NCBI GenBank assembly: GCA_023138975.1
Contig: JAGLON010000004.1
Location: forward strand, 1-64,000
Direction: 5' to 3'
Source: Candidatus Zixiibacteriota bacterium
Lineage (GTDB): Bacteria > Zixibacteria > MSB-5A5 > GN15 > JAAZOE01
Length of the DNA stretch: 64,000 bases
Position 1 is the stretch's first letter. The number at the start of each line of letters is the position of its first letter. The position numbers and the translations under genes were made by a program. This document shows, piece by piece, positions 1-64,000 of the stretch. The notes under the pieces were generated by a model. That model was not told the origin of the DNA and searched no databases. It saw only the letters and a list, made by a program, of their open reading frames with translations.

Positions 1-232
1 GAAATCTGCCGATTTCTTCAGAAGGCCAGTCTTTCCACCGCAAATAACCGTTCTCTCCGGTCGGTCCATCTCTCAGCCAGTCATAAGCAACCTCGACCGA
101 ATCAAAATGGTCATCGGAATGAATAAAACCTTGTGACCAGATTACGGCCGGAAGACGAAACAATATGGCTATGATGAGGACAAAAAGAAACGGGTGTTTT
201 TTTATAAAGCCAGTCAAATGATTCCCTTTCAA
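1..232 (-). CDS. Integral-membrane glycosyltransferase, GT39/ArnT-like (N-terminal part, runs off the window)
   Basis: The minus-strand frame is open from about 232 to the window edge and gives roughly 77 residues. There is a short basic N-terminus, a hydrophobic helix (about residues 13-29), then a luminal-type loop with HSDDHFDS followed by VEVAYDWLRDGP. One transmembrane helix and an acidic DD/DE motif in the first extracytoplasmic loop is typical of GT-C enzymes that use polyprenyl-phosphate sugars (established family knowledge). The start is uncertain. I chose a TTG at 230-232 behind an AGGTGA sequence; a second TTG lies just upstream, and no ATG is present before the preceding stop. An overlapping 79-residue frame here lacks these features and looks like a shadow. 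The substrate cannot be told. Confidence 0.6.
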   Translation of the reverse strand, partial: MKGNHLTGFIKKHPFLFVLIIAILFRLPAVIWSQGFIHSDDHFDSVEVAYDWLRDGPTGENGYLRWKDWPSEEIGRF

Positions 233-296
233 TGGGAACAATAATCACCTTTGACCTGGGTCGTGTCAATAAAAACATCATAATTGAAAAATGCAT

Positions 297-330
297 AGAA
301 AAACCCGATGCCCTTCCTCGAACATCGGGT
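297..330 (-). terminator. Intrinsic terminator downstream of the pilin gene
   Basis: An 8-bp stem (ACCCGATG at 303-310 with CATCGGGT at 323-330) is followed on the minus strand by a run of six T. It lies 44 bases past the pilin stop and separates the pilin gene from the glycosyltransferase gene that follows. Confidence 0.85.
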
Positions 331-373
331 AATATTGCGTCCACACCCACATAGAGTATTTTCTTACTTTATT

Positions 374-862
374 TTACCAGGTATATGCGTAGGCAGGAGT
401 TGTATTCAGCCTGATACCAACGGTATCGCCGCCATCAACAACCGGCTCCACACGAAAGATAATAAACCGTTCCCCGCCGTTTAGCCAACCACCTGTTATC
501 TGCTGCCGAGGATTATACATAATCCAGTTACCGCTGGGTCTCCAGGACCAGTAACCATCCGGTGTATTTGCAATTGTGACAGGATCATTAATGCCTTTGT
601 AATTGGATGGAATGTTTGATAGATCTTCAAAGGGATTATGGACTGCGATAGGCTGAGCACCCACAAACTGTTTTGAGGCATAAATACCCAAGGCTGATTC
701 AAGCGAGGAAACCATAGTCTCAACAGATGCTTTTTCCGCTTCCTCAGAAACATCAAACAGACGTGGAATAGCCACAGCCGCTAAGATACCCAAAACGACG
801 ATAATTACTACTAATTCAACTAGCGTAAAACCTTTTGCTTCCGATTTCAACAACTTGAACAT
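374..862 (-). CDS. Type IV pilin / pseudopilin (GspG/PilA-like prepilin)
   Basis: A 162-residue protein with a class III signal peptide: a short basic leader ending in Lys-Gly, then FTLVELVVIIVVLGILAAVA. Prepilin peptidase would cut after Gly11, leaving a methylatable Phe1 and the conserved Glu5. The hydrophobic N-terminal helix is followed by a soluble domain rich in Trp, Asn and Gly with no obvious Cys pair. It would be a pilus or type II secretion pseudopilus subunit assembled at the inner membrane. It stands alone with its own terminator, about 53 kb from the pilB/T/C operon at the other end of the window, so it may be a minor or accessory pilin. A CGGAGA ribosome-binding site precedes the ATG. 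Confidence 0.88.
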   Translation of the reverse strand: MFKLLKSEAKGFTLVELVVIIVVLGILAAVAIPRLFDVSEEAEKASVETMVSSLESALGIYASKQFVGAQPIAVHNPFEDLSNIPSNYKGINDPVTIANTPDGYWSWRPSGNWIMYNPRQQITGGWLNGGERFIIFRVEPVVDGGDTVGIRLNTTPAYAYTW

Positions 863-1075
863 TTTAAAATCTCCGAAAATATAGTCGAGAATTATCTATT
901 TCCCTCTATGTATCGGCAGATCCTGCTAATACTTAGTAATAAAAACATTAAAAATATAAACATCGAAAACTGGACTAATATTTGCAAATACCCCCGTTTA
1001 ATGGCTTGTAAGACATTGACAGATATTGAGAAAGAGCTACATCATATAGAAGAGAAATCAAAAAGGAGCTAAGAA
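863..1075. other. Divergent intergenic region between the pilin gene and the lipoprotein gene
   Basis: This A+T-rich stretch separates two divergent genes and must carry a promoter for each. A TTGACA box lies near 1015-1020 on the plus strand, but no -10 box sits at a normal distance from it. No convincing sigma-54 or sigma-70 pair was found. No RNA gene or reading frame is seen. Confidence 0.4.
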
Positions 1076-2152
1076 ATGCTGAAATCCATGCAATTTATTG
1101 CACTTTTAATGCTTATTGCATTCACGTTTACCGCTTGTTCAACCGACAGCACGATTAACGGGCCAAGTGAAAACTCGTTTCAAACAAACCTGTCACTGAA
1201 CAAAATTATAATTCCAGAATCTGCCGTATTTGAATCCGCAACCCTATATCTCTATGTTAGTCAGGCGAATGGACAGCCTATTAATGTACATAGAATTACA
1301 GAACCATGGAATGAAATGACCGCTACCTGGAATAATTTTGACGGTCAATACAATATGGCTGTTGAAGGTACTTTTACTGCTGACGCACTCGGATGGGCAT
1401 CGGTAGATGTTTCAGGTCTTCTTATTAATTGGATGAACGGTTCAACGGCCAATTATGGCTTGTTATTAGATCAAGTTGAGATGAAATTCCCCTGGGCTCA
1501 TTTCAATAGCCGGGAAGCAACAGAAAATCAGCCTTATCTTGAAATTTGCTACACAACCTCGGATGGTCTTGAATGCGAAACGACCCTGCCTCTGGCAGAT
1601 ACCTATATTTACGAAACAATGCCTGATGTCAATATTGGATGGGCTAGTACAATCAGAACCGGATTTGGATACTTTGATGCATTAGAAAAACAGGCTCTCT
1701 TAATATTTGATATTCCTGAAATGCCGGAAGAACCTGCCGGATGCACCAATACTATTGGTTATTGGAAAAACCATGCCGGATTCGGACCTCAGGATGACAT
1801 GGTCACTCCTCTCTTACCGATTTGGCTTGGAACCGATGAAGGCACTAAGAGTATTTTTGTTAAAAATGCCCGAACTGCAAAAGCAATTCTAAAAATGAAA
1901 ACTTTTGGACACCCAAGAAATGGGATCACCAAGCTCTACGCCCAATTGCTGGCGGCAAAATTGAATATTGCTGCCGGCGCTTCAGACACAGATGTAGAAA
2001 ACGTAATTAAGAAAGCTGATCGCTTTCTCGATAATAAAAGCTGGAAAAACTGGTATAAGATGAGCCAGAAGAAGAAAAAACGTGTCCTGAGATGGATGAA
2101 AAAACTGGATAGATACAACAACGGAATTATCGGCCCGGGACACTGCGAATAA
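1076..2152 (+). CDS. Lipoprotein with DNRLRE-type segments and a C-terminal GYWKNH domain
   Basis: A 358-residue protein starting behind AAGGAG. The signal peptide ends in a lipobox (FTFTAC, Cys at about 21), so it should be lipid-anchored. Residues about 40-160 resemble the second half of a DNRLRE beta-sandwich (ESATLYLYV, ITEPWNE, ATWNNF, Val-Asp-Val-Ser). Residues about 175-220 resemble the first half of such a domain (LPLADTYIYE, then NIGWASTIRTG and ALLIFDIPE). The order is therefore inverted. From Cys224 on there is a different domain opening with CTNTIGYWKNH, a module found at the C-terminus of many exported proteins of unknown role. The tail is Lys-rich and ends Gly-His-Cys-Glu. Its function is unknown; a surface adhesive or wall-binding role is only a guess. 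Confidence 0.75.
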   Translation: MLKSMQFIALLMLIAFTFTACSTDSTINGPSENSFQTNLSLNKIIIPESAVFESATLYLYVSQANGQPINVHRITEPWNEMTATWNNFDGQYNMAVEGTFTADALGWASVDVSGLLINWMNGSTANYGLLLDQVEMKFPWAHFNSREATENQPYLEICYTTSDGLECETTLPLADTYIYETMPDVNIGWASTIRTGFGYFDALEKQALLIFDIPEMPEEPAGCTNTIGYWKNHAGFGPQDDMVTPLLPIWLGTDEGTKSIFVKNARTAKAILKMKTFGHPRNGITKLYAQLLAAKLNIAAGASDTDVENVIKKADRFLDNKSWKNWYKMSQKKKKRVLRWMKKLDRYNNGIIGPGHCE

Positions 2153-2174
2153 TACTGATACTATAACAAATAAT

Positions 2175-2210
2175 AAGCCCATAGAATTATTTCTATGGGC
2201 TTTTATTGTC
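2175..2210. terminator. Bidirectional intrinsic terminator between convergent genes
   Basis: A perfect 12-bp stem (AAGCCCATAGAA at 2175-2186 with its complement at 2191-2202, loop of four) is followed by TTTTATT on the plus strand and TTATTATTT on the minus strand. It serves the plus-strand lipoprotein gene, and the convergent beta-barrel gene ends immediately beyond it. Confidence 0.9.
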
Positions 2211-2216
2211 TAATTT

Positions 2217-2780
2217 TTAAAATGCTACGGCATTGAAAACAATACTTAGATGCCCATGCTCAACATCTAAACTCCCAACTGACGTTTTGCCGCCTCCTAA
2301 ATAGACACCAATCTGCAAATGCCGGGAAAACTCATATCCGACACCAAACAAAACTCCCGGCCCCGGATCAAACTTCTTAATATCTTCAATATCTAAAGCG
2401 TACAACCCCAGCCCAAATGCGGTAAACAGAGAACTGCCTTTACTGCCCCAATAATGGTACCAGGCCGGGCCGCTAAATCCCTGTTGAAACTTATGATTGA
2501 TTTTATCTGATTCATATCCACTGCCGTTAAACTCATAGACAATCATATTTTTTTCATCCCAGGCGTACCCCAAAAAGAGATTAGCCGCTACACCAACCCG
2601 AGATTCACTTCCTTTAATTGGAAATACACCCAAAAGAGTATCATCTACTTTCCAGGAAGAGCCGGGTGAAACACCAACTCCGCCGCCGATAACAAATCCT
2701 TTACGCTGTCCATCGAATCCAAAAACCGCTGAAGACGAAATCAATAATATCAGGCAAGCCAGTAAAACTACACGTTTCAT
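2217..2780 (-). CDS. Outer-membrane beta-barrel protein, small porin/OmpW-like
   Basis: The 187-residue protein has a Sec signal peptide (KR, hydrophobic core, cleavage near VFG-FDG). It is followed by alternating amphipathic strands rich in Gly and aromatic residues, such as GFVIGGGVGV, AANLFLGYAW, LFTAFGLGLYAL, VLFGVGYEF and LQIGVYLGGG. It ends in Phe (IVFNAVAF), the C-terminal signature recognised by the BAM complex. The size fits an eight-stranded barrel. No specific family is recognised and the substrate is unknown. A near-consensus promoter lies upstream and a terminator downstream, so it appears to be a single-gene unit. Confidence 0.75.
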   Translation of the reverse strand: MKRVVLLACLILLISSSAVFGFDGQRKGFVIGGGVGVSPGSSWKVDDTLLGVFPIKGSESRVGVAANLFLGYAWDEKNMIVYEFNGSGYESDKINHKFQQGFSGPAWYHYWGSKGSSLFTAFGLGLYALDIEDIKKFDPGPGVLFGVGYEFSRHLQIGVYLGGGKTSVGSLDVEHGHLSIVFNAVAF

Positions 2781-2846
2781 ATATCCTCCGAAGCGTTAGA
2801 GAGGGCATTAAAAGTAAAGCTCTGTAAGTTCGGTTTAATAAACGAC

Positions 2847-2875
2847 ATTATATAGGCTATTATACTCTTGTGCAA
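2847..2875 (-). promoter_or_regulatory. Sigma-70-type promoter of the beta-barrel gene
   Basis: On the minus strand TTGCAC (2870-2875) and a perfect TATAAT (2847-2852) are separated by 17 bases. Transcription would start about 60 bases before the ATG at 2780. Confidence 0.75.
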
Positions 2876-2953
2876 TTAAAAATTTCGCATTAGAAATACA
2901 ATACGCTTGAATAATAAAGTCAGCATCATCTGAAGGTTTAATCAGGTTTACAC

Positions 2954-2986
2954 AAAAAAAGCCCGTGACTTTACAATCACGAGCTT
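2954..2986 (-). terminator. Intrinsic terminator after tRNA-Leu
   Basis: A 10-bp stem (AAGCCCGTGA at 2959-2968 with TCACGAGCTT at 2977-2986, one mismatch or wobble) is followed on the minus strand by a run of T. It lies just past the tRNA and probably ends the gap-pgk-tpiA-secG-tRNA transcript. Confidence 0.88.
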
Positions 2987-2996
2987 ATTTATTTTA

Positions 2997-3078
2997 TGCG
3001 GAAGGGGGGATTTGAACCCCCACAGGTTTCCCCGCCACCCCCTCAAGATGGTGCGTCTACCGATTCCGCCACTTCCGC
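2997..3078 (-). tRNA. tRNA-Leu (anticodon GAG)
   Basis: The 82-base minus-strand sequence folds as a class II tRNA. The acceptor stem is GCGGAAG (3072-3078) with CTTCCGC (2998-3004), with discriminator A. The anticodon stem CCATC/GGTGG holds the loop TTGAGGG. There is a long variable arm, and the T arm has a GGTTCAAATCC loop. Anticodon GAG reads CUY leucine codons. The 3' CCA is not encoded and must be added by CCA-adding enzyme. It sits directly behind secG, 13 bases past its stop, with a terminator after it. Confidence 0.95.
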
Positions 3079-3091
3079 ATTGATGCTTTTC

Positions 3092-3502
3092 TTACTGCGA
3101 GTCGGCGGGTTGCTCTTCAGATGGCGTGTCAAAAATATTCTCGACTGTACCCGCAGCCGAATCAGCTTGAGCCGCCTGCTGTTGGCGATAAGCTTCCTGC
3201 TGTTGTTGAATATCTTGCTGCGCCGCCTCGGTAATAGAGGAACCGCTGCCAACTCCAGAGGCACTTCCCTTACCAGATGACATTAGCGATAATGTCAGAC
3301 AAGAAACCATAAACAGCACGGCCAAAATTGTGGTTGCTTTGGATAGGAACGAAGCCGCTCCCCGACCGCCGAATACAGCGCCGGATAATCCGCCGCCTCC
3401 GAACGCGCCGGCCAGACCTTCGCCTTTTGCAGATTGCATTAGTACAACAATAACCAGTCCGAAACAAATCAGGATGTGAACTATTATCAGAATTTCAAAC
3501 AC
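3092..3502 (-). CDS. secG: Protein translocase subunit SecG
   Basis: The protein has two hydrophobic helices (about residues 2-22 and 57-77). They are joined by the SecG loop LMQSAKGEGLAGAFGGG and a Gly-rich GAVFGGRGAASFLSK segment. A Gln/Ala/Glu-rich cytoplasmic tail follows and is longer than usual. SecG assists SecYEG-mediated protein export across the inner membrane. I chose the GTG at 3500-3502 (136 residues) because GGAGG stands 8 bases before it. An ATG at 3532 would extend the protein into tpiA by 26 bases and has no ribosome-binding site. tpiA-secG-tRNA-Leu is a common arrangement. Confidence 0.93.
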   Translation of the reverse strand: MFEILIIVHILICFGLVIVVLMQSAKGEGLAGAFGGGGLSGAVFGGRGAASFLSKATTILAVLFMVSCLTLSLMSSGKGSASGVGSGSSITEAAQQDIQQQQEAYRQQQAAQADSAAGTVENIFDTPSEEQPADSQ

Positions 3503-3506
3503 CGCA

Positions 3507-4274
3507 TTAACCTCCAGCACTTTCCATCGCATTTACCACCGCCGAGAATTCGTCGGCTTTCAAACTGGCTCCACCGATAAGGGCTCCATCAATATTATTC
3601 TTGCAAAAAAGCCCGTCGGCATTCGACGCCTTGACGGAACCGCCGTATAAAATCGATACTACTTCCGCGGTTTCCCGTCCATATTTTTCGGCCAAAATAG
3701 TTCTAATATGAACATGCACTTCTTCGGCCTGTTCCGGTGATGCGGTCTTTCCGGTTCCGATGGCCCAAACCGGCTCGTACGCGATTACCGTTTTCTTCAT
3801 ATCCGATTCAGACAAAGAATCGAGAGAGCCTGTTACCTGCTCCTCGATTACTTTTTTCATGTCGCCCGATTCTCTTTGATCCAGAGTTTCGCCGACACAA
3901 ACGATCGGAATCAAACCGGCTTCAAGCGCCTTTATCGTCTTGGCGTTTACCAGCTTGTCGCTCTCAGAAAAGAATTCTCTTCTCTCAGAGTGGCCCAATA
4001 TAACATAGGCGCAACCGCTTGTCAACAGCATTTCTGAGGATATCTCACCGGTAAATGCCCCTGATTCAGCTTCGTGCATATTTTGGCCGCCGAGCTGTAT
4101 TTCACTGTCTTTCAAAAGCATAGCCGTTTCGGTTAAAGCTGTAAACGGCGGGCAGACTAAAACAACCGGAGCAGTCACATTTCCGACTTTATCTTTAATG
4201 GCCCTGGCTAATGCTTGTGCTTCAACAATTGTCTTGTTCATCTTCCAATTGCCGGCAATAATTTTTCTTCTCAC
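3507..4274 (-). CDS. tpiA: Triosephosphate isomerase
   Basis: This 255-residue TIM-barrel enzyme interconverts dihydroxyacetone phosphate and glyceraldehyde 3-phosphate. Visible signatures are GNWKMN (catalytic Lys11), ILGHSERR (electrophilic His95), AYEPVWAIGTG (catalytic Glu167 and flexible loop 6) and LYGGSV near the end for phosphate binding. The length is normal for the family. It is cotranscribed with pgk upstream (22-base gap) and secG downstream. Confidence 0.98.
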   Translation of the reverse strand: MRRKIIAGNWKMNKTIVEAQALARAIKDKVGNVTAPVVLVCPPFTALTETAMLLKDSEIQLGGQNMHEAESGAFTGEISSEMLLTSGCAYVILGHSERREFFSESDKLVNAKTIKALEAGLIPIVCVGETLDQRESGDMKKVIEEQVTGSLDSLSESDMKKTVIAYEPVWAIGTGKTASPEQAEEVHVHIRTILAEKYGRETAEVVSILYGGSVKASNADGLFCKNNIDGALIGGASLKADEFSAVVNAMESAGG

Positions 4275-4296
4275 AATACTATTTCTCCCTTTTCCA

Positions 4297-5493
4297 TTAC
4301 TTTTCGGTCAAAGCCGCAATCCCCGGCAGTTTTTTCCCCTCCAAAAACTCAAGAGACGCTCCCCCACCAGTTGAAATATGTGACAACCGGTCTTTTACTC
4401 CGGCCTTTATCGCCGCAGCAGCCGAATCTCCTCCGCCTACAATCGAAACCGCACCACTATCAGTAGCTCTGGCAATCTGTCCGGCCAAACCAATAGTGCC
4501 AAGCGAGAATTTTTCAATCTCAAAGACACCCATGGGGCCGTTCCAAACGATTGTTTTTGAATCAAGAATAATCTCAGAATATTTCTTGAGCGTCTGCGGG
4601 CCGATATCCAGCCCTTTTTTGTCGGCGGGAATATCATCTATGCTGACAACCATGACTTCCGAATCCTCACTGAGTTCATCGGCGACAATACAATCGGTCG
4701 GCAAGTAAAAATTCACATCCTTTTCCGCAGTATCACTTAGGATATCACGGGCAAGCTGAATCTTATCTTCTTCTAAAAGAGAGGTACCGATTTGCTTGTT
4801 CATGGCCCTCAAAAAAGTAAACATCATGCCGCCGCCAATAAGGATATTGTCAACCTTATCGAGCAGGTTTTGTATTACATCAATCTTTCCCGAGATTTTG
4901 GCGCCCCCTAAAATTGCCGTAAAGGGACGCTGAGGATTTGACAAGGCCTTACCTAAATACTCAATTTCTTTCTCTATTAAATAACCGCAGGCAGCTTGAT
5001 CAAAATATTTCGTCACTCCTTCAGTCGAGGCATGAGCACGATGCGCGGTACCGAAGGCATCATTGACGTATGTCTCCGCCAAGGACGCCAATTCTTTTGC
5101 AAACGCGGCATCATTATCAGTCTCTTCTTTGTGATATCGCAGGTTTTCCAGAAGCAGACATTGCCCATCAGAGAGTGCGCCAGATTTTTGAATGGCTTCG
5201 GCTCCAATGCAATCGGAGGCAAACTCGACGGGTTGATCAAGAAGCTTAGCTAGATGCTCGGCAACCGGCCGGAGGCTCATTTCAGGGACAACCTTTCCTT
5301 TGGGACGGCCGAGATGACTGCAAAGTATCACTCTTCCGCCATCGGATAGAACTTTTTTTAAGGTTGGAAGAGAAGCCGCAATCCGAGTATCATCTGTAAT
5401 ATGTTGTGATTTATCTAAAGGTACATTGTAGTCAACTCTTATTAAGACCTTCTTACCTTTATAATCAATATCGCTTACAGTTAGCTTGTTCAT
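4297..5493 (-). CDS. pgk: Phosphoglycerate kinase
   Basis: This 398-residue two-domain cytosolic kinase makes ATP from 1,3-bisphosphoglycerate. The N-terminal half shows VLIRVDYNVPLD and LCSHLGRPKG for substrate binding. The C-terminal half shows GGAKISGKI, WNGPMGVFE and the Gly-rich GGGDSAAA and ISTGGGASLEFLEG motifs for nucleotide binding. It lies between gap and tpiA in a glycolytic operon. A strong hairpin separates it from gap. Confidence 0.98.
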   Translation of the reverse strand: MNKLTVSDIDYKGKKVLIRVDYNVPLDKSQHITDDTRIAASLPTLKKVLSDGGRVILCSHLGRPKGKVVPEMSLRPVAEHLAKLLDQPVEFASDCIGAEAIQKSGALSDGQCLLLENLRYHKEETDNDAAFAKELASLAETYVNDAFGTAHRAHASTEGVTKYFDQAACGYLIEKEIEYLGKALSNPQRPFTAILGGAKISGKIDVIQNLLDKVDNILIGGGMMFTFLRAMNKQIGTSLLEEDKIQLARDILSDTAEKDVNFYLPTDCIVADELSEDSEVMVVSIDDIPADKKGLDIGPQTLKKYSEIILDSKTIVWNGPMGVFEIEKFSLGTIGLAGQIARATDSGAVSIVGGGDSAAAAIKAGVKDRLSHISTGGGASLEFLEGKKLPGIAALTEK

Positions 5494-5516
5494 ACTAACC
5501 TCTTTACAGGTTTAGA

Positions 5517-5561
5517 CACGAAACTGCCCGGTCCAAATTCGGCCGGGCAGCTTATTTCGTG
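5517..5561 (-). promoter_or_regulatory. Strong intercistronic hairpin between gap and pgk
   Basis: An 8-bp core stem (CTGCCCGG at 5524-5531 with CCGGGCAG at 5543-5550) is extended below by CACGAAA/TTTCGTG (5517-5523 and 5555-5561) across a four-base bulge. The T-run after it on the minus strand is poor. It could be a leaky terminator or an RNA-processing/stabilising structure that sets gap above pgk-tpiA expression. Confidence 0.65.
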
Positions 5562-5574
5562 ATGTCAGTTTTAC

Positions 5575-6579
5575 TTAGCCCATCATCTTGGAAACCATAT
5601 CAACCATGCGGTTTGAGAAGCCCCATTCGTTATCATACCAACTGAAAACTTTGATAAATTTGCCATCCGCCATCGTCATCAATGAATCAAAAATTGATGA
5701 ATGCGGATTATGGACGATATCGATGGAAACGATCGGGTCGGTACAATATTCCAGAATACCTTTTAATGGTCCTTCGGCGGCTGTTTTCATTGCCTTATTG
5801 ACATCTTCGACTGTTACTTCTTTTTCAAGAATCACGGCCAAATCAACAATTGATCCAGTCGGTGTGGGTACCCTGATGGCACAACCATCAAACTTACCTT
5901 TAAGCTCTGGAATAACAAGAGCTACGGCACGAGCGGCTCCAGTTGTAGTCGGAATCATTGATACAGCGGCAGACCGGGCCCGGCGTAAATCCTTATGAGG
6001 GGCATCAATGAGTTTCTGACCGGCCGTATAGGCATGTGTAGTTGTCATAAGACCTTTTTCGATGCCGAATGATTCAAGTAAAACTTTTGCGACCGGAGCC
6101 AGGCAGTTGGTCGTGCAGGATCCAATGGAAATAACATCATGTTTGGCGGCATCGTAATCGTCACCATTTACACCGAGAACAAACATCCCATCAATGTCTT
6201 TGGCTGGCGCTGAAATTAAAACCTTCTTGGCTCCTGCCTTAATGTGTTTGGATGCAGTTTCTTTGGTCTTGAACAAGCCGGTGGCTTCAATGATAACTTC
6301 CGCACCAAGTTTTTTCCACGGCAAATTGGCAGGATCACGCTCGGCGCAAAGCGGGATCTGTTTGCCGTCAACGATGATATACTTACCATCCTTTTTATCA
6401 TAAGATACATCCCCCGGGAATCTTCCCTGTGAGCTGTCATATTTTAAAAGGGTTGCCATTGTTTCGGCATCTCCGATGTCATTAATACCAACTATTTCAA
6501 TATCATCACGTTCGTACGCAGTGCGAAAAACAAGCCGACCGATACGGCCAAATCCGTTAATTCCAATCTTCACAGACAT
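5575..6579 (-). CDS. gap: Glyceraldehyde-3-phosphate dehydrogenase, type I
   Basis: This 334-residue enzyme carries out the oxidative phosphorylation step of glycolysis. The NAD-binding Rossmann motif is [13 protein letters not shown]. The catalytic cysteine is in [12 protein letters not shown] (Cys155) with the His in THAYTAGQ. The C-terminal [12 protein letters not shown] is diagnostic of the family. Asp at the end of the second strand (GINDIGD) suggests NAD rather than NADP preference (inference). A TAGGAGG ribosome-binding site precedes the ATG. It is the first of gap-pgk-tpiA-secG. Confidence 0.98.
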
Positions 6580-6597
6580 AATGCCTCCTATAAGACT

Positions 6598-7293
6598 CTA
6601 AATTTTATCTTTATCAAAAATATGGTATGAAAACCCGATGGCGAATGACACCCCAGAGTAATCCTTAACTCCGGTCAGACCGTTCGTGAATTTTATTGGG
6701 TAATACTTTACCGAAAAGTTCAATCCAAACTGTTCATTTACAGCCAGATCCAAACCTCCACCGATTGTCAGCAGAAAATCTGTCTCTGTTTTTTCCACAA
6801 AATACCTATCGTAATAAGGATCAGCCGAACGGATAATCTGTGGAGAGTACCGTCCAAATACAACTCCACCACCAGCCGTTATATAAGGATGAAAACTCCG
6901 GCTTTTACCCGAAAGTGGCGTTAATTTGGCCTGGAGTAGAAGCGGATAGATATTAATCGTACCTATATACTGGTCATTATCTCTCACTATCGTAGCTTCT
7001 CCCCGACTGCCAACCCCTAACGATAATTCACCCATTATCATCGAAGTGAAACGATGGGCATAAAAAACCTCAGAAAAGAAACTGACGTCTGGAAAATCAG
7101 CATTGATATTATCGTCGGCAATAGTTAGGTCACCGCCCTGATCCGCCCAAACGCCCAATCTGACACCTACCATAGAGTAATTCGCGTCCATTCGTTTATC
7201 ATGAACGTCTACAACATCAATGGAAAATACAGTTGAAGCAAGAAAACAGATTATGGCAAAAGAGAAGAAACAAATTATTTTTAGCTGCCGCAT
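6598..7293 (-). CDS. Predicted outer-membrane beta-barrel protein
   Basis: A 231-residue protein with an N-terminal signal peptide (RQLK, hydrophobic stretch to about 24, cleavage near VFS-ID). Alternating amphipathic strands follow (YSMVGVRLGVWAD, MIMGELSLGVGSR, LLLQAKLTPLSG, YITAGGGVVFG, FLLTIGGGLDLAV, GLNFSVKYYPIKF, GVSFAIGFSYHIF). This pattern is typical of outer-membrane beta-barrel families such as OmpW or OmpA-like porins, but I do not recognise a named family. It ends only 18 bases before the gap start, so gap may be read through from it. Confidence 0.65.
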   Translation of the reverse strand: MRQLKIICFFSFAIICFLASTVFSIDVVDVHDKRMDANYSMVGVRLGVWADQGGDLTIADDNINADFPDVSFFSEVFYAHRFTSMIMGELSLGVGSRGEATIVRDNDQYIGTINIYPLLLQAKLTPLSGKSRSFHPYITAGGGVVFGRYSPQIIRSADPYYDRYFVEKTETDFLLTIGGGLDLAVNEQFGLNFSVKYYPIKFTNGLTGVKDYSGVSFAIGFSYHIFDKDKI

Positions 7294-7448
7294 TTTGACA
7301 CCTCGTATAAGGTTAACCTTGGCCTAGCTCTCCTCCTAATTACCCTAATTGTAAGCAAATAACACTTCCCCCTTATTAAGAGTCAATATAAAATACTTAT
7401 ACGAATCCCCTTCTTATTCTCGACACTATTTTTCTAAAATCAACTATT
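7294..7448. other. A+T-rich intergenic region, no gene
   Basis: This gap lies between two minus-strand genes and probably holds the promoter of the beta-barrel gene that ends at 6598. A TTGACT box is present on the minus strand, but the best -10 candidates are poorly spaced. Nothing else is seen. Confidence 0.4.
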
Positions 7449-8990
7449 TTAATTAATAGATAAGACTTCTCGCTGATAATTAATATACAGCTTAAATTTA
7501 TCCAGAATCTCCAATCCGACTATTCCCTCAATGTACGAGGGAAAAGGCAAATCTTCCCCCGTTTCATGCCAGAGAACCTTCGGAGAGAAAACCGTTTGCC
7601 CGCAAATATTAAGGGAATCCAAAGTGACTGCTCTTACTTCGCTAACACCGCCTATCCCCAACATTGACCCGGTCTCATATTCCATATTTTGAAGCTCCGC
7701 AAAACTCTCAAAAAACGAGGTTCCTTTCCGCAACAGTACCGCTGACTGCGCGCCCAAATCCAACAGTAAACGAATCGGCTTTCCATCTATCCGGGCTTGT
7801 ACTAATGGGGTATTATTATAAAGTTCGAAATCGTGTAATTGTAAATCCCGGGAGTCATTTTGAAGAGGATTGTAGAGAGTTAACTCTTGCCTGTTAAAGT
7901 CTATCGCCAAGGGCAGCCTTACAAAAAAATCAAACCCTAATATCCCATCAAGCCTTCCGGTAGGACCGCCAGTAAATGCTGACAAGTCAGCTATCACTGT
8001 ATTCTTCTGATACAAACTAAGTTGACCTAAAGATATTGAATCTATTTTCCCAAAACTAATGTTGCCAAATCCGCCAATCCCACGCACTGGAATATCACCA
8101 GTTGAGTGAACGTTCAAACTCTCCGCCACTCGTTTTGATATCAGACTCTTTCCGGCCCCGCTATCAAGTAAAAACTTGAATGGCCCCAGGCCATTTATTT
8201 TAGCGTCGAGATAGATATGGCGGTTTACTTGTTCAAAAGGAATGACTAAGCTGTCAAAACCTTCAGGGAAATGATAATCAATACTGCCGTGCCCCGGCAT
8301 GTTAAAAACAGAATCTGGAATACGAACATTGAAGAACGCCGAATCGGTAGTGCTATTAATTGAAATCGGTCCATTGAGACATGTCACACTTTCATCCCAA
8401 GCCCACACAACATTATTAAGCCTTTGGTTATTAATTATTTTAGTAAGGAGTATCAAACCGGTTTCATAGCTTAAACGATAGTCAATGTAATGTGTTTCCG
8501 GATGCAAAAAAATAAAAAGAGAATCTCCGCCTTCAGGATACAATCCGATTTTGTGATAATCTACTCCTTCCATGGTTGAGATACCCGCGTAAAGATTTTC
8601 TCCCGGAATACGATTGGGTATTAAGTATGAAAAAGACATAAGATAGAGAGTATTGATTAACGGCTTTTGCTCTTCAAAACTCATGACACGCACCAAACCG
8701 CTCGCATCTACACTCCATACGGTCAATCCGTCACAACCGAGTTTCTGCGTCATTGGTCCTATCTGGGTATTCATCCTAATTTTATTGGGGATAGTATGTA
8801 AAACTTCGATTTTCCCATGTAACCCCATGTAAACAACATCAGCATAACCCCGGTACGATGTGATTGCGGAAACGTTTTCCTCTCCGCCAATAGCATTCAG
8901 ATGAAGTGCCAGTAATGAATCGACACCTGTCGCCGGTGCTGCTTGCGTAAGCACACATAATGCAACTATCAAAATAACAATGAATTTCAT
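7449..8990 (-). CDS. Exported two-domain retropepsin-like aspartic protease
   Basis: A 513-residue protein with a signal peptide (KFIVILIVALCVLTQAAPA). The N-terminal half (about 25-220) resembles an outer-membrane lipoprotein-sorting-like beta domain. Two retropepsin-type units follow. The first has FLLDSGAGKSLIS (about 277-289), the second LLLDLGAQSAVLL (about 402-414). Each unit is followed by a hydrophobic-Gly motif (GILGFDFFVR; GIVGLEILDKF), as in Asp-protease-2 or clan AA proteins. The first unit has the canonical Asp-Ser-Gly. The second has Asp-Leu-Gly, so it may pair with the first as one active centre, or be degenerate. It is probably periplasmic or envelope-bound. The target is unknown. 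Confidence 0.8.
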   Translation of the reverse strand: MKFIVILIVALCVLTQAAPATGVDSLLALHLNAIGGEENVSAITSYRGYADVVYMGLHGKIEVLHTIPNKIRMNTQIGPMTQKLGCDGLTVWSVDASGLVRVMSFEEQKPLINTLYLMSFSYLIPNRIPGENLYAGISTMEGVDYHKIGLYPEGGDSLFIFLHPETHYIDYRLSYETGLILLTKIINNQRLNNVVWAWDESVTCLNGPISINSTTDSAFFNVRIPDSVFNMPGHGSIDYHFPEGFDSLVIPFEQVNRHIYLDAKINGLGPFKFLLDSGAGKSLISKRVAESLNVHSTGDIPVRGIGGFGNISFGKIDSISLGQLSLYQKNTVIADLSAFTGGPTGRLDGILGFDFFVRLPLAIDFNRQELTLYNPLQNDSRDLQLHDFELYNNTPLVQARIDGKPIRLLLDLGAQSAVLLRKGTSFFESFAELQNMEYETGSMLGIGGVSEVRAVTLDSLNICGQTVFSPKVLWHETGEDLPFPSYIEGIVGLEILDKFKLYINYQREVLSIN

Positions 8991-9026
8991 TTATGCGGCT
9001 TTCCCATTTTGAGAAGCACTAACGAT

Positions 9027-10256
9027 TTAATACTCCTGCCATCTGGAGTCAGCAATTACTAAGAAACCGATTAAAACCCAGAAAAACACTAGCGATGTTC
9101 CTCCGTATGAAACAAAGGGCAACGGCAGGCCGGTTACCGGCATTAATCCCAAAGTCATACCGATATTAACCATCATTTGAAAGAATATTATTGTTACAAC
9201 TCCCCAGGCCACAGTAGCCATAAAATTCGACCGGCACTTGATTGCTATTTTCATCCCTCGGAATAAGATGAAGCCAAACAGTGAAATCATGATAATTCCA
9301 CCGATAAAACCTAACTCCTCACCCAGTACGGAAAAGACAAAATCTGTATGTCGAACAGGAAGATACTCAAGTCTTGTTTGAGAGCCGTTTAAGACTCCCT
9401 TACCAAACACTCCACCCGAACCTATTGATATTATCGATTGAATAATCTGATACCCCGCTCTTTGGGGATCACGTCCGGGATCTAAGAAAATCAGAATTCT
9501 CATTTTTTGATAGTCAGCCAGACGGTTCCACAACAGTGGCGTCATCATTCCAAAAATCAAATTAACCGCTGTCGTCACAACTGAAAATAATAAACCGGGA
9601 CGGAAAAAGAACAAAACAAGCAAAAGTAGAACAAAGTAGATTACCCAAGCCAGCCAGTGAAAAGCAGCTATAAGGGAAACGATAGGTGACACGATTAGAA
9701 GCAGATATACCGGTGAAAGACCGGAAAAAAACCAAAGAGACAAAAGGAGAACGATATAAACTAACGATGTTCCCAAATCCGGTTGTTTCAGGATCATTAA
9801 GACTGGAACAATTACCAGGATTAATGAAAAGGCCAACCGTTTAGTTGACTCAGGCGGAAGCTTGGTATATGCAAAATACCTGGCCAGCGCAAGCAGCACG
9901 GCCAGTTTCCCGAATTCCGATGGCTGGAAATTAACCGGCCCGACAGAAAACCATCGAGATGCTCCCATCTTCGAACCCACAAAAAGGACTGCTATTAGTA
10001 CTATCAGAATCAGGAAATAAAATAGGTAGGCCGAAAAATCATAAAAGCGCGGCGGCATAGATATCGTTAAAGCAAATGCTATTAACGCGACCGCCAGCCA
10101 AATAAGTTGTTTGGTATAGAACGCCTGCGCACCCGGCTCGGCACTGTGATACTGCGCCGAAAATATCAAGAATATCCCAAAGAGCGATAACAACAACGCC
10201 GCCAGTACCAGCTTCCAGTCAAACTCGGAAGTGCGTAAAATGCCCAGTGGTCCCAT
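9027..10256 (-). CDS. rodA: Peptidoglycan glycosyltransferase RodA (SEDS family)
   Basis: This 409-residue protein has about ten hydrophobic helices. It shows the SEDS signatures WFSVGPVNFQPSEFGKLA, LKQPDLGTSLV and LPVRHTDFVFSVLGEELGF. The last is the periplasmic loop with the catalytic-type Asp. Near the end is LPLPFVSYGGTS. RodA polymerises lipid II glycan strands in the elongasome together with PBP2. Its start overlaps the mrdA stop (TAATG), so the two are translationally coupled. Confidence 0.96.
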   Translation of the reverse strand: MGPLGILRTSEFDWKLVLAALLLSLFGIFLIFSAQYHSAEPGAQAFYTKQLIWLAVALIAFALTISMPPRFYDFSAYLFYFLILIVLIAVLFVGSKMGASRWFSVGPVNFQPSEFGKLAVLLALARYFAYTKLPPESTKRLAFSLILVIVPVLMILKQPDLGTSLVYIVLLLSLWFFSGLSPVYLLLIVSPIVSLIAAFHWLAWVIYFVLLLLVLFFFRPGLLFSVVTTAVNLIFGMMTPLLWNRLADYQKMRILIFLDPGRDPQRAGYQIIQSIISIGSGGVFGKGVLNGSQTRLEYLPVRHTDFVFSVLGEELGFIGGIIMISLFGFILFRGMKIAIKCRSNFMATVAWGVVTIIFFQMMVNIGMTLGLMPVTGLPLPFVSYGGTSLVFFWVLIGFLVIADSRWQEY

Positions 10257-12067
10257 TAATTCACCTCAACAATGAGGATTTCTTTATTGAGCAAATTATG
10301 CTTTTCAAGATATGTTTTAAGAATTTTCCTGACAGCGGGAGCGGCATGGTCGGAACCGTGACCGGCGTTTTCCACAATAACACAAGCAACGATTTGAGGG
10401 TCATCAGCCGGCGCGAAGCCGACGAACCAGGAATGATTTTCTCCATGCGGATTCTGAGCCGTACCGGTTTTTCCCGCCATAGTTACACCCTTGATTTTTG
10501 ACCCTCGGGCAGTCCCCTCTTCTCCGTGCATTACCTGAACCAGTCCTTCATTGAGGATTTCAAGCGTCTCCGGTGAAAACGGTAAAGCAAACGAAAACTC
10601 GCCGCCTCGAGATGTTTCCCGGCCATCCGTCTCAATAATTGACTTAAGGAGATGAGGGCGATATACTCGCCCTTTATTGGCAAGCCCGCAATAAAATTGA
10701 GCCAATTGTAACGGCGTACTCAGGATTTCACCTTGCCCAATGGCCAGGTTTAAGATAACAGCCATTGTCCATTGACCCTTACCGATTCGTTTGTCATACC
10801 ATTCCCTGTCAGGGACATTGCCCGACGCCTCCTGAGGCAAATCGATTCCAGTCTTCCTCCCGAAACCGCAAGCGGTCGAATACTTGTAAAACTCTTCTAA
10901 GCCAAGCTTCTGTCCCAACTGGTAGAAGTATACGTCACATGATCTTTCGATAGCCTCCACAACATTAGTTTTGCCATGCCCGGCTGGCAACCAGCACCGA
11001 AAGACTCGAATACCGAAGCGATAACCTCCGGTACAACTATGCGGAAAAACTGAATTTCGGTCTATTAACCCTAATTCAAGACCAGCTCCGGCAATAACCA
11101 ACTTATACGTTGAGGCAGGAGGATACAGCCCATTGAGCGGTCGGTTCAGCAACGGATTATTTGTATCCGCCAAAATAGATTGCCACAGGACAGCAGGAAT
11201 AACTGAGGAAAAGATATTTGCGTCATTTGATGGTTTAGAAACGATTGCGAGTATTTCTCCGTTTCGCGGATCAAGTGCCACGGCAGCTCCGCAACTGAAA
11301 TCTACAAATGACTCATTGGCGGCTTTTTGGATGTCTTTATCTATTGTTAAGACAATATCTCCACCGGGTTCAGCAAGGACACCATGCTGCTCTTCCAGAA
11401 CGCCAAGGAGCTGTCCGGAAGCGGTGATTTCAAGATACTCAGTTCCTTCCAGACCTCGCAATTCCCGATCATACTGTTTTTCAATACCAGATTTGCCAAT
11501 TACTCGGCCAGCTTTATAAATTGACGGATCTAAACTCTTTATCTCTTCAGATGAAATTTCTCCAACATACCCGGTAAAACACTCAGCACTTAAATCCGGT
11601 TTATACAAACGAACTTGGTCTTTGCGATAAACCGCCCCGGGAAACAACTCATTCTGCTCTTCAAGAATCGCAATCTGCTCAAAGCCCAAATCACGTTTTA
11701 TAAGAGCCGGTTGAAATCGGCTGATAGTATTTTTTCTTATTCTGCGAGTAATTTCGCTTTGTTCAAGGTCTAGCAAGGTGGAAAGCTTTTGAGCGGTTTC
11801 TGTTTTGGCAATTTCGACTGGAACAACTGATAATGTATATGAGGCACGGTTATCAACCAGTATTCTTTTTTCCCGGTCGAATATTATTCCCCGCTTGGGA
11901 GTTACCGATTGAATCCGGATGCGGTTTTTTTCGGATTGTTTATAGAGCGATTCGTAACGAAAGGTCTGCAGGTAAATCATCCGTCCCAATAATAGAATAA
12001 TAAAAAAGGCGCAAAACAACGAGCCAATAATTAATCTTTGCTGTTTACTGGTCGTGCCCTGCGTCAT
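10256..12067 (-). CDS. mrdA: Penicillin-binding protein 2 (peptidoglycan transpeptidase)
   Basis: A class B PBP of 603 residues from the ATG at 12067. It has a cytoplasmic stub, one membrane anchor (about 15-33), a PBP dimer/pedestal domain with RGIIFDR, and a transpeptidase domain. The catalytic motifs are Ser-Thr-Tyr-Lys (Ser about 319), Ser-Cys-Asp in ERSCDVYFYQLG, and KTGTAQN. It cross-links the glycan made by RodA during lateral wall growth. A GTG at 12133 would add 22 residues overlapping mreD but has no ribosome-binding site. The ATG directly after the mreD stop gives the usual short N-terminus. Confidence 0.95.
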   Translation of the reverse strand: MTQGTTSKQQRLIIGSLFCAFFIILLLGRMIYLQTFRYESLYKQSEKNRIRIQSVTPKRGIIFDREKRILVDNRASYTLSVVPVEIAKTETAQKLSTLLDLEQSEITRRIRKNTISRFQPALIKRDLGFEQIAILEEQNELFPGAVYRKDQVRLYKPDLSAECFTGYVGEISSEEIKSLDPSIYKAGRVIGKSGIEKQYDRELRGLEGTEYLEITASGQLLGVLEEQHGVLAEPGGDIVLTIDKDIQKAANESFVDFSCGAAVALDPRNGEILAIVSKPSNDANIFSSVIPAVLWQSILADTNNPLLNRPLNGLYPPASTYKLVIAGAGLELGLIDRNSVFPHSCTGGYRFGIRVFRCWLPAGHGKTNVVEAIERSCDVYFYQLGQKLGLEEFYKYSTACGFGRKTGIDLPQEASGNVPDREWYDKRIGKGQWTMAVILNLAIGQGEILSTPLQLAQFYCGLANKGRVYRPHLLKSIIETDGRETSRGGEFSFALPFSPETLEILNEGLVQVMHGEEGTARGSKIKGVTMAGKTGTAQNPHGENHSWFVGFAPADDPQIVACVIVENAGHGSDHAAPAVRKILKTYLEKHNLLNKEILIVEVN

Positions 12068-12069
12068 GA

Positions 12070-12576
12070 CTAAAAGAGCTCTTTTATCTTGTGGAACGAA
12101 ATACGGCTGGTTTTTATCATAAAATAAAGCCACCCGATAGAGGTACTGTAAATAATTCCCGGAATTACTACTCGTATAAAGATTCGGCCAAACTCGCTAA
12201 AGCCTGAAGTAGTATAGATTAATGTATGAGGTATAGTAAATATCAACAGACCGGTAGCCAACAATAACACCAAACTCTTTTGGGATTCCAGGTTAAATCT
12301 TTCTTTGACCCTCGAAGTCACTATTCCCATTGCCGATAGAATAATCATCTGGACACCCATATGTGATGGATCAATACAATCGAAAATCAATCCGGCGGCA
12401 ATCCCGAACCAGAGCGAAATGATATAGTCTTTATTCAACGCCACCAACATAACGATTAAGGGAGTCAGGTATATTTGTACGGGACCGATTGCCAGTGCAT
12501 CAGCCAGCAGGATGCGATACATTGCTATCAGATACAGATACAGTATATAAGGAATAAGCCGCTTCATCTTTCCCAC
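12070..12576 (-). CDS. mreD: Rod shape-determining protein MreD
   Basis: A 168-residue inner-membrane protein with about five or six hydrophobic helices. It carries the MreD-like segment GPVQIYLTPLIVMLVAL near the start and LWFGIAAGLIFDCID, a loop typical of the family. MreD is a poorly understood scaffold of the elongasome linking MreC to the synthases. It overlaps mreC by 13 bases upstream and is directly followed by mrdA. The assignment leans on the order mreC-mreD-mrdA-rodA, since MreD sequences diverge strongly. Confidence 0.9.
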   Translation of the reverse strand: MGKMKRLIPYILYLYLIAMYRILLADALAIGPVQIYLTPLIVMLVALNKDYIISLWFGIAAGLIFDCIDPSHMGVQMIILSAMGIVTSRVKERFNLESQKSLVLLLATGLLIFTIPHTLIYTTSGFSEFGRIFIRVVIPGIIYSTSIGWLYFMIKTSRISFHKIKELF

Positions 12577-13352
12577 ACCAATACATATAGTTCATCAAGG
12601 CCATTGAAATTTACGACCGGTTTTATTGTTATATCGTGGAAAAACTCTTTTTCAGGCGAATCGATTTTTTCAATTGTGCCAATGACAATACCCTCAGGAA
12701 AAATACCGCCTAAACCGGAAGTGATGACAGTGTCTCCGACCGTAACTTCCCCCTGCTGAGGACAATTATCAAGATACATCCCCCGGCTCATTTTATAGCG
12801 GATTATTCCTTGCTCGCGGGAATTGCTTACCCGAGCAGAAACACGGCAGCGAGGTTCGCTTAGCAGATAGACAACGGAATAGTCATCCATAACTTGAGCA
12901 ATTCGTCCGGCCAGACCGCTTTGGTTAATAACTGTCTGATTCACTCGAACCGAATCGCTTGCTCCTAGATTAATCAATATGGTATTGGGAATACCAGTTC
13001 CCGACACACCAATGATTTCGGTTGGCACGATCCTGAATGATTCCGGAGGTATAAAACCAAGCAAAGCCCGTAACCGCTTATTTTCCTCGACAATTTCATT
13101 ATAGAGTTGCAGGTGAACGGTCAATTCGGCCAGTTTAGTATTGAGATCGTCAATGGTTTTGGATTTTGATGAAAAGATAGACAAACTGCTTTTAAGCTGA
13201 TTAAATGGATAATAAAAAACTGTATTTGTGACGTTGCCCACAAACCCAGCTACATTATTTCCAGCAAGTAACAGTATAAATGCTAATAGAAATGCAATTA
13301 TCGTATGTACAAGCGTCTGTTTTTCTTTAAGCCACGAAGACTGCCAATCCAT
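12564..13352 (-). CDS. mreC: Rod shape-determining protein MreC
   Basis: A 262-residue protein. A cytoplasmic stub leads into one membrane helix (about 15-35), a coiled-coil with EENKRLRALLGF, and the periplasmic beta-barrel domain. That domain has VIGVSGTGIPNTILINLGASD, INQSGLAGRIAQV and DTVITSGLGGIFPEGIVIG, all characteristic of MreC. It activates PBP2/RodA. It heads the visible mreC-mreD-mrdA-rodA set. mreB, usually directly upstream, is not present here; ptsN takes that place. Confidence 0.96.
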   Translation of the reverse strand: MDWQSSWLKEKQTLVHTIIAFLLAFILLLAGNNVAGFVGNVTNTVFYYPFNQLKSSLSIFSSKSKTIDDLNTKLAELTVHLQLYNEIVEENKRLRALLGFIPPESFRIVPTEIIGVSGTGIPNTILINLGASDSVRVNQTVINQSGLAGRIAQVMDDYSVVYLLSEPRCRVSARVSNSREQGIIRYKMSRGMYLDNCPQQGEVTVGDTVITSGLGGIFPEGIVIGTIEKIDSPEKEFFHDITIKPVVNFNGLDELYVLVWER

Positions 13353-13381
13353 TGGCGATATTCCTGCGCTTCACAGGTGAA

Positions 13382-13834
13382 CTATTCTACGGAATCAAGT
13401 ATTGACAGCAACTCACCCGGAGAACTAACCGTCATCAATTTCTGTCGATTCTCTTCCGATTTCATTATATATGATAAACGAGCCATGACATTAAGGTGTG
13501 CGCCTATCGCATCTTCAGGAGCTGCAATCAGGAAAAACACATGCACTGGCTTTTTATCCATAGCATCAAAATCAATTCCGTCATTACTGCGTCCGAAGAC
13601 AATAACTATCCCCTTTGTCGCTTTTGTCTTTGCGTGCGGAAAAGCTACACCATACCCAATACCGGTCGTCACCATTTTCTCACGATTCATTATATCATTC
13701 AATAAATCATCACGGTTTTTAACCAAAGATGAACTAGCGGCCAGATCAACCAATTCCTCGATCATCGCCTGCTTATCGGTAGCTTTTAATTCAAAGGAGA
13801 TTAAATTTTCATCACAAAATTTAGAGAGTTTCAT
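13382..13834 (-). CDS. ptsN: PTS EIIA-type nitrogen-regulatory protein (PtsN-like)
   Basis: The whole 150-residue chain is a fructose/mannitol-type EIIA domain. The phosphorylatable His67 lies in GYGVAFPHAKT and a VFFLIAAPE segment follows. No HPr, EI or EIIBC is encoded nearby. A regulatory phosphocarrier role, sensing carbon/nitrogen state, is therefore more likely than sugar transport (inference). It lies 29 bases upstream of mreC and 62 downstream of accA, so it could be cotranscribed with either. Confidence 0.88.
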   Translation of the reverse strand: MKLSKFCDENLISFELKATDKQAMIEELVDLAASSSLVKNRDDLLNDIMNREKMVTTGIGYGVAFPHAKTKATKGIVIVFGRSNDGIDFDAMDKKPVHVFFLIAAPEDAIGAHLNVMARLSYIMKSEENRQKLMTVSSPGELLSILDSVE

Positions 13835-13896
13835 AACCGTTATACTTCCTCAATAAAATCAACAACAACTCCGTAATCTATACTGTAATAAAATAC

Positions 13897-14856
13897 TTAC
13901 GTAGTATAGACCCCCATTTTTCGATACTTTTCTATTCGATGCAATATTAATTCTTCCGGCGTCATAGGATCTAATTCATCCAGGGCAATTAAAATCTGTT
14001 TTTTTAGTTTCTCGGCCGCAAGAGAAGGATCCATATGCGCTCCGCATTCCGGTTCTGGGATTATTCCATCGATAAGATCAAGCTTATCAACGTCTGGCGC
14101 CGTTAGCTTAAGGGCTTCAGCCGCATCAGGTGCCTTAGCCGCGTCGCGCCATAAAATGGCAGCACATCCTTCGGGTGAGATTACAGAATACCATGAATTT
14201 TCGAGCATAAAAACCCGGTCGCCCAATCCGATACCCAGCGCTCCACCAGATGCCCCTTCGCCAATTATAGTAATAATTATCGGAACCTCAAGGTTTGTCA
14301 TTTCCCTCAGATTACGCGCAATTGATTCGGCCTGTCCCCGCTCCTCGGCTCCGATTCCCGGAAATGCTCCCGGCGTATCAATCAGAATTATTATCGGACG
14401 GTTGAATTTACTCGCCATTTGCATCAGTCGAAGTGCTTTGCGGTACCCTTCCGGATTGGCCATTCCAAAATTGCGATACAGTTTGCTTTTCGTGTTACGG
14501 CCTTTTTGCTGTCCGAGAATTAACACAGGACGACCATCAAGCTTGGCAAAACCGCCAACCATTGCATTATCGTCCGCAAAGCATCTATCACCATGTAATT
14601 CCACAAAATCAGTTGTAATCAAATCTATATAATCAAGCGTGTATGGCCGTTTGGGATGTCGAGCCAACTGGACTCGCTGCCAACGGGTAAGCTTGGCAAA
14701 GATCGAATCCTGCATTTTTTTGAGCTTGCCTTCCATTGACTTGATTTCACTGTCAAGCTCGATATCCTCAACCCGACTGAACTCCTTCATATCAGAAATC
14801 TTCTTCTGGAGTTCCATTATCGGCTTTTCAAATTCTAAATATGGTCCATCAATCAT
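13897..14856 (-). CDS. accA: Acetyl-CoA carboxylase carboxyltransferase subunit alpha
   Basis: This 319-residue subunit helps transfer the carboxyl group from biotin to acetyl-CoA at the first step of fatty-acid synthesis. Typical segments are [25 protein letters not shown], the crotonase-fold [28 protein letters not shown] and [12 protein letters not shown]. The N-terminal coiled coil is normal. The partner accD is not in the window, while accB and accC lie about 30 kb away. Its start overlaps the upstream transferase stop by 4 bases (ATGA). Confidence 0.97.
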
Positions 14857-15917
14857 TTATTTTCATCTTCCATACTATTGTTACTTCTTGCGAGCCTAAA
14901 TCTAAACAAAATCCCAAAAATAACAACCATAAAAATGGCTAAAATTGCCATTACTATTCGTTTATCGAAGATAAACATTGCCCCGGAAAAAACCGCGAAA
15001 ACGGCTGAAACAAGATAAAAGGTCCAAAGCACTTTTGCTTTTGATAGCCCCAGAGCGCCCAAATAATGAAATAAGTGACGATTATCGGCTTCATAAAACT
15101 TATGCCCCGTAGCCACTCGCCGAATAAATGACACCGTCGTTTCGATTATCGGCACGCCCAGCGCCAATAACGGCACGAAAACCGCGGCGGTTGTATATGA
15201 TTTAATCGGAAAAACAATTGAAATAATCGCAAAAATATACCCTAAGAACAAAGAGCCGCTATCACCCATAAATATCTTGGCCGGATAATGATTGTAATAT
15301 AAAAAAGTTACACAAGTACCGATTATAGCCGTGGAAAAGACAATTGCGGTAACCAATTCAAACGCCACTCCGACAAAAAGAATCGCCAGCGCTGCTATCG
15401 CTGCGACTCCTGCCGCCAGGCCATCCAGGCCATCTATCAGATTTATCGAATTCATTACGCCTAAAAACCAGAGCAGCGTTACCGGAAGAGACAAGTATCC
15501 TAATTCAATTGGACCGTATAGCGGGATAAAAAGCGTTGATATTTGAATACCGCCAGTATAGACTATTATACCGGCTATTATTTGCCCAGCCAGTTTTATC
15601 GGAGCAGATAGCTCGGTCAGATCATCAATAATCCCGATCATAAACACAATAACAGCTCCGGCAATCACAAAATAAAGGACCGGACCCAATTCATCGCCTA
15701 TAGCCGGATAATGATAAAACGCGAATATTATCGCCGCCCAAAAGCCGGCAAAAATCGCGACTCCGCCAAGATTTGGCGTAGGAAAACGATGCCGTTTATG
15801 CTCGCCAGGAAGATCGAGAAAACCAAAGCGAAAACAAATCCGGCATATTGCCGGAATCAGAATAACGGTTACTACTCCTGCGACCCCAAATATTTTTAAA
15901 CAGTCTATCCAGTTCAC
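14853..15917 (-). CDS. Undecaprenyl-phosphate sugar-1-phosphate transferase (WecA/TagO/MraY family)
   Basis: A 354-residue membrane protein with about eleven helices. Family motifs on cytoplasmic loops are GIIDDLTE (Mg-binding Asp pair), [12 protein letters not shown] and [14 protein letters not shown]. These enzymes load a HexNAc-1-phosphate onto undecaprenyl phosphate to start O-antigen, teichoic or related glycans. The early sequence [11 protein letters not shown] and a C-terminal His-Tyr-Leu-Gly region fit WecA/TagO better than MraY, and no mur genes are near. It is the priming enzyme for the glycan block that follows upstream. Confidence 0.92.
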
Positions 15918-16774
15918 TTGCGCAAACTACACATTTCTGCAAGTAAAGACAAGCAGCAGTTTGCGAAAAGTAATATCGGCAAAAATATGATTTCTCCCGG
16001 CGAACGATGATAATGCTTCAGAAAATATTTCCACACTGAAAAATGATGCCAAAGAATACGTCTAAACCGATACTGACCGGTAGAATACCCCCATTTATGT
16101 ACGCCTTCCGCCTCCGGTACAAACCAGACGCTTCCTTTATTTAGAAAATGACGATAGCATAGATCAGTGTCTTCCATGTACATAAAAAAAGACTCGTCAA
16201 AGCCGTTTAGTTCATTATAAGTTTCAGCAAATATCATCATCAGGGCGGCTGCGCCGCTTTCTACCTGCGTTGGGGTCAAATAATCAGGTAACGTATAGAT
16301 ACCGTTAGTTTTGCCAGCAATCTTTCCAAGAAACGAGCCGCGAGAGAAAAGAATATTACTAATCGTGGGGAATTTTCGACATGACGGCTGGAAATTTCCA
16401 TTGGGGTCAGTCAAGCGTCCTACGGTGATTCTCTTTTCGGTAGAATCTGAAACGAACACCTTAAGGTTCTCAATTGCATCTTTCTTTAGGATTACATCGG
16501 GGTTTAGCAACAGGAGGATATCTCCCGATGAGCCTCTAACCCCTAAATTACAGGCAGCTCCAAAACCAAGCCGTTTTTCAGTCGGGATGATTCGTATGTT
16601 CAAAGCTCCGAAATTTTCAATAAAGCTAAGATCATCTTCTGGAGGATTATTCACGATTATTACTTCGAGACTGGCTGACAGCGAACTATCTCCAATAGCG
16701 GTCAGACAGTCCTCTAAAACCGCCTTGGCTCGATGATTCACGATTATGATTGAGACTAAGGGTTTAATGCTCAA
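15914..16774 (-). CDS. Glycosyltransferase family 2, rhamnosyltransferase-like
   Basis: The GT-A fold starts with PLVSIIIVNHRAKAVLEDCL. It continues with GFGAACNLGVRGSSGDILLLLNPDVIL (nucleotide-sugar and metal binding) and FFMYMEDTDLCYR, the motif of dTDP-rhamnosyl/WbbL-like transferases. A C-terminal hydrophobic patch suggests membrane association. I prefer the TTG at 16774 (286 residues) behind GGGGA. A start at 16831 would overlap the neighbouring gene by 40 bases and add residues outside the fold. The sugar specificity is inferred only from similarity. Confidence 0.85.
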   Translation of the reverse strand: MSIKPLVSIIIVNHRAKAVLEDCLTAIGDSSLSASLEVIIVNNPPEDDLSFIENFGALNIRIIPTEKRLGFGAACNLGVRGSSGDILLLLNPDVILKKDAIENLKVFVSDSTEKRITVGRLTDPNGNFQPSCRKFPTISNILFSRGSFLGKIAGKTNGIYTLPDYLTPTQVESGAAALMMIFAETYNELNGFDESFFMYMEDTDLCYRHFLNKGSVWFVPEAEGVHKWGYSTGQYRFRRILWHHFSVWKYFLKHYHRSPGEIIFLPILLFANCCLSLLAEMCSLRK

Positions 16775-16791
16775 GAATTCCCCGGTACCGC

Positions 16792-17520
16792 TTACAGTTT
16801 GCCTCGAATAGCGGCCCAACGCAGCCACCACACCATCCAGATAGCTTCCCGGACTATTTTCTTCGACATCTTAGAATTACCGGCCTGCCTGTCGGTAAAA
16901 ACAATCGGGATTTCTTTAATTTTAAACTTCCGGATATTGGCTCGCATCGTCATCTCTATCTGAAATGTATAACCATTGGATTTAACTGAATCGAGGTCAA
17001 TCGCCTCAAGAACCTCTCTACGAAAACACTTAAACCCGCCGGTCGCGTCACGGATATCAAGCCCGGTGATAATCCCGGTATAGATATTGGCAAAATAAGA
17101 TAACAACAGCCGGGACATCGGCCAGTTGATGACATTGACGCCGCAAATATATCTTGAGCCTAAAACAAGATCATGTTCTTTGATTGTATTTAAAAAATCC
17201 GGTATGTATTCAGGCCCGTGAGAGAAATCGGCATCCATCTCAAAAATATAATCGTACTTACGCTCGATAGCCCATTTGAAGCCGTGAATATAGGCGGTGC
17301 CCAATCCAGCTTTTCCAGGACGATGCTCAACGTTGATTCGATTATCTTCTGCGACCATTCCATCGACAATATCTCCGGTACCGTCTGGAGAATTATCATC
17401 GACAACCAATACATTAATTCGACTATCGACATCCAGAACCGCTTTGACAATTTTCTCGATATTGTCTTTTTCATTATATGTTGGAAATATTATCAGCGCT
17501 TTTTTATCAGACTCGGTCAT
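16792..17520 (-). CDS. Polyprenol monophosphomannose synthase-like GT2 (Dpm1 type)
   Basis: A 242-residue cytosolic-face enzyme of the dolichol-phosphate-mannose synthase family. It shows ALIIFPTYNEKDNIEKI at the start, VLVVDDNSPDGTG, the Asp-x-Asp in FEMDADFSHGPEYIP, GSRYICG, DATGGFKCFRREVLE and FTDRQAGNSKMS. Without membrane helices it is the soluble single-domain type. It would charge undecaprenyl phosphate with a hexose for the GT-C transferases (YfhO and GT39 types) in this block. It ends 17 bases before the next gene. Confidence 0.92.
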   Translation of the reverse strand: MTESDKKALIIFPTYNEKDNIEKIVKAVLDVDSRINVLVVDDNSPDGTGDIVDGMVAEDNRINVEHRPGKAGLGTAYIHGFKWAIERKYDYIFEMDADFSHGPEYIPDFLNTIKEHDLVLGSRYICGVNVINWPMSRLLLSYFANIYTGIITGLDIRDATGGFKCFRREVLEAIDLDSVKSNGYTFQIEMTMRANIRKFKIKEIPIVFTDRQAGNSKMSKKIVREAIWMVWWLRWAAIRGKL

Positions 17521-17523
17521 GCC

Positions 17524-19929
17524 TTATTCCTCTACCCCGTTTTTACGCTTTTTTCTCGGTATAAAGTTACCGCCAATTGCTCCCGCTATGGCAAGTAATA
17601 ATCCCGCCCACGTTAGCATCTTCCCGGTAGCATACGTACTGGAGACATATTTAAACTCCACGGTATGCTTACCGGCAGGTAAAACTACACCCCGGAAGGA
17701 CGTATTCGCTTTATACACCTTAACTTCATTTCCGTCGATAAATGCTTTCCATGACGGATACCAGTTGTCACCCAAGATTAAAATGCCATCGGCCTGAGAC
17801 GTTGTTGTGAGCCTTATATAGTCGTTTTCATAGGTTTCCACATTTACTGTATCAGCTGTATAGACAGCGGTATCTTTAGTTGGAGTAATTTCCGGACTCT
17901 TCTCAAGGACTACTGAATGGTTTACATCAAATCCCTGAGTCAGGACATCTCGTCGAGCCAGACTGTCAACACTGTTGACTATCCAATCGTGAACAATATA
18001 TGCTCGCTCATTGGCCAGAGGATTTTCATAGACCTGAAAACTCTGATACTTATGCACCAAATTGAACCCTACCGATTCCAATTGATTGCCTCGCACAGGA
18101 GACCCCGGAGTAATTAAAACATATTTTGTATTGGTAATATTCATGAGATTGATGTTAAACATATTCCTCATCGGAGTGCCGCCGATAAGCTTCTGGAACC
18201 AACGCGGCTGGTTTCCGTGGTACGAAGTCATTTCCTCAATCCCAAAATACGGCAGGTAATTGGTCGGCAGGTATCGGCCAGATAAATCAAGCACCCGATA
18301 TTTACCGGGCAAACTTTTAAAATAATCGACTAAAGGACTTTTGGCGAAAATAGTCTGCGGGTCATACGTCTTGATAAACTGTTTATCAAAACGATAGGCG
18401 TCGATAAACGCAAAAAGTACAATACCGGTTAGGAAAACTGCTGCAATTTTTTTCTTACTATACAACCAAATTAAAGCCGCCGGAACAATCAGAAAGAAGA
18501 AAGTCTTCCAGAATCCTGCCGTAATTGCCGGCAGGTGACTCGAAAGCACAAAATTCTTTTGCGCCGGCATACCGTTGTAAAAAACCGATTTATAAAATCC
18601 GATTGCGGATTCTGCCGAGGCTGAAAAGAATAACGCACCTAACAGGACTATACCGGGTAAGCCAAACACAGTTAGCAGAAACAGTCGGCTATCCTTACTT
18701 TTCAGCTTGCGGCTGTTTTCAAGAATAAAATCCATTCCAAAGGCGGCCAGTAATGAAATCGAGAAAGAAAAGATGAACATTATCATCGACCAGGCTCGGG
18801 TCGATTTCACATTGGGTATCAGATTGTAGAATAAATAGAAGAACCAGGTATTACTCGCCATTGCATAGATAAAGGCAAACAATGCCAATCCGGCAAAAAA
18901 CCAGGTCTTCTTGCGCCGTACCATCATAACGCCGATTAACGCCACCATAAGCGGTACTGCTCCGGCATATTCAGAATTATCCTTAAAGGCATTTCTGCCC
19001 CAATAACTCGCGCCTTTCTCGCCGTTCACTCCGCAGAATTCCGGCACAAGCAGTGACATTGCTTCCTCAGGATGCATCGACCATGACTTAGCCCATTCGT
19101 CTCCCCGCTTCTCATCAGCTCGAGGAGAATAATTCTTTACATAGGTATATCCGGGATAGAAATGAATCGCCGAAATCGCCAGTCCCAGCACGACCGCCCA
19201 TACGAAAAGTGCGGAAGGTTTTATCAATGCCGGAACAGATTTTGATTCGATAAATTTCAAGACCAGCTTAAAAACGGAGTAGAAAGCGCAAACCCAGAGG
19301 ACATAGTAAGCCATTTGCGGATGCGGAGTCAGAATAATCAGCCCGATAGTCAATCCTAACAATGAGAAATAAACCAATGGTTTTCGCTCGAAAGCAAGTT
19401 CTATAAACATCAGAGTCAGCGGAAAAAGCGCTGTGACAAACATCTTGCCGTCATGTCCCGGAGCTACTTGAGAAACAAAATAGGCGGCAAACATATAAGA
19501 AACGGCCGATAAAGCGGCAGCCAACTGCGAACGGCCGAATGTCCGGGCGCAAAAGAACATAGTTATTCCGGCAAGAAAGACGTGAATCAGGAGATTCCAA
19601 CCCCAGGCCCTGAAGACATTGATAACCAGCAAGAGTTTTGAAAACGGATAGAACGTATCACCGTGAAAACCATCAATATATGGAATACCGCAAAACTGAT
19701 AGGGATTCCAGACAGGAACTTTACCAGTCTCGGCATAATAATCAGCATAAAACCCGCGAAAAAACATACCAGCCTGAACAGTATCCGAACCATAAAGACC
19801 TTTATCAGAGAAGACAAAGCCGCTAAACAGTGAGATAACCGCAGCAAACAGAACGATAAACAGAATCGCTGTAAATATATAATTATTGGAAATGAGATTC
19901 CCGATTTTCATATCTTTTTTATTCGCCAC
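17524..19929 (-). CDS. YfhO-family membrane protein, putative glycosyltransferase
   Basis: The chain of about 801 residues has a GT-C-like layout. A first helix is followed by a large loop holding GSDTVQAGMFFRG and PVWNPYQFCGIPYIDGFHGD. Some 11-12 further helices follow, and a C-terminal soluble domain ends with a last helix and a Lys/Arg-rich tail. That domain includes LILGDNWYPSWKAFIDG, the YfhO hallmark. YfhO homologues add sugars to lipoteichoic acids or other surface glycans from polyprenyl-phosphate donors. I chose GTG at 19929 because GGAGA lies 6 bases before it. An ATG at 19911 is possible, and the longer frame to 19989 has no signal. Confidence 0.87.
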   Translation of the reverse strand: MANKKDMKIGNLISNNYIFTAILFIVLFAAVISLFSGFVFSDKGLYGSDTVQAGMFFRGFYADYYAETGKVPVWNPYQFCGIPYIDGFHGDTFYPFSKLLLVINVFRAWGWNLLIHVFLAGITMFFCARTFGRSQLAAALSAVSYMFAAYFVSQVAPGHDGKMFVTALFPLTLMFIELAFERKPLVYFSLLGLTIGLIILTPHPQMAYYVLWVCAFYSVFKLVLKFIESKSVPALIKPSALFVWAVVLGLAISAIHFYPGYTYVKNYSPRADEKRGDEWAKSWSMHPEEAMSLLVPEFCGVNGEKGASYWGRNAFKDNSEYAGAVPLMVALIGVMMVRRKKTWFFAGLALFAFIYAMASNTWFFYLFYNLIPNVKSTRAWSMIMFIFSFSISLLAAFGMDFILENSRKLKSKDSRLFLLTVFGLPGIVLLGALFFSASAESAIGFYKSVFYNGMPAQKNFVLSSHLPAITAGFWKTFFFLIVPAALIWLYSKKKIAAVFLTGIVLFAFIDAYRFDKQFIKTYDPQTIFAKSPLVDYFKSLPGKYRVLDLSGRYLPTNYLPYFGIEEMTSYHGNQPRWFQKLIGGTPMRNMFNINLMNITNTKYVLITPGSPVRGNQLESVGFNLVHKYQSFQVYENPLANERAYIVHDWIVNSVDSLARRDVLTQGFDVNHSVVLEKSPEITPTKDTAVYTADTVNVETYENDYIRLTTTSQADGILILGDNWYPSWKAFIDGNEVKVYKANTSFRGVVLPAGKHTVEFKYVSSTYATGKMLTWAGLLLAIAGAIGGNFIPRKKRKNGVEE

Positions 19930-20887
19930 TTGATTTCTCCGATGATTTAATTCGTAATGCAATAAGAGCACTGATTGCTTCAGCCACAATCAGCCACAAT
20001 CTTGCTGCAATTGCGATTGCCGATGCAACGCCAGCTCCAAAAAACGGCATGAGCATTATTTCCATCATGGCTTCTCTTGGCCCAACTCCACCCGGCGCGA
20101 ATAGTACTAAATATCCAATTTGATATGCCAATAAAAAAATAGCTATCATCGGCATCATTGGAGCTGCCTGCTCACTTATAGCCCTAACAAAGAGCCAGAA
20201 TGAAAAACCATACAACGTCCAACATAAAAAATAACCAGCATAGATTTTTATTGCAAGGAATTTATTAATTTGAATAGATATCGGTTTTCTCTTTAATAGG
20301 ACAAATAACTTGTTTAGTATTGTTTCTAGTGGCTTGGGGTAAAACACAACAAAACCAGACAGTACAATAATTGCCACAATCGCCAAAACCAATCCCGTCG
20401 AGAAGTACGGTATGGCCGCATACTTTTCGTAACTTGCAGGATGTAGCAGCAAAAATAGCCCACTCACAAGAAAACAAGAAGGAATAGCAAAAATTTGAGA
20501 TAATCCGAAAATCGTAACCGCTTCTTCTTCAGTTACTCCCTCTCGCTTAGCCAGATAAATCACTCCAAACATTTGCCAAATCTTCCCGGGGATGTATCGA
20601 CCTAGATTGGCCAGATATGCAATTTTAAAAGATATCGGATATGAAATGTTTCGACCCAGCGTTCCTAAGACTATTTTCCACACAGAAGAGAATACAAAAA
20701 ATGTAAACATTACTGAAATAAGTGAAGCGGCAAGTAAATAATAATTTATCTGCCAACTATAGGTGATGACTTTGTCCCAGTTAGCAATTATTTGTCGTCC
20801 AATAAAATAAAATATCAGAAGCAAAATTGCAGATTGAATAAAATACTTGAATACTTTTTTTGCCTTATAATTCACCTTAATTATCAC
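19919..20887 (-). CDS. Lysylphosphatidylglycerol-synthase-type transmembrane protein (UPF0104/AglD-like)
   Basis: A 322-residue polytopic protein with about eight helices and no catalytic soluble domain. It carries GRYIPGKIWQMFGV in the first half and APGGVGPREAMMEIML near the end, the hallmark of the LPG-synthase-TM/UPF0104 family. In glycan clusters such proteins are thought to act as lipid flippases or helper factors (inference). The 3' end overlaps the YfhO gene and its 5' end overlaps the GT4 gene by 11 bases. By eye the DNA is more A+T-rich than the genes on either side. Confidence 0.85.
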   Translation of the reverse strand: MIIKVNYKAKKVFKYFIQSAILLLIFYFIGRQIIANWDKVITYSWQINYYLLAASLISVMFTFFVFSSVWKIVLGTLGRNISYPISFKIAYLANLGRYIPGKIWQMFGVIYLAKREGVTEEEAVTIFGLSQIFAIPSCFLVSGLFLLLHPASYEKYAAIPYFSTGLVLAIVAIIVLSGFVVFYPKPLETILNKLFVLLKRKPISIQINKFLAIKIYAGYFLCWTLYGFSFWLFVRAISEQAAPMMPMIAIFLLAYQIGYLVLFAPGGVGPREAMMEIMLMPFFGAGVASAIAIAARLWLIVAEAISALIALRIKSSEKSSGE

Positions 20888-22067
20888 TCCGTCTAATTAT
20901 CTGGTCAAACAATTGGTAAACTTTTTCCACTATTACTGGAGTACCAAATTTTTCAGTAGCAATACAATGAGCCTCTTTCCCAAGTCTCTTCTTCAACTCT
21001 ATATCCAGAATAATCGATTTCATATGTTTGGCCAACATATTTACATCACCAAGGTCAATCAGTAGCCCATTGACGTCATGGCGCAATACGTCAGTGATGC
21101 CACCCGACTTCGAACCAATGACAGGACGACCGGTAAGACCTGCCTCAACCAAAATCAAGCCAAAACCTTCGCCCTCAGAAACTAACAAAACACAATCACA
21201 TTCTTGGTAAAGCTGAGCCAGCTTTTGCTGCGCAACCAGAGGACCAATAGTAAAGCTCTCAGCAATTCCCTTTTCTTGAGTAACTTGATGTAATTCTGTC
21301 TTCAGGGGACCTTCACCAACCATTATTATATTAAACTTCAATCCTTCCTTATTCAGAATATCTGCGGCATAAACAATATCGAAAAGTCTCTTTTGTCTCG
21401 TATATCGTGCAACAGAGAGAAATATCGGTATTTCTTTTGGTTTGAATTCCTTCAATGGGAAATGTTCCATACCAACAGGCATGGGTATGATATCTATTTT
21501 ATCCGGCTTTATATAAGGTACTCTTTTAATTAGTTGCTCTTTTAAGAAAGTTGAAACAACCGTTGCCCGTGAGGTTCTCTTATATACATACTTACTTAAT
21601 TTCCCAGTTATGCCCGGTTTGCTCAATAGCGCTATATCAGTTCCATGTGATGAGATGACCAATGGGATTCCTAGTTTCTGAGCTATCCGAGCTGCTGCTA
21701 ATCCCGGAGGTATCCACCAGTTAGCCCAAATCAGGTCAGCCTTTTCTTCCCGACAAACTTTTAGAGCAAATGAATAAAATGATTTAAGCAATCCCAAGAA
21801 AACAAACTTGGCAAAAAGCGACTTGGCGACTTCTTCGTGCATATGTCCTGAATAGACCAAAGGCTTGATATTGGAAAAGGGATAACTAAACCGTTTGATT
21901 TTAACCCCATCAATGACATCATTAGTCAGCAACCCCGGGGCATGAGGACAGACAACTGTAATCTCAATGCCTTTTTCAATCAACCCGGAAGACAAACGAT
22001 GTAGATATAATGCGGTCAGATCTCCCTGACGACGAATATAATTATGCGTGATGACAACAACTTTCAA
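20877..22067 (-). CDS. Glycosyltransferase family 4
   Basis: This 396-residue GT-B enzyme has an N-terminal acceptor domain (VVITHNYIRRQGD, LIWANWWIPPGLAA, ISSHGTDIALL). The C-terminal nucleotide-sugar domain shows FLSVARYTRQKRLFDIVYAA, MVGEGPLKTEL and the EX7E motif (SEGEGFGLILVEAGLTGRPVI). It would add a sugar to a lipid-linked glycan at the cytosolic face. It overlaps the flippase-like gene by 11 bases and follows the next GT2 gene after 8 bases. Donor and acceptor are unknown. Confidence 0.9.
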   Translation of the reverse strand: MKVVVITHNYIRRQGDLTALYLHRLSSGLIEKGIEITVVCPHAPGLLTNDVIDGVKIKRFSYPFSNIKPLVYSGHMHEEVAKSLFAKFVFLGLLKSFYSFALKVCREEKADLIWANWWIPPGLAAARIAQKLGIPLVISSHGTDIALLSKPGITGKLSKYVYKRTSRATVVSTFLKEQLIKRVPYIKPDKIDIIPMPVGMEHFPLKEFKPKEIPIFLSVARYTRQKRLFDIVYAADILNKEGLKFNIIMVGEGPLKTELHQVTQEKGIAESFTIGPLVAQQKLAQLYQECDCVLLVSEGEGFGLILVEAGLTGRPVIGSKSGGITDVLRHDVNGLLIDLGDVNMLAKHMKSIILDIELKKRLGKEAHCIATEKFGTPVIVEKVYQLFDQIIRRSDN

Positions 22068-22075
22068 AAGCCTGT

Positions 22076-23035
22076 TTAGTCCTTATCATCGCGTTGACGG
22101 AGTTCGAGACGCCGAATGGAATGCCGAACACCAGATAATTCCTCTTTAATGGACGCCAATCCTTCGGCCAAAAAGCCAAGGATAAACGACAGCCCACCCA
22201 AGATCATTAATAAAATCACTAAATATAGTAACGGCCGCAGACCAATATCCATGATAAACCTGAGATACATCGCGACTATACCAACTAAAATTCCTGACCC
22301 GATTAAAAACCCGCCAATAATACCGAAGAACAGTAACGGTTTTCGAAGTAGTGTCAGTTGAGATTTTACCGCCAGCATATCCAGAATCCCAACCGGTATC
22401 CGGGCTAATCCGGAAAACTTTGACGACCCGCTATATCGCTCATAAAGAGGCATCTTCACTTCATCAACCCGGTACCCTTGCTCAACGGCTAAGGCGACCA
22501 GATAGCGATGCCAGTCTTTGCGCAGAAAAATATCCTCTACAACTTGACGCCGAAATGCCTTTACCGAATTGAGGTCGTGAACTTTTAGATTAAATAATCG
22601 CCGCGAAAGAGTGTTATAGACCTTGGAAACAAATCGCTTACTGTATTTCCCCTGTTTCCAGCCAGTAACAAGATCATTCCCCTCATCGATTTTTGAAATC
22701 ATGGCCGGAATATCCTCAGGCTTATACTGTAAATCAGCCGGGTAAAAGACAAAGATATCTCCCAAAGCCATATCAAAACCAGTCTGAAGTGCCTCAGTAA
22801 GGCCTCGATTATTCCCATGAGACACAATTTGTAAAAAACTATAGTTATCGACCAAAGCATTAAGTTTTACCGCTGTGGAATCGGTTGAACCGTCATCAAT
22901 TATGATAACCTCAAAAGAAAAACTGACATTGTCGCCCATTTCCTTAAACTGACGGCATAACTCATCGACATTCCCTTCTTCGTTATAAGCGGGAACAATG
23001 ACCGAAATGCGTGGATTATTCTTTAATTGGCTCAT
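22076..23035 (-). CDS. Membrane-anchored GT2, polyprenyl-phosphate glycosyltransferase (ArnC/DpgS-like)
   Basis: The 319-residue protein has a GT-A domain (RISVIVPAYNEEGNVDEL, IIDDGSTDST, GNNRGLTEALQTGFD, VFYPADLQYKPEDIP, HDLNSVKAFRR). Two C-terminal membrane helices follow (about 235-255 and 267-290) and then a charged tail. This is the architecture of ArnC/GtrB enzymes that make undecaprenyl-phosphate sugars. The usual Asp-x-Asp or Asp-Ala-Asp is replaced by Pro-Ala-Asp-Leu-Gln, as in some ArnC relatives. It overlaps the downstream GT4 region closely and its start overlaps the large GT39-type gene by 20 bases. Confidence 0.88.
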   Translation of the reverse strand: MSQLKNNPRISVIVPAYNEEGNVDELCRQFKEMGDNVSFSFEVIIIDDGSTDSTAVKLNALVDNYSFLQIVSHGNNRGLTEALQTGFDMALGDIFVFYPADLQYKPEDIPAMISKIDEGNDLVTGWKQGKYSKRFVSKVYNTLSRRLFNLKVHDLNSVKAFRRQVVEDIFLRKDWHRYLVALAVEQGYRVDEVKMPLYERYSGSSKFSGLARIPVGILDMLAVKSQLTLLRKPLLFFGIIGGFLIGSGILVGIVAMYLRFIMDIGLRPLLYLVILLMILGGLSFILGFLAEGLASIKEELSGVRHSIRRLELRQRDDKD

Positions 23036-25154
23036 TATCTATATTTTCTCCGGACTGCTTTATATCTGATTCATCGTCAAAATCTATATATCCTAAATTA
23101 TATATTGACGCTTTTCCCTGGGCTTGTACACCCAGCAAATTATAATTATCATCACCGGTTTCAGATGCTTTTCCAATATAGGCTTTGCTCAACATATAAT
23201 GAAGCGAAAAATCAGTCGGAGACGACTCGATTGACAGCTTGGCATACTTAATAGCTTCATCATAGTCATTCAGCATATAGGATTTATACGCCACCTGTTT
23301 ATTCGCGACCATATTATCCGGATAAATTCGAAGAAACCTCTCAATATAGAAATCGCCCGAATCGACATTACTTTGCTCATAAAACATAACTGACTTCTCA
23401 AAGCTTGATGGAAAATACCGGGCCGCTTCCGGATTTCCAGTTGCATAAGCAATCCTAAAAACTGTGATTTTTCGGCAGTTTATATAATACTGGCAAACTT
23501 TCTTAGCCCGATTCATTATTTCGGGATAAATCTCCCGGGCTGCCGTTTCATTAGAACGTTCCAGGGCTAAATGAGTAATAGGATATTTCTTAAATAGCAG
23601 AGTATCCGGGCGACTAGTCCCGAAAATATGTATTACGCATCCGAGTGAATTGTCAAGGGCCATGGCAGGGCCGAACGGCCCCGATATAACAGCCGCAGGA
23701 GTCAATATCTTGCCCAAATCAATTGATGCCTGTTCACCGGTAAAAAGCGGTGTCTTCGCCCAATCGGTATAATTCCTGACATTATAAACAAGAGAAACTA
23801 AGACAAGTGAGCCAACCATGCAATATCTTACAAAGGCTGGAAGTTCAAAAAGAAGATTCTTCCGTTTCCATGAAAAGAGATAGAGAATAATCACCGCCGG
23901 AGCCACAACACCAAGAACATAGGGAGAGTAATTTTTGAAATAAAACTTATGGCCCATATAGTTTGATACCGAATCGGCCAACTGGAATAACAAGACAAAC
24001 AGGAAGACAAATAACAAGCTATTGAATATGATGGAACGATTGGAAAAATCGAATTTCTTGCGGTTAATGAAGTAACTAATAGCGAAGGCGGCCAATCCAC
24101 TAAGGGGGAAAATCATACTAATCTGATACCGCAGCGGCTGATAATTCCATGGCATTTGAGCAATATAAATGCCTACTAACCAGGCGGCGATGGCAACCAT
24201 AAGACCATTATCAGTTTTATCTTCCAAAACCGTCTGCTTTTTCCTGAAAATCGAGCCTGCTAAGACAATTAAACCAGCCACAGCGCCGATACTAATGGCC
24301 GGCATCCGATCGAAGAACTCGGTATCTTTACCGAATATAGTCATCTTCCAGAAAAACTTAGAAAATGACAGCATTCCCTCCGGAGCGCCATACAGACCAA
24401 AAGCTTGTTCGCCGACATACCCAGCCACTGATTCAGCATTTGGAGAGAAAATAAAAAGGTACCAGCTAACAGAACATATGGAAAACCCGGCTATCATGAA
24501 AAGTAATTGCTTCCAACTGTTTTCATCGTTGATATAAAATATTTTATATAAGTAGTAAACGGCGGGAGCGCATAGAAAAGCCAAGCCGATAACTTTGCCA
24601 AAAACTATCGATGCGGCAGTTAAAAAGCCCCACAGAAAATGACCTATTAGTTTCTTTTCCCACATGGCCAGACAAAACAATCCGGCAATAAACAGGAAAT
24701 TCATGCCTACTTCTAAAAACGGTCTTCTCCCGAAAAATATATGCAGGAAATTTATCGCTATAAAAAACAACATTAACAGCGCGGCCTTATTCCCCGCTGA
24801 TTTACGAATCACGAAATAGAATAAGAGTAGAGAAAAAATAGAAAGTAACGCCGCAGTCAGATTTCCTTGAAATGTTCCCGCACCAAAGACCCCATAAACT
24901 AACCGGCTGAAACCCGATATCAGTGAAAACTGATACGTTACAAACCGATTGTCTCCATGCGGATTCCAACTATCCTGCAGGATATCATTTCGGGCAAATA
25001 TCGTATATTGCGGAGGATCAGTCTCTATTCCCTGAGAAAAAGTTATCCCTTGAGGAGGATCAGCATTCAGAGAATACATCCGGGCTGATATTGCTATCAC
25101 AATGATAGCGAAAAATATCACCCATTCTTTTTTTAGAGATATATTCTTTAGCAC
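23016..25154 (-). CDS. GT39/ArnT-like membrane glycosyltransferase with C-terminal TPR domain
   Basis: A 712-residue protein with about eleven helices. The first loop holds RMYSLNADPPQGITFSQGIE, then TDPPQY, YQFSLISGFSRLVYGVFG and FFGRRPFLEVGMNFLF, a layout typical of polyprenyl-phosphate-sugar dependent GT-C enzymes. From about residue 595 a soluble tail begins. It includes FLRIYPDNMVANKQVAYKS and LNDYDEAIKYAKLSIES, which look like two or three tetratricopeptide repeats. This fusion is unusual and may dock partners on the periplasmic side. The gene starts a long minus-strand glycan operon. A promoter lies 23-52 bases upstream. Confidence 0.82.
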   Translation of the reverse strand: MLKNISLKKEWVIFFAIIVIAISARMYSLNADPPQGITFSQGIETDPPQYTIFARNDILQDSWNPHGDNRFVTYQFSLISGFSRLVYGVFGAGTFQGNLTAALLSIFSLLLFYFVIRKSAGNKAALLMLFFIAINFLHIFFGRRPFLEVGMNFLFIAGLFCLAMWEKKLIGHFLWGFLTAASIVFGKVIGLAFLCAPAVYYLYKIFYINDENSWKQLLFMIAGFSICSVSWYLFIFSPNAESVAGYVGEQAFGLYGAPEGMLSFSKFFWKMTIFGKDTEFFDRMPAISIGAVAGLIVLAGSIFRKKQTVLEDKTDNGLMVAIAAWLVGIYIAQMPWNYQPLRYQISMIFPLSGLAAFAISYFINRKKFDFSNRSIIFNSLLFVFLFVLLFQLADSVSNYMGHKFYFKNYSPYVLGVVAPAVIILYLFSWKRKNLLFELPAFVRYCMVGSLVLVSLVYNVRNYTDWAKTPLFTGEQASIDLGKILTPAAVISGPFGPAMALDNSLGCVIHIFGTSRPDTLLFKKYPITHLALERSNETAAREIYPEIMNRAKKVCQYYINCRKITVFRIAYATGNPEAARYFPSSFEKSVMFYEQSNVDSGDFYIERFLRIYPDNMVANKQVAYKSYMLNDYDEAIKYAKLSIESSPTDFSLHYMLSKAYIGKASETGDDNYNLLGVQAQGKASIYNLGYIDFDDESDIKQSGENIDNEPIKE

Positions 25155-25176
25155 GTTTTAGATTCTTCTAATCCCG

Positions 25177-25206
25177 GTTATAAAACGTTATCCCATGGAC
25201 AGTCAA
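25177..25206 (-). promoter_or_regulatory. Promoter of the glycan-transferase operon
   Basis: On the minus strand TTGACT (25201-25206) and TATAAC (25177-25182) are 18 bases apart. A second possible pair, TTGACC and TACATT, lies just upstream. Transcripts would enter the 712-residue transferase gene and run through the GT2/GT4 block. Confidence 0.6.
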
Positions 25207-25382
25207 TGTAGCCTCAAAGAATTTCAGGGTCAAGTGCTTATTATTGCTCATCTTATTTTCATATTTCCCACTTTATAACTGCCGCATTAATTAAAAAAAG
25301 TGCTTGCGAAATATCGCTTTTTTTGCGTCATACAGAGAAACAAAATATTAGCCGAATTGATTCGTAGCCTGAGGAGTGTAAT

Positions 25383-25811
25383 ATGAGCACAGTTAAAGAT
25401 GGCGATACCGTCAAAGTTCATTATACAGGAAAATTAGAAGACGATACCGTCTTTGACAGCTCGGAAGGTCGAGATCCGTTATCATTTAAAATCGGCGCGG
25501 GAAATGTCATACCCGGCTTTGAAAATGGCGTCACCGGCATGGCTGTCGGAGACAAAAAAACGGTTACGATTCCAGTCGATGAAGCCTATGGTCCCCGTCG
25601 TGAAGAAATGATGGCCAAAGTTGAAAAGAGTAAATTTCCCGACGATATCGTGCCGGAAATTGGGCAAAAACTTCAAATGCAACAGCCGGACAATTCAGTT
25701 GTCAACGTGGAAATCGTTGACGTTCAGGATGACGAAGTTACCCTCGACGCTAATCACCCATTAGCCGGAAAAGTTCTGATATTTGATTTGGAACTAGTAG
25801 AAATAGCATAG
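25383..25811 (+). CDS. FKBP-type peptidyl-prolyl isomerase, SlyD/SlpA type
   Basis: This 142-residue cytosolic protein opens with DTVKVHYTGKLEDDTVFDSS and continues GAGNVIPGFENGVTGMAVG and DEAYGPRREEM. An insert-in-flap chaperone domain (about 70-125) is followed by the closing strand VLIFDLELVEI. It isomerises prolyl bonds and acts as a folding helper. Unlike E. coli SlyD it lacks a His-rich metal-binding tail, so it is closer to SlpA. It has GAGGAG 6 bases before ATG and a terminator right after it, suggesting a one-gene unit against the local minus-strand trend. Confidence 0.94.
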   Translation: MSTVKDGDTVKVHYTGKLEDDTVFDSSEGRDPLSFKIGAGNVIPGFENGVTGMAVGDKKTVTIPVDEAYGPRREEMMAKVEKSKFPDDIVPEIGQKLQMQQPDNSVVNVEIVDVQDDEVTLDANHPLAGKVLIFDLELVEIA

Positions 25812-25819
25812 TCAAGCTC

Positions 25820-25857
25820 ACTCCCTTCGTTTTTTACGGAGGGAGTTTTCTTCTTTT
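25820..25857 (+). terminator. Intrinsic terminator of the FKBP gene
   Basis: An 11-bp stem (ACTCCCTTCGT at 25820-25830 with ACGGAGGGAGT at 25836-25846, one G-T wobble) is followed by TTTTCTTCTTTT. Confidence 0.88.
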
Positions 25858-25866
25858 ATCAAATTT

Positions 25867-26352
25867 TTGCCACATTCATCTAACAAAACTCTGATTTTTT
25901 CCGATAATGAAGTAAGTACAAAAGGGGTAATTATTTATAAGATTACAGAAACAGATTACGGTTTCCATATCCTCTTTACTGGAAAAACGCCCATCCAGGA
26001 GTGGGAAGAATGGTACAGTGAATCGAGAGAGATATTAGCCAAACACAAAGGCGATTTCTCGGTACTTATTGATATGCGTAATATTGTCCCCCCGGATAAT
26101 AAATCTCGGGAGGTTTGCAGCAAAGGACAACGTTTATATAAGAACTATGGCATGGCTCGCTCCGTAGTCATCTTCAACAGTCCGGTAATTACTCAACAGT
26201 TTAAGCAAATTGCCCACGAAACTGGAATTTACAAATATGAACGATATATCGATTCTTCTCACGTATCCAATTGGGAAACGATTGCCATGGATTGGCTGAT
26301 TAAATCAATTGACCCCGATAAAAAACCGTTTGAACGAAGCGAATACTTATAA
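25867..26352 (+). CDS. Small SpoIIAA/STAS-like protein of unknown function
   Basis: A 161-residue soluble protein, with no signal peptide or helices. The pattern of a short strand, GFHILFTGKTPIQEWEEW, then FSVLIDMRNI, SVVIFNSPVI and KYERYID is that of SpoIIAA-like/STAS folds with alternating strands and helices. The start is uncertain. The longest frame opens with TTG at 25867, only some ten bases after the FKBP terminator and without a clear ribosome-binding site; no ATG occurs for the first 100 residues. The transcript start must therefore lie inside or just past the terminator, or the gene depends on read-through. Role unknown. Confidence 0.6.
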   Translation: MPHSSNKTLIFSDNEVSTKGVIIYKITETDYGFHILFTGKTPIQEWEEWYSESREILAKHKGDFSVLIDMRNIVPPDNKSREVCSKGQRLYKNYGMARSVVIFNSPVITQQFKQIAHETGIYKYERYIDSSHVSNWETIAMDWLIKSIDPDKKPFERSEYL

Positions 26353-26360
26353 TAAATAAA

Positions 26361-26390
26361 AAAAACGGCTTTAGCAACCGGCTTTTTTAC
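26361..26390 (+). terminator. Possible terminator after the STAS-like gene
   Basis: A short bulged stem (CGG-TT at 26366-26371 with AA-CCG at 26376-26380) is followed by GC and six T. It is weak but in the right place. Confidence 0.4.
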
Positions 26391-26456
26391 TACTTTTACT
26401 TTGAAGCGAGAATTCTTGTTTCCCCACAGCATTAATACAGGAAATATCAATCGTTC

Positions 26457-27503
26457 TCAGTTCTGTTGACTATTTCTCGGTACGGTTAATAAGTTCCATG
26501 CCTGGCGAGCCTGGATAAAGTGAACTTCAATATTAGACGTATAAGCCGAGTTGATTAAATCCTGCAGATTTATACAGAAATCTTGAAGTGAATATAATCC
26601 GCTGTTATTATCCACCATATCATCCGCATGAAAATAATTATTGAATATGATCGTATCTTGTTTTGATTTTTTTAGCACATGACAAAACTGATCTAATACT
26701 GGTTTGAAGTACTTTTTACGTGCGGAAATATTTATCCAATAGCGAGGCTTTCTAATAGCTGAAAAAAGTGGCTGTAGATCTTTCATTTTTTTTGCTAATA
26801 CTAAACCAGCAATGTACCCCCACATAAGACTCTCTGAGACAAGATTTGGTACTTCTATAATACCTTGATTTTGAGTTAGACCTACATCTGCTTGAAAATC
26901 ATCCATGGCTGGCGCATAAGGTTGGTTTGGGGCAAAAAACCAATCATATGAGTTTTCAATTTTCGAAGGAGATGGCTCCACTTTCATTCCAGGCACGCCG
27001 GAAAAGTCAACTTTGATACCAAGCTCTTTAAGGGTTTGCATTGAAAGATTATTATGAAAATTCCAGCCCATGCGAACTGATAGAGGGCTATCAGGAAAAA
27101 CGTTTTGGTACGCTCCAAACGATTTTTGCAGCATATTTACTTGCCAGTTCTTGTCATTGATTTCCTGAAACCACATATTTTTTTCAGTGTTTAACCGCCA
27201 GAAATGCGGATGCCAGCTTAATTCATCTCCAGATTCGACAAGCTCCTCGAAAAGCGAAGTATATGTTTTTAATACCCAAGAATAATCACCATAATAATGA
27301 CGAATTTGATCATCGACCCGCAAACACCATGAAAAAACTGGTTTTTTACTATTGGAATCAAGTATTGTGCTTGATGCTTCCTTAGTACGAAGAATCCCTT
27401 GCTCTAAACCCGTCCAACTCAGCTTCTCATCAGTTACACCGGAGATAAATGATGCCCGGTCAGGGTCCGTATCACAACCTAGGATGATATATGCTTTCTT
27501 CAA
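26457..27503 (-). CDS. Polysaccharide deacetylase-like protein (NodB-type fold, divergent)
   Basis: A 348-residue soluble protein. The first strand reads AYIILGCDTDPDRASF and a later segment reads ELSWHPHFW. These match the metal-binding Asp of motif 1 and the His-x-His of motif 2 in NodB-like deacetylases or glycoside hydrolase/deacetylase barrels. Further pieces (VRMGWNFHNN, LKELGIKVDFSG, HFIQARQAWN) fit barrel strands and the last metal/His motif. It lies with an acetyltransferase-like gene (25 bases upstream) beside the glycan block, so it may edit surface glycans. By eye the DNA is A+T-rich compared with the flanks. Activity is inferred. Confidence 0.6.
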   Translation of the reverse strand: MKKAYIILGCDTDPDRASFISGVTDEKLSWTGLEQGILRTKEASSTILDSNSKKPVFSWCLRVDDQIRHYYGDYSWVLKTYTSLFEELVESGDELSWHPHFWRLNTEKNMWFQEINDKNWQVNMLQKSFGAYQNVFPDSPLSVRMGWNFHNNLSMQTLKELGIKVDFSGVPGMKVEPSPSKIENSYDWFFAPNQPYAPAMDDFQADVGLTQNQGIIEVPNLVSESLMWGYIAGLVLAKKMKDLQPLFSAIRKPRYWINISARKKYFKPVLDQFCHVLKKSKQDTIIFNNYFHADDMVDNNSGLYSLQDFCINLQDLINSAYTSNIEVHFIQARQAWNLLTVPRNSQQN

Positions 27504-27527
27504 ATTTCCTCCATCGAATATTGCCGC

Positions 27528-28619
27528 TTACCAATAATTATCCATATCTGAATCACTCAGCATAATATACCAGATGTTTTTATACTTCTTTCTTAACGTC
27601 TCAATACTAAAATCAGATTCCAGAATAATTGCCGGTTGCGTTTTCTTAAACATTAAGCCATTTACTCTAAATGCCTTGCTAATCTCGGCACTTGACGAAA
27701 CGGCAACAATGCTGTCTACATTATATTTTTTAAACTCATCAATGGCGAATGCCACCATGGAAGCAACAAGATCAAATCCTAACTGTGGATTATAAACTAA
27801 ATCTACAATGCGGCCAAGAGTAATATTCTTTAACTTACTGGTTGATTTCCTGATTACTAAATAACCGACCGGTTCATCATTTCGCTCAAAGATAAATGCG
27901 CGATGCTTAACATCATTTCGGGAAAAATACTTGTAGTTTAAGAATGCTGCCTCACGCTCATAATGTATTGCGTAATCCGATAGAAATTGTTGCCAGTATG
28001 AATCCCAGCGAGATTCAAATTCAGAAATCATTCGAGATTCTACCCCTTGTGGAAGCGGAGGGCATGCTATCTGGCGACGAAGCGTCAAACAATACTCTAT
28101 AAATTTTAGTACTGGAGTAGCAAGAAGTGAAAGAACAACTGATTGCTTGAGAAACCTTAACGTTTTGTATTGGTGTTTGATTAAAGTATGAAGTTTAGCA
28201 TCTTCTATTAAAACCCAGCCCCTTTTCTGAAAAGCACGCGAAGCCATAATAGTAATTCCCACAGCAAAGGCAACACCGGGTTGGCTTTCATTATTTCCAA
28301 TTAAAATGTGCCCCAACCCTTTACCCTCAGTTCCTGGAATCACTAATAAGTTTGTGCTGCAATATCCATTATACCTATCACCACCAATGATAAGATTATA
28401 CTTCAGTAAAGAATTATGACCAACTAAACTATTACTTTCATTCTGGAGCACCCATATTAGAGGAGTTTCATCACTGGTTTCATTCGGGTTTTTAAAGGAT
28501 TGCCATTCAAATCTGCTTTTTATGGTCATTTCAGGAATTGTAGAATACACTTCTCTATAAAACCCTAACAACTGCTTTCGGTTGTTATCAGAATCTTGAT
28601 ACTTATGCAACTTCGGCAT
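27528..28619 (-). CDS. GNAT-fold acetyltransferase-like protein
   Basis: A 363-residue soluble protein. Residues about 50-130 hold a GNAT-like core (IWVLQNESNSLVGHNSLL, then NLLVIPGTEGKGLGHILIGN, which resembles the acetyl-CoA loop). A second, weaker GNAT-like half follows (FIFERNDEPVGYLVIRKS, IVDLVYNP, VASMVAFAIDEFK), as in tandem GNAT or FemAB-like proteins. It probably modifies a sugar or amino group of a surface polymer, given the gene beside it. Transcription should start at a good promoter 54-82 bases upstream. DNA is A+T-rich, possibly acquired. Confidence 0.6.
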   Translation of the reverse strand: MPKLHKYQDSDNNRKQLLGFYREVYSTIPEMTIKSRFEWQSFKNPNETSDETPLIWVLQNESNSLVGHNSLLKYNLIIGGDRYNGYCSTNLLVIPGTEGKGLGHILIGNNESQPGVAFAVGITIMASRAFQKRGWVLIEDAKLHTLIKHQYKTLRFLKQSVVLSLLATPVLKFIEYCLTLRRQIACPPLPQGVESRMISEFESRWDSYWQQFLSDYAIHYEREAAFLNYKYFSRNDVKHRAFIFERNDEPVGYLVIRKSTSKLKNITLGRIVDLVYNPQLGFDLVASMVAFAIDEFKKYNVDSIVAVSSSAEISKAFRVNGLMFKKTQPAIILESDFSIETLRKKYKNIWYIMLSDSDMDNYW

Positions 28620-28672
28620 ATACGCTAACCTTCAAATAATAATTCTATTGCAAATTCACTGCATCAGAAGTG

Positions 28673-28701
28673 AATATAAGGTCAGTATAAAACTCAATCA
28701 A
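28673..28701 (-). promoter_or_regulatory. Promoter of the acetyltransferase/deacetylase pair
   Basis: On the minus strand TTGATT (28696-28701) and TATATT (28673-28678) are separated by exactly 17 bases, in front of the gene starting at 28619. Confidence 0.7.
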
Positions 28702-28726
28702 GACTAATTAAGGGCAACCTGAATAA

Positions 28727-28760
28727 TAAAAAAAGGGACAACATAGAGTCGTCCCTTTTT
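28727..28760 (-). terminator. Intrinsic terminator of the beta-helix protein gene
   Basis: A stem of nine pairs (AAAAGGGAC at 28731-28739 with GTCCCTTTT at 28751-28759) is followed on the minus strand by further T and a TTATTATT tail. Confidence 0.88.
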
Positions 28761-28779
28761 CTTAAAAATTAAATATAGA

Positions 28780-31700
28780 TTATTTAAGCAACATCATCTT
28801 TTTTGTTTCGGTCATATTCAAGGTTTTAATCGTATACAGATAAATACCACTTGAAACTCTATGACCGTTGTCATCTTGGCCATACCACACGACAGTGTGT
28901 GTTCCGGGTTCGTAGTACTTGTCAACTAATGTGGAAATCCTCTGCCCTACAATATTAAAGACCTCAAGCAAAACATCACCGCCCTCAATCAGACTAAAGG
29001 AAATTGATGTTGAAGGATTGAATGGATTTGGCCGGTTCTGCATCAATTCATACTTCTGCGGCAATGAACCACTACCAGAGAACTTCAATTGAACCGTCTG
29101 TCCATAAATATCCGATGCCATACCGGAAATTATCTCAATTTCCTCGGACGTTGTAATCAGGTAAACATTATTGTCTGCTGGAATGTATCCCCGACCATTG
29201 AGATCAAGCAACCCCAGCCGGGTTATACTATTTTTAGTACCAGCAAACATTTCCGTGTTAGGAATCAAATTCGTAAAGTCCAGAGAAGAAGAGTTTTTTA
29301 TTTCAAGCTGAAGGCCATAGATATCATAATTGCTTGAAATGGCGATTACAGTCTTGTCATTCTCTCTGAATATTGTCAATATAGGGTTGCTCCTATCAGG
29401 AGAGTAATTATTTCCATTCAGTGACGTTTCAACAAGGCAGCCGCACTGCGGCGCGTCTCCACCCCTAAATATGTAATTTATGATAAAGACCACATCACCG
29501 ACATTGATCTCCCCATCGCCGTTAGCATCTCCGGCATCAAGAGGAGATGGGGCAACACCACCCTTAAACACATAGTTAATAATGTAAACGGCATCGCCAA
29601 TGTTAACCGAGCAGTTTCCATTTGCATCGCCAGCCATGTACGTTTCAATTGTTACCGGGGACATAGAAACGGGTGGAACAAATTCAATAGCTGTCGGTTC
29701 CTCACATCCTACGAAAAGAAGTGACGTTGATGAAACTGTTGTTGTCTCTATCGTAATAACTTCTTCGCCACTAGAACACATACCTGCATAGTCAAATACT
29801 AAGGTAGCAATTAAGACGTTTTCACCACTTGTAATTGGGTCACTCAAGCCACTAGCGCCTCCAAAAACAACTGTATTGTTTTCATTGTCAATTGAGGTTG
29901 CAGGATATTCCCATTCATCAATAGCAGAACCGGTAAAATCAACATCCGCAAGATCAACATCGGCATCCCATGTTAACGGAATCTGGAGGCCGCAGACATT
30001 ATTGGTTAACTTTGCATATACTGGAATACGTACCGTTCCATCAGTCATTATGCAAGGCCTGGTATTACTAATACTTAACAACTGTAACTCGCCTCCGGCA
30101 CAGCCCTGCCCAAAAGCACCGATGCTCACTCCCCATACATTATAATCGGGTAAACAAGGAGAGTACTCATGCAAAGTAAAATTAAGCGCCTCAGCATCAC
30201 AGAACTGAGGATCGGCTGAAATATCATGAGTACCTGCTGTCGCAAAACCGATATAGTCATTTCCGCCATTGTCCCAGACATCATTGTAGTCTATGACGAC
30301 TAATCCATTAGCTCCATCGTTATCACGAAGTTCAATACCAGCAGCACCATTTCCAGCAACGATATTATGAGTGAAATAAACGTCGTCCACGGATATTAAA
30401 AGAGCACCATGAGTTAAATCACCAATATTATTGACAATTGTGTTATTAGTAACAGACATGCTGTCACCATTCAAGTAGACTACTCCGCGTATATAAGACC
30501 CACCATTATCGACAAAGTTGCCGTAAACCAAATTGCCTGTAACAACCGCGCCTTCACCTTGTATGAGCCCTATAGCCGGACCGTTGGATCCATAGTTTCC
30601 ATAAAATACATTATCAAGGACCTGAACCTGACCGTATCCGAAACCCAGACGTGCGAATAATCCGGCTCCAGTTACCCCACAATAATTGCTCCTGACAGTA
30701 CAGTTTTGAACGATTGGGCCACAATGCTGAATAAACAAACCGCCGCCATCACCATCGGAATAACCGTTCTCAATAATACAATTGTCAATTATTGGATCAG
30801 AACCAATACACACTATACCACGGGTTGTATTCTCACCGTCAATCGTAAAGCCGGAAAGACATGTTGACGAACTACTTCCCGCAAGAAGCTCAACTACTGG
30901 CAAAAACGATGAAGCCGCTTTAATAGTTGTTAATTCGGCACCATCCTCAGATAGCACTGTAATCGACTTGCCGGTAAATGAAATATTTTCGATATAGGTT
31001 CCAGCCGCTACTAAGACCGTGTCATTATCTTCCATGGTCGCATCAATCGCGGCCTGAATAGTGGAATAGACAGACGGTACATAATAGTAATCTGAAATCG
31101 GGTTGCCTGAACATCCTTCTCCAAAAGCGCCAACTAGTACACCATGAGGATTATTGGTTGGCAAACAGGGTGATGGAGAGGTCAATTCATAGATACCACC
31201 TGTTGTTAGACAGAATAAGGGATCGGCGGATATATCGTGTGTGCCTGCTGAAGCCAATCCGATATAGTCATTGCCATTGTTGTTCCAGACATCATTGTAA
31301 TCTATAACGACTAATCCATTAGCTCCATCGTCATCACGAAGTTCAATACCGGCAGCATCATTATTGGCTACTATATTATGCGTTAAATAAAGATCATCGA
31401 CCGTGAGCAGGAGAACACCGTGAGTTAGTGAACCTTCGTTATTAACAATTGTATTGTTTGTAACATCCACACTGTCAGCTCTCATATAAACAACACCTCG
31501 AATATATGAACCAACATCTGAGACATTATTACCATATACCAGGTTTCCGGAAACAACTCCGCCTTCCCCTCCAATAAATGAGACCGCTGGGCCATTGGAT
31601 CCAAGGTTTCCATAAAATACATTATCAAGAACCTGAACCTGGCCGTATCCAAAACCCAAACGTGCAAATAGTCCGGCTCCTGTTACCCTTCCATAATTAC

Positions 31701-32166
31701 TTTTGACAGTACAGTTTTGAACGATTGGCCCACAATGCTCAATAAACAAACCGCCACCATCGCCATTGGAATAACCGTTCTCAATAATACAATTGTCAAT
31801 TGTAGGATCAGAACCAATACATACAATACCACGAGTTGAATTATCACCATCAATCGTAAAGCCGGAAAGAAGCGTTGAGGAATTACTGCCCGTTGGAAAA
31901 TCAACTACCGGAGTCGACGAAGAAGCCGCCGCAACTATCGTTAGCTCAGCACCGTCTTCAGACAGTACCGTAATCGACTTGCCACTAAATGAAATATTCT
32001 CAGCATACGTTCCAGCCGCTACTAATACCGTATCTCCAACAGTTGCAGCATCTATTCCTCCTTGGATGTTACTATAATCTGCAGGAATCTTAATCTCAGC
32101 CGCAAACGCCCCAGACAATAACATCGAAACAATCAAGGTTACTAAAGCTAATTCCTTTAATTTCAT
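28780..32166 (-). CDS. Large secreted protein: duplicated right-handed beta-helix, cohesin-like domain, dockerin repeats, C-terminal sorting/FlgD-like domain
   Basis: A 1128-residue protein with a signal peptide (cleavage after FAA, residue 23). Residues 27-355 and 363-692 are two near-identical parallel-beta-helix units, each opening with YSNIQG/YSTIQA and VLVAAGTY and including CIGSDPTIDNCIIENGYS-type rungs. Residues about 693-840 look like a cohesin-type beta-sandwich. Residues 845-910 are two calcium-binding dockerin-like loops (GDANGNCSVNIGD and GDANGDGEINVGD), each ending INYxFxGG. Residues 1034-1128 contain NRPNPFNPSTSISF and a closing SSGIYLYTIK, the FlgD-Ig/T9SS-type sorting domain. 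It is presumably secreted and surface-attached. A pectate-lyase-like catalytic site is not evident. Confidence 0.9.
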   Translation of the reverse strand: MKLKELALVTLIVSMLLSGAFAAEIKIPADYSNIQGGIDAATVGDTVLVAAGTYAENISFSGKSITVLSEDGAELTIVAAASSSTPVVDFPTGSNSSTLLSGFTIDGDNSTRGIVCIGSDPTIDNCIIENGYSNGDGGGLFIEHCGPIVQNCTVKSNYGRVTGAGLFARLGFGYGQVQVLDNVFYGNLGSNGPAVSFIGGEGGVVSGNLVYGNNVSDVGSYIRGVVYMRADSVDVTNNTIVNNEGSLTHGVLLLTVDDLYLTHNIVANNDAAGIELRDDDGANGLVVIDYNDVWNNNGNDYIGLASAGTHDISADPLFCLTTGGIYELTSPSPCLPTNNPHGVLVGAFGEGCSGNPISDYYYVPSVYSTIQAAIDATMEDNDTVLVAAGTYIENISFTGKSITVLSEDGAELTTIKAASSFLPVVELLAGSSSSTCLSGFTIDGENTTRGIVCIGSDPIIDNCIIENGYSDGDGGGLFIQHCGPIVQNCTVRSNYCGVTGAGLFARLGFGYGQVQVLDNVFYGNYGSNGPAIGLIQGEGAVVTGNLVYGNFVDNGGSYIRGVVYLNGDSMSVTNNTIVNNIGDLTHGALLISVDDVYFTHNIVAGNGAAGIELRDNDGANGLVVIDYNDVWDNGGNDYIGFATAGTHDISADPQFCDAEALNFTLHEYSPCLPDYNVWGVSIGAFGQGCAGGELQLLSISNTRPCIMTDGTVRIPVYAKLTNNVCGLQIPLTWDADVDLADVDFTGSAIDEWEYPATSIDNENNTVVFGGASGLSDPITSGENVLIATLVFDYAGMCSSGEEVITIETTTVSSTSLLFVGCEEPTAIEFVPPVSMSPVTIETYMAGDANGNCSVNIGDAVYIINYVFKGGVAPSPLDAGDANGDGEINVGDVVFIINYIFRGGDAPQCGCLVETSLNGNNYSPDRSNPILTIFRENDKTVIAISSNYDIYGLQLEIKNSSSLDFTNLIPNTEMFAGTKNSITRLGLLDLNGRGYIPADNNVYLITTSEEIEIISGMASDIYGQTVQLKFSGSGSLPQKYELMQNRPNPFNPSTSISFSLIEGGDVLLEVFNIVGQRISTLVDKYYEPGTHTVVWYGQDDNGHRVSSGIYLYTIKTLNMTETKKMMLLK
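30091..31080 (-). repeat. Long imperfect tandem repeat, copy 2 of the beta-helix unit
   Basis: This encodes residues 363-692. It matches the copy at 31102-32088 over its whole length of about 330 codons, with runs of identical protein such as TGAGLFARLGFGYGQVQVLD and only a few length changes. The two copies are separated by about 21 bases. Confidence 0.92.
31102..32088 (-). repeat. Long imperfect tandem repeat, copy 1 of the beta-helix unit
   Basis: This encodes residues 27-355 and is the partner of the unit at 30091-31080. Similarity extends to the DNA level, for example in the stretches around 31620-31690 and 30595-30665, which points to a fairly recent duplication or gene conversion. Confidence 0.92.
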
Positions 32167-32303
32167 ATAACCCTCCTCAGAAGAGCCCCATTTAAATTTA
32201 ATATTTCAAATTATTATATCCATGCCATTGATATACTCATTGACATATAGTGTGTAGCAAGAAATGTATTATAAAAGACACAGTTATACATACCTTTATT
32301 TGG

Positions 32304-32319
32304 ACCTTATTTATAAGGT
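32304..32319. promoter_or_regulatory. Inverted repeat upstream of the beta-helix protein gene
   Basis: ACCTTAT-TT-ATAAGGT is a perfect 7-bp palindrome in the very A+T-rich gap between 32167 and 32413, about 140 bases before the secreted protein's ATG. Two TTGACA boxes lie just upstream on the minus strand (near 32340-32355), but no well-spaced -10 could be fixed. It may be an operator. No gene is seen in this gap. Confidence 0.4.
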
Positions 32320-32413
32320 ACATAGTTTTGTATATCTGTCAAGTGCTTTGTCAATTAATTATCAATACTATTTAATCAACATATTTACAAGTAAATGTTA
32401 ATAATTCACTTTT

Positions 32414-32815
32414 TCATTTTTCTACAGCGAGAATTCTAGTTTCCCATTTTTTTGTGGCGATATACTGCAGTATATGCAGGACCAAATAAGCCACCAGAAA
32501 GATTCCGTTGATAACATACATTATCTCGGTAGAAATCGAAGTAAAAGCGCTAATCAGTAGGCCTACAATCCATCCCCCGATACCTAGTAAAGCCATCAAG
32601 TAAACCGAATCTTCACCTTTTAAATATCCGTATATCGCCCCTATTATAAGCGATGCGAAATAGCAAATCAGCATGGGAATCATTAGAACATGAGGAGCCG
32701 ACCCCAGCCAACCGATATTCAACAGTTTGCCGAGTACTCCGAAAATCACCATTATTCCCAGGAACCAGAGCGGTGCATAGGTTGATATTTTTAAGACCGT
32801 AAATATTTTTGTCAT
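32414..32815 (-). CDS. Small integral-membrane protein of unknown function
   Basis: A 133-residue protein with four predicted helices (about 14-33, 41-66, 72-92 and 98-118) separated by short loops, and a basic C-terminus. It resembles small four-helix membrane proteins without a named family. It lies 29 bases downstream of pyrC on the same strand and could be cotranscribed. No metal or nucleotide motif is visible. A function cannot be given. Confidence 0.65.
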   Translation of the reverse strand: MTKIFTVLKISTYAPLWFLGIMVIFGVLGKLLNIGWLGSAPHVLMIPMLICYFASLIIGAIYGYLKGEDSVYLMALLGIGGWIVGLLISAFTSISTEIMYVINGIFLVAYLVLHILQYIATKKWETRILAVEK

Positions 32816-32844
32816 ATCTAAATAGTCCTCTTATGAACAGTACG

Positions 32845-34152
32845 CTACTTGTTATTAAAAGTTACTCGCCCGCCCATGATTGTTACCATAACCTTACCTT
32901 TTAATTTGCGGCCGACAAAAGGAGAATTCTTGGATTTGGATTTAAACTTCTCCCTTTTAACAATCCATGATTTCTCAGGATTGAAGACGGTCAAATCAGC
33001 AACTTCACCCTCTCGTAACCGGTTTGGAGTTAAACCCACGATTTGAGCCGGATTATAACTCATTTTACGAAGCAAATCAGGAAGAGTAAGATAACCTTTT
33101 TCTACTAATTCAGTAATCGCTAATCCCAGACTGGTTTCGAGACCGATCATTCCCGGAGGCGCTCCGTCAAAGACCGTATCTTTCTCTTCTTCGGTATGAG
33201 GCGCATGATCAGTGGCAATACAATCGATCGTACCATCGGCCAGTCCTTCAATAATCGCCTGACGGTCGAACTCGGTACGAATCGGAGGATTGACCCGCAA
33301 ATTGGTGTCAAACTCTTTCTCAATCAAATCATCAGTTAGGGAAAAATGATGAGGTGCGGCTTCGGCCGTCACCTTTATGCCTTCAGCTTTTCCCCGTCGA
33401 ACCGCTTCAACCGCTCCGGCCGTCGAGATATGAGCAATATGAATTTTACCGTTGGTTAATCCAGCCAATTTCACATCGCGCAAAACAGCAATCTCCTCAG
33501 CAACAGCAGGGCGCCCCGTCATACCAAGTTTGGACGAAGTGAATGATTCATTCATTATCCCATCGCCAGCAAGGTATTCGTCTTCTGCATGTGAAATAAC
33601 CGGGACGTCAAACATACTTGAGTATTCAAGTGCCCGACGCATAACATTCGGATTCTGAACATAATTGCCGTCATCCGAAATAGCAACAACACCCGCCTTG
33701 ACCAAATCGCCAATCTCCGCCAGCTCTTTCCCCTCGCGGTTTTTTGTAATAGCGCCGATGCAATAAACCCGGCAATCGCCATTTTCCGCAAGCGAGGTCA
33801 CAAACTTAACGGTCTCCTGGTTATCAATGGTTGGGGTTGTATTCGGCATACAACAAACCGTGGTAAAGCCACCAGCGGCAGCCGCTTGTGAGCCGGTCTT
33901 GATTGTCTCTTTATCTTCACGCCCCGGTTCACGGAAATGAACGTGAATATCTATCAGCCCCGGCGTAATAATAGCATCGGAAGCATTGATGACTTTCTCT
34001 TTGGGCATTGCCGAGATAATATCTTTTGTAATTTCTCCCGGCTCAAAGAGCTTCTTGATTTTTCCATCTTTAATCCCCACATCGGCCTTCTTAGAAAATC
34101 CGAAACCGGGATCGATTAACTGTCCATTTATTATGATTAAATCAAATTCCAT
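32845..34152 (-). CDS. pyrC: Dihydroorotase
   Basis: This 435-residue amidohydrolase cyclises carbamoyl aspartate to dihydroorotate in pyrimidine synthesis. Key motifs are IDIHVHFREPGREDKETI (binuclear zinc His-x-His), VISHAED, IHIAHIST and ATDHAPHTEEEK. The C-terminal beta-strand cap has ADLTVFNPEKSW. This is the class I type typical of Gram-positive and FCB bacteria. It is the third gene of pyrR-pyrB-pyrC, 14 bases after pyrB. Confidence 0.97.
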   Translation of the reverse strand: MEFDLIIINGQLIDPGFGFSKKADVGIKDGKIKKLFEPGEITKDIISAMPKEKVINASDAIITPGLIDIHVHFREPGREDKETIKTGSQAAAAGGFTTVCCMPNTTPTIDNQETVKFVTSLAENGDCRVYCIGAITKNREGKELAEIGDLVKAGVVAISDDGNYVQNPNVMRRALEYSSMFDVPVISHAEDEYLAGDGIMNESFTSSKLGMTGRPAVAEEIAVLRDVKLAGLTNGKIHIAHISTAGAVEAVRRGKAEGIKVTAEAAPHHFSLTDDLIEKEFDTNLRVNPPIRTEFDRQAIIEGLADGTIDCIATDHAPHTEEEKDTVFDGAPPGMIGLETSLGLAITELVEKGYLTLPDLLRKMSYNPAQIVGLTPNRLREGEVADLTVFNPEKSWIVKREKFKSKSKNSPFVGRKLKGKVMVTIMGGRVTFNNK

Positions 34153-34166
34153 AATTTCATCTTTCC

Positions 34167-35108
34167 TTATTCCGAAGTGGCTTCCCGGTCATCAACACCG
34201 GATAAAAGGTATAATACCGACATACGCACCGCTTGCCCGTTAGTAACCTGATCCAAGATAACCGATTGAGGACTATCCGCGACATCGTTGGAGATTTCCA
34301 CACCACGATTCATCGGTCCCGGATGCATAATGGTATAGTTTTTATTCAGTCGATGCAGACGTTCTTTAGAAATTCCGAACAGATTTGTATATTCCCTCTG
34401 CGAGGGGAATAAGCCTGCTTGCTGGCGTTCAAGCTGAATACGAAGAATGTTAACCACATCAACGCCTTCCAAAGCCTCGTCGATATGAGTATAAACATCG
34501 ACACCCATTTTCTCAGCCTCATACGGCAGAAGCGTCGTCGGACCGCAAATGGCTACTGAGGCACCCAGAGTTTTCAACCCCCATATATTTGAACGAGCTA
34601 CCCGTGAGTGTTTTATATCGCCTACTAATAATACGCGCAAGCCTTTTATCTTGCCGTATTTCTGACGCATGGTAAAAATATCTAAAAGTCCCTGCGTCGG
34701 GTGTTCGTGAGGTCCGTCTCCGGCATTTATAATATTCGCTTCAAGACATTGAGTCAGATAATAGGGAGCACCCGGTGATTTATGACGGACAACAACCATA
34801 TCGATTTTCATCGCCTCAATATTGCGAACAGTATCCTTTAAGGACTCACCTTTTTTAACCGATGAAGTCGAAGCGGAAAAACTAATACTGTCCGCCGAAA
34901 GCCTTTTTTCCGCCAAATCAAATGAAATTCTTGTCCTTGTGGATGGCTCGTAAAACAAATTCACAACTGTTTTACCCCGTAGCGGTGGTACTTTCTTAAT
35001 CGGACGATCAAGGACTTCTCGAAAACTGACGGAGGTGTCAAGAATTAGATCAATGTCTTTTTTAGGAACGCCTTCAAGCCCTAATAAATGACGAGATGAT
35101 AGCTTCAT
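34167..35108 (-). CDS. pyrB: Aspartate carbamoyltransferase catalytic subunit
   Basis: This 313-residue enzyme makes N-carbamoyl aspartate. The carbamoyl-phosphate site is FYEPSTRTRISFDLAEKRL. SVKKGESLKDT is the 80s-loop type Lys segment, and HPTQGLLDIFT and the aspartate site HPGPMNRG are present. It lacks a pyrI partner in this operon, so it is the trimer-only form. Its start overlaps pyrR by 4 bases. Confidence 0.97.
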   Translation of the reverse strand: MKLSSRHLLGLEGVPKKDIDLILDTSVSFREVLDRPIKKVPPLRGKTVVNLFYEPSTRTRISFDLAEKRLSADSISFSASTSSVKKGESLKDTVRNIEAMKIDMVVVRHKSPGAPYYLTQCLEANIINAGDGPHEHPTQGLLDIFTMRQKYGKIKGLRVLLVGDIKHSRVARSNIWGLKTLGASVAICGPTTLLPYEAEKMGVDVYTHIDEALEGVDVVNILRIQLERQQAGLFPSQREYTNLFGISKERLHRLNKNYTIMHPGPMNRGVEISNDVADSPQSVILDQVTNGQAVRMSVLYLLSGVDDREATSE

Positions 35109-35695
35109 TTTTTATTTCCCCCGGTACTCTTTTTGGCCGTTGTTTTTTTATCTGAGGCAGGGTATAAAACCACCTCGTCCACATCGTCGTTTTCCTCAAA
35201 ATAAACTCGCACACTGTCTTCAAAAGCGGTCGGGATGTTTTTGCCGACATAATCCGCTCGTATCGGTAATTGACGATGGCCGCGATCAACCATGACCGCC
35301 AATTGCACCGTTTTGGGACGGCCAAAATCAATGATCTGTGATAGTGCTGCTCGAATCGTACGGCCGGTAAAGAGAACATCATCAACCAATATCAGATTCT
35401 TGTCATTCACATCGAATAATATATCAGTCGCTCGAACAACCGGTTGATCGGGATTAAAATTGACATCATCCCGATACAAATTAATATCCATTAAACCAAC
35501 TTTGACTTCTTCTCCCTCAATATCTTTGATTATTTTAGCCAATTTACCGGCTAAAACGGCTCCTCGCGTCAGGATACCAATAATAACCAACGACTCGGCT
35601 CCCCCATTGCGCTCCAATATCTCATGAGCAACTCGTGTTATTGCTCGGGACATTTTACGCCCATCCATGATTTCTCTTTTTTCAGCTTTGTTCAA
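35105..35695 (-). CDS. pyrR: Pyrimidine operon regulator PyrR / uracil phosphoribosyltransferase
   Basis: This 196-residue phosphoribosyltransferase-fold RNA-binding regulator has the PRPP loop LILVDDVLFTGRTIRAAL. It also has ITRVAHEILERNGG and GILTRGAVLA near the N-terminus, and VMVDRGHRQLPIRADYVGKN, all typical of PyrR. With UMP bound it binds the leader RNA and favours termination; with PRPP it lets transcription proceed. The C-terminus has an extra Lys-rich tail. The leader upstream carries a matching binding site and terminator. Confidence 0.97.
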   Translation of the reverse strand: MNKAEKREIMDGRKMSRAITRVAHEILERNGGAESLVIIGILTRGAVLAGKLAKIIKDIEGEEVKVGLMDINLYRDDVNFNPDQPVVRATDILFDVNDKNLILVDDVLFTGRTIRAALSQIIDFGRPKTVQLAVMVDRGHRQLPIRADYVGKNIPTAFEDSVRVYFEENDDVDEVVLYPASDKKTTAKKSTGGNKK

Positions 35696-35710
35696 TGAAT
35701 CCTCTCAGAC

Positions 35711-35741
35711 AAAAAAATATCGGGAGGTTATTTATCCCGAT
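35711..35741 (-). terminator. Attenuator terminator of the pyr operon
   Basis: A 7-bp stem (ATCGGGA at 35719-35725 with TCCCGAT at 35735-35741) followed on the minus strand by ATTTTTTT lies only 16 bases before the pyrR ATG. It sits between promoter and first gene, so it is an attenuator rather than an end-of-gene signal. Confidence 0.85.
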
Positions 35742-35766
35742 TGTATAAATGCAGTTGTTTATTTTC

Positions 35767-35803
35767 AAGGCAGCTTCCTTTTCGGCCTCGCCGGACCTGC
35801 TTA
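35767..35803 (-). promoter_or_regulatory. PyrR-binding anti-antiterminator hairpin
   Basis: The minus strand carries GGTCCGGCGAGGCC at 35784-35797. It matches 12 of 14 positions of the Bacillus PyrR consensus ARUCCNGNGAGGYU, including the invariant GAGG. It lies in the 5' strand and loop of a hairpin whose base pairs AAGCAG with CTGCCTT. Position after the promoter and before the terminator is that of the anti-antiterminator. Confidence 0.85.
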
Positions 35804-35816
35804 AAAGGTTTCAGAC

Positions 35817-35844
35817 ATTATATAAACTATGAATCCGGTGTCAA
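35817..35844 (-). promoter_or_regulatory. Consensus promoter of pyrR-pyrB-pyrC
   Basis: On the minus strand TTGACA (35839-35844) and TATAAT (35817-35822) are separated by 16 bases, both perfect consensus boxes. The transcript would begin near 35810, giving a leader of about 115 bases. Confidence 0.9.
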
Positions 35845-35858
35845 GTCTTTATTTTTCA

Positions 35859-37397
35859 TCATTTGAGCATATCACTCATTCGAGAAGTTATCACACTTTC
35901 GCAATTCTCTATTTGATATTGTATTACCGCTGGGATATCAACCGTTTCTTTATACTTGTCCATGGTAAAAAATTCTATCAACCCACCCTCGTAATCAACC
36001 CGGCCATCTTTCAAATATATTATCCTTTCAGAGACCTCTCCGATTACATCGCTATTGTGTGAAATGATAACTACCGCTTTGGCCAACTGTTTGAGATTGC
36101 GAACCATTTCAATAAACCCGAAAACACCTTCATCGTCCAGCCCGCAGGTTGGCTCGTCAAAAATGAGAACATCCGCGTCTAATGCCAAAATTATCGCGAA
36201 GGCCAACTTGCGCGCCTCGCCTCCGGACAATGAATGCGGATCGCGGTTTTTGAATACAGAATAGTCTAATCCGGCGAATTCCAAACTCTCTCTGACCCTG
36301 GCCTTAACCAAAGCATCACTTGCAACTTTAACCTTAACCCCATAAGCGACCTCATCATATACTGTTTCCAGATAAAACTGACGCTCCGGCTGTTGAAAGC
36401 ACATTACCGCTTTTATATTTGAATCAGAAAAGGAAACTTCTCCCGATTCCGGGCCAAGGAGACCACATATAACTTGAGCGATGGTCGATTTTCCTGCCCC
36501 CGAACTTCCCATCAAGGTCACGATTTCACCCCTAAATACAGAGAGAGACAAATCAAAAACAACCCTGTTATTGGCCTCTTTGTCATAGCTATAGTTTACG
36601 TTTTGAAGCTCAAGAATAGTTTCCTGTCTGTTATTGGCTATAGTTTCTTTTTTCTTTGGAGCTTCTGCCATATGGTGAGTTAAATATTTCAATGGAGGAC
36701 TTATATGGTTTGATTCAATAAACTCAGAATCGGAAAAGATTTCCTCCGGGCTGCTGTCCCTCAGAATACTTCCCTTCCCAATTATTAGAATCCGTTTATA
36801 TTTCTCGGCCACTCGGGCAAACTGAGTAACACGAAGGACAATAATATCAGGGTTCGCTTGGGTAATTTCTTCCAGTGTTCTATTAAGAAGCTGAGCTCCA
36901 GTATAATCAAGATATGACGCCGGTTCATCCAAGAACAGGATGTCCGGCTTTGAAGCAATTAATCCAGCCAGTGACAGCCGTTGTTTTTCTCCTCCGGACA
37001 GTTGCCAGACCAGGCGCTGCCGAAAATTTTCCAGATGGAACGAATTCAGCGTGGCATTAACAATCTCATTCATGAGAATCGGGTTCATGTTTTGGTTTTC
37101 GAGAGCGAACGCGACTTCCCGCTCAACCGTTGTTGCCACTAGTCCGTTATCAGGGTCCTGAAATAAAAACCCGACTATTGGAGAATTGCCGTTTGATTCC
37201 GATCCGTTTAATTTTATTTGGCCGCTTTGCGGTTTGATAATTCCCGCCAGTAACATTCCCAGCGTCGTTTTACCGCTTCCATTGCCGCCCATAACGGCCA
37301 GATGCTCACCAGGTTGTACAGTAAACGAGACATTACTCAGGATCGGTTGGGAACCGTCCTTGTGATAGGAAAAAGTTGTTTGGTCAAATATAATCAC
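35859..37397 (-). CDS. Double-ATPase ABC protein, energy-coupling factor type (EcfA-EcfA fusion)
   Basis: 512 residues with two ABC ATPase domains. In the first, Walker A is GGNGSGKTT and the signature is LSGGEKQR, followed by ILFLDEPASYLD. In the second, Walker A is SSGAGKST and the signature is LSGGEARK, followed by IFDEPTCGLDDEG. The domain type is that of cobalt/ECF transporters driving vitamin or metal uptake. No EcfT or substrate-binding S subunit is encoded nearby, so partners must be elsewhere. In the first domain the Walker-B-proximal and H-loop region reads VLRVTQFARVAEK, where a His is expected, so that site may be impaired. It follows the gcv terminator. Confidence 0.85.
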   Translation of the reverse strand: MIIFDQTTFSYHKDGSQPILSNVSFTVQPGEHLAVMGGNGSGKTTLGMLLAGIIKPQSGQIKLNGSESNGNSPIVGFLFQDPDNGLVATTVEREVAFALENQNMNPILMNEIVNATLNSFHLENFRQRLVWQLSGGEKQRLSLAGLIASKPDILFLDEPASYLDYTGAQLLNRTLEEITQANPDIIVLRVTQFARVAEKYKRILIIGKGSILRDSSPEEIFSDSEFIESNHISPPLKYLTHHMAEAPKKKETIANNRQETILELQNVNYSYDKEANNRVVFDLSLSVFRGEIVTLMGSSGAGKSTIAQVICGLLGPESGEVSFSDSNIKAVMCFQQPERQFYLETVYDEVAYGVKVKVASDALVKARVRESLEFAGLDYSVFKNRDPHSLSGGEARKLAFAIILALDADVLIFDEPTCGLDDEGVFGFIEMVRNLKQLAKAVVIISHNSDVIGEVSERIIYLKDGRVDYEGGLIEFFTMDKYKETVDIPAVIQYQIENCESVITSRMSDMLK

Positions 37398-37402
37398 TGC
37401 AA

Positions 37403-37435
37403 TAAAAAACCGATGCCGTCTAAAACGACACCGGT
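37403..37435 (-). terminator. Intrinsic terminator ending the gcv operon
   Basis: A 10-bp stem with two G-U type pairs (37409-37418 with 37426-37435, loop of seven) is followed on the minus strand by six T. It lies between gcvPB and the ATPase gene. Confidence 0.88.
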
Positions 37436-37455
37436 TTTGCTAATAGAGTTTTTCA

Positions 37456-38904
37456 TTAGTCCTGATAGTTAACATCAAGAGTTTTAGTAGCTTTTACTTC
37501 ATCGAGTCGTCTGACCGGCGTAGTATATGGCGCGCCTTTAACCATTTCGGCATCAGAACTAATCTCTTCGTCTATTTTTAACATCGTATCCACAAAATAG
37601 TCGAGCATATCTTTGGATTCGGTTTCCGTTGGTTCAATCATAATCGCCTCGGGAATGATCAGCGGAAAATATATTGTCGGCGCGTGAATACCATAATCTA
37701 ATAGCCGCTTAGCGATATCAGACGTCCTTGCGCCTTTCTTCTTTTGAAGATTACCCGAAAGAACAAATTCATGCTGGCAGATTCTATCGTTCGGTAATTC
37801 GTATGTTCCTTTCAGGCGCTCCTTGAGATAATTGGCATTCAAAACCGCGTTTTCAGACACTCGCTTCAAACCTACCGCGCCTAAATGACGGATATAGGTA
37901 TAGGCCCGAACCATTATGCCAAAATTACCATAGAAACTGTGCATCCGGCCGATACTATCGGGACGATCATAATCCAGATAATATTCATCTCCCCGCTTCT
38001 CAACAACCGGAGTCGGTAAAAAGGGAATCAATTCATCGGTAATACCAAGAGCTCCGGCTCCGGGACCGCCGCCGCCGTGAGGAGTTGACATCGTCTTATG
38101 TAAATTATAATGGACGATATCAAAACCCATGTCAGCCGGACGAGCCTGCCCTAACAGCGCGTTTAGATTGGCGCCGTCCATATACAGAAGACCTCCGGCA
38201 TCGTGAACAATTTTTGCTATTTCCTCAATCTCAGATTCGAACAATCCCAACGTATTGGGATTAGTAATCATAATTCCAGCCGTATCCTCATCCATAACTT
38301 CGCGGATATGATCGGCAGAGATCATGCTATTCTCCGTAGATTTAAACTGAGCAACCTGATATCCGGAAAGAATCACCGAGGCTGGGTTGGTACCATGAGC
38401 AGAATCGGGAATCAGAATTTTCTTACGAACGTTGCCTCGTTTTTTCATTGCCGCTCGAATTAATAAAAGTCCCATTAATTCGCATTGCGCCCCTGCCACC
38501 GGCTGCACCGTCGCCCTATTAAATCCGGTGATGCGAGCCAGCAAGTCAGCCAGCTCATACATCAATTCAAGCGCCCCTTGACAGTTTTCACTACCGGTAA
38601 GCGGATGAAGATTTGCAAAACCCGGCAACCCCGCAGCGGCATCGTTGACTTTCGGGTTGTATTTCATCGTACAGGAACCCAGTGGATAAAACCCTCTGTC
38701 AATATGATGATTTCTTAAAGAGAGTTCTATATAGTGGCGCACCAATTCCGGCTCAGATTGTTCCGGTAATAGCGGTTCTTCTTTTCGCCGAAATTGTTCT
38801 GGTATCAGATTATCTACTGCGCTGTCCCCTATTTTAGTAACAGGCAGCGAGAAACCGGTTCGTCCCGGTCGAGATTTTTCATATACAACTTTGAAGTCAG
38901 ACAT
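37456..38904 (-). CDS. gcvPB: Glycine dehydrogenase (decarboxylating) subunit 2 (P protein, C-terminal half)
   Basis: 482 residues of a PLP-dependent fold type I enzyme. The cofactor Lys is in DIVHYNLHKTMSTPHGGGGP. Upstream are YPLGSCTMKYNP and AGAQCELMGLL, and the C-terminal part has APTIYFPLIIPEAIMIEPTE. With GcvPA it decarboxylates glycine and passes the aminomethyl group to lipoyl-GcvH. The split P-protein form is usual in many anaerobes and thermophiles. It is the last gene of the operon, 4 bases after the thioredoxin-like gene. Confidence 0.97.
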   Translation of the reverse strand: MSDFKVVYEKSRPGRTGFSLPVTKIGDSAVDNLIPEQFRRKEEPLLPEQSEPELVRHYIELSLRNHHIDRGFYPLGSCTMKYNPKVNDAAAGLPGFANLHPLTGSENCQGALELMYELADLLARITGFNRATVQPVAGAQCELMGLLLIRAAMKKRGNVRKKILIPDSAHGTNPASVILSGYQVAQFKSTENSMISADHIREVMDEDTAGIMITNPNTLGLFESEIEEIAKIVHDAGGLLYMDGANLNALLGQARPADMGFDIVHYNLHKTMSTPHGGGGPGAGALGITDELIPFLPTPVVEKRGDEYYLDYDRPDSIGRMHSFYGNFGIMVRAYTYIRHLGAVGLKRVSENAVLNANYLKERLKGTYELPNDRICQHEFVLSGNLQKKKGARTSDIAKRLLDYGIHAPTIYFPLIIPEAIMIEPTETESKDMLDYFVDTMLKIDEEISSDAEMVKGAPYTTPVRRLDEVKATKTLDVNYQD

Positions 38905-38908
38905 TGCT

Positions 38909-39865
38909 TCAGTTATTTTCCTCTTCTTGGGGAGGATTCTCTATTTTATCGATCTGCCCAGTCACCCATTCCACTTCGGAAGATTCGGGGAACTTGGTAA
39001 GAAAATCCTTATAATACTTTATCGCTTCATCTTTGTTTCCGGCCAAATCATTGCAGTATGCCACATAAATAACCGCTTCAGATATCAAGTCCGATTCGGG
39101 ATGTATTTTTTGAAACTCTTTAAATGCGGCTATCGACTCCTCAAACTTATCCGCCCGTCGCAAGGCATACGCCTTGGCAAATAAAGCATCATCAAAAAGA
39201 TCTGATTCAGGATATGTTTTCCTGAAAGTATCGAAGACTTCCATTGCAGAGGTAATCTGTTTGGCTCGTATTTTCATCTGCCCCATATTATACAGGGCGC
39301 TATCGGAATACCCCTTCTTATTGCTCGGATCGTTTTGCAGGATTTTCCTATAATAGCTTTCGGCCTTGGTAAACATTTTCCGGCCGGTATACTTATCTGC
39401 GATTTTGGCATAGAGCGGCATAGTTATGGCTGTATCTGCCTGACGGAGGAAATCAGCCAGAGTATTTCGATCGGCCAGATAATCATTGATTATCTCAATA
39501 AACTCTTCCGGAGGCGCATAACCATAAACCCGGTCTATTTCGGTGCCGTCGGCATTCGTCAGAATCACGGTGGGATATCCGGCGATCCCATACTTTTGCG
39601 CTAATAGCGTGTCGGCTTTGCCGTCAACTTTTACATTGATCATTTTACTCACAAGCTCTATCACTTCTTCGTTTCGATACGTCACGGTATCGAGGACTGT
39701 GCACCACGGTCACGTGGGTGACTTAAACGTTATTAGAATTTTCTTATTGCTGTCGCCCGCCTTTTTAAGCGCATTGTCGTACGTATCCTCAAACGAGATT
39801 TTTCCGGCTGTCACAATTCCAGCCAATAGGAATACGGCAATAACAGTAATCAGTGTTCTCTTCAT
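38909..39865 (-). CDS. Predicted exported selenoprotein: thioredoxin-fold (UxxC) plus TPR domain, with in-frame TGA
   Basis: Read through one TGA (39710-39712), the frame from ATG 39865 gives 318 residues. There is a signal peptide (about 1-20), a thioredoxin-like domain and TPR-type repeats (about 140-300). The TGA is codon 52, in SPT-U-PWC-TVLD, with Cys55 at the second position. It aligns with the first Cys of CxxC in thioredoxin relatives of the form WCGWCKxxDxxTFxDxEVI; downstream the same spacing reads LDTVTYRNEEVI. YPTVIL, the cis-Pro motif, follows. A perfect hairpin stands 16 bases after the TGA. GAGAGG precedes the ATG and overlaps the upstream stop. The downstream part alone (GTG 39685) would lack a signal peptide and active site. 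A nonsense mutation or read error is the alternative. Confidence 0.78.
39674..39693 (-). promoter_or_regulatory. Candidate bacterial SECIS element
   Basis: On the minus strand, TCGATAC-CGTGAC-GTATCGA forms a perfect 7-bp stem with a six-base loop. It begins 16 bases after the TGA at 39710-39712, and the loop's G at its second position is 25 bases downstream. Bacterial SECIS hairpins have a short stem, a small apical loop with G in the first two positions and a spacing of roughly 16-37 bases (established knowledge). A competing hairpin with the TGA in its loop (39704-39717) also exists. Confidence 0.7.
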
Positions 39866-39874
39866 CGAAACCTC

Positions 39875-40204
39875 TCAATCTTCTGGGGCAAAATCCTGAG
39901 AATTATCCTTGTTTTTCGAACCGATAAATACTTTAACCGCCTCACGGGCTTCCTCTTCATACTCTGCGGGAACTTTTATCTTAAACGTTTCTGACTTTCC
40001 CGAATACATGTAGGTCAGCGGTAAACCGGCTGTTCCCAAAACTCCCGGACTGGCGTCAAGCACCACTGGAATCTCATAAGATTTCAAGCCATTTACAGCA
40101 AACTCAGCTTCCATTCGCTGAGTGCATTCGGCAATGACAACCCAGACAGACTTCTGATTGACGTCCTCATTGCCGTTACGATATTCATTGTTATTTTCAG
40201 CCAT
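39875..40204 (-). CDS. DUF2007-like small protein
   Basis: A 109-residue soluble protein. After a polar N-terminus it reads VWVVIAECTQRMEAEFAVNGLKS. Then come IPVVLDASPG and FKIKVPAEYEEEAREAVKVFIG, the pattern of DUF2007/putative signal-transducing domains (a short ferredoxin-like fold of PII-like shape). No enzymatic role is known. It sits between gcvPA (24 bases upstream) and the selenoprotein gene (9 bases downstream), within the gcv operon. Confidence 0.72.
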   Translation of the reverse strand: MAENNNEYRNGNEDVNQKSVWVVIAECTQRMEAEFAVNGLKSYEIPVVLDASPGVLGTAGLPLTYMYSGKSETFKIKVPAEYEEEAREAVKVFIGSKNKDNSQDFAPED

Positions 40205-40228
40205 TATAAAACCTGCTTTACTGAACTC

Positions 40229-41569
40229 TTATCTGGTTTTTTGTGCCGAAAGGAAAGCAACAAATTTGTCGCAATCGGTGAAAGTATTGACCTCGGTAAC
40301 AGCTATCAACAATCGATTTTCATAGCCGGGATAATAACGCCCCAAATCTATTCCGGCGGCGACACCCACTTCCGCAGCGCCCTGTATTACCTCATTGGCC
40401 GGCACCGGAGTTTCTACGACAAACTCTTTGAAGAAGGGTGAGTTGTTCCAGACAGAGTATCCTTTTATATCATTAATCTTATCTGCCAAATAATGCGCTC
40501 GTTCTGTCGAAAGCCGGGCAATCCGCGGAATGCCCTGCCGCCCCATCATCGACATAAAGATCGTCGCAGCGGTAGCGCAGAGTGCTTCATTCGTACATAT
40601 ATTAGAGGTAGCTTTATCACGGCGAATATGCTGTTCACGAGTCTGCAGGGTCAGAACAAATCCCGGTTTGCCATCCACATCGGTCGTTCGCGCCGCGAGA
40701 CGCCCTGGAATCTTCCGGATAAACTTCTTCTTACAGGCAAACAACCCCAGTAAAGGGCCGCCAAAATTCTGAGAAAGACCAAGCCCCTGACCCTCGCCGA
40801 CAAAAATATCGGCATTGTATTCCGCCGGAGTTTTCAATATCCCCAGTGAAATCGGATCGGCAACGGTAATAAACAGACCGCCCGCATCATGTATCGCCTT
40901 CTCACCACGCTCTAAGTCCTCAAGGTAGCCAAAGTAATTCGGCTGCCCTAAAATCAAACAAGCGCAGGAATCGTCTATCATTTTTTCAAGTTCATTAAAA
41001 TCAGTCTGGCCGTTTTTTGACGGTAAAATAATAATTTCAAGATCAAGACCCGAGATAGTGGAACGCATGACTTCCCGATAATGAGGATTGACTGTATCGG
41101 AAATAACTATTTTGTTTCGTTTTGTGTAACCTGATGCCAGGATTGCCGCCTCAGTCATTGACGTTGCCCCATCATACATAGAGGCATTGGCAACATCCAT
41201 TCCGGTCAAACGGCAAATATGCGTTTGGAACTCATAAATAACCTGCAGTGTCCCCTGAGCCACTTCCGCCTGATAAGGCGTATAGGCTGTCGCAAATTCA
41301 GGTCTCATTACTATCGATGAGATAACCGGCGGGACATAATGATTGTAAATCCCACCACCTGTAAATGATATTTTGGACAACCGGTTTTTTGCGGCCATCT
41401 CTTCGAGATGGCGCATCAATTCCGGTTCGGACAGAGCTGGAGGCACATCCAGCAATTCTTTCAGGCGCAGGTTTTCCGGAATTATTTTGAATAAGTCCGA
41501 AATGCTGGAAACGCCAACGCTGTCCAACATCTTTTTTTGATCTTCTTCACTATTTGGTATATATGGCAT
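40229..41569 (-). CDS. gcvPA: Glycine dehydrogenase (decarboxylating) subunit 1 (P protein, N-terminal half)
   Basis: 446 residues matching the N-terminal half of the P protein. Typical segments are FTGGGIYNHYVPPVIS, the opening YTPYQAEVAQGTLQVIYEFQ, MDVANASMYDGATSMTEA, FVGEGQGLGLSQNFGGPLLG and REQHIRRDKATSNICTNEAL. It forms the heterotetramer with GcvPB and has no PLP-binding Lys itself. It follows gcvH after 3 bases. gcvT and the dihydrolipoamide dehydrogenase are not in the window. Confidence 0.97.
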   Translation of the reverse strand: MPYIPNSEEDQKKMLDSVGVSSISDLFKIIPENLRLKELLDVPPALSEPELMRHLEEMAAKNRLSKISFTGGGIYNHYVPPVISSIVMRPEFATAYTPYQAEVAQGTLQVIYEFQTHICRLTGMDVANASMYDGATSMTEAAILASGYTKRNKIVISDTVNPHYREVMRSTISGLDLEIIILPSKNGQTDFNELEKMIDDSCACLILGQPNYFGYLEDLERGEKAIHDAGGLFITVADPISLGILKTPAEYNADIFVGEGQGLGLSQNFGGPLLGLFACKKKFIRKIPGRLAARTTDVDGKPGFVLTLQTREQHIRRDKATSNICTNEALCATAATIFMSMMGRQGIPRIARLSTERAHYLADKINDIKGYSVWNNSPFFKEFVVETPVPANEVIQGAAEVGVAAGIDLGRYYPGYENRLLIAVTEVNTFTDCDKFVAFLSAQKTR

Positions 41570-41572
41570 ATT

Positions 41573-41965
41573 TTATTCTTCTATAAGCTCATTATATTGC
41601 TCGGCTGTTAAAAGCCCGTCCAGTTCTCCGGAATCGCTAACTTTTATCTTTAGCATCCATCCGTCACCATATGGATCGCTGTTAATTACACCAGCATCCT
41701 CTTCAATCATACCATTTACGTCATCAATTGTTCCGGTGACGGGAGAAAACATTTCAGAGACGGCTTTTACAGCCTCGATAGTCCCGAAAACATCCATTTG
41801 TTTAACCTCGGTACCGGACTCAGGCAGCTCGACAAAAACGATATCGCCCAGTTCACCTTGAGCATAATCAGTTATACCGATTATAATAATATCCCCTTCA
41901 ACACGAACCCACTCGTGTTCTTTGGTATATAGTAAATCTGCAGGAATATTCACATTGCCTCCCAA
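41573..41965 (-). CDS. gcvH: Glycine cleavage system H protein
   Basis: 130 residues of the lipoyl-carrier fold with YTKEHEWVRVEGD, ITDYAQGELGDIVFVELPE and the lipoylation Lys67 in FGTIEAVKAVSE. The C-terminus has DPYGDGWMLKIK. It shuttles the aminomethyl intermediate between P, T and L proteins. It is second in accC-gcvH-gcvPA. Confidence 0.97.
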   Translation of the reverse strand: MGGNVNIPADLLYTKEHEWVRVEGDIIIIGITDYAQGELGDIVFVELPESGTEVKQMDVFGTIEAVKAVSEMFSPVTGTIDDVNGMIEEDAGVINSDPYGDGWMLKIKVSDSGELDGLLTAEQYNELIEE

Positions 41966-41997
41966 AAATTATAAAATCATCCCGATATCAGGCTTCA

Positions 41998-43359
41998 TTA
42001 TTTAGTCAATCCCGCTTCTTCTCGCAGGCATTTCTCAATAAATGATGTGTCAAAATTACCTGAACTGAAATCAGGATGGGATAAAATCAGTTTTTGAAAA
42101 TCTATCGTTGTCGGAATTCCTTCAATAATAAACTCATCAAGAGCCGTCAACGTCTTACGTATTGCATCTTGTCTGTTGTTGCCGCGAACAATTAATTTTC
42201 CAATCATAGAGTCATAGTACGGCGGAATCACATATTGTGCATAGGCATGAGTATCAACACGAACACCGTTACCGCCGGGAAGATTGAACGAAGTTATCTT
42301 GCCCGGTCCGGGGCGGAATCCTTTGCTTGGATCTTCAGCATTGATACGGCATTCAATAACATGCCCCCTAAAAGTCACATCCTCTTGCTTCAAACTGAGT
42401 TGAATCCCGGCTGCAATTTTAATCTGCTCAGCGACAATATCAATACCGGTTAATTCCTCAGTAACCGGATGCTCTACCTGTACCCGGGTATTCATTTCCA
42501 TAAAATAGAAACTACCGCTATTATCAACCAGGAACTCAACCGTACCGGCTCCGCGATATCCAACCGCTGATGCGCCCTTAATAGCCGCTTCGCCCATACG
42601 AGCCCGTAATTCGGCATTCACAATCGGTGAGGGTGATTCCTCGAGCAGTTTTTGATGACGTCTCTGAACTGAGCAATCCCGCTCACCCAAATGTATAATG
42701 TTTCCGAAATTATCACCCAAGAGTTGGATTTCAACATGATGCGGGTTGATTATAACCTTTTCTAAGTATAAGGAATCGTCGTTGAAAGCAGCAGCCGACT
42801 CGGATCGAGCCATATTAAACGCGGTTTCCAATTCCTCGGGAGCACTGGCAATGCGCATTCCGCGCCCTCCGCCGCCAGCCGACGCTTTAAGAAGGACAGG
42901 ATACCCAACTGTATTGGCTATTTCCGCCGCAGTATCAACATCCTTTACCAATCCGTCAGAACCCGGAATTATCGGTACGTTGGCTTTCTTCATCATTTCT
43001 TTGGCTTGGGCTTTGGCACCCATTTGGCGAATCATTTGTCCCGTTGGTCCGATAAAGGTAATCTTGCATTCTTCGCAGATATCGGCAAATTCGGCGTTTT
43101 CGGCCAAAAAACCGTATCCGGGGTGAATGGCATCGGCATTTGTAACTTCCGCAGCAGCAATAATCCGCTTTAGGTCCAGATATGACAATGTCGCCAGGGG
43201 CGGCCCAATGCAAACATCTTCATCAGCAAATCGAACATGTAGAGAGTCAGCATCAGCTTCCGAATATACAGCTACCGTTTTTATACCTAAGTTCCGGCAG
43301 GCTCTGATAATACGCAGAGCTATTTCCCCGCGATTGGCTATCAATACTTTCTTAATCAA
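41998..43359 (-). CDS. accC: Acetyl-CoA carboxylase, biotin carboxylase subunit
   Basis: A 453-residue ATP-grasp enzyme that carboxylates the biotin of AccB. It starts with [23 protein letters not shown] opens the chain, with [32 protein letters not shown] for [21 protein letters not shown] and [17 protein letters not shown]. It has its own promoter upstream and is followed by gcvH after 32 bases. That makes it the first gene of a mixed fatty-acid/glycine operon. Confidence 0.97.
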
Positions 43360-43385
43360 AAGCTTCCTTTCTTTTTAAGTTGATT

Positions 43386-43414
43386 AAAATAACCAATACT
43401 GGCGCATATTTCAA
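43386..43414 (-). promoter_or_regulatory. Promoter of accC-gcv operon
   Basis: On the minus strand TTGAAA (43409-43414) and TATTTT (43386-43391) are separated by 17 bases. It lies between the pilT terminator and the accC start. No glycine-riboswitch fold was recognised in the short leader. Confidence 0.6.
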
Positions 43415-43436
43415 CTAAACAAAACAGATTTTCAAT

Positions 43437-43470
43437 AAAAAAAACCGCCTGTTTTTAGAAAACAGACGGT
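43437..43470 (-). terminator. Intrinsic terminator after pilT
   Basis: A 12-bp stem (43444-43455 with 43459-43470, one G-U pair) with a loop of three is followed on the minus strand by seven T. It separates the accB-pilT transcript from accC. Confidence 0.9.
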
Positions 43471-43497
43471 ATTATTTTATCAATCTTATAGATTGTG

Positions 43498-44634
43498 TTA
43501 TTGCATGGCCTCTCCGATATTTGTTTTGGAATCGGAAGTGGCATCCCCCTCCCAACGATCTGCGGCACCAACAATGCCCTTAACGCGCATATCAAAGTCA
43601 TCTGGATTAGAGGCCTGAGTCATAGCTTCCTCATAGCTGATAAGACCCTGCTTATATAATCTCATAATTGACTGATCAAATGACAGCATTCCATATTGAG
43701 ATTGCCCAGCTTCAATTAAATCATGGATATTCCCAAATTTCGACTCATCCATAAGACAATCTCTTATCGCGGCAGTATTGATAAGGACTTCTAAAGCCGG
43801 AACACGACCCGGCATATCATGCCGAGGAACTAATCTTTGGCAGACAATCGCCTGAAGTGTACCGCCCAATAATAATCGTATTTGCTGATGCTGGTGCGGT
43901 GGAAAAAACGAAATAATACGGCTGATAGTTTCCATTGTATTAAGAGTATGCAAAGTCGTTAGAACCAAATGCCCTGTATCGGCTGCTGTCAACGCGATAG
44001 ACATTGTCTCGATATCTCGGATTTCGCCGATAAGAATCGAATCAGGATCCTGCCGGAAGGCATGCCTTAATGCTGTCGCAAACGTTTCAGTATCGCCCCC
44101 GACCTCACGCTGAGCAATAATCGATTTCTTATCCCGGAAGATAAACTCAATAGGATCCTCAATCGTTAGAATATTACTGCACCGGGTTTTGTTCATCTCC
44201 TCGATAATGGCTGCCAGAGTAGTTGACTTACCCGAACCGGTCGTACCCGTGATAATAATCAACCCGCGGCGCTTCTCGGCCAATTTCCGAACGGTATCAG
44301 GGAGGTAAAGCTCATCGAAACTGGGAATTCTGGTATTTACGGAACGAATTGCGATACCAGTAGTGCCACGCTGGCGAAACAAGTTGATACGAAAACGGCC
44401 CAGCTTGGCAACCGAAAGCGCCAAATCCATCTCGTTTCGTTTATAAAATTTTTTCTGCTGATCTTCGGTAAGAATCTGTGAAACGACCTGGTGCATCATC
44501 TCAGCGGTCATCGGGTCGGTTTCAATCTGCTCAAGATGACCGTTCGTCCTCAAATATGGACGAATGCCAACTCGCAAGTGAAGGTCAGATGATTTCTTTT
44601 TTTGCATTTCATTCAACATTTCCTTAAGATTCAT
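43498..44634 (-). CDS. PilT/PilU-type twitching-motility ATPase (first copy)
   Basis: A 378-residue hexameric retraction ATPase with a PAS-like N-terminal domain and RecA-like core. Walker A is GTTGSGKSTTLAAI and the Asp box is ILTIEDPIEFIF. Walker B is DPDSILIGEIRDIETM and the His box is DTGHLVLTTLHTLN. In place of the PilT AIRNLIREGK motif it has AAIRDCLMDESK, so it may be closer to PilU. It stands between accB and accC, away from the pilBTC operon. A second PilT is at 57706-58782. Confidence 0.93.
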   Translation of the reverse strand: MNLKEMLNEMQKKKSSDLHLRVGIRPYLRTNGHLEQIETDPMTAEMMHQVVSQILTEDQQKKFYKRNEMDLALSVAKLGRFRINLFRQRGTTGIAIRSVNTRIPSFDELYLPDTVRKLAEKRRGLIIITGTTGSGKSTTLAAIIEEMNKTRCSNILTIEDPIEFIFRDKKSIIAQREVGGDTETFATALRHAFRQDPDSILIGEIRDIETMSIALTAADTGHLVLTTLHTLNTMETISRIISFFPPHQHQQIRLLLGGTLQAIVCQRLVPRHDMPGRVPALEVLINTAAIRDCLMDESKFGNIHDLIEAGQSQYGMLSFDQSIMRLYKQGLISYEEAMTQASNPDDFDMRVKGIVGAADRWEGDATSDSKTNIGEAMQ

Positions 44635-44662
44635 CTGATCCTCCTAATATGTTATTTCCAGC

Positions 44663-45136
44663 CTACCCCGCTGGGTCTACCAAAAATAATGTCTGCCCGA
44701 ATTCAACCGGTTGGGCGTTTTCAATACAAATCTTGACGATTCGTCCCGCTAATTCGGACTCAATTTCATTCATCAATTTCATCGCCTCGACAATACAAAC
44801 AACCTGCCCTTTTTCAATCTTATGATTCTGCTCCACATACGGCTTTGCGTCGGGAGCCGGGGCAGTATAAAACGTTCCCACCATCGGCGATTTTATCGCA
44901 ATATATTTATCTTCATCGGTCTGAGCCGGTACCGGGGCTGTTTGAGCAACTGGTGCCGGAGGCAAAGAAGCCGCCGTTTGCGGCGCCACCTGAGCTGCTA
45001 TCGCAGATCCGTTATTAGAAGAGCCCGATAGCTTCCTGGTAATCCTAATCTTACGACCCCAGCTAGACACTTCGAGCGCATCTATATCTGATTCTTCGAC
45101 CAACCGAATGAGTTTCTTTATTGTCTTTTCGTTCAT
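44663..45136 (-). CDS. accB: Biotin carboxyl carrier protein of acetyl-CoA carboxylase
   Basis: 157 residues. A short N-terminal helical part and an Ala/Pro/Gln-rich flexible linker lead to the biotinyl domain. It has SPMVGTFYTAPAPDAKPYVE and the biotinylation Lys120 in EAMKLMNEIE. It carries CO2 from AccC to AccAD. Normally accC is directly downstream; here a pilT gene and a terminator intervene. Confidence 0.97.
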   Translation of the reverse strand: MNEKTIKKLIRLVEESDIDALEVSSWGRKIRITRKLSGSSNNGSAIAAQVAPQTAASLPPAPVAQTAPVPAQTDEDKYIAIKSPMVGTFYTAPAPDAKPYVEQNHKIEKGQVVCIVEAMKLMNEIESELAGRIVKICIENAQPVEFGQTLFLVDPAG

Positions 45137-45181
45137 TTTCTACCCCAAATTTCAATGTTACGCAATGGTAACAATTGCGCC

Positions 45182-46276
45182 CTATATTTCCAACAAGTTT
45201 TTAGGCGACTTGTTAAGGATGGTACAGCCTCCAGGGCGAACCACGACGTCATCTTCAATTCTGACACCACCCCACCCGGTTATATAGATACCAGGCTCGA
45301 CCGTCACAACCATGCCGGATTTCAAGATATCCTTACTAATTGGCGAAAGTCTCGGCCCACTGTGCACTTCAAGCCCGATTCCATGGCCGGTTCCATGGCC
45401 GAAATTCTTCCCAAATCCAGCTTTGGTAATAATCTTACGGCAAACGTCATCAACGGCTTTGCCAGCTACTCCGGCCTTTACTTTTTTAACACCGGCCATT
45501 TGCGCCTTTAGTACCGTATTGTAGACTTTCTTCTGCCGAGTAGTGGCTTTGCCCAAAACAACAGTTCGGGTCATATCTGAGACATATCCGTTATAAATAG
45601 CTCCGAAATCAAAAGTAATAAAATCTCCCTTTTCCAGTTTTTTCGACGAAGCTACGCCATGCGGCATTGCTGACCGAAAGCCTGATGCTACGATGGTCGA
45701 AAAAGCCTCTTTTTCGGCTCCGAGCATTTTCATTTGATACTCAAGTTCAGCGCCAACTTCCTTTTCGGTAATTCCGGGGCGTAGAAAACCTAAAATCCGC
45801 TCAAAAGCGCTATCGCTTATTTTGGCGGCTTGTCTCAGGTTTTCAATTTCATATTTATCTTTAATTATCGCAATGTCTTCTAACATGTTTTTACAGTCTA
45901 TTAAAATCGCGTCCGGCAAAGCTACTTCAATCATCATCTTCTGCTCAATAGTCAAACGAGCCGCCTCGATGGCAACTTTCAGGTTTTTCTTCTGAGCTGC
46001 TTTCAAATCGGCTAACGTCGCAATCGGAGGTTTCTTGGAGATTAGTACCTTCGCTCCCTTAACCTCTTTCTTAGCCTGCTCAGTATAGCGAAAGTCAGAA
46101 ATAAAGGTCGCCGATTTCTGAGTAACAAAAACACCGCCGGTACTGCCGGAATAGCCGGTCAACCAGCGGACTCCGGGCATTGATGTCGTCTCACCAACAT
46201 CCAAAATCGCCACAAAAGCAGCATCTATATTTTCCGCGACCAGAAATTTCTTTAATTTATCAATGTGAGCTTTCAT
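45182..46276 (-). CDS. pepP: Xaa-Pro aminopeptidase, M24 family
   Basis: 364 residues. A creatinase N-terminal domain (about 5-130) is followed by the pita-bread catalytic domain. The dinuclear metal ligands are visible in FITFDFGAIYNGYVSDMTRT (two Asp), GHGTGHGIGLEVHSGP (His), VTVEPGIYI (Glu) and IEDDVVV (Glu). It removes N-terminal residues before proline. pepP next to accB is a frequent gene order. It starts in a 4-base overlap with the TPR gene upstream. Confidence 0.94.
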   Translation of the reverse strand: MKAHIDKLKKFLVAENIDAAFVAILDVGETTSMPGVRWLTGYSGSTGGVFVTQKSATFISDFRYTEQAKKEVKGAKVLISKKPPIATLADLKAAQKKNLKVAIEAARLTIEQKMMIEVALPDAILIDCKNMLEDIAIIKDKYEIENLRQAAKISDSAFERILGFLRPGITEKEVGAELEYQMKMLGAEKEAFSTIVASGFRSAMPHGVASSKKLEKGDFITFDFGAIYNGYVSDMTRTVVLGKATTRQKKVYNTVLKAQMAGVKKVKAGVAGKAVDDVCRKIITKAGFGKNFGHGTGHGIGLEVHSGPRLSPISKDILKSGMVVTVEPGIYITGWGGVRIEDDVVVRPGGCTILNKSPKNLLEI

Positions 46277-46902
46277 ACTTTTTCTTCCTTTTCTTTAATC
46301 TTTCCCTCAATTTCCCTGAGCTTACCGGCGATTCGATTGTTTTCTGATCCAGTCAAAAGCCGCCGGTAAACTTCCCCGGCCAGTTCAAAGTAACCCTGCT
46401 CTTTATAAATATCACCGACTGTTTCGGTCACAAAAACCGGTTCCAAAATCAGTTTTTTCCTTTTTGCGGACTTTTCCTTCGGCCGCTTCAATGTCAACTG
46501 CCAGGTCCGGGGCTTATCTTCTCGAGTAATTGAGCAATGTAATCCATTGTTGTGAGGATCAAGTTCAAAAATGCGCCGATAATACGACATCGCTATCGCT
46601 TCTTTGCCTTCAGCAAATAAAATATCTCCGAGATATTTCAGCGCAGCGAGATTATTAACATCAAGATTCAGTACTTTCTGAAAATGCTCGCAGGCCCGCT
46701 CTTTTTCACCGGCATGAAACAATGACCGCGCGACTATCAGACGCGCCGAGACCGAATCAGGTTCCTTTTCCATAAACTGGAGACATATATCAACCGCCCG
46801 GGAATACTTGCCATCGGCAAAATACTGACTCGCTACCGCAGGAGTATATCCCTTCCTGGCCAAGGTATCATCGCAGTTAGCTATTATTACGTTTTCTTTC
46901 AT
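46273..46902 (-). CDS. Tetratricopeptide-repeat protein
   Basis: 209 residues with no signal peptide or membrane helix. Three TPR units are visible at about 16-49, 50-83 and 84-117 (VASQYFADGKYSRAVDICL; RSLFHAGEKERACEHFQKVL; GDILFAEGKEAIAMSYYRRI). A Lys-rich stretch and a final TPR-like helix pair (GDIYKEQGYFELAGEVYRRLL) follow. Such proteins scaffold complexes; no specific role is known. The ATG lies only about five bases downstream of the predicted transcript start, and no ribosome-binding site is possible. Confidence 0.8.
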   Translation of the reverse strand: MKENVIIANCDDTLARKGYTPAVASQYFADGKYSRAVDICLQFMEKEPDSVSARLIVARSLFHAGEKERACEHFQKVLNLDVNNLAALKYLGDILFAEGKEAIAMSYYRRIFELDPHNNGLHCSITREDKPRTWQLTLKRPKEKSAKRKKLILEPVFVTETVGDIYKEQGYFELAGEVYRRLLTGSENNRIAGKLREIEGKIKEKEEKV

Positions 46903-46913
46903 AACAAGCTAAT

Positions 46914-46942
46914 ATGATACCACAGCTGAATTTTATAGTCAA
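46914..46942 (-). promoter_or_regulatory. Promoter of TPR-pepP-accB-pilT operon
   Basis: On the minus strand TTGACT (46937-46942) and TATCAT (46914-46919) are 17 bases apart. The -10 box ends only 11 bases before the ATG, implying a leaderless or nearly leaderless mRNA. Confidence 0.72.
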
Positions 46943-47069
46943 GCCAAAAGGCCGCATCATCTTGGATTAACATCGGGCTAATAACATGTACAGTATAAAA
47001 TGCTTGAGTGAAGTCTATACGGCAAACCGAATGTTGCCGCCCGAGAATTTAGGATAATTTTGTAATATA

Positions 47070-47414
47070 TTATGACTTCTGGCGCTGTTGATATCCGATG
47101 ATCGTGATATCTTCTACTGTCAGAAGACCTTCCTTGGCAATCATTTCATCAACGACGGGAATAAATAGTTTTATTTTCTCGGCTGTATCAATAATCTCAA
47201 TGACAACCGGGAGATTCTCGGCCATGCGCAGAATTTTCGTTGTGTGAATAGAGCTATTGTCGCCAAATCCAGCGATTCCCCGTAATACTGTCGCTCCGGC
47301 TAATCCATTATCTTTGGCGGTATGAACAATCGCTTCATACAGCAGTTTACCGTCATACTTATCATTTTCCCCGACATAAACTCTTAAAATTATTCCTTTG
47401 CCATTTATCGCCAT
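47070..47414 (-). CDS. DUF190 protein, CrcB-associated
   Basis: 114 residues from the ATG at 47414, chosen because AAGGAG stands 7 bases ahead. The longer frame to 47465 would overlap crcB by 40 bases. The ferredoxin-like domain has GIILRVYVGENDKYDGKLLYE, GLAGATVLRGIAGFG and PVVIEIIDTAEKIKLFIP, all typical of DUF190 (PII-like). In many genomes it follows crcB, which suggests a regulatory or accessory role in fluoride efflux. The activity is unproven. Confidence 0.9.
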   Translation of the reverse strand: MAINGKGIILRVYVGENDKYDGKLLYEAIVHTAKDNGLAGATVLRGIAGFGDNSSIHTTKILRMAENLPVVIEIIDTAEKIKLFIPVVDEMIAKEGLLTVEDITIIGYQQRQKS

Positions 47415-47425
47415 ATCGAATCTCC

Positions 47426-47806
47426 TTAAACTCCAATTGCTTTTAGAAGAGTTCTCCCCAGCCAAACCGCAAAAAGTCCGAGAATGACATTGCCAAGGAC
47501 ATTAAGTGACGCTCGCATCAGTTCCCGGTCGCCCATGAGCGCCAGAGTTTCGTAGCCGAATGTCGAGAAAGTAGTAAAAGCTCCCAACAACCCTATACCA
47601 ACAAATAATCTGAGATTCTGAGATATCATTGACCGGGTTTCGATGAAATACATTAGCGCACCGATGAAAAAACAGCCGACAATATTGACCGCCAGCGTAC
47701 CATACGGGAAACCGGTTCCGAATTGCTTGTGCACATAGCCAGACAGCCCGTAGCGTGCAATCGCCCCGACAAACCCGCCCATTCCGATGATAAGAAGTTT
47801 AATCAC
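47426..47806 (-). CDS. crcB: Fluoride channel Fluc/CrcB
   Basis: 126 residues with four membrane helices. Family motifs are GGFVGAIARYGLS, PYGTLAVNIVGCFFIGAL and GLLGAFTTFSTFGYETL, the pore Phe/Thr motif. It forms a dual-topology dimer that exports fluoride. It lies 3 bases after the nucleotidyltransferase gene and is followed by the DUF190 gene. No fluoride riboswitch leader is possible because there is no leader before it. Confidence 0.96.
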   Translation of the reverse strand: MIKLLIIGMGGFVGAIARYGLSGYVHKQFGTGFPYGTLAVNIVGCFFIGALMYFIETRSMISQNLRLFVGIGLLGAFTTFSTFGYETLALMGDRELMRASLNVLGNVILGLFAVWLGRTLLKAIGV

Positions 47807-47809
47807 ATG

Positions 47810-48310
47810 CTACCTGTCCATCCTATTAATCACTTTAGTTGTCGAACGGCCGGGAACGAGTTTAATGCGTTTGACATCCCCACCATATGATTTAACGAAA
47901 TCAGAGCCAACAATTTCACGGATTTTATAATCGGCTCCTTTAACAAGCACATCCGGACGAACAAGTTTTATCAGCTTCTCAGGAGTATCCTCGGAAAAAT
48001 ATACCACATAATCGATAAATGATATCGCCGAAAGCACCCCCGCCCGGTCCATTTGAGGGTTTATAGGGCGATTGGGTCCCTTGATGCGCTGAACCGATTT
48101 ATCCGTATTGAGTCCGATGATAAGAATATCTCCCAAGTCCCGTGCCTTCGACAGGTATCTGACATGCCCCATATGAATAATATCAAAGACGCCGTTAGTG
48201 AAAATAATTCTCTTCTTAGACCGTCGAAGCTTATTGGACAACAACAGGATTTCTCTTTGCGGAATCAGTTTTGATTTATAAACACTCATATCAGGCCTCA
48301 AAACTTCCAT
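47810..48310 (-). CDS. D-glycero-beta-D-manno-heptose 1-phosphate adenylyltransferase-type enzyme (RfaE domain II)
   Basis: 166 residues of the cytidylyltransferase superfamily with IIFTNGVFDIIHMGHVRYL (HxGH), GLNTDKSVQRIKG and a C-terminal SRTTKVINRM. It activates heptose (or a related sugar) phosphate to the ADP form. The separate gene overlaps the kinase by 20 bases, so the E. coli HldE fusion is split here. Confidence 0.92.
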   Translation of the reverse strand: MEVLRPDMSVYKSKLIPQREILLLSNKLRRSKKRIIFTNGVFDIIHMGHVRYLSKARDLGDILIIGLNTDKSVQRIKGPNRPINPQMDRAGVLSAISFIDYVVYFSEDTPEKLIKLVRPDVLVKGADYKIREIVGSDFVKSYGGDVKRIKLVPGRSTTKVINRMDR

Positions 48311-49286
48311 TGAACGTTTCTAAAAGACTGTCCTTGGTAATAACCGCCGTGCCTACTTCGCCAACCACGACGCCTGCCGCTTGATTGGAAATCACAGTCG
48401 CTTCTTCGAGACTCGCCCCGGCTGCCATTGCCGAAACAAACGACGCTATTACCGTATCACCCGCTCCGGTAACATCAAATACAGTCTTGGCCACGGTTGG
48501 GATCAAATGAACATCTTTGTCTTTTTGAAACAGCGCCATTCCCTTTTCACCCCGCGTAACCAGAATCGATAACGGATCCAGCCGTTCCATCAAACCGTTG
48601 CCGACCTCATAAAGAGTAGCTTCATCCTCAATCGCCTTACCAAATGCCCGGCCCGCTTCATGATGATTCGGAGTTATCAGCGATACTTTTTTGTACCGGG
48701 GGAAATTGCCATCTTTAGGATCTACCGCGATAAATATCTCGTGAGACAAACAAAATGTAATCAGTTGCTCCAGAAGATTTTTAGTAATCATACCCTTACC
48801 GTAATCGGAAATAATAACCCCTTTAAGGTTCTTTTTCCGGTCATGCAGAAGGGCCATAATTTGCTGTTCAAGCTCATGCGAGATATCGGATTTGGTCTCC
48901 CGGTCGGCTCGGACAACCTGCTGGTTATGAGCCACAATTCGAGTTTTTACTGTTGTCGGGCGCTGATTATCTATAATCAAACCATCGGTATCAATACCTT
49001 TTTCGCGCAGCAGCCAATCCAAAAGCGACGCCGGATTATCGTTGCCGACGACTCCCACTATTAGCGGCTTGTCTCCCAAACCGATGATATTGGCCGCCAC
49101 GTTGGCCGCGCCTCCGGGTGTGGATGACTCTCCTTTTATATTCACCACCGGAACCGGGGCTTCGGGAGATATTCTATCAACTTGCCCCCAGAGGTATTCA
49201 TCCAGCATGACATCGCCGATAACCGCGATTTCGTGGCCGCCAATTTTATCAATAATGGAATCGCCTCGTTCCTTCGTCATTGTCAT
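48291..49286 (-). CDS. D-glycero-beta-D-manno-heptose-7-phosphate kinase-type PfkB kinase (RfaE domain I)
   Basis: 331 residues of the ribokinase/PfkB family with GGAANVAANIIGLG, GNDNPASLLDWLL, GVIISDYGKGMIT and the catalytic FDVTGAGDTVIASF. RfaE1 proteins share the N-terminal EYLWGQVDRISPEAPVPVV seen here. It phosphorylates heptose 7-phosphate at C1 for ADP-heptose, supporting an LPS-bearing outer membrane. It starts the RfaE-crcB-DUF190 set. Confidence 0.93.
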   Translation of the reverse strand: MTMTKERGDSIIDKIGGHEIAVIGDVMLDEYLWGQVDRISPEAPVPVVNIKGESSTPGGAANVAANIIGLGDKPLIVGVVGNDNPASLLDWLLREKGIDTDGLIIDNQRPTTVKTRIVAHNQQVVRADRETKSDISHELEQQIMALLHDRKKNLKGVIISDYGKGMITKNLLEQLITFCLSHEIFIAVDPKDGNFPRYKKVSLITPNHHEAGRAFGKAIEDEATLYEVGNGLMERLDPLSILVTRGEKGMALFQKDKDVHLIPTVAKTVFDVTGAGDTVIASFVSAMAAGASLEEATVISNQAAGVVVGEVGTAVITKDSLLETFNGSFEA

Positions 49287-49323
49287 CTTTCAAATCCCTT
49301 GATTTTGGTTGACTTAGTTCGGC

Positions 49324-49351
49324 AATATATTAGCTTTCTAATAATTCGCAA
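49324..49351 (-). promoter_or_regulatory. Promoter of the heptose-kinase operon
   Basis: On the minus strand TTGCGA (49346-49351) and TATATT (49324-49329) are 16 bases apart. It lies 38 bases before the kinase ATG in a divergent region. Confidence 0.5.
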
Positions 49352-49426
49352 GTAATTTGAATATTACCGGCGACTTGAAATAACGTGAAATAAACTCGAT
49401 TATGCTATTATTTTTCCGGAGGATAC

Positions 49427-49744
49427 ATGAAACAGCAACAACCCCGAATAAACATCGAATTAGGCGACAAAGAAGCCGAAGGTATCTACTCAAACTTGGC
49501 TCTGATTACCCACTCACCATCCGAGATCATTATCGACTTCGCACGGGTTATGCCCGGTACGCAAAAAGGCAAAGTATATTCTCGTATCATCATGACCCCG
49601 CAACACGCCAAAATGCTTTACAAAGCGCTTGATGACAATATCAAGAAGTTTGAGAATCAGTTCGGCAAAATAACAATTCACGGTCAGGAACAAAAGAATA
49701 TCGGTTTCGCCTCATCTACCGGCACTGACGATAAGAAAGAATAA
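49427..49744 (+). CDS. DUF3467 protein
   Basis: 105 residues. The chain reads PRINIELGDKEAEGIYSN, LITHSPSEIIIDFARVMPG, and IIMTPQHAKMLYKALDDNIKKFE, the full DUF3467 pattern. The function is unknown; the fold is small and soluble. It has CGGAGG 6 bases before ATG and is followed after 2 bases by the zinc-ribbon protein gene, so the two form an operon on the plus strand. Confidence 0.9.
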   Translation: MKQQQPRINIELGDKEAEGIYSNLALITHSPSEIIIDFARVMPGTQKGKVYSRIIMTPQHAKMLYKALDDNIKKFENQFGKITIHGQEQKNIGFASSTGTDDKKE

Positions 49745-49746
49745 GC

Positions 49747-49974
49747 ATGCCTTTGATATCCGACAATGCCCGGAATTCATCGACCTGTCCGTTCTGTAAA
49801 GAATTTATTAATGGCAATGCGGTTCGCTGTCCGCATTGCCATGCCGATTTAAAAACGCCCAAAACAGACAAGAAACCACCATCTTTTAGAAACGGCTTTT
49901 TTGTGGGAGTATTTGCGGCAACTATCCTATGGCTCGCCTTTTTCTTGCTTTTTTATATTAATGTCTATAGATAG
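49747..49974 (+). CDS. Small zinc-ribbon membrane protein
   Basis: 75 residues. Four Cys in CPFCKEFINGNAVRCPHCHAD form a zinc ribbon (about 13-33). After a Lys/Asp linker one C-terminal helix (about 50-72) anchors it in the membrane. No role is known. The gene starts 2 bases after the DUF3467 stop. Confidence 0.8.
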   Translation: MPLISDNARNSSTCPFCKEFINGNAVRCPHCHADLKTPKTDKKPPSFRNGFFVGVFAATILWLAFFLLFYINVYR

Positions 49975-50010
49975 TGCCTATTAGACTTGACTGTAATTGA
50001 TCTTCCATCT

Positions 50011-50040
50011 AAAAAGCGGCATGCAATTAGATGCCGTTTG
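50011..50040. terminator. Bidirectional terminator between convergent genes
   Basis: CGGCAT (50017-50022) and ATGCCG (50031-50036), extended by A-T pairs, form the stem. On the minus strand CTTTTTAG follows, so it serves the hydrolase gene. On the plus strand TTTGGACTTTT follows. Confidence 0.75.
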
Positions 50041-50090
50041 GACTTTTCATAACTGAACCTATTGAGGGCTTCCAGGCGTTTGTCTTTTAG

Positions 50091-50861
50091 CTAAAGATCG
50101 ATGGTCATACCATCTTCGGCAATAATAAGATTATCATAGCCGGACTTTTGAGCGAGACTCAGAGTCCGGTTAGTATCATAGTTTTCCGCAGTATGAGTTA
50201 ATACAACTTTTTGTACATTATGGTCGATTACAATATCTAATAAACTTGGCAAGTCAATATGGGTCGATTCCACAACGAGTATATCCAAATCGGTCAAGAA
50301 TGTTCCGAGGTCTTTTTCCGATCCCAAATCAGCCGAATACAACATCGATTTGCCTTCAGCTTGAATCAAATAAGAAAAACACTGCATCTTATTTGCCAAT
50401 CCATATTCTCTAATAATATCTGTATAGCCTATAAGATGAGTATTTAAAATCGCGTGAACTGTCAATCCGTTAATATCAATTACACTACCCTTCATAATCG
50501 GAATGAACTCAATTTTAAAAGGTATTTTTTCTGAGAATAGATATAACGTCGAAAAGTAATTCTTTACCGGCTCGATGGCCTCTTCAGGAAGATGAATAAT
50601 CAGCGTTTCTTTTCTACCGGCCAGATACAGCATCTGAACAAATAAAGGCAAATCAGAAATATGATCGGCATGAGTATGCGATATAATAATTCTCCTGACT
50701 GCCAGCGGATCAAAATCGAAACGTCGAAAAGAAGAAGACACCCCTCCCCCGCAGTCAAACTGGTACAGTTCGGAATCTGCCTTAAGAACGTAACCGGAGT
50801 TAACTCGGGAAGCCTGCGGCATTCCTGCCGACGAGCCTAACACTGTAAATGAGATGTTCAT
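50091..50861 (-). CDS. RNase Z-like MBL-fold hydrolase
   Basis: 256 residues of the metallo-beta-lactamase fold. SYRL-type opening strands lead to the zinc motif HTHADHISDL (HxHxDH), then ALINTHLIGY, a later LYSADLG (Asp ligand) and VVLTHTAENYD (last His). No long exosite arm is visible, so it is the short form; it might be RNase Z or a relative acting on other phosphodiesters or esters. It is a single gene with its terminator beyond. Confidence 0.8.
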   Translation of the reverse strand: MNISFTVLGSSAGMPQASRVNSGYVLKADSELYQFDCGGGVSSSFRRFDFDPLAVRRIIISHTHADHISDLPLFVQMLYLAGRKETLIIHLPEEAIEPVKNYFSTLYLFSEKIPFKIEFIPIMKGSVIDINGLTVHAILNTHLIGYTDIIREYGLANKMQCFSYLIQAEGKSMLYSADLGSEKDLGTFLTDLDILVVESTHIDLPSLLDIVIDHNVQKVVLTHTAENYDTNRTLSLAQKSGYDNLIIAEDGMTIDL

Positions 50862-51105
50862 GAGAAATTAATCTTTCGATTGAGAATTGATGTCATGTTT
50901 AGAAAGAAGTTTTTCTCTAATTTACTATCCATAAATAAACAGTTGGAACAATTTCCCCTCGTGCGGGGTAAAAAGTAATGCTCCTGTTAATAGAGGAGCA
51001 AAGGATTGTTGCGCATTCAACTTAATCCTTTTTCATGACTTCTTCCGACCCGGACTCCTTTGGAGTCCGGGTTCCTTATTAAGACCGTGAAATTATTCCT
51101 TAATC
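50862..51105. other. Intergenic region with a stack of hairpins
   Basis: No reading frame is seen. Four hairpins are visible in a row: CCCC-TCGTGC-GGGG (about 50957-50971), GCTCCT/AGGAGC (about 50982-51000), AAGGATTGTTG with CAAC-TT-AATCCTT (about 51001-51034), and the long perfect ACCCGGACTCC/GGAGTCCGGGT (about 51047-51072). Only the last two resemble terminators on the plus strand. On the minus strand none has a T-run. A structured RNA or several terminators are both possible. Confidence 0.5.
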
Positions 51106-52149
51106 TTAGACTTTCATTACTCTCTTGACCGCCTCCACAGCCATTTTGCAATCATCTTCCGAAACATCAAGATGAGTGACAAAGCGCACTCGTTGTGGAC
51201 TGAATTTGATACAGCGGACATTATGACTGGCCAGTTGATCAATAAACTCATCGGCTGTCATTTTTTCATTTTCAATATCGACGATTACGATATTGGTCTG
51301 TACCGTCTCCAAATCTACTGACAACCCGTTGATCTTGCTAAACTGATCACCTAAGTACTTGGCGTTCATATGGTCATAGGCGAGTCGTCCGATATTGTTT
51401 TCAAGGGCATAAATTCCAGCAGCGGCTAAAATACCAACCTGTCGCATCCCGCCGCCGAATATCTTTCTGCTCCGTCTTGCTTTTTCAATAAACTCGGCTG
51501 ATCCCAATAATATTGATCCAATGGGCGCTCCCAGTCCTTTAGAAAGACAAACAGAGATCGAATCAAAATAGGAGCCATACTTATCGAGAGGGACACCTGT
51601 TGCAATGTGCGCATTCCAAAGTCGCGCACCATCAAGATGCAGCCAGAGTTTATTCTTCTGCGCCACTTCAGCGATTTCGGCAATAGTATCAATCGGATAA
51701 ATTGTTCCCCCGGCTCGATTATTGGTGTTTTCCAGAGCGACGATTTTCGTAATCGGGTAATGGATATTTATCGGGCGGATATTGGCCTCTATCGTCTCTG
51801 CAGAAAGAACGCCTTTGTCACCCGGAAGAAGATTTACCAGCAAACTTGACAGAGCGGCTGGTGCACCTGCTTCATAATTGACAATATGGCACCCCGTTTC
51901 ACAGAGTATTTCATCTCCCCTCTGGCTAACCGTAAACAGCGCAATTTGATTTGACATAGTACCCGAAGGAACATAAACAGCTGCTTCTTTACCCAGTAGT
52001 TTGGCTGCTATTTCTTCGAGTTGTTTAACCGTCGGATCGTCACCCAGAACATCGTCGCCGACAACCGCTTCGGAAATAACTTTTCTCATCCCGGGGCTGG
52101 GTCTGGTAACCGTATCTGACCGTAAATCAACAAATTTTTCTTCAGGCAT
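51106..52149 (-). CDS. ltaE: Low-specificity L-threonine aldolase
   Basis: 347-residue PLP enzyme splitting L-threonine to glycine and acetaldehyde. The opening has VDLRSDTVTRPSPGMRKVI, followed by GDDPTVKQLE, the Lys-PLP site ICLSKGLGAPIGS (here VCLSKGLGAPIGS), and RKIFGGGMRQVGILAAAG, all diagnostic. It supplies glycine, which links to the glycine-cleavage genes only by pathway. Head of the set with the kinase-like gene downstream on the same strand. Confidence 0.95.
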   Translation of the reverse strand: MPEEKFVDLRSDTVTRPSPGMRKVISEAVVGDDVLGDDPTVKQLEEIAAKLLGKEAAVYVPSGTMSNQIALFTVSQRGDEILCETGCHIVNYEAGAPAALSSLLVNLLPGDKGVLSAETIEANIRPINIHYPITKIVALENTNNRAGGTIYPIDTIAEIAEVAQKNKLWLHLDGARLWNAHIATGVPLDKYGSYFDSISVCLSKGLGAPIGSILLGSAEFIEKARRSRKIFGGGMRQVGILAAAGIYALENNIGRLAYDHMNAKYLGDQFSKINGLSVDLETVQTNIVIVDIENEKMTADEFIDQLASHNVRCIKFSPQRVRFVTHLDVSEDDCKMAVEAVKRVMKV

Positions 52150-52178
52150 TATCGTTCCTTTTTAAAGCCGTCATAGTA

Positions 52179-52814
52179 TTACCTGAAAGCGGAAAAAATA
52201 ACCGCTTCCTCATATTCCATAAAGTGCATAATTAATAACATTACAAAACCAGAGCTTATCGGAACAGTAAAATTATCATCAATCTTGCCGGTAAACAACT
52301 CGGCCAATGTTGCAACTAATGCGCCAGCCAATCCAATCGGAGTCGGTAACCCCGGAATAAAGAAGGAAACTATAGCAAGCGACAATAAACAGGCTCCGGA
52401 ACCCTCGAATGATTTTTTGCCAATTATTTTATGCCTGCCGAATCGACGGCCAATTAGTGCGGCGGCGGTATCACCTATTATAATAAAAACCAATGCCGCC
52501 ACGGCGATAGGTTTTGGGAAAAGGGCAATAGTGATTGCGGATGTGGTTAAAATATAACTGGCCCCGGAAAACCCGCCTTTAAATTCATGATCGCGTATGA
52601 TAGGCGTTAAAACTACTGCCAAAAGATGCCACAATTTCCATTGTCGGAATCGGGAAATATCAACAAAAATAGATATTAGCGCGGAGAGTGTCACGCTGAT
52701 AAGAGCAACATAAAACGGAAGAAAGCTATAGCCAATCGGTATGACCAGAGCCAAAATGTGTATTCCCTTGCGGGCAAACTCTGCTCTCAGTGAAATTTCT
52801 TCCTTTTCGCTCAT
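52179..52814 (-). CDS. Polyprenol/dolichol kinase-like membrane protein (SEC59/DGK1/VTE5 family)
   Basis: 211 residues with about six helices. Typical segments are ARKGIHILALVIPIGYSFL at the start, AALVFIIIGDTAAALIGRRFGRHKI and KSFEGSGACLL, the CTP-dependent lipid-kinase motif seen in bacterial SEC59/VTE5-like proteins. It phosphorylates a polyprenol or similar lipid alcohol; the substrate is unproven. It overlaps the parvulin gene by 4 bases, hinting at shared envelope function. Confidence 0.88.
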   Translation of the reverse strand: MSEKEEISLRAEFARKGIHILALVIPIGYSFLPFYVALISVTLSALISIFVDISRFRQWKLWHLLAVVLTPIIRDHEFKGGFSGASYILTTSAITIALFPKPIAVAALVFIIIGDTAAALIGRRFGRHKIIGKKSFEGSGACLLSLAIVSFFIPGLPTPIGLAGALVATLAELFTGKIDDNFTVPISSGFVMLLIMHFMEYEEAVIFSAFR

Positions 52815-54610
52815 CGCATTCGCGGATTATTGGGATTAGATGGAGGAGGCAGCACCTTTCTATACAGCTTCTCAAACAACTCCCAGTGAATCGTTGGCGG
52901 ACCTCCAATTTTAGATTCAATAAAGGAATTGCGCACAGATTTCTTGTGTTTTTCTTTCATAATGGTCTTTATTTTCGACTTGGCAACCTCAAATCTCACA
53001 GAATGATTTTTTTCCAGGACCTTAATGATATGAAACCCATAATCAGTCCTAATCGGTTTACTCACATCCCCAACCGGAGTAATCATAGCGGCTCGCCAGA
53101 ACGATTTCGGCATATCTTTTTCCCCAATGAAGCCCAGATTCGAAGCAGCCTTCTTGATATCCGGTTCACCGGGATAATATTGATCTATTAACGTATCAAA
53201 TTCAATGCCCGATAGAGCCACATCCCGAACATGCTCAGCCAGATTTGAGTCGGCGAAAACAATATGCTGTACTTTCAAAGGTCGCTCAACCCGGTAATCC
53301 TCGGCGTGAGCATCATAGTAGGCGCGAAGATCTTCATCGGAGGGTTCAAAACCATCCTCAATGAACTTCTTCCGCATTGTTGAAACCGCATATTTTAGCC
53401 GTGTATGATACGACCATTTTTCTAACTCTGGCTCTTTATCGAATCCAACCATAATGGCCGCTCGAGTAAGATGGAACCGGTTCGCGATTGTTTTTACTAA
53501 TATTATTTTATTCTCTAAGTTGAGAGGAAACTCCATCCGCATCTGTTTAGCGAAATACCCTGCTTGTCCCCGGAACATACCAAAATTAATCGTATCATTT
53601 CCAAGTACTTTATCATTAGGATTAATAACCGCATAAACGGTTTGAGGCGTTAAAAATGAATCGGGAAGCTGCATTGCGTTAGAATCAATTGCGATCTCAC
53701 CGGCTAGACTTATTGAATCAATAAAATGTTTGCCTTGAGACAATAAATTCTTTTCCCGAACTAAAGAATATAAAATGTCATAGACCGAATCAATTGTCAG
53801 ATACTGCTCTTCGAACATATCTTCGACTTTAATGACATGCCAGCCAAAGGATGTCCGTATTAATCCCGAAATTTCTCCAATCGGCGTGTTCTCTACTGCT
53901 GAATCAAACGGTGCAACCATTTGACGGGTCTCAAAATAGCCGAGATCACCTCCAAGCTCAGAGCTGCCGGGGTCTTGGGAATACATAATTGCCAGAGTAT
54001 CAAAGTTTGCTCCCTTAAGAGCTCTTTCGCGAAGACCTTCGACTTGAGAGCGAGCCAGAGAATCTAATTGCTCATCCGAAAAATTGACATATTCGGCAGA
54101 ATCGGCAGAAGCTCGCAGATTGTCTCCGGAAATAACAAAATGTCGGGCGCGATATTTTTTAGGGGAGAAGAATCGCTCTTTATGCTCTTCGTACGCTGAT
54201 AGAACATCAGCGCTATCGACCGTAACCGCATCAATGACCTTTTTCTGATAAAACAATCTTAAGAGGTAATCATTCCACATCTCTTCGTGCTGCTTTTTTA
54301 AATGAGGCACTGATTCCAAGTCAAAATCCTCGAAATCCTCACCAAGTAGAGAATCAAACAGCATTTCATAAACAGAATTTTCAACCAATCCCGAATCAAG
54401 AACTTTACTCATAGGTATTAGTTCTCTCTGGAATTGATCCGCCATCATATCAATGTCAATTATTAGAAAATCTGACTCGGCAAAAATAGGAGCCGCATTT
54501 GAGTCACGCACAGATTCATCTGATACCGGAATTGACTTTTGACTGCCGCCGCAGCCGTAAACCAGTAAAAAGACAACAACAACCGCCAATAACTTTAATA
54601 TTCTGCTCAT
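52811..54610 (-). CDS. Lipoprotein foldase with two parvulin domains (SurA/PrsA-like)
   Basis: 599 residues. A lipobox (VYGCGG, Cys about 20) anchors it. A chaperone-like helical part is followed by a first parvulin domain (about 150-270: KYRARHFVIS, SQDPGSSELGGDLGYFE, FGWHVIKVED). A second domain comes at about 440-560 (LKVQHIVFAD, NLGFIGEKDMPKSF, YGFHIIKVLE). It isomerises proline bonds in envelope proteins, probably in the periplasm. Two parvulin domains as in SurA, but lipid-anchored as in PrsA. Ends 4 bases into the kinase-like gene. Confidence 0.9.
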   Translation of the reverse strand: MSRILKLLAVVVVFLLVYGCGGSQKSIPVSDESVRDSNAAPIFAESDFLIIDIDMMADQFQRELIPMSKVLDSGLVENSVYEMLFDSLLGEDFEDFDLESVPHLKKQHEEMWNDYLLRLFYQKKVIDAVTVDSADVLSAYEEHKERFFSPKKYRARHFVISGDNLRASADSAEYVNFSDEQLDSLARSQVEGLRERALKGANFDTLAIMYSQDPGSSELGGDLGYFETRQMVAPFDSAVENTPIGEISGLIRTSFGWHVIKVEDMFEEQYLTIDSVYDILYSLVREKNLLSQGKHFIDSISLAGEIAIDSNAMQLPDSFLTPQTVYAVINPNDKVLGNDTINFGMFRGQAGYFAKQMRMEFPLNLENKIILVKTIANRFHLTRAAIMVGFDKEPELEKWSYHTRLKYAVSTMRKKFIEDGFEPSDEDLRAYYDAHAEDYRVERPLKVQHIVFADSNLAEHVRDVALSGIEFDTLIDQYYPGEPDIKKAASNLGFIGEKDMPKSFWRAAMITPVGDVSKPIRTDYGFHIIKVLEKNHSVRFEVAKSKIKTIMKEKHKKSVRNSFIESKIGGPPTIHWELFEKLYRKVLPPPSNPNNPRMR

Positions 54611-54734
54611 AATCCTCTATCTCACGATTTAGTGTGGATGCTAAAATTACAACATTACACCGAAAAATCAAGCAAAAGTTCCAGACTTATCCTGCTATTC
54701 TCTGGTAATGTTAATGAATGCTATGTTTGAGAGA

Positions 54735-56450
54735 CTAAACAGATACAGGTGTTGACGATAAAGTGCGAATCTGAGGACTCCCCTCATCAGTTATGCCACG
54801 AAGCGTTAGCAGAAACTCCGTCCCCTGCCCCACCTGAGACGCAACCTCAATACGGCCGCCAAGCAATTCCGCCAATTGTGAGACTATTGCAAGTCCTAAA
54901 CCTGTTCCGCCTTTTTTGGAGGAATGGAATGGCAGGAAAATATTACCCAGATCATCCACGGGTATTCCGGGACCATTATCGCATATACTTGTAATCACCC
55001 GGTTCTCCCCGGCTTCAGTCGTATGTACGCTAATTTTCACAGTGATTTTTCCAGTATGTTTATCAATGGCCTCACACGCATTGACTAACAGATTGAGAAG
55101 TAGCTGCTTAAGCTGATCCTCATCACCAGAGACATATGTTATATGCCGGTCATATTCAAGCTCTATTCCAATATCCGTATTGTATGATGGATGTCTTTGA
55201 ATCAATTCAATAACTTCTGAAATCAAACTATTTAGCTCAATTTTGCGTAGCTCGGGGCTTCTGACCCGGGCATAAAGAAGAAAATCAGAGAGTATTTTAT
55301 TTAACCGAGTTGACTCTTTGAGAATCAGCGACATGAGCTTTTCATTGTCGCCTTCAAGGATTAAATCGCTTTTGAGAACTTCTACAGATCCCGAAATTGC
55401 GGCCAGCGGATTACGAATTTCATGGGCGATACATGCGGATAATTCACCAACCGCCGCCAGACGATCAGCCTGACGGATTTTTTGATTAAGTAGTTTAGCT
55501 TCGGTAAGATCCTGAAAAATCGCAATAACACCACGAGCATCAAAATTCTCGTCGTACAAGGTTGATGTTGAAAGCCCGACAGGAAGCGTCACACCGTCCT
55601 TACGGGTAATTGTAAACTCGGTTCGGGATAGCCGTAATTGAGATTTTAACACTGACAGCAGATTGTCCCCTAACGGAGCCAATTGTCCTATAAATGCCTC
55701 TCGGCAATTTAGCCCGGAAACTTGTGATTCTTTGACTCCAAGAATAGACTGCGCCATGCGATTGAAGTAAGCTATCTCACCATTTCCGTCAATAGTTATC
55801 ACGCCGCAGTTTAAGTGCCAAAGAATATCTCCGGTATCAAGACGGGCCTTCTTCAGTTCTTTTGAGGCAGAATCAAGTTCCATATCCTTGGTCTGGATTT
55901 TATCCGCCAAAAAGCCGGAAATAAACGCGACTAAATAGAAAATCAGGATATGTAAAAAAGTCGAATAAAAATAGGTGTCATCAGTAGTTGTAGTACTTGA
56001 TAAACTCTCAAAGACACCGCCATTGGCTGCTACAGAGGCATTTATCCATGTAACTCCGGCATAAACAATACTAACCACTGAAGCAACTAACAATGTTCCA
56101 ACCAAACGGTAGAATAAGGCAGTTGAAACAATCGTCAATAAAAACAACGCCGAAAACGGACTGTACATACTGCCGGTGGAGAGAACAATTCCTGCTTCAT
56201 TGATAATCTCGGCAATAATTTGCAATGATAATAAAAAATGAAGTAAAAACCGAAATTGGTGCCGTTTGTAAAAAATTAGCGTCAAAAGTGACGCCAGCGT
56301 CACAATACTATATACAAGAAATGGAAATTGTAAATAACCCGGCAGCCCTAACCATCCGATTATGGTGCCAAATACCAGCGTAAAACTGATGAGTCTGAGA
56401 GGAATAAACCATCCGATATTTATGCCCGGATATGTTCGAGAAGTACTCAT
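54735..56450 (-). CDS. PAS-domain sensor histidine kinase, PilS-like
   Basis: 571 residues. Six N-terminal membrane helices (about 12-180) lead to a PAS domain (about 205-310) holding NGEIAYFNRMAQSILGVKES. HisKA follows with HEIRNPLAAISGSVEVLKSD (His about 345) and then HATPase with NLLVNACEAIDKH, DNGPGIPVDDLGNIF and GTGLGLAIV. The six-helix sensor plus the pilBTC location fit PilS, which senses pilin level. No response regulator lies in the window, so PilR must be elsewhere, or the partner is different. Confidence 0.82.
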   Translation of the reverse strand: MSTSRTYPGINIGWFIPLRLISFTLVFGTIIGWLGLPGYLQFPFLVYSIVTLASLLTLIFYKRHQFRFLLHFLLSLQIIAEIINEAGIVLSTGSMYSPFSALFLLTIVSTALFYRLVGTLLVASVVSIVYAGVTWINASVAANGGVFESLSSTTTTDDTYFYSTFLHILIFYLVAFISGFLADKIQTKDMELDSASKELKKARLDTGDILWHLNCGVITIDGNGEIAYFNRMAQSILGVKESQVSGLNCREAFIGQLAPLGDNLLSVLKSQLRLSRTEFTITRKDGVTLPVGLSTSTLYDENFDARGVIAIFQDLTEAKLLNQKIRQADRLAAVGELSACIAHEIRNPLAAISGSVEVLKSDLILEGDNEKLMSLILKESTRLNKILSDFLLYARVRSPELRKIELNSLISEVIELIQRHPSYNTDIGIELEYDRHITYVSGDEDQLKQLLLNLLVNACEAIDKHTGKITVKISVHTTEAGENRVITSICDNGPGIPVDDLGNIFLPFHSSKKGGTGLGLAIVSQLAELLGGRIEVASQVGQGTEFLLTLRGITDEGSPQIRTLSSTPVSV

Positions 56451-56495
56451 AATAAAAAGGCGGGCTCAAGCGCCCGCCTTCGTAAGAAATCTTTC

Positions 56496-57692
56496 TTATA
56501 TTTTACCAATAATATCAAACATCGGCAGATACATAGCGATAAGAATACCACCGATAATCACACCCATAAGAACAACCACAATCGGCTCGATAATCGAAGT
56601 CAAGGCGGTAACCGCGCCATCAACTTCCTCATCATAAAAGTCAGCTATTTTGGATAGCATCTCATCAAGTCCGCCGGTTTTTTCACCAACCGATATCATC
56701 TGGGTCACCATCGGAGGAAACACACCGGTCTCCTTCAATGGTGCGGTAATAGTCTCACCCTCTGCAATAGAGATAACGGATTTTTGAATAGCGTCATGGA
56801 CAACTCGATTACCAGCCGTTTTGGCTGTGATTTCCAGAGCCTCAAGAATTGAAACACCCGAGGACAACAACGTACTAAGAGTCCTTGAGAATCGGGATAT
56901 CGCTGATTTTCTCAGAAGTGTCCCGAGTACGGGAAAGTTTAAAAAGACCCGGTCAGCATTAAGCCTTCCATCAGGTGTCTTTACATAAAATTTGTACCCT
57001 ACGACTAAGGCAATAACAGTGCCTATTATCAGCAATACCTGAGATTGTAAAAAACCAGAAATCGAAAGAACAATTTGGGTTGGAGCCGGTAATTCCGAAC
57101 CGAGTCCCGCAAACATCTTGGCAAAGACCGGTACGACAAACGCCAGCATAGCCACCGTTACGATAGTCGCGACAATACTGATGACAATAGGATACATCAT
57201 AGCCCCGCGGACCTTACGTATCAACGCATCCGCTTTTTCCCGATAGACAGCCAATCGTACCAATATAACATCAAGCGCACCACCCATTTCACCAGCTTCA
57301 ACCATATTGACATACAACTGGTCAAAGATCTTTGGATGACGCCCCAAAGCATCGGCAAGGGTAGCACCACCCTGAACCGCTTCTTTTACCTTGATGAGAA
57401 TCTTCCGCAATTCAACCGAATCAACCTGAGCCGCCAGAATCTCCAAACATTGAATCATCGGCAGCCCCGCTCCGATCATCGTTGCGAACTGACGCGTAAA
57501 ACGGGAAATATCCTGTTTTTTCACACCCGTTCCGAACTTGATCTGAATATCCGCCGATTTTTTGCGGATACTCGTCACGAGAATTCGATTTTGCCGCAGA
57601 ACCTTTTCCAGGTCCTGCTGGTTTTTAGCCTTCAAAGTCCCTGTGACCTGAGATCCGGCTAACGTCTTTCCTTTATATTCAAATTCCGGCAT
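56496..57692 (-). CDS. pilC: Type IV pilus inner-membrane platform protein PilC
   Basis: 398 residues of the GspF family. Two repeated cytoplasmic T2SSF domains are visible: FTRQFATMIGAGLPMIQCLEI in the first half and FSRTLSTLLSSGVSILEALEI in the second. Each is followed by membrane helices, with GEMGGALDVILVRLA and GEKTGGLDEMLSKIADFYDEE. It couples the motor ATPases to the pilus base. AAGGAG precedes the ATG. It lies 13 bases after pilT. Confidence 0.97.
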   Translation of the reverse strand: MPEFEYKGKTLAGSQVTGTLKAKNQQDLEKVLRQNRILVTSIRKKSADIQIKFGTGVKKQDISRFTRQFATMIGAGLPMIQCLEILAAQVDSVELRKILIKVKEAVQGGATLADALGRHPKIFDQLYVNMVEAGEMGGALDVILVRLAVYREKADALIRKVRGAMMYPIVISIVATIVTVAMLAFVVPVFAKMFAGLGSELPAPTQIVLSISGFLQSQVLLIIGTVIALVVGYKFYVKTPDGRLNADRVFLNFPVLGTLLRKSAISRFSRTLSTLLSSGVSILEALEITAKTAGNRVVHDAIQKSVISIAEGETITAPLKETGVFPPMVTQMISVGEKTGGLDEMLSKIADFYDEEVDGAVTALTSIIEPIVVVLMGVIIGGILIAMYLPMFDIIGKI

Positions 57693-57705
57693 CTACATAT
57701 ACTCC

Positions 57706-58782
57706 TTAGGCAAAAGCAGGTGATGGCTGCTTGGACAACATGTCGTTTAATTCCTGCGGATTGGAACTTCTACCCAAAGCATCGTTCAGTGTAATCTTAC
57801 CGGTCCGATACATTTCCGCCAGCGACATATTCATAGTTCGCATACCATACTTTTGTCCCGATTGTATCATACTGTATATTTGATGAATTTTATCATCTCT
57901 GATAATAGCCCGAATGGCTGGTGTACAAATCATAATTTCCAAAACCATGGTTCTGCCCCCGCCCATCTTAGGAATAAGCTGCTGGGCAACTACGGCCTGT
58001 AATGTAAAGGACAAAGTCACTCGAATCTGTTCCTGCTGACTGCTCGGGAACACATCAATGATTCGGTTGATTGATTCAGCCGCCGAATTCGTATGCAGAG
58101 TAGCAAACGCCAAGTGGCCTGTTTCGGAAATATTGATCGCGCTCTCAATTGTCTCCAGATCGCGCATCTCGCCGACGAGGACAACGTCCGGGTCTTCTCT
58201 CAGCGCATATTTAAGCGCCGAAGAAAATGACGGCGTGTCGGTGAAAACCTCACGCTGATTGACCAGACTGTTATTATGCCGATGCAAATACTCTATCGGG
58301 TCCTCGACCGTGAGGATATGACAATGACGCTCCCGATTGATGCGATCTATTATTGATGCCAGAGTTGTTGATTTTCCCGAACCGGTCGGACCGGTTACCA
58401 GCACCAAACCGCGCGGAAGATTGGATAGCTCAGCAACGACTTTAGGCAACCCCAGCTCTTCAAAAGTTTTTATCTTAAACGGAATCTGCCGCAGTGCGAC
58501 CGCGACATTACCCCGTTGCATAAACACATTACAGCGAAAACGACTTAAATTTTCCAACCCGAAGGATAAATCCAACTCGTTATTTTCTTCAAACTTCTTC
58601 CGCTGTTTTTCATTCATGATGCTGTAAGCCAGCTTTATTGTCATTTCAGCCGTCAACACCTCATGTTCGGTTCTTACTAACTTTCCATCTATTCGTAATT
58701 GGGGAGGCGTACCTATAGTAAGATGTAAATCAGAGGCCCCTCTCTTTACCATCTCTTCGAGAAGGTCGCGTAGTGAAACCAT
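57706..58782 (-). CDS. pilT: Twitching-motility protein PilT (retraction ATPase)
   Basis: 358 residues. Walker A is GPTGSGKSTTLASIIDRIN, the Asp box ILTVEDPIEYLH, Walker B DPDVVLVGEMRDLETIE and the His box TGHLAFATLHTNSA. The C-terminal AIRAIIRDDKIHQIYSMIQSG matches PilT's AIRNLIREGK motif. It powers pilus retraction. Upstream of it a 226-base gap holds the possible start of a separate transcript. Confidence 0.96.
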   Translation of the reverse strand: MVSLRDLLEEMVKRGASDLHLTIGTPPQLRIDGKLVRTEHEVLTAEMTIKLAYSIMNEKQRKKFEENNELDLSFGLENLSRFRCNVFMQRGNVAVALRQIPFKIKTFEELGLPKVVAELSNLPRGLVLVTGPTGSGKSTTLASIIDRINRERHCHILTVEDPIEYLHRHNNSLVNQREVFTDTPSFSSALKYALREDPDVVLVGEMRDLETIESAINISETGHLAFATLHTNSAAESINRIIDVFPSSQQEQIRVTLSFTLQAVVAQQLIPKMGGGRTMVLEIMICTPAIRAIIRDDKIHQIYSMIQSGQKYGMRTMNMSLAEMYRTGKITLNDALGRSSNPQELNDMLSKQPSPAFA

Positions 58783-59008
58783 GTTTTCTCCTCATACAGA
58801 ATATAAAAACGACTGTTTCCGTAAAAAAAAGTATTTCATTAGATGTATCGGAAGGAAACGGCTAAATCTTAATTATTATTTATACCCAAAAAACCAGTTA
58901 TCTTATTATGAAATAACATGTTATGTATAATCACCAAAAGACTGGAAAATACCGCTAAATTCACAAAAAAAAGAAGAAAAAAGTTAGAAAAAAGGGAAAA
59001 TGAGATAC
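58783..59008. promoter_or_regulatory. A+T-rich gap between pilB and pilT with a palindrome
   Basis: No gene is seen. A perfect 12-base palindrome ATAACATGTTAT lies at 58913-58924 and several A-tracts surround it. It could be an operator or a start site for pilT-pilC-pilS separate from pilB. I could not fix -35 and -10 boxes, and it may be chance in A+T-rich DNA. Confidence 0.35.
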
Positions 59009-60712
59009 CTAATGACCACCGGAGGTTACTGCAAATACTTCCTTCATACCTATATCACCTTCCATCATTTTATTGACCGCAGCCATCCGAAGCGTTAACA
59101 TCCCGTCAGAAATCGCCTGTGCTCCGATATCAACATCAGTTTTGCCTTCGAGTATCATTTGCTCAATTGCGTCAGATATCGGCATAACTTCATAAATACC
59201 GGTACGACCCGACTGTCCGGTACCATTACAGTTTGGACATCCGGGAGACTCGAAAACGTCTCTGGTTGTAATACACTCATCGGGAACACCAAGGGATTCA
59301 ACGTCTTCATCCGTTAAAGTATATGGCCGACGGCACTCCTGGCATAGCTTTCTCGTCATACGCTGAGCCAGAATCATGCGAGTTGCCGATGAAACCAAAT
59401 AGTTCGGAACCCCCATATCAATAAGCCTTGGAATCGACGATGGAGCGTCGTTGGTATGCAGCGTGGAAAAGACAAGGTGACCGGTAAGGGCGGCTCGAAT
59501 TGCAATTTCGGCCGTTTCACCATCACGGATCTCACCAACCATTATTACGTCGGGATCCTGTCGCAGGAAAGACCTCAGTGCCGAAGCGAAGGTCAAACCG
59601 ATTTCTGATCTCACCGCAACCTGATTTATTCCGTCAAAATTAAACTCAACCGGATCTTCAGCTGTCATAATATTAATACCTTCAGTATTAATCTGTTTCA
59701 GAGCCGAATACAAAGTAGTCGTTTTACCAGAACCGGTCGGTCCCGTTACCAAAATAATCCCGTATGGCAAAGTAATAGATTTCTTGAACTTAGTGAGCGC
59801 AGCCTCAGTAAACCCAAGCTTGGTCATATCTACCATTAGCGCATTCGGATCCAATATCCGCATAACAACCTTCTCACCGAAAATTGTCGGGAGCACCGAA
59901 ACACGAAGGTCAACGGTTCGATTGTCGAGCTTAATTTTAATTCGTCCATCCTGAGGCAGGCGGCGCTCTGAGATATCAAGCTCAGACATAATTTTGATAC
60001 GGGAAATAATGGCGGCTCGATACTTATATGGCAGCGGATCCATTTCTTTCAAATTGCCGTCAACACGATAACGAACACGAATCCGCTTTTCGTACATTTC
60101 TATATGAATATCGGAGGCTCCGGTACGAACCGCTTCCTTGATAATACTATCCACCAATCGGACCAGCGGCTTGTCTTGTACCGCCGACTGAAGATCACTT
60201 TCCGATATCTCTTCAGAATCGGACGAGACAACTTCCAGTTCTTCGTCATCTTCAAGACCTTTAAGAATCTCGCTAACGGCCCCGCCGTCATCATAATACT
60301 TTTCTATCGATTTATTAATTGAGTTTTCCGGAGAAATAACCGGCTGAACATTGCATCCTGTTATAAATTTGATAGCATCCAGAACATAGACATTATTAGG
60401 GTCAGCAATTGCGACAATAAGTGTTTTGCCCAATCGCGAAACCGCAATAACATTAAATTTGCGCGCAATATCCAAAGGAATGAGTTTTACAATTTCGGGG
60501 TTGAGTTCAACATCATTCAGCCGCAGCGATCCCATGTTCAACTGCTTACTGATGAAATCGGAAAGCTCTTCCTCCGATTGTATTGCCCCCACCTTAACAA
60601 GCGCCTCACCAAAATGATCTTTGTTTTCGCTCTTAAGATCCAGCGCTTGCTTCAACTGGTCTTCGGTAATCTTGCCGGCTTTCACCAGCATAGTACCTAA
60701 TTCAGCTGACAT
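59009..60712 (-). CDS. pilB: Type IV pilus assembly ATPase PilB
   Basis: 567 residues. An MshEN-type N-terminal domain (about 1-145: LGTMLVKAGKITEDQLKQAL) precedes the GspE/PilB core. Walker A is GPTGSGKTTTLYSAL, the Asp box IMTAEDPVEF, Walker B DPDVIMVGEIRDGETAEI and His box GHLVFSTLHTNDA. The C-terminal zinc-binding Cys4 is CQECRRP plus CPNCNGTG. It drives pilus extension. It follows the roadblock gene after a 145-base gap. Confidence 0.97.
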   Translation of the reverse strand: MSAELGTMLVKAGKITEDQLKQALDLKSENKDHFGEALVKVGAIQSEEELSDFISKQLNMGSLRLNDVELNPEIVKLIPLDIARKFNVIAVSRLGKTLIVAIADPNNVYVLDAIKFITGCNVQPVISPENSINKSIEKYYDDGGAVSEILKGLEDDEELEVVSSDSEEISESDLQSAVQDKPLVRLVDSIIKEAVRTGASDIHIEMYEKRIRVRYRVDGNLKEMDPLPYKYRAAIISRIKIMSELDISERRLPQDGRIKIKLDNRTVDLRVSVLPTIFGEKVVMRILDPNALMVDMTKLGFTEAALTKFKKSITLPYGIILVTGPTGSGKTTTLYSALKQINTEGINIMTAEDPVEFNFDGINQVAVRSEIGLTFASALRSFLRQDPDVIMVGEIRDGETAEIAIRAALTGHLVFSTLHTNDAPSSIPRLIDMGVPNYLVSSATRMILAQRMTRKLCQECRRPYTLTDEDVESLGVPDECITTRDVFESPGCPNCNGTGQSGRTGIYEVMPISDAIEQMILEGKTDVDIGAQAISDGMLTLRMAAVNKMMEGDIGMKEVFAVTSGGH

Positions 60713-60857
60713 TTATGTTTCTCCAAAGATGAAAAATCCATTTGCTTAAAGGAACCATTTCTGCTGCGACAAGTTTGTTCCGGTTTAATTCACCGGCTGA
60801 TTATCACCTGGCAAAAAAGCATTATATTCGGCTACCACCGAATCCCTTCGTGATATA

Positions 60858-61346
60858 TTAATCCTTAAATATATCGTCCAGTTTGTTACCTGCTGATGCC
60901 GCAAATTCTGCTGATACTTCGGGACGCTCGTTTTGCGATCGGTCTGACATTGTCGTAAATATCTTTGCCAGTTCATCGGCACTTTCCCGCGCATACAAAC
61001 GAACCATACCTATCGTCGTCCGATCATCAAAAATAACCGCCAGAATCGACCTTTCCCCGACTATCGACATGTGAATATGATCTTTCTTTCCCTGATGGAA
61101 TAAGACCGAAAACTCTGTCTCCCCAACCAGCCTTGCAATTTCTTTAGTGGATGCAAATGATCCGGCTAAAAGCGCGGCTAGAGCCGTTGTATCGAGGGAA
61201 TGAGTAAACCCTTGGCGCGTTATTAGATGCCCGTCTTTATCAACCAACAGGGCACATTTCGCTTCGGCTCCCTTGAGTAGTTTTGTCAACAAAGAATCAA
61301 TCCGTTGGATCTCTTCTTCATATATTATCAGATTATCGTCACTCAC
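60858..61346 (-). CDS. Roadblock/LC7-domain protein (MglB-like)
   Basis: 162 residues. The roadblock domain spans about 10-130 (IDSLLTKLLKGAEAKCALLVDKDGHLITRQG, ALAALLAGSFASTKEIARLVG, LFHQGKKDHIHMSIVG). A polar tail follows. MglB-like roadblock proteins act as GTPase-activating partners of MglA (established). It lies 15 bases after the MglA gene, on its downstream side, so it is a good MglB candidate. Confidence 0.85.
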   Translation of the reverse strand: MSDDNLIIYEEEIQRIDSLLTKLLKGAEAKCALLVDKDGHLITRQGFTHSLDTTALAALLAGSFASTKEIARLVGETEFSVLFHQGKKDHIHMSIVGERSILAVIFDDRTTIGMVRLYARESADELAKIFTTMSDRSQNERPEVSAEFAASAGNKLDDIFKD

Positions 61347-61361
61347 GGGAAACTCCTCCCA

Positions 61362-62588
61362 TTATTTTAATCCAAACAAGCGTTTGAAAAATGATCGTTT
61401 TTTTGGTTTCTCAGTTTTATCTGCCTTCAATGAAGGAGCCATCTGAGGCATCCCGTCACTATCGGTCTGAGGTGTATTTATATTTTCCGTCCCTGTATTA
61501 GTTATTGGAGCACCGCCCGTTCTCACTTGGCTAAGATCTGACATTCGCTGCTCTTCTGCAGCTGTATTGCCGGGGAACGGCCGATAAGCTTGCTGCACCG
61601 GCTGGAGGGCAGGCGGAGCTTGTTGAACAGGCTGGAGAGCTGGCGGAGCCTGCACTTGCTCACGTTGATACTGTTCCGGTTGAGGTGTCTGATTTGGCTG
61701 AGGATACTGCGGCTGAATAGGCTGTGAGTCAGATGGAGCAGGCTGTTGAACAACAGCTGCTGGCTGCATTGGCTGCATTGGCTGAGCTGGTTGAATAGCC
61801 GGAATGGCTTGTGGCTGAGCCGGTTGTGTCGCTGGAATTGCTTGCGGCTGAGGCTGAGGCACCGGAACCGTTTGAACCGGAGGAGCTGGCTGAGGAGGTA
61901 TCGGCTGAACCGGAAGTGGCTGTGGAGCCTGTACCGGTGGTGCTGAAACTGCGGCTGGTTGCGGAGCCGCCTGTCCTGCGGCGGGCTGAGTCCGGGGTGC
62001 GTCACCGGAACCTTTGGCTTTATCCAGTACCATTTTGAGAATACACTTTAGTGTATCAAAGACACCTGTGCCCTCAGTTGCGGAAGCTCCGAATTGAGGC
62101 CAATTGCCGCTATTAAGTGCGTTTTTCATCTCATCCATGCTCAAAACACCAGGTAGATCCTGCTTGTTATATTGAATCACAAACGGAGTATCGTCGAAAC
62201 TGTAACCGTATTCGGCAAGATTCTCCTTCAGATTATTCAGGGATTCGATATTTTCATCCATTTTGTCAGGCTGTGAATCGGCAACGAAGACTACTCCGTC
62301 GGTACCACGTAGTACCAGCTTACGGGTTGCATTATAATAGACCTGACCAGGAACCGTATAAAGTTGAAATTTGGCCGCAAACCCATTTATCGTACCAATA
62401 TTGATAGGAAGAAAATCAAAATAGAGAGTACGATCGGCATCGGTAGCCAATGAAATCAGCTTTCCCTTGGTATCTGATGGAACCTTTAGGTGAATGTATT
62501 GCAAATTAGTTGTCTTTCCGGACAAACCAGGCCCGTAGTAGACAATCTTGCAACTAACTTCCCTTGTAGCATAATTAATAGAAACCAT
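61362..62588 (-). CDS. MglA-like small GTPase with long Pro/Gln-rich tail
   Basis: 408 residues. Residues 1-195 are an MglA-type Ras-like GTPase with P-loop YYGPGLSGKTTNLQYIH, TVPGQVYYNATRKLVLRG (switch II with Pro instead of Ala-Gly) and NKQDLPG (base recognition). MglA is a polarity switch for gliding and type IV pili. Residues about 205-385 are a low-complexity Pro/Gln/Ala tail. The last residues read KPKKRSFFKRLFGLK, a basic amphipathic end likely to bind membrane. Such a tail is absent from the roughly 195-residue Myxococcus MglA. Confidence 0.9.
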   Translation of the reverse strand: MVSINYATREVSCKIVYYGPGLSGKTTNLQYIHLKVPSDTKGKLISLATDADRTLYFDFLPINIGTINGFAAKFQLYTVPGQVYYNATRKLVLRGTDGVVFVADSQPDKMDENIESLNNLKENLAEYGYSFDDTPFVIQYNKQDLPGVLSMDEMKNALNSGNWPQFGASATEGTGVFDTLKCILKMVLDKAKGSGDAPRTQPAAGQAAPQPAAVSAPPVQAPQPLPVQPIPPQPAPPVQTVPVPQPQPQAIPATQPAQPQAIPAIQPAQPMQPMQPAAVVQQPAPSDSQPIQPQYPQPNQTPQPEQYQREQVQAPPALQPVQQAPPALQPVQQAYRPFPGNTAAEEQRMSDLSQVRTGGAPITNTGTENINTPQTDSDGMPQMAPSLKADKTEKPKKRSFFKRLFGLK

Positions 62589-62596
62589 TTTCTGCC

Positions 62597-62944
62597 TTAG
62601 TAGATTGCTTCCTGGTTATTTAGTTTACCAATTGCGTTTTTTATCTCTAGTCGAACCAAACCGATATTTACTTCCGATTCCGTCAGAACAACTAATAAAC
62701 CAATTCCTGCGTCACAGAAAAACATCTTTCCGTTATCGGCTTCGATCGTAACCTGTTGCACAGGCTTAGACTCCATACGTTCCAAAGACTTTTGTACATT
62801 AGAAGTAATTGAGGCCGCCAACGCGCCGATTGTATCTTCCTCAATCTGAGTGTTGAGGTCGGCAGCGATTACAATGCCGTCTTTACCGACAATCATACTG
62901 CCGGTGATGCCACTGGTTTTATTCAAACCTTCAAGAATTTGATA
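62597..62944 (-). CDS. Roadblock/LC7-domain protein
   Basis: 115 residues from ATG 62944, where GGAGG stands 6 bases ahead; the longer frame to 62992 overlaps the neighbour and has no signal. It is a single roadblock domain (LNKTSGITGSMIVGKDGIVIAADLN, ALAASITSNVQKSLERM, GKMFFCDAGIGLLVVLTE). It lies 8 bases before MglA. With the protein at 60858 it may form a heterodimeric MglB/RomX-type partner; that is inference. Confidence 0.87.
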   Translation of the reverse strand, partial: YQILEGLNKTSGITGSMIVGKDGIVIAADLNTQIEEDTIGALAASITSNVQKSLERMESKPVQQVTIEADNGKMFFCDAGIGLLVVLTESEVNIGLVRLEIKNAIGKLNNQEAIY

Positions 62945-63917
62945 CATAGCGTTCCTCCGCCCTGGCAAACAACGCCGGGCTGTATCGTTCACTCATATAT
63001 TTGCGGATCATATCCGTAGCTTGAGCGATTCGGATATGGATCGTTTCATCTATACTATCATCCGCCATTACCATCAAAGTCACATAATCAATGCGACGAA
63101 TAATAAGTCTGTTTTGACGAGTCATGATATCAATCTTTGTTGGTGCGCCCAGTCGGCTGTACTTATTCACAATCGTCCGGTTTTCTTTTTCTAAAATCAA
63201 TGCCAATGGCCCCCAAAGTTCATAATCCTCTTTGGATCGATTGAACCGAGCCAGAGTTAAACCTTCATCATCAACTAATAGAGCCATCTTAATAGAAGCC
63301 AATTCACCGATATAAGAAACGGCTTTACTTAAAGCACTCGTATCATCAAGAGGTGGCGAGGAACCGACCGATTCCATAGGAGTAAAATCTGGTGCCGAAA
63401 CCGCTGGCTCAAAACTTGTTATTGGCATTTGCGGCTCCTTGGTTTTATCAGTTATGTCTGCATCGACAATTCCTGGTGCAATCGTCGAGGCTGAATATGT
63501 TGGCTTAGCCAACTTCGCCGAACCAGACATTGCGTCGGCCAATGTCAAATACACCGGCTTAATGACAAACGGGACTGCTAGTACCTGCAAAATCAGAGCC
63601 GGAAGATACCGGGTCATCCCCAAAGAAAACGCAACTGAGCTCTCCAAACCATACATCAGAATAATAGTCGTTCCAAAAACTGCTCCAAGGCATAAACGAA
63701 ATACGAGCGTGATTGCCGCACCCATTAACAGTGCCGTTAAAGCTACTGAGCGCCGGAAGAAGTATAACACAATTCCGTAAAATACGACCTCATACAATAT
63801 GTATATTGCTGATGCGGTTAAGAGTGGCATTCCTAAACGACTGGGGAATATCACCATCGGTATTACAACCAAGACCAGCGACACCAGCAGTATCAGTCTT
63901 TTGCTATTTTTCTCCAT
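62931..63917 (-). CDS. Membrane protein with C-terminal roadblock-like domain
   Basis: 328 residues. Four to five helices occupy about 8-130. A Pro/Thr/Ser-rich linker follows to about 195. The C-terminal domain (LSKAVSYIGELASIKMALLVDDEGLTLARFN, GPLALILEKENRTIVNK, RRIDYVTLMVMADDSID) has the roadblock pattern. I know no named family with this combination. It would bring a roadblock partner to the inner membrane, perhaps as a docking site for MglA. It overlaps the next gene's start by 14 bases. Confidence 0.75.
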   Translation of the reverse strand: MEKNSKRLILLVSLVLVVIPMVIFPSRLGMPLLTASAIYILYEVVFYGIVLYFFRRSVALTALLMGAAITLVFRLCLGAVFGTTIILMYGLESSVAFSLGMTRYLPALILQVLAVPFVIKPVYLTLADAMSGSAKLAKPTYSASTIAPGIVDADITDKTKEPQMPITSFEPAVSAPDFTPMESVGSSPPLDDTSALSKAVSYIGELASIKMALLVDDEGLTLARFNRSKEDYELWGPLALILEKENRTIVNKYSRLGAPTKIDIMTRQNRLIIRRIDYVTLMVMADDSIDETIHIRIAQATDMIRKYMSERYSPALFARAEERYVSNS

Positions 63918-63939
63918 ATGGTTGTTACCCTCGCCCGCC

Positions 63940-64000
63940 CTATTGCGCGGCCAATTGCGAAATTAGGCCTGATAGTTTTAATTTTAATGATCCCAGGTTT
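63940..64000 (-). CDS. Possible C-terminal end of an upstream gene
   Basis: An open minus-strand frame from the window edge ends with TAG at 63940-63942 and reads NLGSLKLKLSGLISQLAAQ at its end. The stop lies 22 bases before the next ATG, so the spacing fits an operon member. Nothing can be said of its function. A second open frame runs through the next start, so this call is weak. Confidence 0.3.
   Translation of the reverse strand, partial: NLGSLKLKLSGLISQLAAQ

Follow-up and report, generated by a model that had tools for sequence, protein, structure and literature searches.

Translation of positions 38909-39865 of the window (the whole stretch of 64,000 nucleotides analysed, from a Candidatus Zixiibacteriota bacterium) gives a 318-codon frame on the minus strand, read from 39865 to 38909, with codons 1-318 spanning 39865 to 38912, a terminal TGA and a single internal TGA at codon 52 (Table 1). 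This establishes the frame as it had been described in the original prediction, with one in-frame TGA and no other stop. The residues around codon 52 read ...KILITFKSPT-U-PWC-TVLDTVTY..., where the TGA is the first codon of a thioredoxin UxxC motif. The gene lies between the genes for the two subunits of glycine dehydrogenase, and at most homologous loci across the phylum the order is accC-gcvH-gcvPA-(DUF2007-like)-this gene-gcvPB. The gene keeps its place between gcvPA and gcvPB throughout the phylum, and the neighbours gcvPA, gcvPB and gcvH confirm the placement in a glycine-cleavage cluster. The 109-aa neighbour had been called a DUF2007 gene; the gene and its place are found again in most relatives, while the label itself is weak (PF09413, E = 0.024, under the curated cut-off). 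Since the spacing is tight, the gcv genes and the Trx-TPR gene are likely co-transcribed.

Table 1. Features of the locus in window coordinates.
Feature	Position	Strand	Basis
Whole gene, 318 codons plus stop	38909..39865	-	Start ATG 39865; stop TGA 38911-38909
Predicted signal peptide, residues 1-21, MKRTLITVIAVFLLAGIVTAG	39803..39865	-	Sequence; cleavage site inferred
In-frame TGA, codon 52, predicted Sec	39712-39710	-	Frame and homologue codons
Thioredoxin-fold domain (Thioredoxin_2), about residues 22-130	39476..39802	-	Pfam, alignment, AlphaFold2
UxxC motif U52-P-W-C55, N-terminus of helix 53-60	39701..39712	-	Alignment and AlphaFold2
Predicted bacterial SECIS hairpin	39674..39693	-	7-bp stem UCGAUAC/GUAUCGA
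Helical repeat domain, residues 136-309: four TPR helix pairs and flanking helices	38939..39460	-	Pfam, AlphaFold2
gcvPA, glycine dehydrogenase subunit 1	40229..41569	-	Conserved neighbour
gcvPB, glycine dehydrogenase subunit 2	37456..38904	-	Conserved neighbour
109-aa upstream gene, DUF2007-like	39875..40204	-	Sub-threshold Pfam; place kept in most relatives

When the window was scanned for frames joined across a TGA (at least 30 open codons joined to at least 100), codon 52 was the sole join on the minus strand, and the plus strand gave five others. TGA terminates 10 of the 43 open frames of at least 200 aa in the window, which shows that it is an ordinary stop elsewhere in this DNA, as had been claimed. 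The orthologues in six same-family genomes are 45-56% identical to this gene product and in-frame over the full gene length. Comparison of same-family pairs gave pN/pS ratios under 1 in every case, before the TGA as well as after it, and both halves of the gene therefore look translated and selected as protein.

The gene was present in nearly all of 80 relatives by six-frame search, and a profile search gave a match in 132 of 133 genomes of the phylum, some of the matches being shorter thioredoxin paralogues. At the site of codon 52, the 124 same-phylum homologues carry TGA (68), a Cys codon (54) or Ser (2). The same-order set, which includes one shorter paralogue, has 39 TGA, 21 TGC and 13 TGT among 73 homologues and no other codon, and a second set of 51 further homologues, almost all of them from other families of the same class and phylum, has 29 TGA, 16 TGC, 4 TGT and 2 Ser. 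The expectation that homologues should show C or TGA at this position is borne out, in favour of selenocysteine. In the same family (f1), TGA is found in five of the other six genomes and TGT in one (G006). Sec and Cys have been exchanged at least 14 times in the maximum-likelihood tree of 71 same-order sequences, and the starred branches of this tree by themselves force 8 Sec/Cys changes. The two Ser codons (AGC and TCT) belong to homologues of family f16 (L226 and L244), one of which (L244) has lost the second Cys as well. Some members of the class also carry a second paralogue group, located outside gcv (L249-L253 and L255), whose motif is UGxC and whose SECIS-like stem differs (loop GGC, 17 nt).

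An Rfam scan of 36-44 kb of the window gave no match, and the SECIS element was therefore tested with the published structural model of bacterial SECIS elements, which has a stem of 4-16 bp, a loop of 3-9 nt with G in the first two positions, a distance from the UGA of 16-37 nt and an MFE of at most -7.5 (PMC13188914). The putative hairpin of this gene has a stem of 7 bp and a loop (CGUGAC, 39686-39681) with G in the first two positions that begins 23 nt past the UGA; its constrained energy is -8.0 kcal/mol with flanks and -7.0 for the stem-loop alone. Of the 39 TGA genes in the order, 36 have the same hairpin, at the same loop distance of 23 nt and with the loop CGUGAC or GGUC, and in these 251 of 252 stem pairs (99.6%) are formed. 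Two stem pairs show compensatory changes. Pair 6 reads C-G in 16 of these 36 genes and G-C in the other 20, and for pair 3 there are 7 genes with U-A and 28 with C-G. In 33 Cys homologues 65.8% of the stem pairs form, and judging from this pairing the hairpin has decayed in them. The hairpin region also encodes conserved residues, and for this reason synonymous recodings of the same peptide were used as the control. The median P was 0.024 for the TGA genes and 0.456 for the Cys genes, with 0.017 for this gene, these per-gene values not being independent because the homologues are kin. Several Cys genes (in G006, G050, G071 and G047) retain the hairpin, as is expected for recent Sec-to-Cys changes.

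In three TGA genes of family f2 (L032, L062 and L068) the hairpin loop lacks the canonical G, which may mark an atypical type of SECIS. Other families have stems of their own; among the 29 TGA genes of the second set 17 had a stem of -5 or better, as did 2 of its 22 non-TGA genes, and 12 of the TGA genes had no stable stem of the model type. The 55-nt segment past the TGA of this gene is not unusually stable compared with dinucleotide shuffles (z = -0.66), and the predicted SECIS signal is comparative, not single-sequence thermodynamic. Since the site is TGA or a Cys codon in homologues and a conserved, covarying SECIS hairpin follows it, we assign a probability of about 0.93 to the reading that the gene encodes a selenoprotein, in support of the original prediction.

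The N-terminus of the chain is hydrophobic and signal-like, and many relatives in the order have instead a Cys resembling a lipobox. Pfam assigns residues 38-125 to Thioredoxin_2 (PF13098, 3e-13) and also detects TPR (TPR_6 at 9e-18). In a 48-row alignment position 52 is always U or C, and C55 and P98 are invariant, the latter being the candidate for the cis-Pro of the thioredoxin-fold domain. The AlphaFold2 model obtained from this alignment (pLDDT 94.1) has a Trx fold with U52 placed just before helix 53-60, followed by the four TPR helix pairs, and the TPR domain is kept throughout the family. The proposed thioredoxin-fold/TPR chain with U-Pro-Trp-Cys is therefore found again by Pfam, alignment and model, and with a C/UxxC motif at the helix start and a conserved Pro the predicted protein has the features of a Trx-fold oxidoreductase.

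From these features a mechanism can be proposed. With the ribosome at the UGA of codon 52, SelB carrying Sec-tRNA(Sec) would bind the hairpin, the loop of which lies 23 nt downstream, and selenocysteine would be inserted at codon 52 in place of termination. The N-terminal signal may then direct export of the 318-aa chain. In the exported protein, the pair Sec52-Pro-Trp-Cys55 could act as a thiol/disulfide (selenenyl-sulfide) reductant, the reductase direction being presumed, while the four-TPR domain probably docks a client protein or a partner complex. The likely electron donor would be a full-length DsbD of 651 aa, encoded on the same contig (G000:C43, at about 127 kb) some 87 kb from the gene. 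We regard this role as a DsbD-fed reductase as tentative, with the odds somewhat against it.

The protein could also be a selenoprotein of mainly another function, namely a redox-gated holdase (a chaperedoxin, as an exported analogue of CnoX/YbbN) rather than a disulfide reductase. The best match by fold among solved structures is E. coli YbbN/CnoX (3qou, E 2.9e-7), which also has a Trx-like domain followed by TPR-like repeats, and the family-wide conservation of the TPR domain is in line with such a function. However, the two proteins share 16% identity, and the whole-chain TM-score is only 0.28 (rmsd 22.7), from which it follows that the predicted structure does not have the domain arrangement of CnoX/YbbN. 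Furthermore, E. coli CnoX is cytosolic, has no Sec and is without a UxxC/CxxC pair, whereas U/C52 and C55 are invariant here in all 48 rows. A function mainly as holdase is thus unlikely, and it would in any case leave the assignment as selenoprotein unchanged.

A lack of sel genes in the genome had been named as an observation that would speak against a selenoprotein, and this applies in part: selA, selB and tRNA-Sec were not found in this assembly, which is 93.6% complete, while selD is present (G000:C19:227318-228238, L163) and in the Sec form. The selD gene is itself a predicted selenoprotein gene, with TGA at CAG-U-ASK, the expected UxxK site. A candidate for selB at G000:C57 proved by sequence to be EF-Tu, and the near-matches to tRNA-Sec in this genome were tRNA-Leu, Ser and Tyr according to ARAGORN. 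Among relatives, 33 of 40 have a tRNA-Sec scoring over the family cut-off and 73 of 80 have selA. The absences could mean that the Sec machinery has recently been lost, so that translation now really ends at the TGA and what remains is either a relic or a gene for no more than a 258-aa TPR fragment that starts at an internal GTG. In the relative G002, though, the gene order is bshC-bshA-bshB1-selC-recG-murB-sprA-...-selA-selB, and the bshC-bshA-bshB1 genes of the present genome are the last on contig C47, whose sequence breaks off about 0.7 kb past bshB1. The final 0.7 kb of this contig (L173:5981-6677) is repeat-like sequence without tRNA-Sec. The neighbours of the sel block, an amidohydrolase, glnA, recG, murB, sprA and purN, have no orthologue in this genome either, and the murB family model, which has matches in 10 of 14 control genomes, has none here. 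Because murB, recG, sprA and purN, all from this block, are absent along with the sel genes and C47 ends at this point, the missing selA, selB and tRNA-Sec very likely reflect an assembly gap; for a walled bacterium to lose all these genes is far less likely. The intact SECIS stem, the clean frame, the pN/pS ratios under 1 in both halves of the gene and the retention of a Sec-containing SelD likewise argue against loss, which we consider very improbable. We infer the Sec machinery of this very strain, and here the case for the strain is at its weakest.

Still less probable is a point error in the assembly, with TGC or TGT as the real codon. TGA is indeed one base away from the Cys codons, but the same TGA recurs in 68 homologues, including those of five other genomes of the family, and the SECIS hairpin is kept in this gene. 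A lineage-wide reassignment of TGA to an amino acid such as Trp or Gly, as might be read from the in-frame TGA of this gene in several genomes, can be dismissed, since TGA ends large frames of the window, this gene included, the alternative residue at the site is Cys and not Trp or Gly, and a SECIS-type hairpin lies downstream of the codon.

For the selenoprotein reading, then, the conserved location raises the question of why an exported thiol oxidoreductase stays between both glycine dehydrogenase genes. One may speculate that the protein represents a new selenoprotein family, spread across the phylum, that couples an exported Sec-thioredoxin to a TPR receptor domain; it would serve one specific exported client as its dedicated reductase or chaperedoxin, and a functional tie to glycine or one-carbon metabolism would be what keeps it in the glycine-cleavage operon. 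In this full form we regard the proposal as doubtful. The family should be a good natural system in which to study the timing and causes of the replacement of Sec by Cys, because it combines at least 14 switches within one order with a fixed location and with SECIS relics in some of the Cys forms. It also has a practical side, as standard gene calling would lose both the signal peptide and the active site.

Sec is well known in UxxC thioredoxin-like proteins, including a PF13098 family. The selenoprotein of that family, a "Thiol:disulfide interchange protein" (WP_011366075.1), shares with our protein a Thioredoxin_2-type domain with Sec first in the CxxC motif, but its catalogue entry lists neither a TPR domain nor a gcv location (PMC13188914 / PMC9312934). 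The Trx domain also matches the C-terminal (gamma) domain of DsbD, and DsbH, in both sequence and fold; these proteins, however, are without TPR, and DsbD is a membrane protein. The C-terminal Trx part of TsoB (NF045694), a rhodanese/DsbD fusion-like selenoprotein, matches residues 6-127 with 54.8 bits, and against a curated cut-off of 805 bits this rules out membership; both the architecture and the Sec motif (UxxxxU in TsoB) are different. No fitting NCBIfam model scored above its cut-off. Trx-TPR selenoproteins are missing from the 2026 catalogue, which covers 119 families of prokaryotic selenoproteins and leaves TPR unmentioned (PMC13188914), and none was found in a search of the published, openly accessible literature. 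This is in agreement with the original prediction, which knew of no described Sec family with this layout. The Trx-TPR family and its domain architecture, present in nearly every genome of the phylum, are thus new to the catalogue, and the most fitting description is that of a new family belonging to a known kind of selenoprotein.

Follow-up and report, generated by a model that had tools for sequence, protein, structure and literature searches.

The window, i.e., the whole stretch of 64,000 nucleotides of Candidatus Zixiibacteriota DNA analysed here, carries on its minus strand a putative selenoprotein gene (38909..39865) that starts with an ATG at 39865, ends with a stop codon at 38911-38909 and comprises 318 codons including one TGA, codon 52. 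The frame is open on both sides of this single TGA (39710..39712), and the translation reads MKRTLITVIAVFLLAGIVTAG...FKSPT[UGA]PWCTVLDTVTYR..., in which residue 52 is the U of a UPWC motif. The predicted product combines a signal peptide, a thioredoxin domain with a UxxC motif and TPR repeats. The surrounding gene order is accC, gcvH, gcvPA, a small ORF, the thioredoxin-TPR gene, gcvPB and an ABC transporter, and the order from accC to the ABC transporter recurs, with small exceptions, in the majority of the eleven relatives that were compared, across all four families of the order (here f1 to f4, f1 being the family of the window's genome). Between 35859 and 43359 of the window, the thioredoxin-TPR gene and the small ORF interrupt the gcv operon between gcvPA and gcvPB. 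No other convincing Sec-type UGA was found in the window, and an Rfam scan of the window returned nothing but a tRNA.

When the TGA was translated as a residue, a Pfam search assigned the thioredoxin domain (residues 26-128; 39482..39790) to PF13098 (Thioredoxin_2; E 3e-13, 50.4 bits), and the helices following it (residues 149-309; 38939..39421) were assigned to the TPR family PF13174 (E 9e-18); for the thioredoxin-TPR protein no NCBIfam model reached its cut-off. Both domains are also seen in the AlphaFold model (38 sequences), which has a pLDDT of 94, and an N-terminal signal peptide is likely, as judged by eye from the translation. In the model, Sec52 is situated just ahead of helix 53-62, which is the thioredoxin fold's first helix and follows a strand, and the TGA therefore occupies the place of the first Cys of a CxxC motif; membership of PF13098, taken together with the model, describes a Thioredoxin_2 domain with its redox pair where helix 1 begins. 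The standard ORF call starts only at GTG 39685 (codon 61), downstream of the TGA, and leaves out the signal peptide as well as the first strand and the redox site; the selenoprotein would therefore be misannotated throughout the order.

Immediately beyond the TGA, the minus-strand mRNA contains a hairpin (39674..39693) whose 7-nt arms UCGAUAC and GUAUCGA form an inverted repeat (39674-39680 / 39687-39693) with 100% complementarity and 6 nt between them, the apical loop CGUGAC (39681..39686). A spacer of 16 nt (39694..39709) separates the UGA from the stem, and the loop spans +24 to +29 after the UGA, with a G at +25 and a U at +26; stem, loop, spacing and the G at +25 are all present as described in the original prediction. 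The 24-nt hairpin alone folds at -8.0 kcal/mol (z -3.4), and the 42 nt from the UGA fold at -11.8 kcal/mol. The further claim that a perfect stem embedded in coding sequence is not expected by chance was overstated for one sequence, where the chance is 1-4%, whereas the conservation across genomes does exceed chance. When the sequence was recoded synonymously according to the codon usage of the window, 4.4% of the recoded sequences had a stem of 7 bp or longer in the allowed positions and 1.2% scored equally well, and across 13,927 codon positions in 33 genes of the window the corresponding values were 8.1% and 2.1%. Since equally good candidates occur at 1.2% and 2.1%, respectively, the hairpin in one sequence is weak evidence when taken alone.

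The published limits for a bacterial SECIS (bSECIS) are a loop of 3-9 nt, a stem of 4-16 bp, a G within loop positions 1-2, a distance of 16-37 nt from the UGA to the apical loop and a minimum free energy of -7.5 kcal/mol or lower (PMC13188914). With a loop of 6 nt, a stem of 7 bp, a G as the second base of CGUGAC followed by U, a distance of 23 nt between UGA and loop, and a folding energy of -8.0 kcal/mol, the hairpin lies within all of these limits. Like bSECIS elements of the E. coli fdhF type and of the consensus model, it is a stem-loop directly 3' of an in-gene UGA, and its small apical loop, 23 nt from the UGA, has GU close to the beginning, but the 6-nt loop CGUGAC of f1 is without the model's usual extra N1-N2 pair (PMC13188914).

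Among orthologues gathered across 80 genomes of this order, the active site was read in 69; G026, G039, G041, G058 and G068 were left out because the search pattern missed the motif. The active-site codon is TGA in 38 of the 69 homologues (six out of seven in f1, three out of three in f2 and 29 out of 47 in f4), and the remaining 31, among them all 12 f3 homologues, have TGC or TGT; the UGA is thus aligned with the redox-site Cys of the homologues, and the frame is conserved across it. Within f1, whose proteins are 45-56% identical to that of the window, the DNA segment CTCGATACCGTGACGTATCG is identical in seven out of seven genomes. Apart from Met and Trp, 78 residues do not vary within f1; the codon is identical in all seven genomes for six of the seven residues in the hairpin versus one of the 71 others (p = 1.9e-7). 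In f4, the hairpin at the corresponding place mostly reads GGACAC-GGTC-GTGTTC or CGACAC-GGTC-GTGTTG, and all 196 out of 196 pair cells are intact in the 28 distinct UGA genes of this family; in slid registers pairing falls to 28-49%. Columns 18 and 33 pair as G-C in 21 of these genes and as C-G in seven, an exchange that corresponds to at least four changes on the tree, and one genome exchanges another pair from C-G to U-A, so that two pairs are changed on both sides. Compensatory changes in homologues, which had been proposed as a check on the hairpin, were therefore found in f4, and the structure is kept in UGA homologues, being nearly invariant in f1. The distance from UGA to loop is 23 nt in every f1 and f4 UGA gene in which the fixed-position hairpin was read, and G(+25)U(+26) is common to both families despite loops of 6 nt in f1 and 4 nt in f4. 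The 4-nt loop of f4, GGUC, is the loop of fdhF as well.

The three UGA genes of f2 have no stem at the exact fixed position, and each carries another 7-bp stem nearly there (GATGGAC/GTTCATC, GCAAATG/CATTTGC). Homologues that keep the TGA and lose the stem had been named as evidence against a SECIS; these three genes are in part such a case, but in view of their alternative stems they do not overturn the reading. In the f2 genomes G007 and G010 (L035, L068), the stem GAUGGAC/GUUCAUC encloses ACUAUAAC or ACAAUAAC, both of them loops that lack an early G. Overall, two of the f2 loops have no G at the start and one is 10 nt long, which places them outside the standard bSECIS model. A tentative and rather doubtful reading is that one orthologous Sec site is served by several loop types within the order, namely GGUC in f4, CGUGAC in f1 and ACUAUAAC in two f2 genomes, in which case SelB recognition might be looser than the bSECIS rule, or SelB and loop might have co-evolved between families.

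A second stem, CCACG/CGUGG, whose loop contains the UGA (39704..39717, minus strand), had been described as a possible competitor of the hairpin, perhaps acting as an on/off fold. The stem itself, CCACG-UGAC-CGUGG (39717-39704), is present, yet all five of its five pairs form in the window's genome only, with zero to four out of five in the other 37 UGA genes, and it is probably incidental. It shares no bases with the downstream hairpin, and a 55-nt fold holds both together. This lack of conservation, together with the compatibility of the two structures, leaves the proposed on/off switch unsupported.

Comparing Sec and Cys homologues, a stem with 5 or more base pairs was found at the fixed position in 35 out of 38 UGA genes versus eight out of 31 Cys genes (Fisher p = 1e-8, with rows that are related to each other), and among phylogenetically independent pairs for UGA versus hairpin two to three agree and none disagrees, numbers too few for significance. 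The protein tree requires 12 Sec/Cys changes, nine of which fall on well-supported branches. Cys homologues with the same hairpin had been anticipated as a sign of pure coding constraint, but the eight that keep at least 5 bp are found mostly near Sec genes and do not speak against a SECIS. In four genera (g6, g27, g39 and g43), the hairpin is kept both by a Cys gene and by a UGA relative from that genus. G047, the sixth hairpin-keeping Cys gene, is placed on the tree next to G053, which has Sec, and the Cys sister of G053, whereas for G056 and G065 no close Sec neighbour is resolved on the tree. Cys homologues can keep a remnant SECIS, the drawn examples being FdhA and a HesB-like protein (PMC1794560). 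By their sequences, the hairpin-keeping Cys genes found here, such as G006 in f1 and G050 in f4, fit such remnants after a Sec-to-Cys change, with the difference that they recur within one thioredoxin family. In the f4 genus g22 (L064, L077, L084 and L091), the Cys homologues keep most of the SECIS sequence with one pair broken (C-A), apparently as a decaying remnant. Taken together, the comparison across genomes settles a reading for which the single hairpin was weak evidence: conservation, covariation and association with UGA strongly support the assignment of a SECIS to this UGA, and the hairpin is almost certainly, as far as sequence comparison can tell, a bSECIS within the coding sequence of a selenoprotein gene.

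The machinery for selenocysteine insertion is present in the order, with SelA over cut-off in 56 out of 60 relatives searched, tRNA-Sec over cut-off in 15 out of 21 genomes, a SelD copy with one in-frame TGA in 26 out of 26 genomes having a SelD match, and, in G001, a SelB (identified from sequence) directly after SelA. The window's own assembly is a metagenome-assembled genome of 108 contigs with 93.6% completeness, in whose SelD the Sec position is encoded by an in-frame TGA; SelA, SelB and tRNA-Sec were not found in it in searches run without a positive control. A SelB match at a contig edge of this genome proved to be EF-Tu, and its tRNA-Sec matches were tRNA-Leu, -Ser and -Tyr. MurB and an SprA-like protein, which directly precede SelA in G001, have no match in the window's assembly, and the gene after SelB in G001 has only a 32%-identical match there. 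Because these neighbours of SelA are also without a match, the simplest reading is that the absence of SelA, SelB and tRNA-Sec, as seen in searches lacking a positive control, probably reflects a missing block of the assembly. At L110 (6949-10232), selA and selB lie next to each other after an SprA-like gene of 2021 aa, and tRNA-Sec lies approximately 11-12 kb from selA on one contig in seven relatives, but not in G001 or G008. Elsewhere in the window's genome, the in-frame TGA of SelD (L126, C19:227318-228238; SCAGUASK) is followed by a GC-rich hairpin, and a second thioredoxin-like UxxC gene (L151, C25:32212-32772) has an in-frame TGA (DDUEYC) and the hairpin CCGCU-CGUGA-AGCGG. Both SelD and this second UxxC gene have their own bSECIS-like hairpins in most genomes read, the loop of the latter being CGUGA in f1, f3 and f4.

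Other explanations for the UGA and the hairpin have to be weighed against this background. The stem could be a by-product of coding constraint, with codons for LDTVTYR that happen to be self-complementary and an RNA fold that is idle, and both the conservation of the LDTV residues and the eight out of 31 Cys homologues keeping at least 5 bp would agree with this. However, identical codons are confined to the hairpin (six out of seven versus one out of 71), the compensatory pairs of f4 combine an amino acid change (F/L) on one side with a usually synonymous site on the other, and for most of the Cys genes with a kept hairpin there is a UGA relative within the genus or next to the gene on the tree. 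Moreover, the Cys-only family f3 has no stem, and its members G023, G033 and G035 encode exactly LDTVTY without it, so that the hairpin is not forced by coding constraint; we consider this explanation very improbable.

The lack of selA, selB and selC in the window's assembly might suggest that the UGA is a nonsense mutation or a sequencing error in a broken gene, next to which the hairpin would be incidental, but this is exceedingly hard to believe for a UGA that 38 homologues share at one and the same codon, most of these homologues being 28-56% identical to the query, with an intact frame downstream and with a further in-frame UGA at the Sec position of SelD in the same assembly. The same lack could be taken to favour another kind of readthrough, e.g., a near-cognate tRNA inserting Trp or Cys while the hairpin serves as a general readthrough enhancer instead of a SelB site, and hairpins near a UGA in insect SPS1 can indeed promote non-Sec readthrough (PMC4561486). 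This proposal has very little probability in our view, given that the residue alternates with Cys and occupies the redox position of UxxC, that the hairpin has bSECIS geometry, and that SelA, SelB, tRNA-Sec and a Sec-encoded SelD occur in the order.

With the hairpin read as a bSECIS, and by analogy to E. coli, SelB together with Sec-tRNA(Sec) and GTP would bind the apical loop just 3' of UGA codon 52, and selenocysteine would be delivered at this codon instead of the ribosome terminating. The product would presumably be an exported thioredoxin-like protein with the redox motif Sec-Pro-Trp-Cys, in which the TPR domain following the thioredoxin domain probably binds partners or substrates. Among the closest solved thioredoxin domains by sequence is cDsbD, the C-terminal domain of DsbD, and the top Foldseek match is E. 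coli YbbN (CnoX), a thioredoxin with TPR repeats, although with 14% identity and a TM of 0.28-0.31 this match is weak, and the domains are arranged differently. To our knowledge, neither cDsbD nor YbbN contains Sec.

Thioredoxin-like UxxC proteins are among the listed kinds of selenoproteins (PMC13188914), and the protein described here is like the thiol:disulfide interchange and thioredoxin selenoproteins with UxxC (PF13098, PF00085) in its Thioredoxin_2 domain and in having Sec at the N-terminal Cys of CxxC, but is distinguished by the fused C-terminal TPR array, the predicted export and the location inside a gcv operon. In the titles and abstracts of the literature library searched, we found neither a TPR-fused thioredoxin selenoprotein nor a thioredoxin-like selenoprotein in a gcv context. 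The hairpin is very probably a new and well-documented case of an established mechanism, UxxC thioredoxin-like selenoproteins as such being already known. Beyond this, the family represents a natural series, comprising Sec with the loop GGUC, Sec with the loop CGUGAC, recent Cys with a remnant hairpin and older Cys without a hairpin, which lets the loss of Sec and the decay of the RNA signal be followed over at least nine changes on supported branches.
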